Position numbers and translations under genes: made by a program. Below the pieces are notes generated by a model. The model saw nothing but the letters and a program-made list of their open reading frames with translations. It was not told the origin of the DNA and made no database searches. Shown here piece by piece: positions 1-64,000 of a stretch of DNA of 64,000 bases (position 1 is its first letter; every line of letters begins with the position of its first letter). This DNA is from Rhizophagus irregularis (lineage: Eukaryota > Glomeromycota > Glomeromycetes > Glomerales > Glomeraceae): contig NC_089436.1 in the NCBI RefSeq assembly GCF_026210795.1, positions 2,356,001-2,420,000 on the forward strand. The letters run 5' to 3'.

Positions 1-2544
1 GATTTTCCTCCACCCATTGTTGTTCCTCCAAAAAATAGCCGTACCTAAAACAAGAATATGTTAATAAATTATTTAATCAAAAAATGCTAAATAAAATATT
101 ACAAATTGTGAATTTAATTAGTTTAAATGTATTTACCTGTTGATGATTTTTCTTTTCTATACTTGATGTTGAAAAATGCCGCAATACCATTCCTTTTTGT
201 TTTAGATATCGCATAAATTGAGGTACATGTTGAGCAAGCACATGCATATAAGGTGTAACGTCTGTGCGCAAATACATTCCTTCTTGTTGATTAATACTAT
301 TCAGATCACCAATAGTAGGACGACAAAAATCACGAATCCATTGTTTTGCATCAACTTCAAATTGATTGATTTTCTCATCTGTTATAGACTTTTGACGCAT
401 AATTTTATAAAGATTATAAAATTTACGCCAAAGGTATTCAATATCTTGCCCTCTTGCAGCTTTTCGTCCTTCAAAAAGATGTTTAATCTGAAATTCTTTC
501 AATATTTTTTCCTTATCGTGCACCCTATGCGTTATGTCCATTCCCATTTTCCATTTTTCGTAGTAGGAGAATAAAACTCAAAATGAATATGTAATCTTTT
601 CATTTCTGCAATTATCAATGGTTGTGTGTTATTTGCAAAATCTTTTTGTTTAACAAGTTCATAAAATAGACATTGAAAAAGCACATCAGAAATTCGCAAC
701 ATAAGATGCAATTCATCTGTGATCCAATTATTTTGATCAATTTCTTGAAAAAGCATTGTATTTTTACATCCTATAACAAATATTAATTTTTTTAATTTTT
801 AATTTAATATTTTAAATAAAAAATACAATAAAATCAAATATATACCACGTGTATTTTTTGAGTTTAACCATACTTTATCCATATCATATCTCTCATCTTT
901 ATGATAATTACAATATAAACAGAAGTAATTGGATGTTGCCGCATTAATTCCTAAAACTAATGCTACGAATTTCCAATCACCTGAAAAAAAAAGTTCAATC
1001 GGCCAAATTGTATTATTTGAATCTTTATATCCATTTATCTTTAATTGTTCAAGTTCTTGTGAAAATTTGGCCGATACAATTGATAAAGAATTATAAGATT
1101 CCTTTCCTATATATAAACAAATACTATGTACAACAATATTATAAATAAATCATGTATAATAATTAAAATTGACAATATATACATAATACCTGTATTGATG
1201 AGCAGGATTCAGAACGCCCTCTTTTTCATTAAGAATACACATAGTAAGCATCACATGCTTTTGCTTTCGCCCTACATTTCTCCCATCTCCACTCAATTTT
1301 ATATTAATCTTATCTCCAACTTTTAAAATAGGAGGTGTTGAAGTTGTTAAAATAGGAACTATAATATCTAATAGAGATATAATAGATCGGTATGCACCAT
1401 TGCCCACATCATCATCATTAAGTTCTATTCCACTAATATCTTGTTGATTTTCATTATCATTATCATCATCAAGATTAACACTTTGCAAATTAAATGGTTT
1501 AATTGGAATAAGGGAATTCATTATTTTTGTGATTTCATTTCGGCGTTTTTCAATTACATGTTCTCTTATTAAATTTGGAACAGCTTTAGCTAATCTGCGA
1601 TAACTATTACGCGAAATTAATATTTCATCACAAGCACGGATAATTGAATCTATGTGTTGTGTAAAATCAGTTACATTGTCAGGATGGAAATGTAACTCTA
1701 CAATTTCACCATTAATTTTAAGAACTATAGCTTCAATAGTTGCAATAATTTCTTCAGATGGTGAAGTAAATTTATTTTTTTTGAGAATTGACATAGTTTG
1801 TGTTGCAATTTCCTTTCCAACCATTGAAATGCGTTTATTTTTTTGTGATTGTGATGTAAGTTCAGTAAAATATCATTTGCGATTAGCAGGTGTAATAGAT
1901 TGTTGTGGCTGACAAGCAATAATTTTGCGAATTTGATGTAAAAAACCTATATCTAAACCAAAAAGGGTTGTACCAGAAACTCGTGAATTGGGTTTATTAC
2001 ATATTTCCTATAAATAAAGATTATTAAATACAATAAATACAATTACTTAATCATCTAATTAAATATTACTTACCTTTAAAAATAAGGAACCTGCAGCTCC
2101 AGCTGATGACAAGCTATAACTTGACTTTATTTGTCCATTTTCATCTGTCCATTCAACAATATATTTGACTGCAATTTTACGTGAAAATTGATATTGTGTT
2201 TTGCATAAAACTACTAGTCCATTTAGTGTTGTTTCTACTTGATAATTATTTGGAATTTTATAATTTATTCCTTTATCTTTTCTAGTATAAATTACTTTTG
2301 TAGAATATTGCCCAAGAGATATAATTTTATATGTTTGAGGATAATTTTTGCCACCAAATATTCTAACAGCATGAATATATGGGTTGGAAGGATAATTATG
2401 AAAAAATGAATGATGTGTATTTTCATCATTAACTAGAATAAGTTCTTCATTTTGAGTTTCTTGAAAGTGGTCACAAGTAATAGGAGTTTGAAACTGTAAT
2501 AAATTATTTGGAACTTCACGATTACTTAATGGGTTTCAAAACAT
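1..2544 (-). pseudogene. Broken member of an expanded DDE-transposase-like family, runs off the left edge
   Basis: Six exon blocks can be followed on the minus strand: 2544-2074, 2007-1190, 1123-846, 770 into about 535, 547-137 and 44-1, separated by clean GT-AG introns. The product would contain SGDGRNVGRK, then FFSGDWKF followed by a CLYC pair, then DELHLMLRIS, and finally SSIEKKNHQQ. The order Asp, Asp, zinc-like Cys pair, Glu-Lys-Lys-Asn-His recalls RAG1/Transib-type DDE transposases; that comparison is inference. The copy is dead as written: an in-frame TGA is the third codon after the ATG, a second TGA follows NRK near 1880, and a frameshift with TAA lies near 540. Both TGAs sit where a Trp would fit. 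I recognise the family only as an expanded one in such fungi and cannot give it a confirmed function. Confidence 0.6.
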
Positions 2545-3430
2545 AATAGACTGTATTAAAGTTTATTTTGTTAAAATATTGTATTAAAAATTTTAAGACA
2601 CGAATATATTTTAAAATATTATAAAACATTATAAAAATTTAAACTTTTTACTTCGTCAATTTAATAAATCTTTTATTTCCTTTTTAAAATATATTCACCT
2701 TCCTTTTTAGAATATGTATAAAAGGTAAACAACTTTGACCTTAAGAATAGGATCGGAGTATGATTAACTTTGGAAAGAGACTTATCAAAATAAGAGGAGA
2801 CGTATTAATAATGGGGGCGTGTTGCATTTATTTTGACAGTGTTTATCACGAGGTAATCACATGTATGTAATACAATTTCCTAAATATCACGTCAGATGAT
2901 ATTATAAAAAAAGTTATATCCGCCCATATGCTATGACCCATAAAAGTTTTAAGTTTTGGCCAAACTTCTGTGACTTTATTTGGCTGAAGCTTTAAAGTCT
3001 AATATCACCAAATTTACTATAAGATCAGCAAATGATCGATAAGGTGATATAAGGATGTCCGCCCTGTTGGTGGCCGTCACCTATAAACCATACTAATATT
3101 ATATAACTTCAAATTTTTATAAATTGTAAATTGAATAGTAAAAAAAAAAACTAAACTGATAAAATAATAGAACAACATGTACTGAACATTTCTATCAGGT
3201 TATTTTATAGAATTTAATAAGAATTTTAATTAATATTATAGGTTAAAGTTAAATAATTTTAATAAGTAGTAATAATAAATTATATAATTTTTATGGATTT
3301 TACAAAAATTCTATGAAAATCCAATAAATTTCTGATTTGCTATTTTTAAGTTATGGAAAAATTGAAAAAAGAAAATTTGCATATACAGTATGTTGTAGGC
3401 TTTTCACATATAATAATTTCTATATTAATT
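2545..3430. other. Gene-free AT-rich stretch
   Basis: No supported gene is seen. The part around 2930-3080 is less AT-rich and has the look of an old repeat, but no terminal repeats were found. Confidence 0.4.
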
Positions 3431-4136
3431 ATTAGATTAATTGAACCATGAATAGTTGATCTCTCTAACTGGACAAAAATTAATTGGGATAGAATTCTCA
3501 AAACATATGATTATGCACAATTGTTTAATAAATCAAAAAGAAAGCTTAACAAAGATAAAATTGATGAGAAAGTAAAAAATTTACTCCATAATGGGTGTAA
3601 ATTTATTTTTTACTGGCCACTTACAACATATTTATAAATCATTGTAATATTTTATAGATGGAAAATAAATTTCAACTTTAGAATCTGAGGATGCACGTTT
3701 AACTATCAGAATTATTGAATTCTTGTAAGTACATTATTAAATATTTGAATCAAATTGAATGAAGATTTCGGTTTGCAGATACCAACCAGAATTTTATTTA
3801 GTCACCTCTGCTTACGAAATCCTTAGTACAATTTTTGGATTAATAAATTCAATATCGGTACAACTGGTAAGTGATGATTTTTGTATTGCAATAATTCTAT
3901 AAAATTGATTTTTGTAAATTAAACCCACCATCTAAAATGGTGGATATGATAATATCATTACGTATTTGCAAAATTGAATTATTAGTGCTTGATACAGAAG
4001 GTCCTATCGATGACACTAAATTCCGGGAAGAATCAAAGTGGTAATGAAAAATTGTATGGATGTATTTTTGGAATAAACTACATTTAAAGAAAGATGAACT
4101 CGAAGAAGTCTTTGTAATGGGTGTTCAGATAACAGG
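3431..4136 (+). pseudogene. Degenerate relic of an unrecognised spliced gene
   Basis: Several short open blocks are joined by plausible introns. About 57 open codons follow 3440 (containing NWDRILKTYDYAQLF). A block near 3660-3725 ends at GTAAG, an AG-bounded block at 3780-3867 ends at GTAAGT, and further fragments reach 4136. Stops and frame changes prevent a single reading. The pattern suggests a decayed copy of a lineage-specific family; I do not recognise a domain. Confidence 0.3.
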
Positions 4137-4909
4137 TATGTGTAAAAATACATTTTATTTATTCAGTACGGTTTAAGTTTTTTCTGCTAAAATTTCTTAT
4201 AATTACAAAATTTAATCTTGTGATTAGCTTCGTGTAAAAAATCACATACATATGAAGTTTTACTCAATAAGACTCAATTCTCGAAGTTGCTCTGAGATCA
4301 GAAATACTTTAAAAATTTTCGCGCAATTCTTTCTTTTGCAAATCTTGTTCTTGATGTTAATGATTCCAACGTACGTGTGTGACAAGTTACAATTTTACGG
4401 TAAGACGAAACCAGTGGTGTAATTCTCAGCAGCGTGTATAGTATCCGCACTATACGTATTGAATCTTGTCATTCCTATTTTTTCAAATAAATTTGTCAAT
4501 CCTCAAAGCTTTCTGTATTTGCTTATTATTTATTTAATAATTGTTTAATTTAGTTGCATACAGAATAATCCCCGTATATAAAGATAGCTTCTATTGTGAA
4601 AAAATTATGCATAAATGAAAAGGATGCAAAAAGCGTAGTCGCTTTCAGTAATTAAAAAAATTATACATCAGTGCTATTCAAATCTTTATTTATTAGATTC
4701 CCTTTTCTCTATAAGTACAAACCATTTTCGTAATTTATCATCCAAAGAAAAAAAAACTAATAAAAAATAAGAAAAAGTTCAACTGGTCGTTTATATTCTG
4801 ATTATCAGATTGATAAAGATATGTGTAACGAGATTTTAAATTCATATAACTATATAGTCGCCGAATTTTAAAGTTATAATTTACGCGTTTCATTAACTTT
4901 TATGAGAAT
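4137..4909. other. Intergenic, downstream of SF3B1
   Basis: AT-rich sequence with no supported gene. The right part should contain the 3' untranslated region of the minus-strand SF3B1 gene. Confidence 0.4.
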
Positions 4910-7900
4910 TTATAGCCACATAGACAATTCGTATCGTTCATAATTGTTTCTTTCGTCATCTTCTATGCGTGGATAATATGGAATCAAAGCGTCTTGAGCG
5001 CCAATGTATAAATTATTATATATCTTCCAATAAATCTCTCGAACCTTTCGCGCAGGATGGAACAAACCCTAAATAAATAAAAGAAATTTTGTGTAAATGA
5101 CTTATAGAGGGTATTTTAGAATTTTATACCAAACTAACCTGTAAGACATATTGTAATACTGTAGTTGGACCAAGTGCTACTCTTAACCCTTCAATAGCTT
5201 CCATTACAGCATTTATAACGTGAGGAGAAGTCTCAAAGATATTTGGCCAAACGTAATTTAGCAAATGAAGAAGAGCATCCTCACATCCTAATCCAAAAAC
5301 TCCAAGTGACATATCTATTATAGGAATTTTATGAAAGTTAAAAAATATAAATTTTTGAAATTCTTAATCAATTTTAAATAAATATTATTTATACCATAAA
5401 AGACACCTACGTTTTACAGTAGTGCACGCAGTTTGTCTATGCACTAAATCACGGTCCATTAATGCATCTTCCAACAACGGCGTAACGGCGTAAATATAGT
5501 CTTTTCCCATCTCTCCAATATATTCAAATAGGAACGAAAGTGACTAAATGCACCATTTAATTATAAAAGTTAAAGTTTTGAATGATTTAATCTGACTACT
5601 TTAATAAATGTAAAATAAATAAATAAAAACCTTAAGAACGCCATTTTGAACATTTAATTCAGGAACACGATATTCATTCATTAACGCGGGTAAAACGGTG
5701 AAAGGAGCGCAAGTTTCAGCAACGATAGCTATAGAAATTAATAAAGTTAATATAATATATAAAAATTGATTAACAATATTATATATGAATAAAAAAAATA
5801 TACCTATAGCTACTGTTGTACAAACTCTATTTTGACGCTATAAAAATTTATGAGTATTATATTATTATATTATTTTAACAAGCGATAACGACAAAAATAA
5901 TTACCTCTTGAACTTTTAAATTATTTAATAAAGTTGCTAAAACATCCTGTGGACCAATCGCCTTCGCAATATAACCAAAAGTATTTACAGTAGCTCTTCG
6001 TATTCCTTTTTTGTGAGCCTTAAGCATGTCCAATAATTCAAAGCAAATTCGCATCCATTCTCTAGCACTGACAAATTCTGCACCACGATCTGCTATACGG
6101 CCAACAAGATCAATACATGATTCTTGAACCTTTTCATGTCTATTCTTAAGGATGGGAGTAAGTCTTGGAAGAAGATCTTTAATTGGAGGTGTCATACTGG
6201 ACATCCCAATTACATTAACTATAGATTTCAAGCCTCCTAAAATAGAACCAAGTACTTCTGGATATTCCTCTCCCAAGTATTCATAAAGCACAACGCCAAG
6301 ATGGCCCATAAGTTTTTCTTCGCCGCAAGTTTTCATGACGACTGCAATACGAGAAATGAGGTCAGCAGCTTGCTGACGTACTTTTGCAGATTTGTTATTA
6401 AGACGCCATAAAATAGTAGAAGTAATTTGTTGCAAATAAGGTTTAACGCGTAAACCCAAAGCATTGACCACAGTACCAAACCCATTTAGCATTACAATAT
6501 CTTCCACAGTTTGCTCTTGAAAAGCGTATAAAATACCATCAATCAATACTTCTTCTAGACGAGTATCAATATCAGCAGCGCCTAACTGACTCACAACTTT
6601 CTCGACAGTTTCCATAACCATTTTTCTGTATGGTTCTGATTCATCCTTTAAGTCTTCTACAATTCGACCTACAATTTCTGTTACACCAACCTTTTGAGCC
6701 AATTCCACTGTTGTTTCAACTACTTGGCGGTAATTACGACGATCAAGAGCCATTCTGCGAACCCAAAAATTCTTGAAAAATTCAGGAAGAATTTCTTCTT
6801 TAATATAATGTGGCTGTACACCATCAGTGGCAGCACATTGTTTTACGACTTTAAGAACGATTTTTTTCATCTCTTCGTCAGGAGATTGAAATTCTCGAAT
6901 TAATATGATCATGACCTCTTTTGTATAATAATTGGCATATTCAGCATCCATAAGTGGAATTATATACCCGATAGCTTTTAAAAAGGCGGCTAATCCTTTT
7001 CCACGATGTTTTCGAATACCAGTCCAAAGAGGTTTGAGAACTGAGTCAAAAGATTCAATACCATAGGGTGCTGCGGCTTCAGCTAAAGCAGCAATAGCTA
7101 AAGCAGTAATTGTTCGTACTTTTTGTTGCTCATCTTCCAAACCATGAGCTATAGCTTCTACTAAATTTTTAAGATGTGGCAAAACAGCACATCCCATCAA
7201 TATAGCAATTTGCTGAACAATTTTTATACCAGTATGTCTTGCTTGCCAAGATTTTTTGCTTTTACATACAGCCTTTAAAAATGGAAGCAAAGCAGGAATA
7301 CCGTGCGCAGAAGCTACTACAGAGAAAGCACGGGCGGTTGTATTACGAACATATTCATCAACATGATCAATATCTGGTCTCATAGTAGCTATCATAGTTG
7401 GTAAACCAGCAGCTTTACTAAGATTACTTATAATTTCACGTCCCTCACATCGAGCAAAGTAGTCTTCATCAATTAAGAGAGGTTCGATAACCACAAGAAT
7501 TTTATGAACGTACGGACGAACTAGCGCATCTAATTTATACAATATACGATCGATAACTTTAACTAATAAATGTCGTTCTTGATCTTCCAAATTTTGTGAC
7601 ATAAGCAGTGGAAGAATTTGATTAAAAAGAGGTCCTGCTCCAAAGTCTCTTGCCTTATCTGTAATCTGTCGAAGCGCAGTTTTTCTCATCGGAGGGGTTC
7701 CATTCTTGATTTTTAAAAGTAAACGCATAATTTTGCGTTCTTTTAATTCTTCAACAGACAATTCACTTTCATCTTTGTCTTCTAGTAGTTTGCCAAAATG
7801 TTGCATATCTTCCTGCTTAAAGAATGGCAAATTGCCTACACCAGGAATTTCTGCTGGTAAATCATAATTTTGTGTTCTATCTTCCTCCAGCATCACAAAC

Positions 7901-8906
7901 CCATCTACCATTGGAGTTGGAGTTGCCATTAATTTTCGAGCGGGAGTTCTAATAGGAACATATCCTGCTGGCGGATCTAGGATCTTGTAACCTGTTGAAG
8001 GGAACATAGCATCAAGTTCCTCATCTGAAAGAGGCCTATTACGAGCATCTAAATCTTTTTCCCAACGTTGAGCTGTAATTTAAAATACAAATATATTATT
8101 ATATAGGATCGTGGGCCGTTAATATGAAAAGATATAAAATTGACCTACCTTCTGGAGTCATAGGCATTAAATGACCAGGTGTTGGGGTGAGAAGTCCTAA
8201 GTTACCAACGGGTGTGGCTCCAATTTGAGCGACTGGATGTGTAGGGGTTTCGTCCCAACGAGATTTCTTAGCCGAAACTTGAGGAGTTACATCCCACCTG
8301 CTTCTTTTGCGAGGAGTATCCATTTCAACGTCTCCAGATATTCTAGGAGTCTCATCCCATCTACTTTTTCCAACAGATGATTCATCATCGGCTTTTGACC
8401 ATTCTGACGTTTGTTTGACATCCACAGGTGTTTCCATATCCCAACGTCGCTTTTTTTGCGTTGTGGCTTGTTCTACTGTAACCTCTTTTGCTTTCTTTTC
8501 AGCTTCCTTTTTCTTTTTCTCAAGTTCACGCATGATACGTTGTTCTTCTTTTTCTAACTCAGCTTCTCGCATAACATCAGCATAGGATCGTGACTCGTCT
8601 TTACTTTCATTTTCAGCGAATGGATCATTCCTTTCTGGTGAAATGGCTCGATTCAATCTACGAGCATGGTATTCACTTTGTCTATCTACAATGCGACGGG
8701 AACCAGTACGTTGTAAAAAGGGATCAACTTCGTCGTCACTACCTATCAGATCTTCATAAACTTCTGCGGGAGCTGTATATGAAGTAAGACGCTTAGTTTG
8801 CTGTTGGCTCAATTCGTCTACAGAATTAAGAAGCTTATTTAGTCATTTGTTTAAAGTCCCATAACATTTAATTTATTTAACCGTGAAATCAGTTACCTAT
8901 CTCCAT
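4910..8906 (-). CDS. SF3B1: Splicing factor 3B subunit 1 (U2 snRNP, yeast Hsh155 homologue)
   Basis: This is the HEAT-repeat scaffold of the U2 snRNP SF3b complex, which helps hold the branch-site duplex in the nucleus. Eight exons: 8906-8897, 8817-8149, 8072-5905, 5837-5804, 5728-5631, 5543-5411, 5314-5139, 5068-4910. They sum to 3447 nt, giving 1148 aa. The first coding exon is only 10 nt (M-E-I plus one base), which is why the long reading frame alone lacks an ATG. The N-terminus carries repeated RWD-x-TP motifs, as in homologues where these are phosphorylated and bind U2AF-type partners. The C-terminal two thirds is the HEAT array. The stretch equivalent to the human cancer hotspot region is kept; Lys544 in DEQQKVRTI corresponds to human K700. 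The product ends in MWL. It is slightly shorter than the human protein and looks intact. Confidence 0.97.
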
Positions 8907-9055
8907 TTTTTTTTTTCAAAAAGGTAAAATTTTTGTCGAGAAAAAAAATATTACCAATTGAATGTTGATTTTATTAATTACATAAGCTGAAAACTCGTGA
9001 TGCTTATTAATATCTATATATAAATGACGCGAGCGCAGTAATTTTGATTCTTTCA
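8907..9055. promoter_or_regulatory. Shared divergent promoter of SF3B1 and NOP16
   Basis: Only 149 bp separate the two start codons, which point away from each other. The spacer is AT-rich with short T and A tracts next to the SF3B1 start. A common promoter for a splicing factor and a ribosome-assembly factor is inferred from spacing alone. Confidence 0.55.
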
Positions 9056-9898
9056 ATGGCTAGACCCCGAAAGCAACGCAAGATACGCAATCCATCACTA
9101 AAAGTTTCGCGTAAAAATGCAAATAAACATTTCAAAAGAGTTCCAATAAAAGTCATTATTGATTTATTATTCAATTAATTTGCTTGGTATTTAAATATGG
9201 CCTGATTCGTAAATTTTTTCTGTCCCATAGGGGAATTCCATTATTGCAGCTAATTGGGATAAAAAGGCTACTTTACGCCAAAAGTATTTAATTTAAGCGA
9301 GTTATTTCATCTTTAAGAACTTAACCTGTCGTTTTATTAACGCATTTCTCTCGTTTAACACAAAGTTATCATCGTATGGGCCTTATGACGTCTCTAAACG
9401 GCGTTTCGGGTGGCGTTGAGAAGTTATATCCTGATAAGGCTCAAGAAATAGATTTAGAAGTAATAAAGAAATCGTTAGGTCCTGAAGAAGGTATAATAGA
9501 ACGAGACGAAAAAGGTAATGTCATCAATGTAACTATTGGACGGTCTCGAGAAGAGGAGGAAGAGGAAGTGTTTGATACCGAAATCGACCCAGTTCCCGCA
9601 AAAACGGATATTATTAAAGGTGTGACATTTTAAAAGTATGGTTTTTAAATTACATATTGAGTAATCTTGTAATGATGTATCAAATTAAGCTTTGGAAGCT
9701 CAAGCTGCAAGCGTTTTTAGCAAACACGAAAGCTATCAATCTAACGGAGAAAAACAGTTTATAGAAGAACTGATTCAAAAATATGGCGATGATTATGATG
9801 CTATGTTTAGAGATATAAAGCTTAATATATATCAACATACAGCGGCTCAATTAAGAAAAAAATGTCAAAGATATCTGAAAAATAAACAAACAATTTAA
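9056..9898 (+). CDS. NOP16: Nucleolar ribosome-assembly protein Nop16
   Basis: Nop16 is a nucleolar factor needed for 60S ribosomal subunit assembly. Four exons, 9056-9151, 9231-9283, 9366-9619 and 9690-9898, sum to 612 nt (203 aa). The N-terminus is very basic (MARPRKQRKIRNP). It is followed by the NWDKKATLRQNYHRMGL block, in which the second intron splits the Asn codon, then by LNGVSGGVEK and an acidic middle. The C-terminal block with KYGDDYDAMFRDIKLN is typical of Nop16. The start is the first ATG and gives the expected basic N-terminus. The length suits the family. Confidence 0.93.
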
Positions 9899-10044
9899 AA
9901 TTACTATAATAAATATTTATTATATTCTGTATCTAATAATCATTTGCAATGATAAAGCATATTAAGTTCTTTTATTTTAAGTAATTTGATTAAAAAGAAA
10001 TATATAAATCATCTTGAATGTTATTTTTTTCTCTCACGTTAGCT
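9899..10044. other. Convergent spacer between NOP16 and RPL17
   Basis: Both genes end into this 146-bp AT-rich spacer, so their 3' untranslated regions probably overlap or abut. No separate feature is seen. Confidence 0.5.
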
Positions 10045-10983
10045 TTAAGCCTGAGTTTGAGCTTGAGCTTGAGCTTGAGCTTGAGAAGATGCGGTCAGTC
10101 TTTTTCTAGCAAGTTGCCTGCTATTAAGTCGTCTTTGAACCTTAGTATTATCACTTTCACGTTTTACTTGAGCAGCTTCTTCAGTAACGATGATTTCTAT
10201 ATGGCATGGACTACTCATGTAAGGATTAATACGCTAAATAAATTGTAAAGTGAAAAAATAAATAAATAAATCTTCGTAATGTAAATAAAATCAAAAATAT
10301 ACATATATATTAAAAATATTTACACCATGAGCTCTGTAGGTTCTTCGTCTTTGCTTAGGAGCTTGATTCACTTGGATGTGAGAGATGATTAAATTTTCTA
10401 TATCCAATTCTTTAACCTGTTTAAATGATCGTGTGAATACGTGAATACACACATATACATGAAAAAAAAATTATTATACAAATCGAACCTCCGCATTACT
10501 TCGAACATTTTTTAAAAGTCCTAATAGAAATTCAGCACTCTTTACGGGCCATCGACCTATTTTTATGATTAAATTAAAATTTTGAAGTTATAAAACAAAA
10601 ATCTACGACAATGATAACTCTTACCTTGAGTACAGCCAAAAGCTTTGGCCTGAGCACAACGACCAACGCCACCGTGGAACCGTCTAAAAGGAACAGCCTG
10701 CTTATGCTCTTTAACATCATTGAGGTATTTAATGGCATAAGTTAGTTTTTTTCCAGATATTGCCTTGGCAGTCTCGCGCGTATTCTTGAAGTGAACTCGT
10801 AAATAAGAACCACGAGTCTTTGCGTCTAAAAAATTTAATAATAAATTTAAATTAAAATATTGCCAAATGCAAAGATTCTTCTCTCCCATGCAAATACTTA
10901 GAAGCTAACATTCAATAGGATTCAGTAGGAAAAGTAAACATACACTTCGTTGCTTCTTTGGGTTCAGTAGAATATCTAACCAT
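10045..10983 (-). CDS. RPL17: 60S ribosomal protein L17 (uL22)
   Basis: A structural protein of the large subunit that lines the peptide exit tunnel. Five exons, 10983-10944, 10825-10625, 10556-10489, 10416-10324 and 10233-10045, sum to 591 nt (196 aa). Family blocks seen in order are [75 protein letters not shown] and IEIIVTEE. The tail ends in an Ala-Gln run encoded by a 6-bp microsatellite. This lengthens the C-terminus relative to the human protein and is probably variable between strains. The splice phases all agree. Confidence 0.96.
10051..10086. repeat. Hexanucleotide microsatellite inside RPL17
   Basis: About five near-perfect copies of CTTGAG on the plus strand encode the Ala-Gln repeats at the C-terminus of RPL17. 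A change of whole units keeps frame, so length variation would be tolerated. Confidence 0.85.
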
Positions 10984-11128
10984 TTTCAATAATATAGTCG
11001 AAAGAAAATAATTTGATCTTTTTGATGTAAAAAAATTTTGATCTTCAATAGATTATGATTGGCCATCAATTTTGCAGATTTGTGTGATGCGGAATCTCTA
11101 GTACAGTACTTTTTATCGTGTTCAAAAA

Positions 11129-12295
11129 ATGGAAGGAAGTCAAAAAGAAATAAATTTGTGCTTATTAGACGCAATTTCTGTTGAAAATGTTTCTCTTGTC
11201 GAACAACTTTTGGAACAGGGTGCAGACGTATGGTTCAGAGACGAAAAGGTACCAATGAAAGCAATACTTTAAAATTGAAGGTTTCTTTTTTTTAAAAAAA
11301 ATAAATGCCAACAATAGGGAACGAGTCCGTTGCATTTCGCATGTTCAAAGGGTAATTTAGAAATTGTTAAGCTGTTACTTCAAAATGGTCATGCCTGGAA
11401 TGCTATTGACAATGAGGGAAGCACAGCTGGAGAATATGCTAAGCGTAAAGGTCACAATTTGGTTTATGAGTTGCTTCTTGAAGAGGGTTGTAGAGCTGAA
11501 TTGATACTCGGTATTTATTTAAAAATTTTTTTTTTAAAAAAAATTCATTTGTATTTTACGCTATAATAAATAAATATTTATGAGCAAAACGATTGGCACA
11601 AAGGGTTACTTAACTCGAAAACAGAAAAGGACGAACAGCCTTCAAATATTAATTTCCTGTTACAACCTCTGAAGTACTCACCAGATGGTACAAAATTACT
11701 TGATTATGAAAATAATGGAGTCATGATGGGATGGGAAAAACCTTTAATGGAAAAACATGCCGAAATTATATGCATTAGAGAAGGTCTTGATATTTTGAAT
11801 GTGGGATTTGGTTTAGGACTAATAGATACCGCATTTCAAAAATATAAACTTCGTAGTCATACAATAATTGAAGCTCATCCAGATGTTTATAAATTTATGA
11901 TGGACCGGGGTTGGAACAATAAACCCGGTGTAAAAATAATTTATGGCCGTTGGCAAGATGTTATAGACCAACTTGGTACTTATGACGGCATATTTTTTGA
12001 TACATTCGGGGAATATTATGAAGATCTACGTAAATTTCATGAAATATTGCCAAAACTTCTCAAATTTGATGGAATATATTCATTTTTCAACGGATTAGGT
12101 GCTACTAATACGTTTTTTCATGATGTTTATTGTCGTATAGCAGAAATGCATCTAACAAGTGTTGGATTGCAAACAGAGTATATTGAAATTTCAATCGATC
12201 CTTCTAACGATAAAATATGGGAGGGAGTCAAAAGACGTTATTGGACTTTAGACACGTATAGATTGCCAAAATGCCAATTAATGTTGGAAATATAA
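11129..12295 (+). CDS. RMT2: Protein arginine N-methyltransferase 2 (ankyrin plus SAM methyltransferase)
   Basis: RMT2 enzymes methylate the delta nitrogen of arginine in ribosomal proteins. Exon 1 (11129-11248) and exon 2 (11318-11510) encode an N-terminal ankyrin-like region (TSPLHFACSKGNLEIVKLLL). Exon 3 (11585-12295) encodes the methyltransferase, with KNGVMMGWE-like NNGVMMGWE, the SAM-binding loop NVGFGLGLID, the acidic EAHPDVYKFM and IFFDTFGEYYEDL, then FSFFNGLGA-like YSFFNGLGATN. Exons 1 and 2 join cleanly, but the only AG before exon 3 (11583-11584) leaves exon 3 one base out of phase with exon 2. The exon 2/3 boundary is therefore unresolved: a non-canonical site, an unseen microexon or a base error are all possible. 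The identity itself is secure. Confidence 0.9.
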
Positions 12296-12312
12296 ATTTT
12301 GTTTATGATAAC

Positions 12313-13211
12313 TTAATTATCGACCACATAAATGTCTTTCGCACTATTCAACCCAAAGGCGTAATTATATAGACGACTGTCAATCCATATTTCTTCAGAA
12401 TGCTGTTGTTGCAACTCTAAATACAAATAAATGTTCAGTTAGTAATAATTAGAATATAAATGTTTTTTAATAGAATGTATTCTGACTTTGCAACGCATCG
12501 TATAGATTATCTAGAGGAATTTTAAGCACTTGCAAGCTCCATTCATCGTCTTCCAACTTTTGTTTAGGGTTGATGTTTTCAATAGATGTTAGATCAATCT
12601 TTAAGTAACAAAAAAAAAATAAAAATAAAAATAAAAAAATTGAATTAAATTCAAAAAATTTCATAGCAACTTGAGTATATTACCTCTACATCAACAACCT
12701 TGGTTAATGAATCAGTCAACCCTGGTTCATAACAAATGGGTTCTGATATTCTTTTTATTTTACCGTGGTATCCCGTTTCTTCACGAAGTTCACGAAGCGC
12801 TGCAGCTTCCACTGTTTCATTGTCGTCAATTAAACCTGATGGAAATTCAATACAATATCTTCCAACGGGTGGTCGAAATTGAATCACCAAAATAATTTGA
12901 GGCGGCTTATTTACTTCCCGTATGATTGCATGTATGTCAATGGCTAAAATCAATTATCACTTTTTAATTTAATAATAAACTTAGTATGTTAACTTGTAAA
13001 GAAATTTGCCCATAATTTTACCGTCGACATTCTTTTTATTCTCAGTTGTACAATTTTTTCTCTTACACAGTTCCCATTTTCTTATTGCTTTGGTATTCGG
13101 ATCAATGTATTCGATTTCCTGTAATTCTAACCAGCTGCCATTACCAAGTTTCTTAACTTTGCCTGTTTCAATTTTATGAAATACTATATCGTATATACCT
13201 TTTTCTGCCAT
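12313..13211 (-). CDS. YSA1: Nudix hydrolase, ADP-ribose pyrophosphatase type (YSA1/NUDT5)
   Basis: Enzymes of this family split ADP-ribose to AMP and ribose 5-phosphate. Four exons, 13211-13022, 12943-12684, 12598-12487 and 12416-12313, sum to 666 nt (221 aa). The full Nudix box is present: G, five residues, E, seven residues, REL-REETGY, within [12 protein letters not shown] and [14 protein letters not shown]. The upstream [16 protein letters not shown] and the [10 protein letters not shown] block are typical of NUDT5/YSA1 rather than of other Nudix classes. The ATG at 13211 is preferred because the longer open frame above it has no ATG. The stop is 17 bp from that of convergent RMT2. Confidence 0.93.
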
Positions 13212-13324
13212 TTTTGAGGAGGCAAATAAAAATCCGAGTTTATAGATAGATGGAAATTCACGTGACACGTATATCTGTATTTAATAAGTGAATCGAGAAA
13301 TATTTTTGTCAAAAACTTCTTATC

Positions 13325-14816
13325 ATGTCCGATTTAGTATCCTATATAATTTGGGAAAAGGTACTTGTAAATCACTGTCGTTATTTTTTTTTTTTTACCA
13401 ATCTGTTATTTATATGTTGCGACCATAGCAAGAAGGACAATTATGTGCTCAGCACTGTTTAAATTCTCTTCTTCAAGGTATATAGATTTTATTTTTTTAT
13501 TTTATTTTATTTATTTTATTTTTTACAATTATAAACAATGTTTATTGGAAATGTTCTTATTATAGGAGAATATTTTACTGCTGTTGATTTAAGTGAAATT
13601 GCTAGAAATTTAGATCAGGCGGAACAAGCTGCTTTACGTGAAGGGACCACTGAACAACACGAGGACAACCGAAATGCTAATGCAAGCACAAGCCAAAATA
13701 TGGATGATTCCGGTATTTCATCAAAATTCATTTTAAAATTGGTCAATTTTCTGTATTTTATTAAATTATTTGTTTTATACAGGTTTCTTTTCTGTCCAAG
13801 TACGTAATACATTAATTTATGATTATCATAGATTTGAATTTTAGTTTTATTATTATATTTTTTCATCCTTTAATGCATTCATTTCATTTTATTTTATGTA
13901 GGTATTAAGCCATGCATTGAAAGTGTGGAATATTGGTAATTCATAAAATTTATAATAAATAGTGCATCCAATACTATATATTTAGTAGTCCTTATTAATC
14001 ACAAAGTGACTTGATTTAATCATAGATATAATACCAATTGGGTCTGAAGATGGCCGTATAGCAAAGATTCATCCAGAGTATTTATTAAAATAAATATGGT
14101 ATTCATTGTTTTATGTGTTTTTCATTACTATTGGTTAAAATACCCATGTATCCGGTTTCTATCTTTTCTCCTCTTATATTGTAGGGATGAATTAGCATAC
14201 ATATGTAATTTGCATGAACATTGGTGAGTCGAATGAATTTTTGATTATTTATATATAAAAGCTTATTATAACACACATACACATATATTTTTAAAAAAGG
14301 TTTACTCTTAGGAAATTTGGTGGATTATCATCACGTTGGTACAATCTAGACTCCCTTTTACGTGGACCAGAAAGCATCAGTCAGACATATTTGGGAATGT
14401 TGCTTAATCAATTGGAAAATGAGGGTAAATAACATGTAATAACATTGTTATGGGTGTCCCGCATTTTTTCTCAAAAATAATTATGTTTATAATTTTTACG
14501 TACTTAAGGTTATAGCATATTTGTGGTAAAAGGACAGTTACCTTCAAGTCAAGCTGATGAATATAGCAAATCTCTTCCAGATCCTAATTTACATCATATT
14601 CAAAAGAATCGACAAAATATAGATGAAATTGATCAAGCAATGATTGACGCTGCTATTGCAGCAAGTTTGGAAAATGATGTTAGTAATGATTTAATGAAAC
14701 CTTTTGAACAAAATTCTGGTGGTGAACCAATATCGTCTACAACTACCGAACAACCAACCATTGATGAATTGCGAGCGAAAAGACTTGCTAAATTTGATCG
14801 TGTTGGTGGGAATTGA
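13325..14816 (+). CDS. ATXN3: Ataxin-3-like Josephin-domain deubiquitinase
   Basis: A cysteine protease that removes ubiquitin, with a C-terminal ubiquitin-interacting motif. Nine exons, 13325-13360, 13429-13477, 13566-13712, 13783-13799, 13902-13935, 14026-14077, 14185-14223, 14300-14424 and 14509-14816, sum to 771 nt (256 aa). The catalytic set is complete: Gln13, Cys18 (in QLCAQHC), His112 (EHWF) and Asn128 (RWYNLDS). NMDDSGFFSVQ and LRGPESISQTYL are further family marks. A UIM lies near residues 193-209 (QAMIDAAIAASLEND). There is no polyglutamine tract. Exon 4 is a 17-nt microexon. No fault seen. Confidence 0.95.
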
Positions 14817-15114
14817 TAATTTTTTTATCTATAAAAATATACTTTTTGCTAAGCAAAGAATTTAAATTTAATTAATTTCCCAATTAAGAAAAATGATTTG
14901 ATTTTAGCCGGAACTATATTACGATCGGCTAAATTGATTTTAAGTATGATTAACCTTTTTGGATCTGACTAAAATCCATGTCATAAGATAATAATTAAAA
15001 AAATGTAACAATGATGCTGTATAAAAAAAGATTGTTATTTACCTTTAATTAGTTCAGATTGTCATAATCTTTCTGCACGATAATTGCAGTTTAAACTTAA
15101 AGTGTGAAACATAT
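14817..15114. other. Intergenic, upstream of the bZIP gene
   Basis: AT-rich spacer between two genes read in the same direction; it should hold the terminator of the ataxin-3 gene and the promoter of the bZIP gene. Confidence 0.4.
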
Positions 15115-15204
15115 ATGCCATGGAGATCAATGATCACATTTGCATCGGCATTAGGTGTAACATCCAACTTACATAAAACTCCGAATCCCTTCAGAAATCC
15201 TTAA
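15115..15204 (+). promoter_or_regulatory. Possible upstream open reading frame in the bZIP leader
   Basis: A 29-codon frame (MPWRSMITFASAL...) ends 42 bp before the bZIP ATG. Upstream frames often govern translation of fungal stress bZIP mRNAs; whether the transcript starts above this ATG cannot be seen here. Confidence 0.3.
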
Positions 15205-15246
15205 TTTCTCGACTTTTTTATTAAATTATACAGCAACTTTATTACG

Positions 15247-15900
15247 ATGGATAGTTTTCAATTATGTAAGAACGAAGTAAACCAACCACAATCATTACAA
15301 TCTGGTGAATATCAATCATCTAAAACAGAAAAATTTGCATCATTACAAACGTCCACTACTATGTCAATCGTTTCTTCAGTGTCAGAACAATTACAAACTT
15401 CACAATATTCAACTATCAATAAGTCTGAGGTTTGTATTAGCACACCGTCTTCGCGGAAAAGGATTTCAAGAAACGCAGAAGCACCTAATGTAATTTGGAA
15501 GCCGCTGCTTCCGCGACCACCAACTCCCGTTGTACCTGCTAAGCGGCGATTACCAACACCACCACCTGTAATTTCTTCGGCTCCTGGAACACCACCAATA
15601 GAAGAGGATTCTAACTCACCGCCAGCAGATACAGATACACCTTCAACTGTAAAATCGGACTTAATGCCGATGCTATTGGAGGCAGCTGCGCATGCCGCTC
15701 TCCGAGATAAGCGTCAAGAACGTATGGTTAAAAATCGAGCTGCAGCTTATGAAAGCCGTAAAAGAAAGAGAGAAGAAGCTGAGAGATTGATGGCTGAAAA
15801 TTTGGAAATGAAATCTCATATCCGCGAGTTGCAACATAAGATCGCGGAGCTAACTGTAGAAAATGAACAATTAAAACAATTACTCGCAACAAAAAATTAG
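15247..15900 (+). CDS. bZIP transcription factor
   Basis: A 217-aa single-exon protein. The bZIP signature N-x2-AA-x2-SR is at Asn163-Arg171 (KNRAAAYESRKRKRE). A leucine zipper with a perfect heptad, Leu181, Met188, Leu195, Leu202 and Leu209, follows to the C-terminus. The N-terminal half is Ser/Thr/Gln-rich and then Pro-rich (RPPTPVVPAKRRLPTPPP), as in activation domains. The basic region resembles the Hac1/ATF group, with Tyr168 where that group usually has Gln. I did not find the paired CTGCAG-type stem-loops of an Ire1-spliced intron, so a Hac1 role is not claimed. Confidence 0.9.
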   Translation: MDSFQLCKNEVNQPQSLQSGEYQSSKTEKFASLQTSTTMSIVSSVSEQLQTSQYSTINKSEVCISTPSSRKRISRNAEAPNVIWKPLLPRPPTPVVPAKRRLPTPPPVISSAPGTPPIEEDSNSPPADTDTPSTVKSDLMPMLLEAAAHAALRDKRQERMVKNRAAAYESRKRKREEAERLMAENLEMKSHIRELQHKIAELTVENEQLKQLLATKN

Positions 15901-16531
15901 AAAATTATCAGCGAGATTTCGATATCTTACATTATTGAATTTTAGAATTATGAATTCTTAAATTCTTTGTATTTTACTTTTCAATTTGTATATTTTGTAT
16001 TATTTATTTGATCGTTGTTAGATAGAGTGATGATAATTTTTAGTTTATTTTTTTTTATTTTTCCCTTCATGCACATGCACACTTCAAATCATGTTTTGGC
16101 ATATAATTTTTCCCGTGTATATTTGATGTGCTTGCTTATTTATTTTCTTTTCCAGATATTAAATCACTTACCGGGTAGCATAAATAAAAGTTTTAACCAC
16201 ATTATAATGATGTTTTTAATGCCTATGTTGTGTTACCCTCTACATGTAATAATGAAACCACAGAATTTAATCAATTTCTATAAATTATAGTGTCCAAATG
16301 AATAATTACATAATTACCAATGATATAAAAATTTGAGCAGATTTTATGCATAAATATTAATAAAAAAATATTTTCTTCCACAAGAATTCCAAAACTAAAA
16401 CTGATATAAAAATAATATACAAAGTATCGAAAATTCTAATAATTATGGATGTATTACGGATAATAATAGGGAATCATAATGAATTTCAAACAATGTCCAA
16501 ATCTTTGATAAATCATTATAATTTTTAGTAT
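15901..16531. other. Convergent spacer between the bZIP and PH-protein genes
   Basis: About 630 bp of AT-rich sequence into which both genes end. A 91-codon open frame at 16015-16290 has skewed, hydrophobic composition and no recognisable domain; I treat it as non-coding. Confidence 0.4.
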
Positions 16532-19500
16532 TTATTCGGTATCTCTACGCCGATTCCTAGCAGCTCGAGGTTGCCTTGCTTGTACTGGCGGTATTGTTGA
16601 TGCAGCTAAAGGAACATCATCGTCTTCGTCATAATCATCTTCTGTTTGTATATATGGTCCATAACTTTCGTGATAAGAACCTCTGTGTCCGGGATCCAAA
16701 TATTGTTGGCTTCCCAAAAATCTACTTGACCTTGGATCTCCTGGAGGTCCAAAATGAGACTGTCGATGCAAGAAATCTCTTTCTCTTTCAACCATCATAG
16801 CTTGTTGTCGCTGTTCCATTAATCTGCGTTCTCTTTCTCTTTCAAATGCTCTCTCTCTTTCTAATTCCGCCTGTCTTGCCAATATCGAAGGTCCCATAGC
16901 TTTTCTTTGATTTTCTCTTGCAGTAATGGCTCCAACTAATCCTGTTTGTGGGTCTTTTTGTCTCTCCGGTAAATTAATTAAAGGTGTACCCATTTCTTTA
17001 GCCAGCATTTCTTGTTCACGAGCTGAAAGCTGAGATTGCGATATAGAATCTATCAAGCTCACTGGTCGATAATGATTTGGGTGATCATCATATCCATCAT
17101 CCAAATATATGGATTCTCGTGCATAATCTAATTGCCCACCACTTACACGCCTTCGACCAGCCATCATTTGTCCAGGGTTCATCATTGATCTAGGTCGTCC
17201 TCCAACCTTCATATAATCATCATCATAATACTCACCACCTCGAATTTGTGGTGGCATCATTACACTCCGCCTGTTGTCTGTTGATAGATACATGTTATCC
17301 ACATAATCACTTCCCGATCCCCATCTCTGGTTAGGTGGGTAATTTGGAGATACTGACCTAGGTGGGTAATTTGGAGATACCGACCTGGGCGGAGTATTGA
17401 AATTTGGCCTGACAAAATTAGTATTTAATCCACTTCCTTCCTCAACTAATGCAGCCAATGGCTCATCTGATGTTGATGACTGGTTATTCTCAGAATCATC
17501 ACTACTACTATCACTCGATTTACTTTTAACATGCCTTGTCGTATTCTTTAATTTATCTTTTTGCTTTGTTGGCTTAAATACTTTTGTTGTCCTGTTCAAA
17601 ACTTCATCGTCATCGTCATCATCAGAAGGTATGTTTTTCCCTTTTTTACTATCCTTTGTTTCAATTGCAGGTTCATTTATAGTATCAAAATTCAACGCGC
17701 TAATATCTATATCTAAACCACCTATTTCAAATTGATAATCATCTTGTTGACTGCTAAATTCCTTTTTGTTGCTTTTTATAGTATCTTTAACATTGGTATC
17801 ATTCTCTTGTTCACTATCTGCTTCTTCAGATGTAATCGGCTTTTTCCCTTTTGACCTTCCACGAAACTGTTCATCAGTTACATTTCCACTAGGAAGTATG
17901 TTACGACTACGTACAGGATTTCTTCTTGGTGTAACTATTCCTTCTGGATCGTTCTCAAAGTTTCCTTGAGGATGTAAAGGTTGTTGAATTTGTGGATAAT
18001 TTTTATCTGCATATTGGTTGGTTGAACTAATACCGCCACGAGGCTGCTTTGAACCAGGCCCATATTGTCCATAGGGAGGCGATTGCCGATAAGGTTTTTG
18101 TTGGAGTTGTGTATTCATTTTTTTTTTACCACTATCACTCAATTCTTCATTATCATCACTACTATCAGATGGCTGTGGTACAACCCTTGTCTTTTTCTTA
18201 TTTCCTTTACCCGGTTTGTTAATAGTCTGGCTAGATTTAACATTTTTATTTAAACTAGAATCTTCGCTACTATCTTCCTCGCTATTGTTTTCATCGCTAT
18301 TAGATTCATCATCACTATTACCACTTTCTTCGCTATCAGATGGAAGTGGAGCAAGTCTTCGTTTAGCTTTACTTTTTTGTTTGGCGGTGTGATTTTTGAA
18401 CGAAACACTTCTTTTAGGTTTAGATTTTTTTGTTGAAGTATCCTCTTGAATAGATTCATCTTTACGCTCAGCTACAGCAGTCATAACTTCAGACATAAAG
18501 TCACTATCTCCAAATGTTCCAAAGCTACTTCCAAAGCTAACAGACTCATCTGCTTTAGCCTTTAATAATTCTGCTTCAATTTCTGCGGTAATTTTCGCAT
18601 TTTCCTGTGTATTTTTTAAGAGTGTTGGGTCATCGTTTTCGTCATCATCATCATCAACATCATCATCATCAGATTTCCCGCTTTCACTCTGTGAATCTCC
18701 TTGCTGATCTTCCGATTCATCGCTACTGGCCAATTGTTTAGCTCTTTTACCTCTTCGTTTGTTCGATTGAGTAACTTGAGACGACGATGAATTTGAACGG
18801 TTGGTATTATTAGTAGTTGTAGGTGAATGTGGTGATATGGGGGTAATCGAAATTGGACTCCTTTGAGAACCTCCGGTCAGGGATACCATGGAATTAGGAC
18901 GTGAAGTTTGATTTATAGGTTTCAATGTAGACGGAGAATTTGAACTAGGTGTTGAAGAATTAGATTCATTTGAAAAGGTCCTTTGGCGATCATAATTATC
19001 CGATAAACCATCGGTCACAATCTGAGGAAGATTATGTGCACTTGTTTTCCTTGAGGATTTTTGATTTACATTTGGAGGTGGTTGTTGAGAATTATCATGT
19101 AATTGTTGTTGTAAATTATAAGATTGACGTAAAATTTCAGCGAATGCAGCTTTTACATCCGCTAACGATTCACGTATTTCAATATGTTTTACTTCGGGAA
19201 GATCTAAAAATAATTTAGTATTACTTCTACCAGTTGGCACGGCAAAAAATGGTGATACTGGATTTTTAAAATCATATAATAATTCTTTTGGTCTACCATA
19301 TAATTTGAAACTATCAAAAAAACCAAAAAGCCATTTTGACATTTCATTAAGTGAATCAGTTGTCAAAATAACAAAATCACCAGGTTTATTTTCAGTCGGC
19401 TTTGTAGGAAATAAAGTACCTTCAACACAGAAAGTGGCCGTTTTATCTATGATAGCGGGATCTTCAGGATAAATCGCGTAAGTTTGAAGAACATTTGCTA

Positions 19501-20317
19501 AAGTCATGAATGGTTTTTTTGATTTTTTTGATTCATAAAACAAAGCTTGTCCTCTAGTAAATGACAAATCTTTTTTCTTTTTATCTTCAACGCGATGATC
19601 CGCTACAACAACCCAATAAGTTTTAGGTTCAAAGTTACCAGCAAATTGCACTTGAAGATTACCTTCCAGTTTACCCTTTACTAACACAGATCCATTACCA
19701 AAATCTTTCAATCCAGGACGTTTAATTAATGTTGCTGTGAAAACTTCCTGTAATCTTGATCTTTCAAAACATGATAAACGGATTGCATTGACCCATAAAT
19801 TTAAAGTATTATTATCTGAAGCTTGTAAATATAATTTTTCACCTTGAATTAAATAAAGAAAAAACACGTGCATACGTTGGGATACATTATTATCTTCTAG
19901 AATAGATAGATCTACTAAACAATTAGGTAAATTTAATATAAGAGGAGCCTGGGATACTTCTGGTGTTTCAGAGTCGTGATTATTCGCTATCTTCCAAAAA
20001 CTTAGAACAGGACCACACAATTCCACGTAATATTCTATCCAGTCATCGCTCGAATTAGTGCTACCTTGGTTATTAATGATATCTTGCTTACACAAATAAC
20101 CTTCCATATATATTTTCCGTGAAAAAATATCAAAAAGATGTAAGACAGGTCGCATATCAGGAGTTACTTGATCGCCCTGAAAAGAAGGTCTTCGTGGTCT
20201 TGGTTTTTTTAAGGTAGCCGGACGAAGAGTGGTCGATCTCGGTCCAGGCCCAGTACTATACCTTTCTGATGTCCTTTTTGAACCCGTATTCAAGTTTTTT
20301 CTTGTAGATTCTGCCAT
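16532..20317 (-). CDS. PH-domain protein of the Caf120/Skg3 family
   Basis: A 1261-aa single-exon protein. A PH domain lies near residues 65-190 (MEGYLCKQDI, DWIEYYVELCGPVLSFW, LNLWVNAIRLSCFERSRLQE). In yeast the related Caf120 is a CCR4-NOT partner and Skg3 is a bud-neck protein. A conserved second region follows (RPGLKDFGNGSVLVKGKL to about residue 400). Beyond it is a long disordered stretch rich in Ser, Asp and Lys, with acidic blocks such as KSDDDDVDDDDDENDD. The C-terminal motif GTPLINLPER, followed by GLVGAITARENQRK, is the conserved tail of this fungal family. The two tandem SVSPNYPPR units near residue 985 mark a short internal duplication. Start is the first ATG; no intron is needed. 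Confidence 0.85.
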   Translation of the reverse strand: MAESTRKNLNTGSKRTSERYSTGPGPRSTTLRPATLKKPRPRRPSFQGDQVTPDMRPVLHLFDIFSRKIYMEGYLCKQDIINNQGSTNSSDDWIEYYVELCGPVLSFWKIANNHDSETPEVSQAPLILNLPNCLVDLSILEDNNVSQRMHVFFLYLIQGEKLYLQASDNNTLNLWVNAIRLSCFERSRLQEVFTATLIKRPGLKDFGNGSVLVKGKLEGNLQVQFAGNFEPKTYWVVVADHRVEDKKKKDLSFTRGQALFYESKKSKKPFMTLANVLQTYAIYPEDPAIIDKTATFCVEGTLFPTKPTENKPGDFVILTTDSLNEMSKWLFGFFDSFKLYGRPKELLYDFKNPVSPFFAVPTGRSNTKLFLDLPEVKHIEIRESLADVKAAFAEILRQSYNLQQQLHDNSQQPPPNVNQKSSRKTSAHNLPQIVTDGLSDNYDRQRTFSNESNSSTPSSNSPSTLKPINQTSRPNSMVSLTGGSQRSPISITPISPHSPTTTNNTNRSNSSSSQVTQSNKRRGKRAKQLASSDESEDQQGDSQSESGKSDDDDVDDDDDENDDPTLLKNTQENAKITAEIEAELLKAKADESVSFGSSFGTFGDSDFMSEVMTAVAERKDESIQEDTSTKKSKPKRSVSFKNHTAKQKSKAKRRLAPLPSDSEESGNSDDESNSDENNSEEDSSEDSSLNKNVKSSQTINKPGKGNKKKTRVVPQPSDSSDDNEELSDSGKKKMNTQLQQKPYRQSPPYGQYGPGSKQPRGGISSTNQYADKNYPQIQQPLHPQGNFENDPEGIVTPRRNPVRSRNILPSGNVTDEQFRGRSKGKKPITSEEADSEQENDTNVKDTIKSNKKEFSSQQDDYQFEIGGLDIDISALNFDTINEPAIETKDSKKGKNIPSDDDDDDEVLNRTTKVFKPTKQKDKLKNTTRHVKSKSSDSSSDDSENNQSSTSDEPLAALVEEGSGLNTNFVRPNFNTPPRSVSPNYPPRSVSPNYPPNQRWGSGSDYVDNMYLSTDNRRSVMMPPQIRGGEYYDDDYMKVGGRPRSMMNPGQMMAGRRRVSGGQLDYARESIYLDDGYDDHPNHYRPVSLIDSISQSQLSAREQEMLAKEMGTPLINLPERQKDPQTGLVGAITARENQRKAMGPSILARQAELERERAFERERERRLMEQRQQAMMVERERDFLHRQSHFGPPGDPRSSRFLGSQQYLDPGHRGSYHESYGPYIQTEDDYDEDDDVPLAASTIPPVQARQPRAARNRRRDTE

Positions 20318-21441
20318 CGTACTCGAATCGGAAATCTGTTGTTTGATTTGAGTATAGATACTCTGTATTTCTTTTTTTGTAAAGGACGTTGTGGAGCTGG
20401 TAAAGATGACCAGCTACTTCCTGCTAAATGAAAGCTCAAGCTATGAAAAAAGAGAAAAAAAAAGGGTGTATATTATGGTTTTTATGGTTTTTTTTTATAA
20501 AAAAATATTTTAAATATAATTTTTTAAGTTGGATTTTATATCAAACCTGTACTGTAATGTGAGTCTGTGGTCACTTTCAGGTTTAGTGCATATCGTTAAT
20601 TACGTTGTTGACTAATTTTATTAAATAAAAAATGATTCGTTAAATTGTGGCAGTGGCATTTGTACAAACAAAAAATAAACTCATCTTCAATTTCTACTAC
20701 ATTTATATAATTATTTTAAAATTTTCATTATAACGGTATTAAAACTGTAATTTTTATTGTAATTATTGGACGAATTACGACTTATAAATACCCGTATTCA
20801 ATTTCAAACAAAAAAAGTAAAATAAAATCAATATATATCAATAATAAAAATATTTCTCCATTGTTTTGTTTCCTTACAATGCTACATTAGTTTTTTACGT
20901 GCGCGTTTTTATATAAAAAGCGTTAAAAAATATTTCCGCAGCTTAAAAAGATTGACTGGTTTTTTTTATATTTATATATTTTGCAAGTATAAATTTATAA
21001 ATTAAATTAATAAATAGCTTACTTACTTAACTGGTTTAGTGATCGTTCTCCCCATTGCAAAAATAAATACTCCCTATACAGAATGTGGTGCCACATTGAT
21101 GTCAGTTTGTTGACAATGTATAACTAAACCCTCCTTCCAAAATTCATTTCATCAGATATATCAAATATAATTAATATAATTGTATTATATTGTTGCAAAA
21201 TTTATAGTATTAACATAAATGGGTTGCCATGACGCTAATGGCATAAAACATGGCACATATCCGATTGCAAAAAAAAAAAATTTTGTAATACCTTATTTTT
21301 AATATATAATGTACAGTGATTTTAACTTTATTACTATACTACTTATTATTTTCGACCTCTCCTTTTTTTAAAGTAATATTTGCTTCGTTACTTTTAGCAA
21401 ATAATAATAAAAAAAAAATAAAAAAAAAGTTCGTTGTAGCA
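20318..21441. promoter_or_regulatory. Divergent intergenic region of the PH-protein and CLIP-170 genes
   Basis: About 1.1 kb, AT-rich with homopolymer runs. It must carry both promoters. An in-frame ATG at 21316 would add a hydrophobic and Lys-rich leader to CLIP-170; I regard that as leader sequence and place the start at 21442. Small imperfect palindromes near 21085-21120 are of unknown meaning. Confidence 0.45.
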
Positions 21442-24400
21442 ATGTCAAGACTACCAAAATTACCTACGGTTAGCGGAATACCGTCTTCGGGTCTTCCTTC
21501 TCCAGCAGCAAAACGTCGTCCATCAACTGGCACTACAGGAAAATCAACACTTGCCCTGACTCCAGAACAGGAAGCGCTATTACAAGCGGCAATGGAAAAA
21601 TATAATCCAACGCCAGCTACCGAGTCGAATGAGAATAATCAAACTAGCTCTATCTCAACACTTGGAAATAGTCAAGCTAATTCATCACACTCAACGCCAG
21701 CTACGAATAATACGAATAACCAGTCAAATAGAAAACTTGGAAAAAAAACAAGTTTTACCAGAATGACGCGTCCAACACTTCCACCATTAACAGAAAAATC
21801 AGCTGCTATAAAACAAAATTCAACAATACAACAAACTCCTCACACAATGTCATCGAAATTAAATAATTCTGGATTGCCTGCATCAAATTTATCTTCACCA
21901 CTTCAACGTTCACTTTCAGGCCAAAATTCAACGTTGTCTTCGGCATCAAATCCCACTCATCAACGGTTACAGGCCATGGCTGCATCTCAACAACGTCCAG
22001 CTTCCCCTTCACTTTCCTTATATTCAATAGGTGAACGAGTTACTGTTGAGTCAATGAATATTTCAGGTACATTAAGGTTTTTAGGCCCAATTGACAATAA
22101 GTCTGGAACCTGGGCCGGAATAGAAGTAGATGTTCCAGGAACAGGTAAAAATGATGGGAGTGCTTTCGGGTAAGTTTAATTATTTTAAAATTGTGAATTA
22201 AATAAATTACTAATTAAATATTATGTATATGAGCAATTATTTAAAGAAGAGATGAAAAAAAGTTATTTTTTTACACATATTTATCATTAATGATTTATTT
22301 TTATTTTATCTACTTTATGTTGAAATTATTTTATTATTAGAAAATCCTACTTTACTTGTCCTCCAAACTCGGGTATATTTACTCTTTCATCAAAGCTTAC
22401 CAAATCTAAAGAAGCTGATGATATACCAAATTTACCACAAATCCCTTCAATTAACAAATCTTCTAATACCATACCACGACCACCTTCTACTTCAAGTAAT
22501 TCAAGTGAAAAAGCATCATCTGGTATACCATCATCTTTGGCTACACCAAATTTATCAAAACATGCTCAAAACGCAGCTATTGCTGCTGGTCGGATCACAG
22601 CCGGTTCTCGTGCTTCAAGGTATATTGGTGTCACAGCTTCCCAACTTAAACAGAGAAAGCCGTCGACTGTGTCCTCAACTCCTGATACTGCTCCTAACGG
22701 ACAAACGACTCCGTCTAGGACTAAACCAACGCCGACACTAGGACTCGTGAGACCTGGTTCTCTTCAAAGTTTAAAGTCACCATCCACACCTCCAACTAAT
22801 GGTAGACAATACCGCAACAGAAAAGATTCATCATCATCCACTGGATCGACTGTTTCTAAGGCGTCAGGTCTACCTCGTTCACGATCTGTTACACCGAACC
22901 CTCCAAATGAATCGCAGCACACTTCAGATAGTGAGAATACTATAACAACAGGTATTAAAGAAGAAATGAGTAACAAATCACTTCAAGAAAAAGTCCAAAA
23001 ATTACTGAGCGATCCTGATACCTCTGACAGTGTTCCCTTGAGTCTTTTTGATCAGCAAGCTCTTCGAATTCAACAACTACAAATGAAAATCGAGGTATTG
23101 GAAACCGAAAATACATATTTAAAACTTGATAACAAGAAATCGTTCACTGATACATCAGCTGGAATTCGAAGTTCTGATCAATGGGAAAAAGAGAAAAAAG
23201 CTCTTTTGGAAGAAAGAGATTTAAAAGAAAAAACTTTGAATGATAAAATATCAGATTTATCCAGGCAACTTCAAGAGGTTGCGAAAGGACACCATCATAG
23301 ACCAAGTACTTCATTGTCAATGATCGCCGATGATGATAACATGAGTGATAAAATATTACAATTGACTGAGTTGATTGAACAAAAAGATGAACATGTCAAA
23401 TCACTTGAAGAATCTCTTAACAAGGTAAATAAACAATCTAGTGAGTACCAATTAAAGATCAAAGAGCTTGAAAAAGTTGCACAAAATGAAGCTTCAGATC
23501 GCATTTCCCAGTTAGAAAAAGATATCCAAGGTAAAAAAAATGAAAATGATGAATTAAATTTAAAGTTTGACCAATACAAACTTGATTCAGAAAGTAAAGT
23601 AAAATCTTTACAAAAAACCATTGACGAGCTCAAGGCAGCAGGTCAAGAAACAATGAATATTTACGAAGAGAGAGTTTCTTCCTTGGAACAACAAGTTGAA
23701 GAATTAAAAAAGGCTGGTGTTGAAACAATAACTTTATATGAAGAGGCAACAGCTAGAATTGCTGAACGTGAAGATAAAATTAATTCATTGGAAAAGGAAG
23801 CAGAAGAATTAAGATCTGCTGGCGTAGAAGCAATAGATGTATATGAAAAAACAATCGAAGGAACCAAAAAGGAAGTTGAAGAATTGAAGAATCAATTAAC
23901 TAAAAAGGAGGAAACTATTACAACATTATCAAAAGAAATAGATAAATTACAGCTAGTACAAAAAGAGTTGGCAGAAGCTAAAGTCAAATTGGAAATGAAT
24001 GATAAACGAGAAGAAGGGCTTCGAAATGAATTAGCAGATTTACAGACTGGATTGGAACATATGATGCGTGCGGATGCAAAATCAAGAGAACGCATATATC
24101 AATTGGAAGATGATGTTCGTGAGTCACAAGCACTTGTTAATAGACAATTAGAGGAAATAAATGCTTTAAAAAATAATATGCAAAATCTAATGGGTGCAAA
24201 TAATAATGAAGAAATCGAAAAAGTCAAGGCAGTTTTTGAGGGAGATACAAAGAGGCTACAAGATGAATTGGAAGAGTTAAGAAAGTTTTTATCAGAAGTA
24301 CAAACTGAAAAACGTACTATTGTTAGTGAAGCGGATTCTTTAAAAGACGAGAAGAAAATGTTAGAGAGAAAACTGCAAGAGGGTGAACGCCAAAGAAACG

Positions 24401-26168
24401 ATATATCCTCTGAATTAGAAGCTTTGAAAGTTAGTATAAAACGAAATGAAGATGAAAAAAATCAAATTACCTCTCAATTAGAAGAATTGAAGGTAAATGT
24501 AACTAAGGTCGAAGAGCAAAAAAATAAATTAATTCAAGAATCGGAAATGGAGAAAAAGACGCTTGTTGAAGAGCATGAAAATGCCAAAAGAGAGTTGATA
24601 GAAAGTCGTGAAATTGCAGAAAAGGAATTAACAGCTGCTAGTGAAAATGCCAAAAAAGAATTGATGGAATCACGCGAAAATGCTAAAAAAGAATTGATGG
24701 AATCACGCGAAAATGCTAAAAAAGAATTGATGGAATCACGCGAAAATGCTAAAAAAGAATTAATTGAAGCACGCGAAAATGCTCAAAAGGAACTCGAAGC
24801 ATTACAGAAGCAACTTATTGATTTAACCAAGAAAGCCGAATATGCTGAACAACTGAAATCTGAATTAGAACTTAAAGCTCAAGAATTGAAAAAATTGTCT
24901 GAGGACTTTGAAGAAGTTAAGAATGAAAAGGAAAAATTAAAAGCTTCTCAAGAAGCACAAAATAATAGCGAAGTAAGCTCAACACAAAATCTTGAAGACC
25001 TCAAGATAGAGTATGAAAATAAACTTAATGTTTACAAATCGGAAAATGATCAATTAAAACAAAAGATTAAGGATTTGGCATTAGCTAATAAAAATATTCC
25101 TGATACCTTACGAAATACTACACAAGATTATGAAGAAAAAATTGTTGCGTTTGAAGAACAAATTTCTGGTTTGAAACATATAGTACATGAATTAACACGT
25201 GAAAATGTATCAATAGCTGGTGAAAATAAAAAGATATTGGCCGAACAAGAGAAATTAATGGAAGCCCACAAGCAGGTAGAAACCGAATGCCTTAAATTAA
25301 TGGATGAATTAGAACGTTTACACAGTGAATCGCTCAACGGACAAGGCGTATTAAGTTTAACACCACCTGAAGATTCATTTAATATTAATGGAATTAAATC
25401 TGAAGGGAATCAAGAGAGTTCTGAGGATACTCAGAGTGGTGAAGCATCACTGCAGGACAATAACGGACAACAAACTGGTGGTGATTTATCGCGTCTTCAA
25501 TCACTTTTAAACGAAAAACAGACACAATTAGAACGTTTGTCCTCGATGCATAATTCCGAAATACGCGAATTGCGCAAGAAAGTATCTGATTTAGAAAAAT
25601 CAAAACAACGAGAAATCAACATGTTGAATAAAGATGTAGCTGAATTAGAATCTTTAATTGAAAGTAAAATATTTCGAGAAGCGGATTTGGAGGAAGAAAT
25701 TCAACGTGAACAAAGAAATTCCAAACGATTAAAAGATGAAATTGAGGAATTACGAGAGCAAATAAACGAAATTAAGAGTTCAAATGGCGCAACAAATGTA
25801 CTAGAAGCTACACTTGTCGGCGATGGTATAATTTCTAATAATAATTCTGTTAAACCGATCGAAAAGTTAAAGGAAAACGGAACTTCAGGCTTATACTGTG
25901 AGATTTGTGAACAAGAAGGTCACGATATAATCAGTTGCAAAGCAGTATTTGGCTCGAATTCGGCAAATATAACAGAAGATAAAGCAGCCAGTAATGGTAT
26001 ACATAATGAAAGCATTACCGAAGAAAAACCGGTGAGTAATATAGTTTTTAGTGTTTATTGATCTTCATTCAATATATTGAAAAAATTTTTCTTTAGTATT
26101 GTGATAACTGTGAAGAATTTGGACTTCATTGGACAGAAGAATGCCCAAATCAAGATGAGACATTTTAG
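21442..26168 (+). CDS. CLIP1: CLIP-170-type microtubule plus-end protein
   Basis: A plus-end tracking protein that binds EB1 and tubulin tails. Exons 21442-22169, 22341-26031 and 26097-26168 sum to 4491 nt (1496 aa). A Ser/Pro-rich basic N-terminus leads to a single CAP-Gly domain with GKNDG at Gly235-Gly239; the first intron cuts the domain just before KSYFTCPPNSGIF. A second basic Ser-rich linker is followed by more than 1000 residues of coiled coil. Two zinc-knuckle motifs end the protein, from Cys1429 (YCEICEQEGHD) and Cys1475 (YCDNCEEFGLHWTEEC). The extreme C-terminus is DETF, matching the DETF tail of animal CLIP-170 that docks on CAP-Gly domains. The complete CAP-Gly/coil/knuckle/ETF layout is unusual to see in one pass and leaves little doubt. 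Confidence 0.95.
24577..24807. repeat. 33-bp tandem repeat coding an 11-residue coiled-coil repeat
   Basis: Seven units of 33 bp lie inside the CLIP-170 coil. The central ones are nearly identical (ENAKKELMESR), the outer ones diverged. An 11-residue (hendecad) period differs from the heptads around it and would give a locally straighter coil. Near identity of the middle units points to recent expansion. Confidence 0.9.
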
Positions 26169-26755
26169 ATTGTTTCAGTTTGCAAGAGATATTTTAATAA
26201 CTACGAAACTTTAATGTTTTAATTGTATTATTTAATGCCTTTTATTTATATATATATACGATTTGGAAAGTCTTTTGTGATAATATTTTTAAAAAATTAT
26301 TTAAATTATTAGTTACTATCGTTTATTTTACCCTTTTACAATATATATTTATTTTTATTTTATTTTATTTTATTTATTTCATTTCATTTCATTTTATTTT
26401 ATTTTATTTTATTTTATTTATTTTTATTTATTTCATTTTATTTCATTTTATTTATTTTTGCCAAATTGTATTATATTAACAATTATTTTATATTATTACT
26501 TATAATAGATTTAAAATTTTTAATTATTATTTAGTTTTAGTTTTTCAAACATAAATTTTCCATAAAAAAAAAATATATATAATGTTTATAAAATCTGCTA
26601 ACAATCAATTTATTTATTTATAACAAAACTATATATATATATGTAAAATATAATAAAAAAATGTAATAATTTAATTACATCGTCTATATTTATAAAAGTG
26701 TGGTAAATTAAAATTATTATATTAATAGAGCATTAAAAAGTTGTGGTTTCAAATA
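26169..26755. other. AT-rich spacer with TTTTA/TTTCA pentanucleotide tract
   Basis: The convergent spacer between CLIP-170 and ceramidase. At 26339-26458 it holds a variant pentanucleotide array based on ATTTT with TTTCA interruptions. Otherwise no feature is seen. Confidence 0.7.
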
Positions 26756-28071
26756 TCATTCAACTTTACTATTAAGTTTTATTTCTTTCTTTGAAGTTGT
26801 ACTAATTTTAGCAACATAAGGAACAAACCCTAATCCCCATTTAATATTATATTCGTTTTCCTTATGTAATAATATTATTCTAATATAATTACTAAATACA
26901 ATCCAATAATAAGTACCAAACGCAGTGCCAATATGCCACCATCCATGTAATTCCAATAAATGACTTAAAGGCATACCTATTCTACGACGAGCTGCTATTA
27001 ATTGATGGCAAGCTATATTATCAACATTCCATAAGAAAAATCCAAGTCCAAACGTTGTCCAAGATGTAAACAATAATTTTTTCATAAGAATACGTGTTTG
27101 ACCTTTAGGTACTTGTGTTAATAAATAAATCGATCGAAAATTAAGTACTATTACTAATAATGCATATGATATTTGATGAAATACTGGATTGTTGATATAT
27201 AAATAAGCCGCTGTTACACTTAGTGCATATATAAATAAGGCTAATGGTAAAAATAAGCCGAACTTTCTTTTTTCTCCTGTTTCGAAACTATATGAACATT
27301 AATGAAGAAATTAGTTGAATTGCTTCAGAAATATAGTTATGATAGTAGTAAAGTCGCATACATGTCGTGTGTTAAGACACATGCTGCATAGATCACTATA
27401 TAGTTAAATAAGGAAGAAATAATTAGCATAAAAAGAATTCTTTTGAAATTTAAAATTTTTAAACGATACTTTACTTGGAAGTTCATCTAATAATTGAAAT
27501 TCATACAGCAAAGTCATATGAAACCACCAAGATCCTATCCCGATCAATGCAATTGCGGCATAGCCAAATGCGTGACGAAAAGGCAAACCACATTTGAAAG
27601 TAGTGTAAATACCGAAAATTGCCAAAGTGACTTAAAATCAACGACAAAAAAAAAATTATTAAAAAAATATAATCAATTATATTATAAAACATTTGTATGT
27701 TTAATAAATAATAGAAGTATAACTTACTAAAAATAAGATTTGTTGTAGTATTGATGAATTCGGCGATATATTTATGAACTATATAATTTTCCTTAAAAAT
27801 ACCAAGAAATAAAATGTTAAAGAATATAGGGCATATTTTTAAATACGAATAAAAACAAATAATTCACAGCCCACCAATTAATTTTAAAGAGGTGAATTGA
27901 TAAATTATAATTATTATAGTCTTACTTCGCACCAATCCAAAGTTGCCGTTCTGAAAAAAAGTGTGTTTATTATTAGATTAAAATAATAGCTAAATAAATA
28001 AAATAATGCTGTGTTTATTGAACTTACGTTTCTCCCCAAAAAGGTAATAGAGTTTCTTTCATTTCATTCAT
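26756..28071 (-). CDS. YPC1: Alkaline ceramidase (YPC1/YDC1/ACER family)
   Basis: A multi-pass ER/Golgi membrane enzyme that splits ceramide to sphingoid base and fatty acid. Six exons, 28071-28028, 27950-27926, 27791-27728, 27630-27475, 27395-27362 and 27287-26756, sum to 786 nt (261 aa). The signature residues are in place: Asp20-Trp21 and Glu23-Asn25 in LDWCEENYIV, Glu34 in IAEF, His82 in GSWWFHM, and His199/His203 in ELHGWWHIG, which bind the active-site zinc in this family. LLDELPMIYAA and CHQLIAARRR also fit. Exons 2 and 5 are only 25 and 34 nt. Seven hydrophobic segments are expected. No fault seen. Confidence 0.94.
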
Positions 28072-30218
28072 TGTGAAAAAAATTTAATTCAACATATATT
28101 TATATCAACTCTGAGAGAAAGGGTATAGCAATATCTCGTGATATTTATAAAAAAACCAGAATGGGCTGTGTAAAACAATGATTCAGTTTAGCCCCTACAA
28201 AATCTTTGCATCGCTCAAGATCTAGTAATATGTACTGATCACAGATCTACTGTGGCTGTAATGGTATCGTGTAATGTAATTTGATTATGCCTTCTTGACT
28301 GCACGTGGTTAGATACTTTATTATCATGTCATATAGGCTTGCCAATCCAATGTGGCTTTTTTTATTGTTTAATTTCCCGTGATAACAAATAAAAAATAAG
28401 CTTGTCGATCCCAATTAAAAAAAATTTGTGTTACCTTAATTATAAACGTTTTGAGATAATTTTACACTCGTTGCAATTGATTTTGTTATTTTTCTATACA
28501 CTAATTCTTGAAAATCAATGAAATGGTATTTTACCATATAAAGTTGTTTGATATTAATTGTTATACTCTTTTTATTTTTCTTTAATGTGATTAAATTAAT
28601 TTTATCGCTATTATATAATAAAGAAAGAATAAAATATTAAAATTATTGGTAATATAGCTTACGCGTTCCTTATATTATACTTAATGGTATAATGGCATAA
28701 TCTCTATTTAATAGTTTTTTTTATATTGAAATTAGAGTAGAGTTATTTAGGTATGTGCTAATTTTGAGTATTTTAAGTAATTTTTCTTGAATGAAGAGTA
28801 TAAAGCTAAAACTACTTTAGTGAATCTGCTGTATGCACCAATTTGTGACACGACCGTTATCAGCAGTTTTTCTCTGTTCGTCCTCAACAAGATAATAAGT
28901 TGGAACCAATTATTTACGCTATTTTATATTTTATTCATTTACTATTTTCTTCTTTTAAAACAATTACCATCTATAACATATTTTTATTTTTTATGATTTA
29001 TATTTTAATATGGCTCTATGCCCCAATTCTGGATAAACTGGGCCACTCGTTCTACTGAATTGGTACAGGTGTATAGAGAACACAAAAGAGGTACAATGAA
29101 AAGAAACAAAATAAAATATCTATAAACTTCAGTTTAATCCAATATCATATCTAACAATTATAAAGTTAAACTATATCTACTGTTTTTAAAACTTATAGCT
29201 TGAATCCTGAGTGAATTTTTTTTCTTTAACCATTATCCCATTAATCTGCTGCATCTTGTTACAATCTTTCTTCTTTAAGAAGTTTCTCTTCAAGTTGAAA
29301 GGAATGTATTTATATCAATTCAAGTTTACACAGCTTTTAATATACTTATAGTATTGCCCAAATTTTAAAGTACATACTACATAATTAACTTGCATTTTTT
29401 TCCTTTTTGTATTATTTTAAAAGATTTGACTTCTAGTTTAATTAGATTATAAGTGTAATTATTTGGAAAAGAGTTTCTGTTGTTATTGATTCAGAAATAT
29501 CTTTGGCTAAAACCAGGATTTCTTATGTAAATTACTAATGAAATGCAGTTTTTAAAAATTCTTTATTACAAACAAGGTAAAATATAGGGAAAAAATGGAT
29601 TTTAGCAATGTAAAAGTAGCTAATATTTTATAAAAGTTATACATTAATAAAAATTTTTTTAAAAAAACAATTACATTTAATTCAGATTATAATAATTCAG
29701 GCTATACTTGTAGTCAAAACTTTCTAATGCAAAGGTATCCAAATTTGAAATTAATGCCAAAATCCAAAATTATAGCCAAAACTTTATATAGGCCAAAATT
29801 ATTTTTATTATAGATTAAAAATCTGAACCCATTTTTTTATTATTTATTAATTATTATTTATTTTATTATGAAAAATTGGCATTTATTTATTTTATTATAT
29901 TATGTTATTTATTTATTAATTATCATTATACTTAATTATTATTATTATACTAAATGCTAAATTGCAAAAAAAAAAAAAAATTAAAATTACTATTTAATTT
30001 CCTCAATATCAAAATCTTTTCATTTCATATTAAAAATTCAAGATTTAATATTTATATCTAAAGTAATATCTAGAATCTAGATCATATAATTGAAATATAT
30101 TAATAAAACAATAATTATATCAATTATATATATTTTCATCATATATATAAAAATTCAAAATCATCAGCTTTCAGTTTATTACTAATTTTAACAATAGTAT
30201 TAATTATTTTTTTATATA
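28072..30218. other. Gene-free region at the start of the repeat-rich half
   Basis: AT-rich sequence, with the ceramidase promoter at its left end. Only short open frames without family resemblance are present (for example 28787-28996, hydrophobic and unsupported). I see no gene. Confidence 0.4.
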
Positions 30219-30693
30219 CAGTCAGCCTCCTCTACAATCACACCCCTCAGGACCATCCAATGGTGTGATTATAATAAGGTGTGCCTATTGGTGAGGGTTA
30301 AATATATAATCACACATATATAAATTTTTAAGTAAACGTGATTATATATATATATATATATATAAAATAATTAAGTAAAAAAGTTTTATATGTAAAATAT
30401 ACCAAATTTTTGAAAAATAAAAAACTTAAATTTTTCCTCATGGTAAAACAACAAAATAATAAAATGAAACGCACAGTTATTTTATAAATCACGTGATTTG
30501 TGTGCTTATGCAGAGGAAATTTTACATATATTTACTATAATATATATGGGACCGACGTTTGGTGTGATTGTACTTATAACTAATAAAGTGATTATAAAAG
30601 GGGTATTTATATATAAAAAAATCTGGACTAAAAAATGTGTGCCTTAAGGAGAGGAGTTCTTATATGGGAGATGCCTATAAAGGGGGTCGACTG
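30219..30693. mobile_element. Non-autonomous pogo/Tc1-like MITE
   Basis: A 475-bp unit begins CAGTCAGCCTCCTCTACA and ends with the inverted equivalent of CAGTCGACCCCCTTTATA (13 of 18 positions alike). It is flanked on both sides by TA, the Tc1/mariner/pogo target. It has no coding capacity and contains an (AT)n run near 30343. The weak terminal identity suggests an old copy. Confidence 0.6.
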
Positions 30694-32269
30694 TATAGAA
30701 TTTTCCGAAGTATTTAATAGTATAGTAAAATAATTCACATTTAGCATTTGTAATATAACAAATAACTGGAAATTGGAAAAAATAAGTAAAAATAAAAAAA
30801 GATTGTAAAAAATAAAAAAAGTATGTGGATTTATAAGTTTAAACTTTAAAGGATAAAGACAAATTACAAAAAAAAATATTTTAAATTTAGATTGATTAAT
30901 TTAATGATTTTAAATTTTTAATCTAATAATAGTTTTATTTTTAGATTTTAAATTTAAATGAAATTAAAAGCTATTTTGCTTAATTCATCATATTATTCCT
31001 AATGTGTGAAAAATAAAAATAATATAAATTACTTGGTTAATATTTTGTAACAACTTAAAATATTGTTATGATCTTCATCATTAACTTCATTCTTCATACT
31101 CTTTAAAATCTCTATAAGACAGTTAAAGTCTTCATTTTCCAATTGAATTTTAAAATAATTCCATTACTGGGTAATTATATTAGAAGTAGTTATTTTATCT
31201 AAGAAAAAGGACTTTATAATGGAATGAAAATTTTGGCTGATAAGCTAATAATTTAAGATATAAAAGTTTTTGTTAGCTTTTGTTAGTATATATCTAGTAA
31301 AAAATAAGCAATTATAATTTCAAATTTCATATACTTTCCTTTTAAATGATTTGCAATTTCTCTATTCATGTTTTCTCTGAGCTCAAGTAGAACCCCGAGC
31401 AATACTGAAATAGATAACAAGAAATAACGTGTAAAATAGACTAAAATAATCATGAAAATCTTTCCTTTTTTAGATAAATTTTGATAATATTAGTAAGAAA
31501 TATATTACTTTATTTAATAACTGACTGACATTATCATAATTCTGACCCTGAAAAAATGCGTAAAGCTAATAGTAAATTTTTACCAATTTCCTATAACATA
31601 TTTATATATTATTTGGGGTCCTGCTCAAGTTTATGTTAAGTAACAAATCTTTAGGCCAAAATTTTATTTTTGAGAATAAGAGCATATGGAATGTACATTA
31701 AAGATCTCAACATTTTCAAATATATTGGAAGGCAATGTATATATAAACTTTTTTTTTGTCTAACCGCTTAATATTAAGACTTGGCAACATTATATAGACA
31801 TTATTCTATTTAGAATATTTCGTCTATTTTACTAAATCTTATTCTACTAAATGTTATAAGGAAAAAATTTGAAATATTTTGAGAAAATCAGTTTATATAT
31901 GAAATTATTTTGTCATACAAGTATAGTTTTATAAATGATTTGTGAATTATTACATATTACATCATATATACTTTAATGAGAATCTGAAAATATACTAATT
32001 TATGTTGCACATGCCAATAATGCATTATAGCAGAGTGAAAGTAAAAAAAATAAAGTGTAATCCTAAATTTAGTTATGGAGTAGTAGTAAAAAAATATTAT
32101 TGATTTTTTAAGTATTTTTCATAATAATAAGCAATAGTAGATAGCAATTTAAACAAAAAACTTTTGTGAAAATTCAATACCCCATATGCTATATTATTCA
32201 ATTGTTATCTTAACTGATATTTCTTAACTTTTATCCATCTACTAGAAGAACAATAAACATATTTCTTAT
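30694..32269. other. Gene-free AT-rich stretch
   Basis: No supported gene, RNA or element boundary is seen; probably eroded repeats. Confidence 0.35.
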
Positions 32270-33907
32270 ATGGTGGGTTAATTTGATTGGATTAATTATT
32301 CCAATATATTTTGAGTAACTTTTTCTAAATAAAGCATAAAACTCATTGCAAGCTAAAGCATACTCTTTTTGCATTTCAAGATTAATAACCATCTGTTCTT
32401 TTCTAAGTATATCTAAGAATTTCTTTCTATCAGGAATACCATCATTTCTTATTTCTCAAACTTGTTTTGTCAAAATTTAGGTCTTTTTTTATAATTTATG
32501 CAAATACTGCTAGATAACTGTTGCATAGAAATTTTCAAAACTATAATGATAATAGTATTTACTATTTAGGAATTAAGAATCCCCAAGATTTCTTCATTGA
32601 CCTTTCTAAACTTCTTAAAAAATACTTTGTTATAGATTAGAGGATCTAACCCAGAATAGGCAGATCATGCATAGCGATTTTTATCCTGCAAGTAATATAT
32701 TTTACAATTATACTAGGTAATCATACATGCAGATTATATAGTACAAAAAAACATGTTATTGAAATATTATTTAGTCAAAAGTAATAATCTATAATTAAAA
32801 CATTGCTCAGAATTGATAAGTCAAAACAGTTAAACAATTGTGATTTCTGCCCCATCTCTTAATCTTATTGTGGTACCTTTTGGCTAATTAAGATATTTGT
32901 GGATGGTAATAAGTTATTTTGTTTTGCAAACAGAGATGAGATAAATATTTTGTTTGTATTACCCTCTTTTGATCTACCAATCTGCGAAAAATAGAGTGGA
33001 TGCATCTTTTGGCTATTGTTCACGATCTGATGAAATTCTAAAAGGACACATTTCTGTCTTTTAGCTAACTCTTACTGTAATTATTTTTCAGCTAATTCTT
33101 GTTGAGATAATCTATCAGCTAATTGACATTTCTTATAATCTGACCAACTTTTGGCATAATAAAAGTCAGCATGTCTAGAATGATACCTTCTTGAACAAAA
33201 ACTCCAAATTCCATGCTATATCTATAATCAAAATTAAGCATATTTAGAAACTTCTTATCCTCAAGAGTGTTATCCTTTCAAGTTTCAAACTGCTTCCCAA
33301 ACTTGTTTTGCCAGAGTTTTAGGCCTTCTCTTATAATTTTGATAAGCATTTTGGATAAGTTGTGCACCCCCATCCTTAGTTTTAGCTTTGGAGCATTCAG
33401 TATTCCAATGGTGTTTCATTAAATTTTTAGATTTAATCTTATATCTATGCTTGTGCCATCCATTAAAATATGTCTTTTTTGGTTTTATATCAGTAATCTT
33501 TACTAATTTTCAGCAATTGAAATAAATAGCCATATTACTCTTATGGATTCTGAGCTGATGATAGTCAGAATTAACCATCTTGCCATTCTCGAATCCTAAC
33601 ACTTACAGCCCATGCATGTATCATACTTCCACTCTATTCTGATTATTTTTTTGAAGTTAGTATCATAACAATAATTTACAATATATACGCTAACATATTT
33701 CATATCATATTCAGGATGATTATTAATAGGTTTAGATATAATCTTATTAAACTGCTCATCTAAAATAATATTAAAAGCTAATCCAGACATGTTTATTAAC
33801 GAATTGGTTGATTTTATCGATTTATAGTAATTCTTTATCAACTTATACTTATGAATATCATGATTCAAATTCGTCACAGACAGCTTTATAATATAGTACT
33901 TATACAC
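32270..33907 (-). pseudogene. Relic of an unrecognised repeat-associated gene
   Basis: The intact part is 33907-33596 (103 codons, containing PEYDMKYVSVYIVNYCYD, ending CMGCKC). Downstream on the same strand are broken but protein-like pieces, such as KHHWNTECSKAKTKDGGAQL near 33400 and LLEFHQIVNNSQKMHP near 33020, interrupted by several stops. It looks like a decayed transposon-borne gene. I cannot name the family. Confidence 0.35.
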
Positions 33908-34139
33908 TTTATGATTTATTTCATGCTTAAAACCTCACTATAGTACATTTGTAGCATACTCACATACTGTGTATTTATTTCTATAATTAAAGTTTTTCCA
34001 ATGCATAAAGTTAACATAATGTGATACACTAAAATTGAAAACCAGGAGACCTTCACATGTGCGTTATACACTTACACTATTAATACTTAAAATATGATTG
34101 CAGTAATGCACAAAGATGAAAAATAAAATGTCATATAGA

Positions 34140-34779
34140 TAGAGCTTAGATCCAGATTATCCGTTGATATTCACTGAATATGTCCGTTCAAAGGTTATAA
34201 ATCCAGATATCCAGATATCAATTCTAAATATTAATCTGGATGGTAAAATTTGGATATTTATAGAATATTTATTGAGTTATTTTTAAATTTTATTCGTATT
34301 CTAATTATGGCCACCAGATTCTAAAAGAACCTTAAAAGCTGAATTATTGTTATTGTTGTTGTTTCGTCATCTATATTTTAACATTTATCAAAATCTAGGT
34401 AATTCTCAATATTACTATCTACTGTACTTCTATTATATTACGTTTTTGGCTAGTAGACATCCTGTTTTTTTAAGCTTTTTTTGAAATAACTCTAGACTAC
34501 TTATTCAGATGGGAATGTTAATTAAACTAATTTCATTCCAAAAAAATACATATGGCCATATGGGATTAATATTAAGTAATATTCCATTGTTAAAATTTTA
34601 TTACATCATGTTTACATTATATTTACATTATATCCTAAGATATCTGGATTATATTCAGTGAATATCCTATTTTCTTAAGCAAAATCCAGATATCCTATCT
34701 AAAAGTGAACAGATATATCTATAATTTTAGGATATTCACTGAATAATCCATTAGGATCATTTACCGGATCTAAGCTCTA
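34140..34779. mobile_element. hAT-type MITE with perfect 8-bp target duplication
   Basis: A 640-bp unit has ends TAGAGCTTAGATCC and its exact inverse, flanked by the identical 8-mer CATATAGA at 34132-34139 and 34780-34787. An 8-bp duplication and ends starting T-A-G-x-G fit the hAT superfamily. Subterminal ATATTCACTGAATA palindromes and CCAGATATC motifs occur at both ends. It has no coding capacity. Confidence 0.88.
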
Positions 34780-34867
34780 CATATAGAATATGCAAAATAA
34801 TTTGAGTTTAACAGAAGTATAATGACTGTTCAATGCTAAATCCTTGCTTTCTTAATTTTTTTTGCAG

Positions 34868-36180
34868 TCATAAATCATAATGCTCTTAGTTTTCTTTGTA
34901 TTAGTAGTGCTCCTAATTTTCTTTATAGTCGCAGTACTTTTAGTTTTTTTCGTAATCACAGTGCTTTTAGTTTTCTTGACGCTTCCAGTAGAAGAATTAA
35001 TCATTTTCGTAGTCATCTTCTTAGATCCACCTTTACTTCACATAAAGTCTTTTATTGTTTTCATACTTTCAAACAATAAACACTAATTTACAAGAAATTG
35101 AGAATGTTAGTTTTATGATCTTTGTATTTTATTTCTTCTGAAACCTATTTATACAAACCTCATATTCCAATAAGCCCATTACTGTTTTATGAACTTTTGC
35201 CATGTCCACTCATGTCTTAGGTAACGGAAATGTTGATATTACTTCCATAGTATAGATTTCTGTATATTTTAGTTGAAACTCATAAATAGTCAGCTCATTT
35301 ACTGTAAAACACAGAGTTAGTAATGGTAACAAAAATTAAGAGAGGAATTCAGAAATCAGAAATCAGAACTTACTATATAATTGTAGCCCATATAGCTTGA
35401 CCAATGTGATATCGGAACTTAAGTTAAGCTCCACAAACTAATTCATTAAAGTTTTTAGTATCTTTGCAATTTTCATCTGAACACCTATCAATTTTTTTTC
35501 TGTTAGATTAGCATTTATCATCTGCCTTACCAGAATTACAATCTCTTACATTTGCCTTTAGTGTATGAAGCACACCAATATTGTTTATTTTTAGTAAAAA
35601 ATTCAGAGAGGATGGGCGCCAAAACATTGATTATGTATGTTCCTTTGAACATCAGGTCAAGAAGCCAATTCACATTTTCCATTAGTTTTATCCTATAAGG
35701 TTAGTCTTATACTTTCATTAGTCATTAGTCTTATAGTCTCATTACATTTTTGATGAAGTAATATACTCACATGCGACTCACGAATTCTAACGCATAGACC
35801 TTCTCAAATGAAGTAATATTTTCTTCTTTTTGTTATTTTAATTTCTCTTTAGTGATTTTGATATCACAATCAATCACATTGTCCAAAAATATCTTAATAT
35901 CTTGCTCCATATTATCTTTTGTTTTTTCTTTTTTTCTCCTCATATCGATACGCATCTGTTCAACGATACTTTAATCTAGCGTATTTAAGAAATCATCCTT
36001 ATAATTAGAATTGAAGAAAATAATGTTATAATATTCTGGCTTCATTTTTGGCAGATTTTCGTCAAGCTGATATTGTATCAGACTTTCTCTGATACAAATC
36101 CTATTTACAATCCAGTTGGTGCTTTTTCTGCCAACGATCATTTGATCTGCATTATATTCGTCATTCTTCTCTTCTTTAAT
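34868..36180 (-). pseudogene. Decayed open frames, unknown family
   Basis: On the minus strand about 36175-35845 can be read with a single stop (containing VGRKSTNWIVNRICIRESL and MEQDIKIFLDNVIDCDIKI). The piece at 35060-34880 encodes a run of short KKTKST-type repeats after a stop. The two may belong to one old gene or to two. No domain is recognised. Confidence 0.3.
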
Positions 36181-37085
36181 ATCTCGGTATGCTTTATTCC
36201 TTACAATTCAGTACTAAAGTACAGTTGGATTTTTTTATTAACCAGAAGGACGAGTTGAATTATATAAGCAAATTACTAAAGTACAGTTGGAAGTAATTTA
36301 TATCTTGACTAAGTCACATCATTAGTGGTCACATAATAACTTCCGCAGTTGTTATGTCACAGTAGGTCTGATCATTCAGAATTTTGATCAGTTTTTAGTT
36401 AAATAATATTAATTAATAAATTGGTGTAATTCAATTAGTGACCCAATTTTTCTGAACTAAAAAAAAATGGAATTATTTTGATCATATTTTAAAATAGGCA
36501 AAGCACAACAAAAACAAATATGCTGATTGGTTATTTGAAATTTTTTTGCAATTAACGATCTGTATACTTAATTTTAATTTTAATCATATGTTCAGATTGG
36601 CTAACGGATTTTGCAATCAAAAACCTGAACAATTAGTAATAAACTGGCCTAGTGACACAGTCTTTCAAATTGAAATTTAAGGCCAGCGATATTCAGAAAA
36701 GCAAATTAAATGATTTATAAAACAGGGTATTCTGTTTTTTCTGAAAAAACATATTTTTAAAGGAGATCCAACCAGGTTATATATTTTTTTTTATTTGTAT
36801 ATCATTGCTACAATGTTATTTTTTATATTAATAAAGTTTATAACATAACTTTGAATTATGAGAGTTAGTTTGTATACTGCAATAAAGTAAACATAAATCA
36901 ATATATAACTGTGGAAATTCAGATATATAGCGCAATATTCACATTATGTGAAAGTCATAGGTAGGACCTCAGATCTTGCATGTGACCAAAATGCTCTTCA
37001 ATTGTTCGAATTTGTGGATCAGTAAGCTTTGAAATAGCTTTACACTATATGATATGAACAGTTTAATCTTATCTACTCCAATTCT
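36181..37085. other. Gene-free AT-rich stretch
   Basis: No supported feature. The last 100 bases may continue the reading of the fragment at 37086-37451 after a stop. Confidence 0.35.
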
Positions 37086-37451
37086 CTAAAACAACTTAAA
37101 AATCTTCACAGCTTTTTGAGTTTTTTTACATAAAGTATCCTTAGTAAATCTATCAGAAAGATGTTCCATTATATTATCATACACTTGATTTCTTGCTGAT
37201 TGATCACTAACTCCTCTTTGAGCATTCTTAATTTCTTCAACTTTCTCTTTATACATTTTCACATAATAATACCAACACAAAATTTCTTTTTGAATTGCTT
37301 TTGTAGCACATATCTCTGCTCTACACGCTTTTTGGAATAGGCAGGCTAAAGTCTTAGGTATTGAAGCTTTTAAATTATCCTCAGCTACTTCATTATTTTT
37401 AATAGTTTCTCCCCTAACAGATGTAGATAATTCTTGCAATAAGCCCTGCAA
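37086..37451 (-). CDS. Fragment of a Lys-rich hypothetical protein family
   Basis: A 121-codon frame, Lys/Glu-rich and helical in look (KMYKEKVEEIKNAQRG, then MEHLSDRFTKDTLCKKTQKA). It resembles hypothetical proteins expanded in such fungi, in which this block precedes a short C-terminal segment. Here a stop follows KIFKLF, and similar codons go on below it, so the copy may be truncated. Function unknown. Confidence 0.4.
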   Translation of the reverse strand: MQGLLQELSTSVRGETIKNNEVAEDNLKASIPKTLACLFQKACRAEICATKAIQKEILCWYYYVKMYKEKVEEIKNAQRGVSDQSARNQVYDNIMEHLSDRFTKDTLCKKTQKAVKIFKLF

Positions 37452-37639
37452 AATATAGTGCTCATAGCCATGAGAGGGCTAGTTTCACGATTTTGGTTAG
37501 AAGTAATTGGCATATACATGTCATCAGTAAGTAAAACTTTATATATTCTAATATATTTCCAAAATGGTTAATTATTTTTTTCAATAGATGTAATAAAGAA
37601 GTAACAGCAAATTTAGTTAACAAATCATAAATGAAAAAA

Positions 37640-38060
37640 AAGCGAATATGTATCTAAAAGTGAAGCATTCTTCGTAATCTATATATAAAAAATTGGAAGA
37701 AGACTTTATCTTTTTAAATATATACTCGGATATATCATCCAAAGTAATTTTCTTCAGAAATATTATATAAAATTATAAAACTGAAGAAGACTACCTTTAT
37801 ATTATTAGTATGTATCCAAATATGTCATTTAAGGTATCCTTCTTCAGAATTTTTATATAAAATAATGGAAAAAGAATACCCTATTACTAGTATGTATCTG
37901 GATAACTGCATAATTTATTATATAAATATTGGCAAAAGTCTCCACTCCATTTTCATCTCAAAGTATATACTTATATATGGCATAAAACCTTCTTTGTAAT
38001 CTATATATAAAAATTAAAAGAAGGCTTTATCTTTTTAGATATGTACTCAAATATAGTATA
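37640..38060. repeat. Diverged tandem repeat of about 100 bp
   Basis: Recurring elements (TATATAAAA, GAAGAAGACTTTATC-type strings, and a TATGTATCCAAATATG-type string) repeat three to four times with many differences. No coding sequence. It lies immediately left of the Tc1/mariner block. Confidence 0.6.
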
Positions 38061-38798
38061 AATGGGCTGGTCATAATAGGATCCTGAACAATATATATAA
38101 ATGTAGGTTTTGAGTTTGATTAGCCAACATATAAAAATTTTTTCTTATGTGAGATTTATTATTGCTTATTTGATAACGTAATTTTAAAATAGTCAGATAT
38201 AATTTGCGTAGTAGAGTATTAAATTATTAATAGTCAGATATATATTTGCGTAGCAGGATAGATTTTTTTAATATATATATAATATAATATATATTTTACA
38301 TTTTTCACATTATCACCGTTTTCAAATTACTGTAAACTGCGGCTTGTCGATCATTTTATAAATAAACCGAAAATGTGTGATTTTTGTAAAACTGTACTAG
38401 TAAAACTTTACGTTTCACATATAAACATATAAATATTTTTTGATCTGCATAACACCTAGCTATTCTTGTATCACTTTTAAGTGTTTTTTCAGTCTTTCGT
38501 TCTATTTTACTGGAAGATTTCTGATGATTCAACACTGGGTATAGTAACGATTTTACACCATATATTGCGAAATCTGCAATTGTATTGTTTATTCAATAGA
38601 AATATTGTACGCAAATGTTATGTAATACAAATAATAAAGTTATAATATTTATATTTTTCTTTTTCTTTTCTCAGATCTCTATTTTGTTTTTCCAGATTTC
38701 TACTAAATCTACATTAGGTATGGTAATAAGTTTTATGATATTGTAATTATTAGTTTATTCAACTAAAATATGTGTCTGGAATATTAGTAGAAAGCCCT

Positions 38799-39922
38799 AT
38801 GCCTACAGAAATTAGCGAAGATTTACATTGGCGTGTTGTGTATCTTTATAATAATGATTTTTCTATCATAGATATTGCTAACACATTGTATGTTAGTAAG
38901 AGCTTTGTGATCAAAATAATAAATTTATATGTAAAATGGGCGTGTGTTACCAGTCCAGTTAAAGGAGTTCCTGGCAGAAGAAAACTATTTAGTAGAAGCT
39001 GAAATGTGTATACTCCAAAATCTTGTAAAAGACAAAGTTGACTGGTATTTAGATGAGTTAGTTTATGAGATGGAAAATCTTACAGGTAAAAGAGTTTCTG
39101 TTTCAGCACTTTGGAGATCACTTTATTATTTAGGAATTACTCGAAAAAAGGTATTGAAATAATCAATTTTAATAAATCAATTAGAAAATTGAAATACTCA
39201 ATAATTATATTTATTTTTTTTACAAAAGTTGCAAAAAGCAGCATATGAAAGAAGTGAACTTATGCGTGCACATTATTTAGATGTAATTGGCGAACATTAT
39301 ACTTCAAATCAGTTGATTTTTCTTGATGAATGTGCTAAGGATGAGAGAAGCTTATCAAGATTATATGGGTATTCTCCTCACAATACACGTGCATGTAAGA
39401 AAGTAGTATTTGTACGAAGAAAGCGATATACAATCTTACCTGCTCTTACATTAGATGGATTTATTACTGTTGATGTATTTGAAGGAGCATGTGATAGAAA
39501 AAGATTTGTTGATTTTGTGCTTAATCAAGTAGTATGTAATATTACGTTTATATAGAACTTTATTTTGTATTTTATTATTTATATTTTATTATTTATAAAA
39601 TTTATTGTCAATATAGGTGCCTGTGATGAATCCATATCCTGGTGATAATAGCGTAATTATAATGGATAATGCTAGAATATATCATGATGCTGAACTTATT
39701 TCATTGATGGAAAGATTAGGATGCCGTGTAGTTTTTCTTCCACCTTATTCTCCTGATTATAACCCAATTGAAACAGCATTTTCAACTATCAAATTATGGA
39801 TTAAACGTAATCATGATTTTATGGAGGTTTGTGATGATTCAATATATGCTTTATTAGTTGCATGTAGTCAAATTACTCCTCAAATGGCACAATCATTTTT
39901 TACATCATCAATTTATTTGTAA
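38799..39922 (+). pseudogene. Tc1/mariner (DDE) transposase with one frameshift
   Basis: The N-terminal helix-turn-helix (EDLHWRVVYLYNNDFSI, IANTLYVSKSFV) leads through GVPGRRK into a frame change near 38990-39003. Then come VDWYLDELVYEMENLTGKR and LWRSLYYLGITRKK. Introns at 39151-39228 and 39532-39616 fit GT-AG and restore the reading. The catalytic residues are present: Asp in IFLDECAKDERSL, Asp in VIIMDNARIYH, and Glu in SPDYNPIETAFS, about 34 residues after the second Asp. The codon at 38772 is GTG, so the start is put at the ATG 38799. Apart from the single frameshift the protein is complete, which suggests a recently inactivated copy. Confidence 0.85.
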
Positions 39923-39967
39923 ACTCAATAACCATATTTTATTATACTTTATTTTTGAATATACACG

Positions 39968-41544
39968 TCAATATTTTTGTGCTTCTTGTCTAATATTTTT
40001 TTGCCACCCAATTTTTACAATACCTAATGTTTTCATTTGTTCATCAGATAAGTCTTTTATAATATTTACAGTTATTGCTTCTTCAAGAAAAGCATTTTCA
40101 AATTGAGAATATTCACCATTACAATTGTATTTTTGATCTAAACTAAAAAGAAATTCATGAATTGAAGGTAATTTGTGATTTGTAGATGTATCTAATTGAT
40201 TAAAAGAAGGATAAGGATATTGAAATGGTGGCATTTGAATAATAATAGGTATAGGTGTATTAGCAGGTGGGACAGCTGATGCAGCAGTAGGTACTGCAGT
40301 AGCAGATGTAGTAGTGGATGCAGTAGCAGGTGCAATTGTGGATATTTGAGTATTATTATTGCTAACTAACACGCCTAATATTGCACTAAATATGGGATAA
40401 GTTGGTGGAACGTCTTCAGTAGTACCTTTATTCATCTATAGTAATAATTAAATTTTGTGAATATCCAAATAAAAATCAATTTTATTGCAGATAACTTACA
40501 ATTTCTCGTGCCCAAAGTTGTAATCTTGCTGGATTAAACTGTAAATGACGATTATCTTGAATATAACATGGTGTTGTATGTAAATTACACTTGTATTTTT
40601 CGCATAATACAGAAATTATTTCTGCTCGTGTTCTTTCTTCTTTTGATAAATCATCATCTCTAATAACACGAGATTTTTTCTTTTTTTTAGTATGTGTTAT
40701 TACCTTTTCTTCCTCAGAAACTGAGCCATCACTTTCAACATCATCAGAATTCTAAAAATTTTAAAAAATTACGTCAAGTTAGAATATTGAATATGTAAAA
40801 TAATAAGAGTAATTGCAATTTCCTTACCTTTAAACGCTTTTCACTTGATTTTGTTTCATTATCTGTAGAATTATCAATCACTACCATCATTCCCATTTTT
40901 TTATTAGCTGTAGTAACTTTCTTATAATCTTCAATAAACTCTTTAAAATCAAGTTCATCTTCTAATTCACTTGAAAGACCACGTGAATTCATTGCTTTAT
41001 ATGATATACTGTAATTTGCTGGTTTGATATTCTCATTTTGAAGTGCTTTTTGTACAAAAGCATTGATCTTTTCCATAACATTGATATATTCAACTGGTTT
41101 AATAATTAGAGTCTTAGAAGTAGAGGTTTTCTTACCCTTTTTTTCAATGCTTACATGTAGTTTGATTTCATCAATACCACATTCTTCAAATAATTCAAGA
41201 GACTCAACGTACACTGCAGCTTTACTTTTCATTTTTTTTTTAGAAATTTTGTCTTTAGTTTTCAACCTTTGATATTTACTATTACATGTAGAACAAAAAG
41301 TAAAAGAAAAAGGCTCATTAAAATTATTATTATATTGAAATTTCGTCTCAGCAGAAGAAAGAAAGTAATTTGCTGTTGGTAAATTTTCGTTTAGAGTATA
41401 TACACGAAAATAAATTTGCTATCCACGTTCTGGTTTGCTTACTCTTGTTGGTTTTATGTTTTTATTACAGTTACAAGGTGAAAAATTAAAGCAAAACAGA
41501 CATTTCTGACACGCGAAGCAAATACCAGGAAGATATTTGTTCAT
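39968..41544 (-). CDS. Transposon-borne protein: Cys-rich N-terminus and C-terminal SAM-like domain
   Basis: Three exons, 41544-40828, 40751-40500 and 40435-39968, sum to 1437 nt (479 codons). The N-terminus is Cys-rich (FACQKCLFCFNFSPCNCNK, later FCSTCNSK), likely a zinc module. A Lys-rich middle and a Ser/Thr/Ala-rich linker follow. The C-terminal 65 residues (FENAFLEEAITVNIIKDLSD, then MKTLGIVKIGWQKNI) have the spacing of a SAM domain. One in-frame TAG occurs after KPERG near 41423; it could be removed by a weak intron (GTGGAT...CAACAG) that keeps frame, or it may inactivate the copy. The gene lies wholly inside the Tc1/mariner TIRs. Function is unknown; a regulator or cofactor of the transposase is a guess. 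Confidence 0.55.
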
Positions 41545-41551
41545 TTTAATA

Positions 41552-42473
41552 TTTAATTCATGATCCGTCTCCGAACCAGTGAAAACTACTAATAAATTTC
41601 AGGGAACTGGTTTTACAAATTAATTATAACTTAAATGGCTTTTGAGCTGATTTTCCCAGAATTTTTTTTTTTTAAGTGTTATATAATAATGTTCTGGGTA
41701 TATTGAATGATAAATTTGCATTGTCAAATATTAATATCACAAGTTTGATCAACATATACTTGCCATTTAAGGCTACATTGTTATACAAATTGGCGATATT
41801 GCCTAAAAAGTAACCAGCCAAATTTGTATTACAACCCGGCTGAAAAATAGTGTAACCAATTGCTTAAAACTGAGGGAATCAGAATCCATCAAAAATTTTT
41901 ACATTGAACGATTAGTTAAAAAATTTTTTCTTTAGCGACGCTAGATTCCGGCCTTTAAAAATGCCATAATTATTCAATACAAGAGGTGTGACAATCACAA
42001 AATTGATATTTTTTTATTAAAATGTTATTTATTTGCTGGTAAATAATTTATTTAAAGGTTATAAATAAGAAAAAACAAAAAAAAAGTATTAAAATTATTT
42101 ATTTCTATTAAACACAGGTCGTACTATATTTTGCTTATATTGAGTGGTGTATCTAGTAATTTTGCAGTTCTTCTTAAAGATGTTAGCCTTAATTATTTTT
42201 TAAAAAATTTTGAATTACGGCTATAAGATTTTTATAGCCTTAATTAATTACGGCATATAAAAATTTTGTATTACGACACTTTTTTGAATTATGGCTAACA
42301 TCTTTAGTTCTTCTAAACTACTTTTCTCTAATAATTTGTAAGTTCATTTCACATTTCCTGCGTGCTATATCTCTTGCTCTTATCTGAATTTCCCACTAAA
42401 TTAATTTGCAAAATAATTCCCCAAAATGTATTAGTAGATTTCACTGGTTTGGAGACGGATCACGAATTAATTT
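41552..42473. mobile_element. Nested TIR element in the 5' flank of the SAM-protein gene
   Basis: About 920 bp with inverted ends of roughly 45 bp around TGATCCGTCTCC[A/G]AACCAGTGAAA (left near 41561, right near 42461). There is no coding sequence. It starts just above the ATG of the SAM-like gene and so may have separated it from its promoter. The target duplication is not clear. Confidence 0.6.
42175..42305. repeat. Small palindrome
   Basis: AAGATGTTAGCC near the left end and GGCTAACATCTT near the right end enclose about 105 bp that are themselves partly self-complementary. It is a short foldback inside the nested element. Confidence 0.5.
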
Positions 42474-42628
42474 ATCACGCGTATGGCATACTGCGCCATT
42501 TATAGTGATATAGGTAATACGAATTAAAAATCAATTTTATTGGCTATTTGCTGTTTTCGCAATTTTTGATAATTTATTTATAAAATGATTGACAAGCCGC
42601 AGTTTACAGTAATTCAAAAACGGCGATA

Positions 42629-43796
42629 AAAAACCCTAATAAAATATGTAAACAGTTACTATTTTTAATACAAAGATTAAGTTAATTGTATATGTAATAC
42701 AGAAAACATTTTTAGACGTGATTGTGTAACATGTTTTTGATAAAACAAATATGTGTTCACGTAACATTAAAATTATAAATCATATACGCGTTCATGTAAC
42801 ATTTAAAAAATATATATTAAAAATGAGAGCAAGAAAAATAAGTGTTTTTCTGTTTTTTTATAATTTTACACTATAATTTTTGTAATAATTAATAAAAGTT
42901 ATTTCATTTTTACTTAGAAAATTTTTAAAAATATTTTTTTTGATAAATTTTACAGTAAATTTTAAAAATAAAAATTCTGCGTATTGGTGGTGTTACGAAA
43001 AACATGAATAAATTCATAAATAAAAAGGTTTTGGATGTTTCCTTTGAATTATACTCTGAAGTCACAGAACAGATATACGAAAATATTAATAAGAAACATT
43101 TATAAGTTGTAATATTACAAAAAAGTAATAATAGCTTTATCCATGCATTATTTCAAAAATTTTTGTTTTTTTAGTTTTTTTTTATATACATATTTTATAA
43201 AAAAAATTATATATTAATATATATATGTCATAAAATAAGTTGCTTAGCAGTGTAAAAAATTTATGGGTTGGATAAAAGTTTGTTTAGCAGACATGAAAAA
43301 TATTTGCTTATTAACTTAGTAAATTTTAAATTTTTCATCTGACCTACTATATATATATTGTTTGGGATCCTGTCATAATAATACATAACGCATCTCTAAC
43401 CTTAAACGCAAAATTGTCATATATGTACTGGCAACAAATAGGCAATAGTTGCTTTAGTTATAAGGTACGCATTTCTGATAAATAAATGGACTGGCCATAG
43501 TAATACTTATCAGAACCCTAATCCTTTAACTAACTGACTTTCAAAAGTTATTTAAAAGTTACTTGAAAAATGTAAGCAGTAAGACGTAGTAAAATTTCAT
43601 TTAATTTTGGTCAATACTATTCTATAATTTTGGCCAGAACTTTAGGATTGATAAAGTCTTTCTAGTTACCTGCCAGTTTTATGACAGTTTCAGAAGAGTT
43701 CTAAAAGAGTTTCAGGTACTACCAAATCACTACTATAACACCAACTTGAAACTATAAATTATGTATTTAAAGATTGGCCAGAAATTATACCATAGT
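42629..43796. other. Repeat-derived spacer right of the Tc1/mariner element
   Basis: AT-rich; no gene. It includes the outer inverted-repeat candidate at 43342-43380 and, near 43485, a GGACTGGCCATAGTAATA string resembling GGGCTGGTCATAATAGG at 38064, so several related element ends seem to overlap here. Confidence 0.45.
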
Positions 43797-45403
43797 TAAA
43801 GCTCTGAATGGTTTTAATTTGAACTGAAAACTGATCCAAAACTGACCAAAAATTCAATTTAGTTCTCAGTTCAGTTTTGGAATTGGAATCATTTGGTTCA
43901 GTTCAGTTCTATTTTATTTTAAGAAAAAAATGTGAAAATCAAAATAATTTGGCAACCAGTGATCATATAAAGATGAATAATAGCTCATTAGAATCGTTCT
44001 ATCGAAATATATCGAATGGTGGTAATATTATTTCTTTAGTCTTGATATATCACGAGATAATTAATGTTAAACAATTTTTAAGAAACTAGCGCTAAAATCA
44101 TATCTATTGATCCTAGAGAAATAATCTTGACATCATTTGATAGGTCTTAATGAGACAAATCTAATGAGCCTTTTTTCATTTTTTTATAATTACTACATAA
44201 TAAGTTATCTTAATTTTCGCATTTTTTTAAATTTTTGAACATCAAAAAAATAAAAATTCTGATCTAAGATATAACCCATCATCTACTGATTGCATTAAAA
44301 TGATCTTTAACTCATTAGAATCGTCTCAATAAGACGAATTGAATGATGGTAAAATCATGTCTCTAGTATTGGTATATCACAAGATAAATCATGCTAAACA
44401 GTTTTAAAAATCAGCATTAAAAAGGTATTTATCAATGCTAGAAATATGATCTTACTGTCATTCAATTCATCTCATTGAAACAGTTTTAATGAGCTAAAGA
44501 TCATTCTAATGCAATCAGTAGAGAATGGGTTATATCTAGGGATGTAAAATTACTGTAATTTATAAAATTTATTGTTACGTTATGGTAATTTTCTATAAGT
44601 TACGTAACTTACGTTACATTATGTTATTGTAACATAAAATTTTTTTTTTAATCAAAATCTGAAGAAACAATAAATCCCAATAAAAAAATGATATAAATAT
44701 AAATATAAATACTGTAATTCTGAATGAACAAAAATACGACAAGATTGCAGGAATATGTTAAACTTGTATGATAAGATCATAAAAATAGTTGAATCCGAAA
44801 CTGTAAAACATGATAATAGGCTACTTTTTATTTGTTAATGTTCGTTATAAATTATAAACTTGGCCAAGATTAAGGTAATACTGGCTGAATTATCTTAATT
44901 CTGGTAAACATATCAATACATATCAATGTAATGTTACATTCAGTCCATGTAACTTACAGTGTAAGTTACGTAATGTAACGTAACATAATGTAACGATTAG
45001 CATCCCTAGTTATATCTTAGATCAGAATTTTTATTTTTTGACATTTGAAAATTTAAAAAAATGCAAAAATTAGGATAACTCGTTATGTAGTGATCATAAA
45101 AAATGAAAAAAGGCTTATTAGATTCGTCTCATTAAAACCTATCGAATGATGCTAAGATCATTTCTTTAGGATCAATAAATACAATTCTAGTGCTAGTTTC
45201 TTAAAAATTGTTTAGTGTTGATTATCTTGATTATCTTGTGATATATCGAGACTAAAGAAATAATATTACCAGTTACCACCATTTGACATACCTTAATAAG
45301 GTGATTCTAATGAGCTATTGCTCATCTTTATATGATCACTGGTTGCTGAGTTATTCCTATTTTTACATTTTTTAAATACCGAACTGACCTATTTGGAGCT
45401 TTA
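43797..45403. mobile_element. hAT-type foldback element, interrupted by a nested MITE
   Basis: A 1607-bp inverted repeat with ends TAAAGCTC...GAGCTTTA and 8-bp flanks ACCATAGT (43789-43796) and ACCATAAT (45404-45411), one mismatch. The arms carry the GGTTCAGTT-type subterminal string and repeated forward and reverse copies of a module with CTCATTAGAATCGTCTC and GGTGGTAA. A separate MITE occupies 44537-45008. More diverged than its relative at 48287, so older. Non-coding; the 70-codon frame at 43877 is chance. Confidence 0.8.
44537..45008. mobile_element. Nested hAT-type MITE
   Basis: A 472-bp unit with ends TAGGGATG and CATCCCTA, flanked by identical GTTATATC 8-mers (44529-44536 and 45009-45016). 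Subterminal GTTACGTAAC-type strings recur at both ends. It inserted into the loop of the foldback element, so it is younger than it. Confidence 0.88.
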
Positions 45404-45839
45404 ACCATAATGCTAGCCAAATTTAAATATGGATTTACTATAAATTACTGCACCACCTGACACGATCATGCATTTCATCCATATTTACTAACTAATAGGT
45501 TATGGAAAGGAAAGCAGATTCTATTTTTAGAACCTATTAATTAGTAGATTATGGTATTCTAGGCTATATTAATTAATAAATTATGATGTTCTAAAACATA
45601 TTAATTAATAGATTACAAGCCCAATGTGGGTATGCTTTATTGATATAATTCCATTTTTGTAACGCAAGAATATTAAAGCAGAAACAAGTCATGTGAATTT
45701 TGGTCAATAAAAAATTTATTATATAAACGCAATGAGAGATAACAGACAAACTTCAATAGCAAATATCATTCAGTAGTTGCAATCATTAAAAAATTACTCA
45801 TATTATCATTATTTGCGACACTCTCCCATGTTAAACCAA

Positions 45840-47703
45840 TTAATGAAAGCATCCTGACGGTGAATCATCATAATCAGAATCATTGTAATCATGATACATG
45901 AGTGGATTTATGAAACGTGAGTTTTTTCCTGCGAGTTTTTTTGGTGAACTCTTCGCATCACCTATATGACTCTTCAATATTGAAGAATGGGAATGTAAAA
46001 CTGAATTCCGGCGATGTGACTTTTTGAGTTCCTCAAGTATCTTGAGGGTATCATCTAATCCCCTCTAAGCAAAAAAGATAATTATTAGAATAAAATGTTT
46101 CAATACTAATTTAATTCAAAGAATTACTTACTCTAAGATTTCGCAAAATCCTAAGTGCATTCACCAATTCATGATGGTCTTCCCAACTAATTGGGAGCCG
46201 AAAAGCACCAATGAGAAACATTCGGTAGGATTTTGAAACGGGTAAATCCATACCCCAAATTTGCACCTCAAGTCCTATATACAAAGATAATTTATTTAAC
46301 AAGAAAAAAAATAAAGACCCAGCTTATATATTAACTTACCGTGTATATGAAAAAACCACGAGCGTAGACGTCTAAAAATTTTGTAGTCACCACGATTGTA
46401 TTTTCTAACTATATCATTTAGAAGATCGCGACAGCCCCAATATCCTTTCACATGGTCTTTTAAGTATCTTGGCAAATCCGAGGTTAAGTAACCACCAGAC
46501 AGCTCCACCATGCCTATTTCAAGGCTTTCTTCATCGGGGGAATGAAATGAACCATCTACTTTCATACCTAGAGGCTTGTCATCGTCAGGTTTTAGATTAC
46601 ATCGTAATAATCTCTGATTTGCACTAGCCTTTAGATAAATTTCGCCTCTATTTTGAAAAAGAGATAATCACATTTTTAATACTGTAAAGAAGAACGAAAT
46701 ATTAATTTGGTGTTTGATTCAAAAAACGTACGGCACATATATAACGCGGTCAGTTGTGTTAGTAAGGTACTGCAACATTGGATGAATCATTAGTGAACCC
46801 AGGAGTGCTTCATTTTTATTTTTGCTGTGGAAAGCCGACGCAGGGTTAAATACATTTTTCGTGCTTCAAATTAAATTTGTTAATTAAATAGTGAAATAAA
46901 AAAAAATAAACAGTACTATTTTTGCAGAAATCTATACTCACAACCATAAAAAGACATCCGTTACAAATTCCATTTCCTTATCGATCTCATTTTTAAACTT
47001 GGCTTTACAAACACATTGCATTAATGAGTTCTATTGTTAATTAGCAAATGTAAATAACATTATCATTAAAGGTAAAGATTAATTTGTACTTACAGTCTCT
47101 AATAATTCTTTAACGAGGTTTTCTACATTAGAAGTCAGTTTATAATTCGGATATTCAATGCTAGTTTGTAAATAATTCCAATCTTTTTGTTCAATCCACT
47201 CTGATTTACGAATCTTTGAACCAATACGTATGATACCAAGACATGACGGGCTACATATAAATGCAAAAATTAATATGTTGGATCAAGACATGAAGAAAAA
47301 AAATGAAGATTATAAAACTTACTGTGACTTATGCAGATTTTCAGGTCTACGAATTACTTCATCAATCGGGTTTCCAGAAGGCAATAGCCAAATATCATCT
47401 AGACTGTCTTGATCAGGGTACTTTGAGTGATTTTGTACAGGTATCTGTTGCTCCAATAAGTCGGACTCAATATTTGGATCTATATCATGATTATAATCTA
47501 TTTCATCATCTGTCTCCAATGAAATCATAGAGTTTTCTGAAGTTGACTGCATTCGATTTTCCTTGCAACCGTCCATGTTTTCTGCTCTATCAGCGGTTTT
47601 TATCTGTGCGCACATCCACAAGGTAAGAAAAGGGCTATGTAACAAATTTAGAAAGGACCTTTATCGAACTCACCTTTTTTAGCGGAGACTCAATATTTGG
47701 CAT
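45840..47703 (-). CDS. Intact eight-exon gene of an unrecognised fungal family
   Basis: Exons 47703-47674, 47603-47323, 47250-47094, 47030-46942, 46863-46732, 46647-46340, 46274-46132 and 46064-45840 sum to 1365 nt (454 aa) with all phases agreeing and no stop. The N-terminal part is acidic; SLDDIWLLPSGNPIDEV and RIGSKIRKSEWIEQKDW follow. The best conserved-looking block is MKVDGSFHS...LEIGMVELSGGY, then RRLRSWFFHIHG and VQIWGMDLPVSKSYR. The tail has YNDSDYDDSPSGCFH. The spacing D-(about 14)-E-(4)-E with beta-like strands recalls a nuclease fold, but the usual Lys is missing and I do not assert it. A MITE abuts the 5' end, so the start (first ATG in frame) is the least sure part. Confidence 0.7.
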
Positions 47704-47740
47704 TTCCTCCTCTTCAACTGATTTCCCAGGTTTTTCGTGA

Positions 47741-48205
47741 CAGTTGTGATGCACATCTGAAATGTGTATCAGGTTGACGGCGCAGTGTGGCGCAGCGATT
47801 TTTTCCAAAAAAATTAAATTGCAATTTTTTTTATTTAAAATAAAATCTTTAAATTACTACACTAGATGTATTTTCGTCCGCTCTGCAAATTTACTTAGAG
47901 AATATATGGGTGGTTTAGAAGGCCATTTTCGAGTTATTTAACAAAAACTGTTTTTTCGACAAATCCAATTTTGGAAATGATCGGCAAAGACAATAAAATC
48001 AGTTGTTATATACTAAAGTCAAAATCTACTTCCAAAACCTCCTTCCATTTATAAGTGAATTTTGTAAAACAGATGAAAATACATTTAGTGTGTAAATTTG
48101 AAAATATTACATTAAAAAGAAAATCTTTAACTTATTTTTTTTTGAAATTACTGCGCCACACTGCGCCGTCAACCTGACACACATTTCAGACGTGCATCAC
48201 ACTGA
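47741..48205. mobile_element. MITE with about 60-bp inverted ends, 5' of the 454-aa gene
   Basis: The two ends share CAGT[T]GTGATGCAC followed by TCTGAAATGTGT and CAGGTTGACGGCGCAGTG in inverse orientation (left near 47741-47800, right near 48146-48205). The interior is AT-rich and non-coding. No clear target duplication. It lies 38 bp above the proposed ATG of the neighbouring minus-strand gene and may supply or disrupt its leader. Confidence 0.75.
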
Positions 48206-48286
48206 TGTAGGGATGTTAATTAAACTCAGTTTGAAACAGGTTTATGCTCAAACTAATATAGTTAGTTAGAAACTAGCGGATAGGAC

Positions 48287-49484
48287 TAAAGCTCCGAACA
48301 GTTCCAGTTTGAACCGGGAACCGATCCGGAACCAGCAAAAAATTCGGTTCGGTTTTCGGTTCAGTTTTGGACTTGGAACCGTCCGGTTCGGTTCAGTTCT
48401 ATCCGAAATTAAGAAAAAATGCAAAAAAACGAATATACAACTATCCAGTGATCGTACAAGGACGAGCCATAGCTCGTTGGAATCCTCTCATCGAGACGCG
48501 TCGAATGGTGGTAAAATCAAGTCTCTAGCATCGATAGATCACGAGATAGCACATGGTGAGTGTTTCTTAAAAAATTTGCATTAGAAAACGATCCATTGAT
48601 GCTAGAGACATGAATTTACCACCATTCGACGCATCTCGACGAGACGAATCTAATGAGATATAATTTGTCTTTTTACAATCACTGGATGGTCGTGTATTCG
48701 TTTTTTCACATTTTTTTTAAATTTTCAAACGTCAAAAATTAAAATTCCGATACAAGCGATTAAACGCCATCTATTGATCACACAAAGACGAATTTTAGCT
48801 CATTGGATTCGTCTCACTGCGACGAGTCGAATGGTGGTAAAATGATGTCACTAGCATCGATAGATCGTTTTCTAATGCGAATTGTTTAAGAAACACTCAC
48901 CATGGGCTATCTCACGATCTATCGATGCTAGAGACTTGATTTTACCACCATTAGACTCGTCTCAGTGAGACGAATCCAATGAGCTAAAATTCATCTTTGT
49001 GTGATCAATATATGGCGTTTAATCGCTTGTATCGGAATTTTAATTTTTGACGTTCAAAAATTTAAAAAAAAATGCGAAAAAATGAATACACGACCATCCA
49101 GTGATTGCAAAAAGACGAATTATAGCTCATTAGATTCGTCTCGTTGAGATGCGTCGAATGGTGGTAAATTCATGTCTCTAGCATCAATGGATCGTTTTCT
49201 AATACAAATTTTTTAAGAAACACTCACCATGGGCTATCTCGTGATGTATCGATGTTAGAGACTTGATTTTACCACCATTCGACGCGTCTCGATGAGAGGA
49301 TTCCAACGAGCTATGGCTCGTCCTTGTACGATCACTGGATGGTCGTGTATTCATTTTTTCGCATTTTTCTTAATTTCAGATAGAACTGAACCGAACCGGA
49401 CGGTTCCGGTTCGGTTCCATTTCGGTTTTTGGTTCTACCCGAACCGCAAAAAAACCGAACCGAACTGACCCGTTTGGAACTTTA
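48287..49484. mobile_element. 1.2-kb hAT-type foldback palindrome
   Basis: Nearly the whole 1198 bp is one inverted repeat (arms about 600 bp, centre near 48888, arms visibly very alike). It begins TAAAGCTCC and ends with the inverse, flanked by the identical 8-mer GATAGGAC (48279-48286 and 49485-49492), as in hAT elements. Each arm holds alternating forward and inverted copies of a module with CTCATTGGATTCGTCTC, TCGAATGGTGGTAAAAT and TCTCTAGCATCGATAGATC. Subterminal runs of GGTTCGGTT occur at both ends. No coding capacity. A transcript would form a very long hairpin. Confidence 0.88.
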
Positions 49485-49540
49485 GATAGGACGGAGCTTT
49501 ATACCCTGTGCGTTTATATCTCATAGTACTTAGGTGGAAA

Positions 49541-50147
49541 CAACTGTTCGTGTCTGTTCCAGGCCTTGGCGGCGACAGTTGATCCAATGACTTTGCTGAA
49601 ATCACTCACGTCTGTTCCAGGTCCTGGTGGTGAGTGTTTTCCTTGGTATATGTAAAGTTGCTTGTCTAAACCTCTTCAAAATTCTACGATTAGTTTTATC
49701 AAAATTTTACTATAGATTTATTATAGTTTCGGCAGAGTTTTGGCAGTTTCGGCATTTATAATAAGTTTTGGCAGTTTCATCTTTCTCCAAAGTTTCGCTA
49801 GTTTTTTAATATAACTTTAATATAGTTTTGGCAGAATTTTGCTTTTCGGTGAAACACCATCTTGCCTAAACCCCTAGGTTTCGGCAAGCAACCTTAGGTA
49901 TATATTACTTTGGAGAAGCCATAACTTTATGTCTGTTCCAGACCTTGGCGGTGAAGTTATGAGTTGTTTGACGACTAACAACTGTTCGTGTCTGTTCAAG
50001 GCCTTGGCGGCGACAGTTGATCCAATGACTTTGCTGAAATCACTCACGTCTGTTCCAGGCCCTGGCGGTGAGTGTTTCCCTTGGTATATGTTACCTTGAA
50101 GAAGCCATAACTTCATGTCTGTTCCAGACCTTGGCAGTGAAGTTATG
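49541..50147. repeat. Array of six hairpins with a constant core and three kinds of arms
   Basis: Six short units contain the core GTCTGTTCCAGGCCTTGGCGG (few variants): 49541-49581, 49603-49636, 49920-49961, 49979-50019, 50041-50074 and 50106-50147. The flanks pair with each other and come in three types: CAACTGT/ACAGTTG (units 1, 4), CACTCAC/GTGAGTG (units 2, 5) and CATAACTT/AAGTTATG (units 3, 6). Units 1-2 and 4-5 form a direct duplication 438 bp apart. No protein is credible across it. GC content is higher than around it. I know no named repeat with this form. Confidence 0.75.
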
Positions 50148-51704
50148 AGTCAGAAGACATCCAAGTTATTTCTTGGTGGTCGTCAGCCTTTTTCTTATCT
50201 TATGTCAAGAAAAAAAAAATTATTTATTGTTATTAATAGCACATATCATATATGATCAAAATTTATAAGCTGTGAAACTTTATTAATTTTTCAGTAAAAA
50301 AGTAAAGGTAGCGAATGAAATGTATGATGCTATCAAAGAGGGAGAGAGTACACAGATCCTAGGCGATTTAATGCAAGTTCCGTACCACATTATTTCTTTG
50401 CTCTCAGAATAATTTCTACAGATAAATTTGTTTCTAAACTACAAGATTCTCAGCCCCATAGATTTTCAGTTCGAAATAAATAATCCTACCCATATCTACG
50501 CTTATGTAAAAGATTATTTCCCATTAAAAGAAATACACACTTACCATTGTACTTCATTTTCACAACATTCCATTCCGCCTCATATTCAAGAAATTTGTTA
50601 CTTTATGCGTTATAATAAAGGTGTTTCAGTTTTTTTATCGCTAGAATAATACTGCGCCAAGCATCAAGAATTCGGATGCCATTGCCAGAAAATTTTATTT
50701 GCGTCTGCGCACTGTATCTCAGCATGTGACTAAAATCTGGTGACTGAAATTAATATTGCGCTGATTAGACACATGACAATGATCACGATTTTCTCGGCGA
50801 ATATCAATATGTTCGCTTTATCTTTGAGCATCTATAGAGCCAGGAAAAATGATTAACATCATGATAACGATTTTTAAGCCAAGAAATCAACTTCGCTATT
50901 ATTTTGCGAAATATACTCGTTTGATTGTTGATATTGTTGTTATTAATAGTGGTAAGTTTGAATGTTTGTTTTGATATTTTTTTGCTTTACTTGCACAAGA
51001 CGAATAAAAGGATTCACTAAATAAAGCCTCACCTTTTTATAAGATTTGTGGTGCATTTAAAGATCGATTTTTGGAATAAATCTTTGGGGAAATTACGTTA
51101 TTATGATTCATCACGAAAATCAGATCAACGGATACTCCTTAAAATTATAATAGACACTGGGATCGTGTCCCTGGATCAACAAAAAGATCTTTTTTATTAT
51201 TAATGCATGTAAAAGTTTGAGTATATGCGGGAAGTTTCAAGAATAAATTATATAGTGGTAATGACTTGTTCCCGTGATACATGGTGACGTTTTTTAAATG
51301 ATACTGCAAGTATCGATCCACAGATGAAAAACTGATTGAGAAATATTAGCATAAAAACACAATCCCACACTCTCCTCAACACATACTAGATATTGACATG
51401 TAAATATATTGCGCTTAATGTTTCTTAGCTTTATTGATTGTAAATAAAAAAATACATATTTTTGTTCATACTGCGGAATAATATCTTTACTATTGATCTG
51501 CCATTTGCCACGATGTAGCAATGTCATCATGTGGCTACAATTACGAATTTGAATTTATTGCTTGAAGTGAAGCAAGTAAGACAATATTCTGTTCCATACC
51601 ATTCGCCATGTAATCCATAATTCCCATGTTTTCTATCGCAAATAGGACATGGTGAATTCCACGGCTGAGGTGATGCAATATTATAATTATCAATCCCTCT
51701 AAAA
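50148..51704. other. Mostly gene-free; possible decayed 3' part of the Plavaka element
   Basis: No gene is supported at 50148-51293. On the minus strand 51742-51527 encodes 71 residues with CPICDRKHGNYG and YCLTCF, a Cys-pair pattern, in a different frame from the transposase it overlaps. It might be a displaced or shifted piece of that transposon; I cannot place it. Confidence 0.3.
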
Positions 51705-53369
51705 CTATTTTGGAATTTCAGGTATGTGAAATGCTCTAACACGGATCTGATAATTATTCCTTTCTGTTCTCAGAAGATTACAGATAGACACGTAAATAGC
51801 ACTAGCACTGTGTTGAGTATAGGTGAAAGGTTGAAACCAATCAAGATTAAAGAGAAGGCCTAGGTGTGTTGTTGCAGTTTCTGGTGTAAAGAAGGTATCA
51901 CCATTAAATGGGAAAGTTTTCCATACCTTACCATCATAAATATCTGAATAGGTATTAACCCCTCCTCTTTGAATTCCTGATAATTCCAGCATATCTTCAA
52001 ACCCAGGTCGTTGGTATAACATACTTAATTGCTGACGAATACTTGGTTTAGGATAAATCATACGAGGTACAGCAATTATTTCACCCTTTCTTTTTTTAAG
52101 AATAGAAAGTGGATTGTTGCATTTATTATGACGACTAGGTACTGGATTATCTGGGAATTCTTCATGTAGGCAATTTGCAATAGCAGCTTTTCCTTCTTCT
52201 TTGTATTCAACAATATTTCTAACATTATACAATTTATGACAATTGTTGCATACAGCTAACTGCATTTTTGGTTGAAAGATATTTAACATTTTTTTTGTAA
52301 GATATAAGGATACTGGAAAATTTTTAAATTGTGATTTATCTAAACGAGTAAGTACAATATGTAAGAATTTTATTAATACTTCAAGTGCTATATCTGGAAG
52401 TCTAAATCTTTGTTGAAATTTGAATACCCATAGAATAATTTCAGTTTCTATAGAATCATTTAAACTTTCCATCACAAATACTTCATCATTACCAATTTCA
52501 GGAGATGAAAAAAATTCTTCTATATCCTCCTCCTCCTCCTCATCATCTCCATTATCATCATCATCTTCTTCTTCATTATAATCGCCTTCATCTTCACTAC
52601 CATTATTTTCAGCACCATTATTCTCATCGCCATCATCCTCATTACCGTCATCCTCATCACCGTCATCCTCATTATCATCATTTTCTTCTTCTTCATTGTA
52701 ATATATATATTCATCGTTATCCTTATTTTCATCAGGTGCTGGAACATGAAAATAAGAAGGATTTGGCAATAATGGTGATGATGAAAATAATGTATGTATG
52801 TTTTCATTATTATTTGGTTGGAATGAATCAGTATCTTCATTGAAAGGATTAAAGCCACTATTATGTTGGGAAGAATCAAGATTAGAACTTGATGCCCTTT
52901 TTCGCTTTTTTGTAAGGTTTACATCTTGAATAATGATTAATCTTTTTTGTTTTCTCGCTGTAATAGTATCTTTCTGATTTTTCCTAGTATCCTCTGAGTT
53001 CCACAAACTTTCATCATTTGTATGATTTTCTTGAGTGCAAAAATCAACCTCTGCGCTGTCACAACGAATACAATGGCATAGATACAAATACCTTTTTCTG
53101 GGTTTTATTAAATCGGCCATTTTTGGTTTTTTTGATTTTATTGAATTGGCCGTTTTAGATTTTATTAAATCGGATACAGAGGTAGAGATTTCAATTTTAG
53201 TTTTTTTGGATTTTATTAAATCAGACACGGAGGCAGAAGTTTCAATTTTACTTTTCCTGGGTTTTACTAAATCAGAAACAGAGGTAGAGGTTTCAATTTT
53301 ACTTTTTTTGTGTTTTACTAAATCAGACACGGAGTTAAAGGTTTCAATTTTACTTTTTTTATTATTCAT
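51705..53369 (-). pseudogene. Truncated CACTA/Plavaka-type (Tnp2-like) transposase
   Basis: A 554-codon frame. It opens with four tandem 17-residue units (KSKIETSTSVSDLVKPR-like), then a CHCIRCDS motif, a long acidic low-complexity tract, and a region with VCNNCHKLYN. It ends with the Plavaka-type block (YDGKVWKTF, GLLFNLDWFQPFTYTQHSA, IYVSICNLLRTERN, IPEIPK). In complete relatives that block precedes the rest of the catalytic core, which is absent here: the frame stops soon after, so this is a 5' fragment or a deletion derivative. The acidic tract is encoded by (TCA/TCC)n-like repeats on the plus strand. Confidence 0.75.
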
Positions 53370-53705
53370 TTTGTATTTTATGAAATAGCTAAGAAAGTTA
53401 AGGTTACAATTACTTAAATAAAGTACGCTTATTAAAAAATTTTCAAAAAAATTATCAATTCAATTTTTCCAAAATCAGGTTCTTCAATCACTTTTTTAGG
53501 ATCAGGAACAAGTTCGCGTTTAATTCTTCAATTTCGTGTTCAACCTTTCTTTTAGGATCAGATACACGTTCAATTCTTCCTTAAGATTAAGATTAGTTTC
53601 ACGTTTAATTCCTATTTCAAAATCAGTTTCACGTTTTTGGTAAGATAAAATAAACGTTTAATTATTCTTTTAGATCAGATTCGCATGCAGTTCTTCAAAA
53701 TCAAG

Positions 53706-53785
53706 TTCGCGTATCTCATGTCACTCATTCGCGTATCTCACGTCACTCATTCGCGTATCTTGCATTACTCATTCGCGTAGTCAAA
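53706..53785. repeat. 22-bp tandem repeat in a divergent promoter
   Basis: Three and a part units of TTCGCGTATCTCACGTCACT-CA lie between the Plavaka transposase and its divergent neighbour. Each unit carries a CACGTCA-type string like a CRE half-site. A broader run of GTTTCACG/GTTCGCG strings spans 53470-53700. Regulatory use by the element is a guess. Confidence 0.7.
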
Positions 53786-53972
53786 TCTCAACAACTTCGA
53801 AATCTATAAATTTGCTCACAAATCTTTTTTCACAAATTCCTCTTCTCAATCAAAGCAATCAAAGTAGACAATGATGGATAGTGATCAAGAATCTACCTCC
53901 TCATCTTCCTCATCATCTTCTACCTATTCATCTTCGTCCTTGTCAGACAATGCTATTCATTTGAATTAAAAT

Positions 53973-55019
53973 ATGTATCGAACAATTAAAGTAAGTATTT
54001 TTTTATTATCTGTCATTGAATTTTCCCAAATATTTACGTTTATTTATTATTTATAGAAAGAAGTCTTTATCTGGGTAGATTCTGAATTTAAGGATATATA
54101 TGAGATCGATAGTGATCGTACGTGGCTTGAGCAAAAAGAAAATATAATTACAAAATTACTTCCACCGCTTTATAAATTAGTCAACAAAAAGTATAATGTT
54201 TCAAATAGTGACATCTTAAAGATGTTACATAGACGTTGGCGTTCACGCCATCATGTAAGCAATATAAAGAAGCAAGAAGACGACAAAGTGAAAATGGATA
54301 GGAGGAGATTAAAGAAGAATTCAAGAACTATGGATGTTAGTAACCATTTTATTAATATGAAGTGGGAATTTAGTTGATTTTATTTAATTTTATAATTATT
54401 TATTATTATAGAAAAAAAAAAGAAGAGCTCAAGCGGCAAACTATTTAATAGAAAATAATGATAAATACATTCGTAGATACCCAGAGAAGGAGCTTGTACG
54501 AATTCTTAAGGAATCTGGTTATCATTCAGAGGAGTGGGAGGAAACTGATTCTGATGAAGAAAATGATATAATTGGTAAAGAATCTGCTGTTAAAGAAAAG
54601 ACAATGTCAATTCATATATATAAAACATGGTGGCGTTCTTCTGCAGTATGTACTATATATTTATGATTATTTTGTTTATTTTATTTATTAATAGTAATTA
54701 TTTATTAAAGCTTCAGCGTTTATTACATGATCAGATTGATCCGACCGTTGAAAAACTGAGGAAAAAACCTCGAATTCTAAAAATTAAAAGAGTTCAAAGA
54801 TGTAAAACAACAAGTATGTCTCCAGTGGATACACCAAATTGGTGTCTGACCGACGAGGCTCTTAAAAGATTTAATCGTTCAATAAATGAAATTCCAACAT
54901 ATGATTATAATACTGATCAAGATGAAGAAAGTGACGAATATCATAACGATGAATATGAAAATAAAAAAAGAAAAAATAAAAAAAACAAAAAAAGCAAAAA
55001 AAGGGGTAAAAAAACATAA
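53973..55019 (+). CDS. Plavaka-associated basic protein of unknown function
   Basis: Exons 53973-53990, 54057-54335, 54412-54645 and 54717-55019 sum to 834 nt (277 aa), phases agreeing. The first coding exon is 18 nt. Content: EVFIWVDSEFKDIYEID, MLHRRWRSRHH, KRRAQAANYLIENNDKYI, YHSEEWEETDSDEEND, LRKKPRILKIKRVQR, DTPNWCLTDEALKRF, and a very basic Lys tail. A Ser-rich open frame from 53874 (29 residues) ends with TAA just before and is probably an upstream frame. The divergent placement, about 600 bp from the Plavaka-type transposase, suggests both belong to one transposon. No enzyme motif seen. Confidence 0.6.
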
Positions 55020-55079
55020 AAATAATTAAATATTATGATTAAATACTTTTATTAGGTTATTATTATCAATTGGCATTTA

Positions 55080-56347
55080 TGTTGTGCCTCAGATCGATTC
55101 TTGCCTCAGATCGCAACTCACGCACCTCAGATTGAAATCGTCATGTGAGGTGCGTGATGTGGATCATTGATAATCTGAGGTGCCTCGGTTTTAATCTGAG
55201 GCAAATAAAAAATTTTTTTTTAAAAAAAATATCGATCGTTTTCTACTATTTTTTACTATTTTATTAATCTGAAATAGTGTTAGTTTAACTCATTAGTAAC
55301 TACACTAAAAATTACTTTAATTATTATAAAGTTTTTAATAAGAACGGTTCTTTACGGCTAATTGGCTCTTTGAGGTAAGTTCGGAAGCTTTTATTTTATT
55401 TTTTTTTTGTTTTTTTCTTTTTCGGAACGGTACTAACCATTCCTACCTTTTCTTTTTTTTGTTAAACATTTTAAGTAGGTTTTTTTTGTTTTTTTCTTTT
55501 TAGGAGCCGTATTTAACCCATTTCTTTTTTTTTTTTAATAGGAACGGTTAAAATGTTTTAAGGTAGAATTCAATTTTTATTTTATTTTTTCTTTTTTGAA
55601 CGGTACTAACCGTTTTTTTCTTTTTTTTTAGCATTTCGGCCTGGGCTCTCTCCCGGTAAATAGGTATGCTATAATGTTTACTATAGTGTTAGTTTCTTTC
55701 TCCTAGAACGGTACTGACCGTTCTTTTTCTTTTTTTTTTTTTAGCAGTTCAGCCTGGACTTTCTCCCGGTAAATATTTGGTGCTATGGTGTCTATGGTGT
55801 TAGTTTCCTTCTCCTAGAACGGTACTGACCGTTCTTTTTTCTTTTTTTTTAGCATTTCGGTCTGGTCTCTCTCCCGGTAAATATTTGGTGCTATGGTGTC
55901 TATGGTGTTAGTTTCTTTCTCCTAGAACGGTACTGACCGTTCTTTTTCTTTTTTTTTTTAGCATTTCGGTCTGGACTTTCTCCCGGTAAATATTTGGTGC
56001 TATGGTATCTGCGGTGTTGTTTTCTTTCTCATATGTTTAAATAATCGGCGTATTTGTAAAGTAGAACGGTACTGACCGTTCTTTTGTCTTTTTTTTAGCA
56101 TTTCGATTTGGACTCTCTCCCGGTAAATAGGTGGTGTTATGGTATCTATAATGTTGGTGTTTTCTTCTAGATATTAGCCATTCTCTTTTCTTTTTTTAAT
56201 AGGAATAGATTAATGGTTTTTTGAGAATAGGTAAATAAGATTTTGAGTAAGAAAACATGGATGTTAGAGAAATAAAAATTTATAATAAGAGGAACGAAAA
56301 AAAATTTAATGTAAAATCTGATATTGAATAATATAAAATTGTGTATA
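55080..56347. repeat. Left long inverted repeat of the Ginger-type element
   Basis: About 1268 bp, mirrored at 58597-59864. The outer 140 bp hold inverted GCCTCAGAT strings. The inner part has four to six units of roughly 110 bp, each with the palindrome AGAACGGT-ACTG-ACCGTTCT (exact at 55705, 55816, 55924 and 56063; variants near 55419 and 55596), a pyrimidine run, TAGCATTTCGG and CTCTCCCGGTAAATA. Confidence 0.88.
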
Positions 56348-56490
56348 ATCTATTAACAAATAAAATCAATGATTTAAGCATACATGAAATTACTTAAATT
56401 CAAATTCTTTATTATTTTTTCATATAAGACATCAGTAATAATGCATTTTTTTGACTAATTAATATATTTTTACATATAACAAATGCCGCA

Positions 56491-58359
56491 TCATTTATTT
56501 TGACATGAACGTCCACTATGGCATCTACTGCTACAGTCTCCACCTGCCTTCTTACAGCGACATTTATTACTATTGCATTCACCTTTACAATTACATATAC
56601 CCCCTGATACTAAACCCGCACTCTGAAGACGTGCAGCCTCTCTAATTGATATTTTGTTTAAGGGAATGACTTCTAATTCAGGAAAAGTTTCTGTTCCAAG
56701 TGGTTCTAATTCACTAGCAGAATAATACACTCCAATTATTCCAAATTTTGATCCCAAACTATATTTATTATTTTCAGTTTTTTCCATAATTTTACATGGC
56801 AAAGTGGGTCGATCAACACTAAATCTATCAATTTTAGGAACAGCAACCCTTACCAGATCACCAATCTGATATTCTTTAATTCTTTTTCTTCCCTTGCTCA
56901 TTTGATTGGCCATCTTATTTGTATAATCTTGAAGGTCTTGACGAGCCATATTTCTTAATACTTCGTGCTGTGTATTATTTGTAATATCTAAAAGGACTGG
57001 ATCAATAAGTACTATATGTCTATTATTTTCATTATCTTGATCTTGGACCACTGCTCTTTCAATATCTAATTGTTGAACTGGAATATTTGATTCTAATTGT
57101 ATTAGTATGATAAATAATAAAATTTGGCAATTAGATTAAAAAAAACATTTTATTAAATTTAATAAATATTATTGAAATTAATAATTTTTTTAGTATTAAA
57201 AACCTTACCTTTCAAATCATCTATTATATCACTATCCAAATCTTCAATACTATCATATATTTGTATAGTATCAGGTATATCCTCTTCATTATAGATATTT
57301 TTTGCAAATAATTCATCAATTAAAGTACAATTTCCACGTGGTTTATCACCATATACGAGTTCATATGGTGTTTTTTTATGGGACCGACACCATGAATTGT
57401 TCATAGCTGAAATAACAAATTTAAGACCAAAAGACCAATCAGTTCGGCCAGTATTCTCTCGCCACTTACCAAGCTTTTGTTGTAAAATTCCATTAGCACG
57501 TTCAACTAGGCCCTGAGACTGCGGATGTCGTAGACGACCATTTATAATCATTACTGTAGGCCACATTTCAATTAATTCCTTTATTACTCCCGCACAAAAC
57601 TCTTTCCCATTGTCAGACTGTAAAATAGTTGGAGGAGAGCCTAAAAAATGGAAAAGTTCAAAAAGATATGCTGCTACTTCAATAGCTCTTTTTGAAGTAA
57701 GAGCTCTGGCCCAAGAGAATCTTGTAAAGTGATCTCTTACATGGCAAATATATTTATATTCGCCATCTGCGTCAAATGATAAATCAATAAGATCCATCTA
57801 AAAAAAATAAAAAATAAATTAAATATAATAATAATAAAAAAAAGAATATAAAATAAATTAAATATTTACTTGCACACGAGATAGAAAATTCCTTGCAATG
57901 ATAGGCTTTGCTGCTAAAGGGTGAAATGATGGTTTTCGTACTGCACATATTGTACAATTATTAACAAATTGTTCTACAATATCTTGTTTAATCCAACCCC
58001 ACCTTTCTATAATAGACTTCCATGTCTGTCTTTGCCCACCATGCTGTGTAATTTCTGCATGAGTTCGACATAAAACTTCGTACATATTTTCTACAGCCAA
58101 CACTGGGTTGTTGTTTGCTGCAACAATTACCCTATAGTCACCAGGTGTTATTTCCTCAAGCTTAAACTTTTTCTTAATCCAACTACGTGTATTTTTATTA
58201 GAAATAGTATTATTTTTAGGTGTCTAACAATACTTCTTTAATTTTATTTAAAAAATTAAGATTTATCAAAGCTTTTTCTTGCTTTGACGTAGGGAGGTTG
58301 CCAATGTAACGTTCAATAATTCCATTAAATGTATCTCTGCTGATAAACGTATATTCCAT
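56491..58359 (-). CDS. Ginger-type transposase: HHCC, rve integrase core, CXC-like tail
   Basis: Exons 58359-58229, 58182-57870, 57797-57209 and 57092-56491 sum to 1635 nt (544 aa). The first intron (46 nt) is short; read straight through, that spot would be a frameshift. An HHCC zinc module precedes the core (RTHAEITQHGGQ ... NNCTICAVRKPSF). The core has Asp150 (MDLIDLS), Asp210 (LQSDNGKEF) and Glu247 (GLVERANG), a DDE set with 36 residues between the last two. HPLAAKPIIA and FTRFSWARALTSKRA are shared with animal KRBA2-like and Ginger proteins. The C-terminus has a GDLVRVAVPKIDR chromo/SH3-like strand region and a CXC-type cluster (GICNCKGECNSNKCRCKKAG, then RCHSGRSC). The last intron contains TACTAAT. 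Full length and open. Confidence 0.85.
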
Positions 58360-58596
58360 GACAAAACATATAGCTACAAACATGTGTTTTCAAGCTGTAA
58401 CGATATAAAGCATGTGTCTTCAGACTGTAACGAGATAAAATATGTGTTTTCAATCTGTTAACGCGATAAAACGTGTTTTCCATAAAAAAAAACTGTAATA
58501 AAAAAATGTTGTGTCTTTGTAAAGATTATCAATGATTTGCATCACACATATCACCTGACAATAATCTCAATTTTTAAGTTGATTTTATTTATTACA

Positions 58597-59864
58597 CAAT
58601 TTTTATATTATTCAATATCAGATTTTACATTAAATTTTTTTTCGTTCCTCTTATTATAAATTTTTATTTCTCTAACATCCATGTTTTCTTACTCAAAATC
58701 TTATTTACCTATTCTCAAAAAACCATTAATCTATTCCTATTAAAAAAAGAAAAGAGAATGGATAATATCTAAGAAAACACCAACATTATAGATACCATAA
58801 CACCACCTATTTACCGAGAGAGTCCAAATCGAAATGCTAAAAAAAAAGACAAAAGAACGGTCAGTACCGTTCTACTTTACAAATACGCCGATTATTTAAA
58901 CATATGAGAAAGAAAATAACACCGCAGATACCATAGCACCAAATATTTACCGGGAGAAAGTCCAGACCGAAATGCTAAAAAAAAAAGAAAAAAGAACGGT
59001 CAGTACCGTTCTAGGAGAAAGAAACTAACACCATAGACACCATAGCACCAAATATTTACCGGGAGAGAGACCAGACCGAAATGCTAAAAAAAAGAAAAAA
59101 AAAGAACGGTCAGTACCGTTCTAGGAGAAGGAAACTAACACCATAGACACCATAGCACCAAATATTTACCGGGAGAAAGTCCAGGCTGAACTGCTAAAAA
59201 AAAAAAAAGAAAAAAGAACGGTCAGTACCGTTCTAGGAGAAAGAAACTAACACTATAGTAAACATTATAGCATACCTATTTACCGGGAGAGAGCCCAGGC
59301 CGAAATGCTAAAAAAAAAAGAAAAAAAAACGGTTAGTACCGTTCAAAAAAGAAAAAATAAAATAAAAATTGAATTCTACCTTAAAACATTTTAACAGTTC
59401 CTATTAAAAAAAGAAAAAGAAATGGGTTAAATACGGCTCCTAAAAAGAAAAAAACAAAAAAAACCTACTTAAAATGTTTAACAAAAAAAAGAAAAGGTAG
59501 GAATGGTTAGTACCGTTCCGAAAAAGAAAAAAACAAAAAAAAAAATAAAATAAAAGCTTCCGAACTTACCTCAAAGAGCCAATTAGCCGTAAAGAACCGT
59601 TCTTATTAAAAACTTTATAATAATTAAAGTAATTTTTAGTGTAGTTACTAATGAGTTAAACTAACACTATTTCAGATTAATAAAATAGTAAAAAATAGTA
59701 GAAAACGATCGATATTTTTTTTAAAAAAAAATTTTTTATTTGCCTCAGATTAAAACCGAGGCACCTCAGATTATCAATGATCCACATCACGCACCTCACA
59801 TGACGATTTCAATCTGAGGTGCGTGAGTTGCGATCTGAGGCAAGAATCGATCTGAGGCACAACA
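58597..59864. repeat. Right long inverted repeat of the Ginger-type element
   Basis: The mirror of 55080-56347, with the same order of palindrome units. Small differences in homopolymer length, and a few bases, are the only changes I could see. Confidence 0.88.
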
Positions 59865-59868
59865 TTTA

Positions 59869-60895
59869 TACGAATTGATTAAAATAAAGTTGTATGTAAG
59901 ATTAATTTGAACATTCAATCCAATTAATTTTAAAATCCCTATAAAAAATATTTTTGCTAAAATATACTTAAAATAAACTTAAAATTTTATTTTATACTTA
60001 AAATGTATTTAAAATTTTATTTTATACTTAAAATATACTGAAATAGGCAAAAATTAAATATTATTTAAGTATAATTTAAGTATATAATAATATACTTAAA
60101 ATATTCTTATTTTAAATATCCTTAAAATATACTGAAATAGGCAAAATTTAAATGTAAATTAAATATATTTTAAGTATATATTAAATACAATTTAATTCAA
60201 ATTTTACGAAAATTCAATTTTCAGTATATTTTAAGTATAAAATAAGAAAATTAAGTATATTTTAAAGAAAATTAAATATATTTTAAATATATTTTAAGTA
60301 AAATTTTTTTTTATAGGGAAATAAAATATGTATATTTTTAATATTTTCGTCAGTTATTCGTGATATCAGAAAAAATAAAAAAAAATTGAAAATAAAGGGT
60401 TTTATATGAATAAACGATTATCTTTAATATTAAAATACTTTTTTTAGTAATAATTTTAATATACCTCTTTGAATTATATAATACAAATACAATAAATAAA
60501 TATTTTGCATATCGGTACCTGATATGTGTAAGATTGATTCAGTGTTACATATCAGTGACTAATCGTTTAGATATCGGGAATCCGATTTTTAGGCATATTT
60601 GATATGTTACATATTGGGTACCCGATATGTAATAAATGTCCGATATATATCTGATTAGTCACTGATATATAGGTACCCGATATGTACCCGATAGCATCAA
60701 TTTTGACCAGTGAAAATAACTATAAAATGACATAATTTCATTTTAAATGATTTTTTTTTTGAGTTTCATTGTCATTTTTTTTTATTTTTATTTTAACTTT
60801 TTTCTTAATTTTATTGTAGTGATAATGTGCGAAAAATCATATGCTAAAGAGCTGCCTTTTTCACAAATTTAGTAATCACATATGAGTGAAAAGGT
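59869..60895. other. AT-rich low-complexity stretch with a palindromic insertion
   Basis: 59930-60310 is built from variants of ACTTAAAATATACTGAAATAG and its inverse. At 60509-60697 a foldback carries GGTACC[T/C]GATATG at both ends and ATCAGTGACTAATC with its inverse GATTAGTCACTGAT inside, probably a MITE. No gene. Confidence 0.55.
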
Positions 60896-61198
60896 TTGAG
60901 AAAATGTAAGACAAACCATCACAAGTATGGCAACATGTCTCCTTCTTTATCATACTTTTATCCTGAATCAATTACAGAATGTCAAAGATTTTGTGTTTAT
61001 TTAAGAAAACTTAATTTTCTTAATCTAATGGAGACAAAAACAGATTTTAAAAGTCTAGGTGGAGAGAGTAAATTGAGTGACCAGTTGAAAAATTTTAGTA
61101 ATTTGGCAAAAAAGGCACGACAAGAATATATTATTGAAGTGTTTTACAAAAAAAGTTCAGTTTTTTCATTAGTATTTACAAGTAGTGCCATGGAATAG
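60896..61198 (+). CDS. Hypothetical protein fragment
   Basis: A 100-codon frame with non-random composition (YFYPESITECQRFCVYL, FKSLGGESKLSDQLKNF, ARQEYIIEVFYKK). It seems to be an exon of a larger, repeated family rather than a whole gene. No domain recognised; no splice partners identified. Confidence 0.3.
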   Translation: MRKCKTNHHKYGNMSPSLSYFYPESITECQRFCVYLRKLNFLNLMETKTDFKSLGGESKLSDQLKNFSNLAKKARQEYIIEVFYKKSSVFSLVFTSSAME

Positions 61199-61489
61199 GA
61201 TCTAAAAAAAAAAGTGAATTGCTAGCCATATTACAAGAGGTATGAAATTTGCAAAGTGTAAATAATGAATTAGATGATATAGATGTAGTTTAGGCGAAAA
61301 AAAATATTTTTCAAATACAGAAATAAATTAGAAAAAATAATAAAATTATCTAAGATTTATTATTTCGAACGATCAAAGTAGCGATGTCAGTCATAGAATA
61401 TTCTGATCAACATTCTTTGATTGGCATATACAAAAATGGTAAGATCACTACCAATCAAAAATGCTTAAAAATGATTCCATTTATAATAA

Positions 61490-62330
61490 AATCCTGGACT
61501 GTACTTAAGTCTAACGAATTTAAGTCTAACTGTTCTTATTACCCCATAAATAAATCTAACGATTTTCTTAAGTCTAACAAAAAATAATAAAATAAGTTTA
61601 ACAGTCCTTATTACCCCATAAATAAGTCTAACGAAAAATCATGTGACTTTAAATCTAATGAACATTTCTATATACAAGAATGCCTTCTGTATAAGCTAGT
61701 TCATTAAATAGCATAATTGTTAAATAAATCTAACAGGATTTTTGTTCCAACTTTTCTTTAATTAAGAATGGGTTTAATGCAGGCTAGCTTATTAAATAGC
61801 ATATTTTATATAAAAGTCTAACAAAATATCATCCTGTAAAAATCCAGAAGAAATCTGCGAAATTGTCCTAACTTTTCCTTAATCAAGAACAGATTCTGCG
61901 CAAGATAGCTTAGTAAATATTATAATGATTAAATAAATCTAATGAAAATAACTCTAATATTTCCCTAAAAAATCTGCAGAATTGTCCCAACTTTTCTTTA
62001 GTCAAGAACGGGTTCAGCACAAGCTAGCTCATCAAATAGCATAATAATTTAACAAAAAATTTAAGTCTGACTATTCCGCCCTGCCAGGAATTTTATAAGT
62101 CTAATAAGAAATATATATCAGAAATTGGCTTCGTATTGGCTAACTCCTTATCTAATACATTATTTATTTAAGTCTAACGATTCTGTCCTGCCAGGAAATT
62201 TATTAAATCTAACAAAAAAACAAATATCTTTCTATAAAATCCATGGAATTGTCCCAACTTTTCCTTAGTCAAGAATGGGTTCAGCATAGGCTAGTTCATC
62301 AAAATAGTATATTAATCATAAAACTTTAAC
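61490..62330. repeat. Diverged tandem repeat with AAGTCTAAC and CAACTTTTC motifs
   Basis: Four or five units of about 130-150 bp share CCAACTTTTCTTTA, TCAAGAA[C/T]GGGTT, GCTAGCTCAT[C/T]AAATAGCAT and TAAGTCTAAC. Units differ at many positions. No coding sense. The minus frame 62684-62316 just right of it (contains GFDQRYKKVMDRSFRLALYL) could be a gene relic but lacks support. Confidence 0.6.
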
Positions 62331-62889
62331 GAAAAAATATGCTTTGCGCCTCCAGCTAAAAAGCAAGTCTAACAAAAATTTAGTAAATACCCATTGGATA
62401 TTACGCTCAAAATTCTGGTTAAAATTAAGATAAAGTGCTAGCCGAAATGATCTATCCATTACTTTCTTGTATCTTTGATCAAAGCCTGTCATAATACTGA
62501 ATAACATAATAGCCTCTAACATGTAACGGGTATCAGCCACAAGCAGAAGCTGTAGGTTTCCTGCAATCAGAACATGGTATCCATTTTTTAGCTTTCCAAT
62601 GAAATCAGCAACTTTCTGGGTAAATGCAAGGGTTATTGCAAGCCTTTCCAGTATTACAAAGATACAAATATGAATATTCACCAATCATCCTATTTTTTAA
62701 CACTAAAATTCAAAAGATTAATTAATAAATAGTTAATACTTAAGTTTCATAATAACTTAAAACCGTTTTGGCAAGCCTGTAAATACCACCTTTGGTGACA
62801 ACTCTATAACCGGAAACTGAAAAGAATAGGAAATAATTAATTAAAAAAAAAATTTTATAAGCATGTAATAGCGTGACGATTAGAGTTAA

Positions 62890-64000
62890 CTGATATACCA
62901 AATATCTGATGTTTATCCAGAATATATAGAAGAATTTAGTATAAAGATATCTGATTTCAATCCAATTAGTCTTACTGCCTATATACCACAGGTCGAAAAG
63001 TGAAAAATCAGGCATCAATCAGTCACCAATCGGTCACCAATCAGGTACCTGATTGGTGACCGATTGGTGCCTGATTGGCATTTTCGCTCGATCACCAATC
63101 AGGCAGTTTGCTAACTTTTGATCTAGTAATCAGAAAATGATGAAATATAGCTCATTGGAATCGTCTCAACAAGACGAATCTAATGGTAGTAAAATCGCAT
63201 TTCTAGGATTAATACATGATGAGAAATTAAATAAAATATAAAAATGAAAATGTATCATTTATATTTTATTTAATTTTTTATTAACTATTAATCCTAAAGA
63301 TGCGATTTTACTACCATTAGATTCGTCTTGTTGAGACGATTCCAATGAGCTATATTTCATCATTTTCTGATCACTGGATCAAAAGTTAGAAAACTGCCTG
63401 ATTGGTGACGGTATTTGGCGAAAATGCCAATCAGGCACCGATTGGTGCCTGATTTTTCACTTTTCGACCTGTGTACCTTTGCCAGAAACTTAGCCAAAAT
63501 GTAATTAATATTCAAAATAATGATGACTGGTATTTCGGGTGGAGTATTCTAGGAGCTTTGCATCATGTAAAAGTTCATACAGAGAGAAATCCACATCGGC
63601 TATATAGAGGTTTCATGGAGGAAGTTAATATGGAAGACATCCCAATTCCAATACCGGTCTCAATACCAGTTTATAAAAAGTTCGAAGAAAATAATTCTGA
63701 AATCAGTCTATATGTCTATGAATGGCACAATCAGAATGAATGTCTTGAATTTCGCTATGTTTCAGAAAGAAGAGGAGATGAATATAAGCAAGTAAATCTT
63801 CTAGTAATTAGTACGAAAGAAGAAAGAAGTCATTACTGTATTATTAAAGATTTACATAAGCTAGTATACAATCATAGCAAACATAAAGGGCGAAAATACC
63901 TCTGCCGTTATTGTCTCCATATATACTCTTCAGAGATAAAATATAATGAATATTTGCCAAAATGCAAGGGTCTAAATAATACCTCCCAGCGATCACAAAT
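62890..64000 (+). pseudogene. DNA polymerase B fragment (Polinton/Maverick or plasmid type), split by a foldback element
   Basis: The left piece (62890-62988) reads SDVYPEYIEEFSIKI, DFNPISLTAYIP. The right piece (from about 63480 to the window edge) reads INIQNNDDWYFGWSILGALH, then NMEDIPIPIPVSIPVYKKFE, VNLLVISTKEERSHYCIIKD, and a Cys-His pair region YLCRYCLHIYSS. These match the N-terminal part that precedes the exonuclease in protein-primed PolB of Polinton-like elements, also found in animal genomes. The usual Cys of CFxWSI is Tyr here, and the frame slips at the insertion site, so the gene is inactive. The polymerase domain itself would lie beyond the right edge. Confidence 0.65.
62988..63474. 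mobile_element. Foldback element inserted in the polymerase gene
   Basis: About 485 bp; ends CACAGGTCGAAAAGTGAAAA and its inverse. The likely target duplication is only TAC (3 bp), unlike the 8-bp hAT foldbacks. Inner arms hold CACCAATCAGGCA strings, then CTCATTGGAATCGTCTC ... GACGAATCTAATGGTAGTAA and its inverse around an AT-rich centre near 63235. That inner module is the one found in the elements at 43797 and 48287. Non-coding. Confidence 0.8.

Follow-up and report, generated by a model that had tools for sequence, protein, structure and literature searches.

A Ginger2-like DNA transposon family in the mycorrhizal fungus Rhizophagus irregularis, with a frameshifted transposase gene in the copy described here

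The stretch of Rhizophagus irregularis DNA analyzed here (64,000 nucleotides, referred to as the window) very probably carries one copy of a Ginger2-like cut-and-paste transposon family whose transposase is a 559-amino-acid protein encoded in three exons, the window copy being broken by a 1-nt insertion. The sequence itself shows the ends, the target site duplications and a target preference, along with unoccupied sites, further copies of the family and conserved catalytic residues. Several lineages of a Ginger2-like group are thereby documented in one mycorrhizal fungus, where the empty sites are clean and the gene of a sister copy is open. About two-thirds of the transposable elements of this species were described as unclassified before curation in 2024, according to the account in PMC11075540.

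The structure of the element is summarized in Table 1. Its tips read TGTTGTGCCTC at 55080 and GAGGCACAACA at 59864, with TGTTG as the 5' end, and the arms, of 1266 and 1272 bp, are 98% alike as inverted copies, their ungapped pieces also matching. The TTTA duplications, TGT...ACA ends and 1.27-kb inverted arms of the preliminary description of this DNA were thus confirmed by the sequence.

Table 1. Features of the transposon and its insertion site (positions in the window; residues in 559-aa numbering).
Feature	Position	Strand	Remarks
Ginger2-like transposon, whole copy	55080-59864		gene on - strand
Target site duplication, left, TTTA	55076..55079	.	single TTTA at 5/5 fetched empty sites
Target site duplication, right, TTTA	59865..59868	.	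single TTTA at 5/5 fetched empty sites
Left inverted arm (3' side of gene)	55080..56345	+	query 1-1266, 98% match to right arm
Right inverted arm (5' side of gene)	58593..59864	-	query 3514-4785, matches left arm
Multi-copy repeat hosting the transposon	54830..59936	.	joined flanks match 16 transposon-free places
Tandem array, ~108-bp units, left arm	55598..56030	+	Tandem Repeats Finder, 4.0 copies
Tandem array, ~110-bp units, right arm	58906..59344	-	Tandem Repeats Finder
Palindromes, left arm	55425, 55598, 55706, 55817, 55925, 56064
Palindromes, right arm	58855, 58994, 59104, 59216, 59327, 59501
Transposase exon 1, 490 nt, encoding the N-terminal part with the H2C2 zinc finger	57870..58359	-	frameshifted at codon 46
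Stretch formerly read as 46-nt intron	58183..58228	-	coding; 45 nt in other family copies, 1-nt insertion here
Intron 1, 72 nt, GT...AG	57798..57869	-	GT and AG retained in 8/8 alignment rows
Transposase exon 2, integrase core, D165/D225/E262	57209..57797	-	P252L in window copy
Intron 2, 116 nt, GT...AG	57093..57208	-
Transposase exon 3, encoding an SH3-like barrel followed by a CXC-like cysteine tail	56491..57092	-

The window copy is situated inside another repeat, of which the left part covers at least 54830-55079 and the right part extends to about 59936. A search for further copies and empty sites, which had been recommended earlier, yielded seven more long copies of the family and at least 16 places in the same genome where the target inside the shared repeat is unoccupied (40 of 353 candidates were scored); all five of the empty sites fetched have a single TTTA. 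By comparison with these places, the window copy entered the repeat once that repeat had already spread, and its insertion is fairly recent, in keeping with the recent movement previously proposed. The empty-site search covered the window copy and L004, an insertion apparently within a LINE-like reading frame (recognized by eye). Ten related places span the L004 junction and were rejected as empty sites, since at 64-66% identity they are too diverged. Dating of the insertions from arm-to-arm divergence was likewise rejected, because the difference between arms looks older than the insertions: among the four closest copies (the window copy W, L001, L003, and L005/6), opposite arms within one copy differ by 0.6-1.2%, vs. 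0.1-0.8% for same-side arms.

In addition to the long copies, the genome contains a 499-bp derivative in at least 40 places, as well as 181-bp derivatives, and the terminal motif occurs with at most one mismatch at 127 sites, compared to one for the reversed control. We found perfect 4-bp duplications at 32 of 33 insertions (31 of the window-copy family and two of sister lineages), L007 being the only one without a matching duplication; the count takes in 21 of the 40 places with the 499-bp derivative and omits L009 and the internally deleted derivatives L010-L014. Among these 32, TATA was found in 22, RTATAY in 21 and the looser R....Y in 30, against an RTATAY density of 0.37% in the window. 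The combination of RTATAY preference and 4-bp duplications is that by which Ginger2/Tdd, a published superfamily of DNA transposons with an RTATAY target (Bao, Kapitonov and Jurka 2010, PMC2836005), is recognized.

The proteins encoded by the family are consistent with this placement. Only C12, of the eight copies whose frames were tabulated (the partial copy L009 was omitted), has a fully open transposase gene, and its protein matches Pfam rve (PF00665) with an E-value of 1.6e-9, with both rve and Integrase_H2C2 above their cut-offs. The top PDB match was the PFV integrase (E 2.3e-10, residues 104-314). The zinc finger and catalytic residues H100, H106, C135, C138, D165, D225, and E262 are invariant across four lineages; the H2C2 and D,D,E residues are also present in the window copy, but downstream of the frameshift. 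A GPY/F motif was absent from all four Ginger lineages, whereas the same test was positive in all four resident Gypsy integrases fetched. No Pfam match to an OTU or Ulp1 domain was obtained up to E 1 with the C12-copy protein, no obvious match to YPYY upstream of the zinc finger was seen in A1 (judged without a reference alignment of the motif), and visual inspection of the element's ORFs of at least 60 aa revealed no reverse-transcriptase-like frame.

The predicted model of exon 3 is modest (mean pLDDT 66.6) and gives the cysteine tail no resolved fold. In the fold search, residues 70-143 of this exon resembled a small SH3/Tudor-type barrel, the PFV integrase C-terminal region ranking 12th (Z 5.8 over 62 residues), level with many Tudor and PWWP domains; the match is therefore consistent with an integrase-type barrel and proves nothing. 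Eight cysteines and one histidine of the tail are invariant in all four lineages. Matches to Pfam TCR (PF03638) were weak in two of the four lineages (E 0.0076 and 0.17), below the cut-off, with none in the tail of the window family, and the only PDB match to the CXC-like tail was a ribosomal protein at E 0.36.

On the features tested (ends, duplications, target and motifs, as opposed to placement in a tree), the element is a Ginger2-type DNA transposon, and the earlier designation as Ginger-type was borne out and narrowed to Ginger2 by the H2C2 and DDE residues, lack of GPY/F, RTATAY target and 4-bp duplications. A Gypsy-integrase-like DDE core with H2C2 finger, inverted TGTNR...ACA ends and the lack of LTRs are as in the Ginger superfamily. 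As described in PMC2836005, Ginger2/Tdd has TGTNR-type ends, 4-bp duplications, RTATAY preference, an H2C2 finger and DDE core without GPY/F, and short non-autonomous relatives, all of which are shared by our element. It differs in its arms, which at 1.27 kb with tandem 110-bp units exceed all those tabulated by Bao et al. 2010 (PMC2836005), whose Table 2 gives 45-297 bp, and in its CXC-like tail, of which the excerpted text of that paper makes no mention. The same excerpts name one fungal vestige, while here there are several lineages in a single fungus.

The idea that the element is instead a Ginger1 transposon or the remnant of an LTR (Gypsy) retrotransposon can draw on the integrase-like core, which is 27-30% identical to those of resident Gypsy integrases; however, the terminal repeats are inverted rather than direct and GPY/F is missing, and we regard this reading as extremely improbable. 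Ginger1, according to PMC2836005, shares the integrase-like DDE transposase, H2C2 finger and 4-bp duplications, but has a CCGG/CCGT target, GPY/F, and an OTU or Ulp1 domain (in all but one Ginger1 transposase). Here a CCGG/CCGT target was found in none of 32 insertions, and neither OTU nor Ulp1 was detected. The comparison with Gypsy used four of the 150 matches listed in an rve family search of the genome, most of which lie outside the window family. These four resident Ty3/Gypsy elements (L063-L066) share Integrase_H2C2 and rve (L063) but have direct LTRs (L063), GPY/F, and, by eye, a reverse transcriptase adjoining the integrase (L065, L066).

For the Ginger2-like family, copy comparison indicates that the best-fitting gene model comprises 559 codons in three exons, separated by two introns of 72 and 116 nt. 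The preliminary description had proposed four introns and an intact, possibly active 544-aa transposase made by removal of a 46-nt first intron. Its open-frame model actually has three introns (46, 72, and 116 nt), one more than the family gene. Removing 58183-58228, which has GT...AG borders, did open a frame of 544 aa plus stop, as had been stated, but the supposed intron is frameshifted coding sequence: all ten other copies used for comparison lack the extra base, and nine of the ten keep the frame through the stretch unspliced. These are L001, L002, L003, L004, L005, L007, and L008 of the family and L015 and L016 of sister lineages; in L005 the frame can be followed as far as the end of the stretch, where a Gypsy element has inserted. 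The tenth copy, L017 of a sister lineage, carries a different loss of 1 nt near the stretch. (L008 was omitted from the exon-3 alignment due to a stop in that exon.) Splicing would, moreover, take out R58, which is invariant across the four lineages, and P252L, a change at another invariant position, also sets the window copy apart.

The ease with which the frame can be restored is itself of little help to the intact-copy proposal, as six GT-AG pairs are able to restore the window-copy frame, and in simulations of random insertions in this exon 409 of 429 proved rescuable in the same way. Since nearly every simulated frameshift is rescuable, GT-AG frame rescue is uninformative, and we caution that in this exon some such pair will explain away almost any simulated frameshift. 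The dN/dS between two lineages was 0.27 over the 18 codons at the supposed intron and 0.10 overall; dS is near saturation (2.4), which makes both figures rough and the one for the 18 codons very rough, but on that very rough measure the stretch is under coding-type constraint. The copy comparison speaks against the 46-nt intron as the normal structure of the gene, and we find it very unlikely that the window copy is intact. In this copy alone the stretch could be spliced as a cryptic intron, and an assembly error may be behind the extra base, which was read from one assembly.

The transposase of the family is a 559-aa integrase-like DDE enzyme with an H2C2 finger, a D,D,E core, an SH3-like barrel and a CXC-like tail. 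In the mechanism we propose, it would bind both ends, most likely at repeated TCAGAT-type motifs near the tips, with the arm palindromes as a second candidate, cut at TGT/ACA, and join the ends to the target 4 bp apart at RTATAY-like sites, which would produce the 4-bp duplications. At some point the gene of the window copy presumably gained its 1-nt insertion, so full-length enzyme is not expected from this copy. It would be mobile, as would the 499-bp and 181-bp derivatives, only with enzyme from another copy, and the suggestion that it may be active is unsupported for the window copy by itself.

The genome contains three sister lineages with 42-67% identity, along with relics with stops, which suggest long residence. 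The preliminary description had raised the question of transfer between animals and fungi. One such scenario is a recent horizontal arrival of the family from a KRBA2-like animal source, and the one point we count toward it is the finger-core-barrel-cysteine-tail layout, which we take to resemble that of animal KRBA2-like proteins. With several diverged lineages in one genome, however, a recent transfer of the window family is unnecessary, and the rough dN/dS points to purifying selection between the two nearest lineages. In addition, fungal Ginger elements are already on record, as a vestige in Malassezia (PMC2836005) and as one element reported in Umbelopsidales (PMC7928374), and we give transfer only a very slim chance. 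No relatives were confirmed in IMG/VR, GTDB prokaryote genomes or phages; there is no animal collection among these, so the searches are silent on an animal source.

The great length of the arms, with their palindromic 110-bp units in tandem, and the CXC-like tail are unusual features, and the arms make it testable how integrase-type transposons find and cut out their ends. Five cassettes each consist of a GAACGG/CCGTTC palindrome, a T-rich tract that ends in AG, a further 24 nt or so, and then CCCGGTAAAT. The palindrome may be bound by a host regulator or by the transposase. That the arms are inward-facing promoters with multi-exon 5' leaders, which arose as a 110-bp cassette was duplicated in tandem, each cassette supplying a ready-made mini-exon, seems to us doubtful. 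Minisatellite arrays elsewhere in the genome carry a related palindrome-T-tract-AG module, and the arms may therefore derive from, or have seeded, a host satellite.

The element at window positions 55080-59864 is a real, fairly recently inserted Ginger2-like transposon, ordinary as a kind but with unusual arms. The window spans G000:C8:2356001-2420000. It starts with TGTTGTGCCTC, ends with the reverse complement of that start, carries TTTA on either side, and has arms of 1266 and 1272 bp that are 98% alike, so the TTTA duplications and inverted arms of the preliminary description were reproduced. That description had also proposed searching for further copies and for empty sites with a single TTTA. 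Both searches, run over 146.7 Mb in 32 contigs, were positive: seven other long copies have both ends (see table), and the flanks joined with one TTTA have at least 16 junction-spanning matches elsewhere in the genome, 91-99% identical, a lower bound as 40 of 353 candidates were scored. In all five places fetched the empty site is exactly ...GGCA-TTTA-TACG.... The window copy therefore inserted into a single member of a repeat that had already spread. The recent movement suggested earlier is retained, as "fairly recently inserted". The two reading frames to the left of the transposon gave no confident Pfam match.

The transposase of this copy had been described as an intact 544-aa protein, given removal of a 46-nt first intron. 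Excision of 58183-58228 does reproduce the 544 residues, but within this stretch the window copy, alone among 11 copies aligned, has an extra base. The base is missing from L001, L002, L003, L004, L005, L007, and L008 of the same family, which read VLLDPKNNTISNKNTR (VLLNPK... in L008); in L005 a Gypsy insertion follows the stretch directly. Sister copies L015 and L016 also read through without a splice, as do L031 and L033 in a separate comparison, and sister copy L017 has a different 1-nt loss nearby. Comparing the open C12 copy with L040, of the nearest sister lineage, gives a dN/dS of 0.10 overall, with dS near saturation, and 0.27 for residues 45-62, a value from only 18 codons with dS again near saturation; ratios this low fit coding sequence. 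In the window copy the frame can be restored by six GT-AG pairs of 40-100 nt, and the same kind of rescue works for 409 of 429 random insertions simulated, which makes the open spliced frame uninformative. The unique extra base and the unspliced read-through in other copies argue strongly against an intact 544-aa transposase. The window copy also has P252L at a position invariant in four lineages; judged from its sequence, it has intact ends and a broken, frameshifted gene.

The open C12 copy, with two introns, encodes 559 aa; the Pfam domains recognised are rve (E 1.6e-9) and Integrase_H2C2 (E 7.3e-7), and neither OTU nor Ulp1 was found. Its closest solved structure is PFV integrase (E 2.3e-10). 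An alignment of four Ginger lineages from this genome shows no variation in the H2C2 residues, D165, D225, and E262, nor in eight cysteines and one histidine of the tail. The tail weakly resembles a CXC domain: two of the four lineages match Pfam TCR there (E 0.0076 and 0.17), with no match in the window family's own tail. None of the four lineages has GPY/F; four resident Gypsy integrases have it. Exon 3 is modelled, with modest confidence, as a small SH3-like barrel.

Hyphenated 18-bp palindromes of the type GAACGGTACTGACCGTTC, six per arm, are mostly spaced ~110 bp apart (12 in the window with ≤2 mismatches vs 0.03 expected). Five units of the left arm continue from the palindrome into a T-tract that ends in AG, then ~24 nt and CCCGGTAAAT, a pattern largely retained in diverged relatives. 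Read inward, these units resemble a series of mini-exons; the right arm being the inverted copy, its putative mini-exons would lie in the gene's sense. Conservation among the units is weak evidence because they are recent duplicates of each other. The exact palindrome occurs at 79 genome sites and, among the matches listed, many but not all are in copies of this family. A 19-bp sister palindrome, GAACGGTTACTAACCGTTC, has 209 sites vs none for the reversed control. It lies in minisatellite arrays with ~130-bp units (read in L062), where, as in L036, it precedes a T-tract, AG and a stretch resembling TTCGG; this module is like that of the arms. Not every member of the group has long arms: those of sister element C16 measure only ~120 bp.

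Same-side arms of the window copy, L001, L003, and the split copy L005/6 differ by 0.1-0.8% and the two opposite arms of a single copy by 0.6-1.2%, which is why arm divergence was rejected as a way to date the insertion. These four copies are close to one another; in L002, L004, L007, and L008 at least one arm is more diverged (up to 18.5%). Earlier reports of Ginger elements in fungi include a vestige in Malassezia (PMC2836005) and one element in Umbelopsidales (PMC7928374). The main text of an R. irregularis repeat curation uses the word "Ginger" only in its methods, where search profiles are listed (PMC11075540). The sister lineages and relics in this genome, with the earlier fungal reports, favor long residence over recent transfer.

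Positions and properties of copies, relatives and neighboring features (identities from the four-lineage protein alignment A1)
Feature	Position	Length	Identity	Duplication	Gene frame
Long copy	C12				open
Long copy	C3:3560686				one stop, codon 253
Long copy	C2				1-nt loss at codon 523, D165Y
Long copy	C27				many indels
Long copy	C15				759-nt insertion
Long copy (L008)	G000:C17:3618212-3622694				four stops, 193-nt loss
Long copy, split	C3:4678987				no defect seen besides Gypsy insertion
Gypsy in split copy (L063)	G000:C3:4680600-4687800	7 kb
Internally deleted copies	C27:2762416; C5:3210294	~1.7 kb
Short derivative, example	C1:3253372-3253552	181 bp
Sister lineage	C14/C16/C17		67%
Sister element of that lineage	C16	2718 bp		TATA
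Sister lineage	C7	6365 bp	45%	TCAG
Sister group	C1, C16, C20, C28, C31		42% (C1 member)
Relics	C6, C13, C28				stops
Reading frames	window 51705-53459 (-); 54057-55019 (+)
Target repeat (multi-copy)	window, from at least 54830 to near 59936
Minisatellite array	L062 (G000:C1:5154000-5158500), 881-3203
Minisatellite array	L036, 8139-8463

Target preference was assessed in 33 insertions (eight long copies with both ends, 21 derivatives of ~499 bp and two of 181 bp, and two sister-lineage elements, one per lineage). All have perfect 4-bp duplications except L007 (ATAA/TTAA); among the 32 perfect ones the duplication is TATA in 22, the site fits RTATAY in 21, and in 30 the duplication is preceded by a purine and followed by a pyrimidine. 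The duplications and RTATAY preference match the description of Ginger2 (RTATAY target, 4-bp duplications, TGTNR ends) in Bao et al. (2010; PMC2836005), where the Ginger1 target is given as CCGG/CCGT.

The 16-bp tip occurs, with ≤1 mismatch, at 127 genome sites vs 1 for the reversed pattern. A few copies are internally deleted with both ends kept. The 499-bp derivative was found in at least 40 places (all 40 candidates scored, of 111), two covering only about two thirds of it and six only 74-75% identical; the 181-bp derivative, with similar termini, is present in at least six. The Gypsy element splitting copy C3:4678987 lies inside its transposase exon and, with 1.23-kb LTRs that are 99.9% alike, is a very recent nested insertion. 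In L008, many amino-acid changes are of the C-to-T/G-to-A kind (E-to-K, P-to-L, CAA-to-TAA, CGA-to-TGA), a pattern, read from amino-acid differences rather than a base-by-base tally, as would be expected of deamination. L004 (flanks G000:C2:1487879 and 1492884) sits in what appears by eye to be a LINE-type reading frame, and its insertion site is spanned in diverged relatives (64-66%) at ten places.
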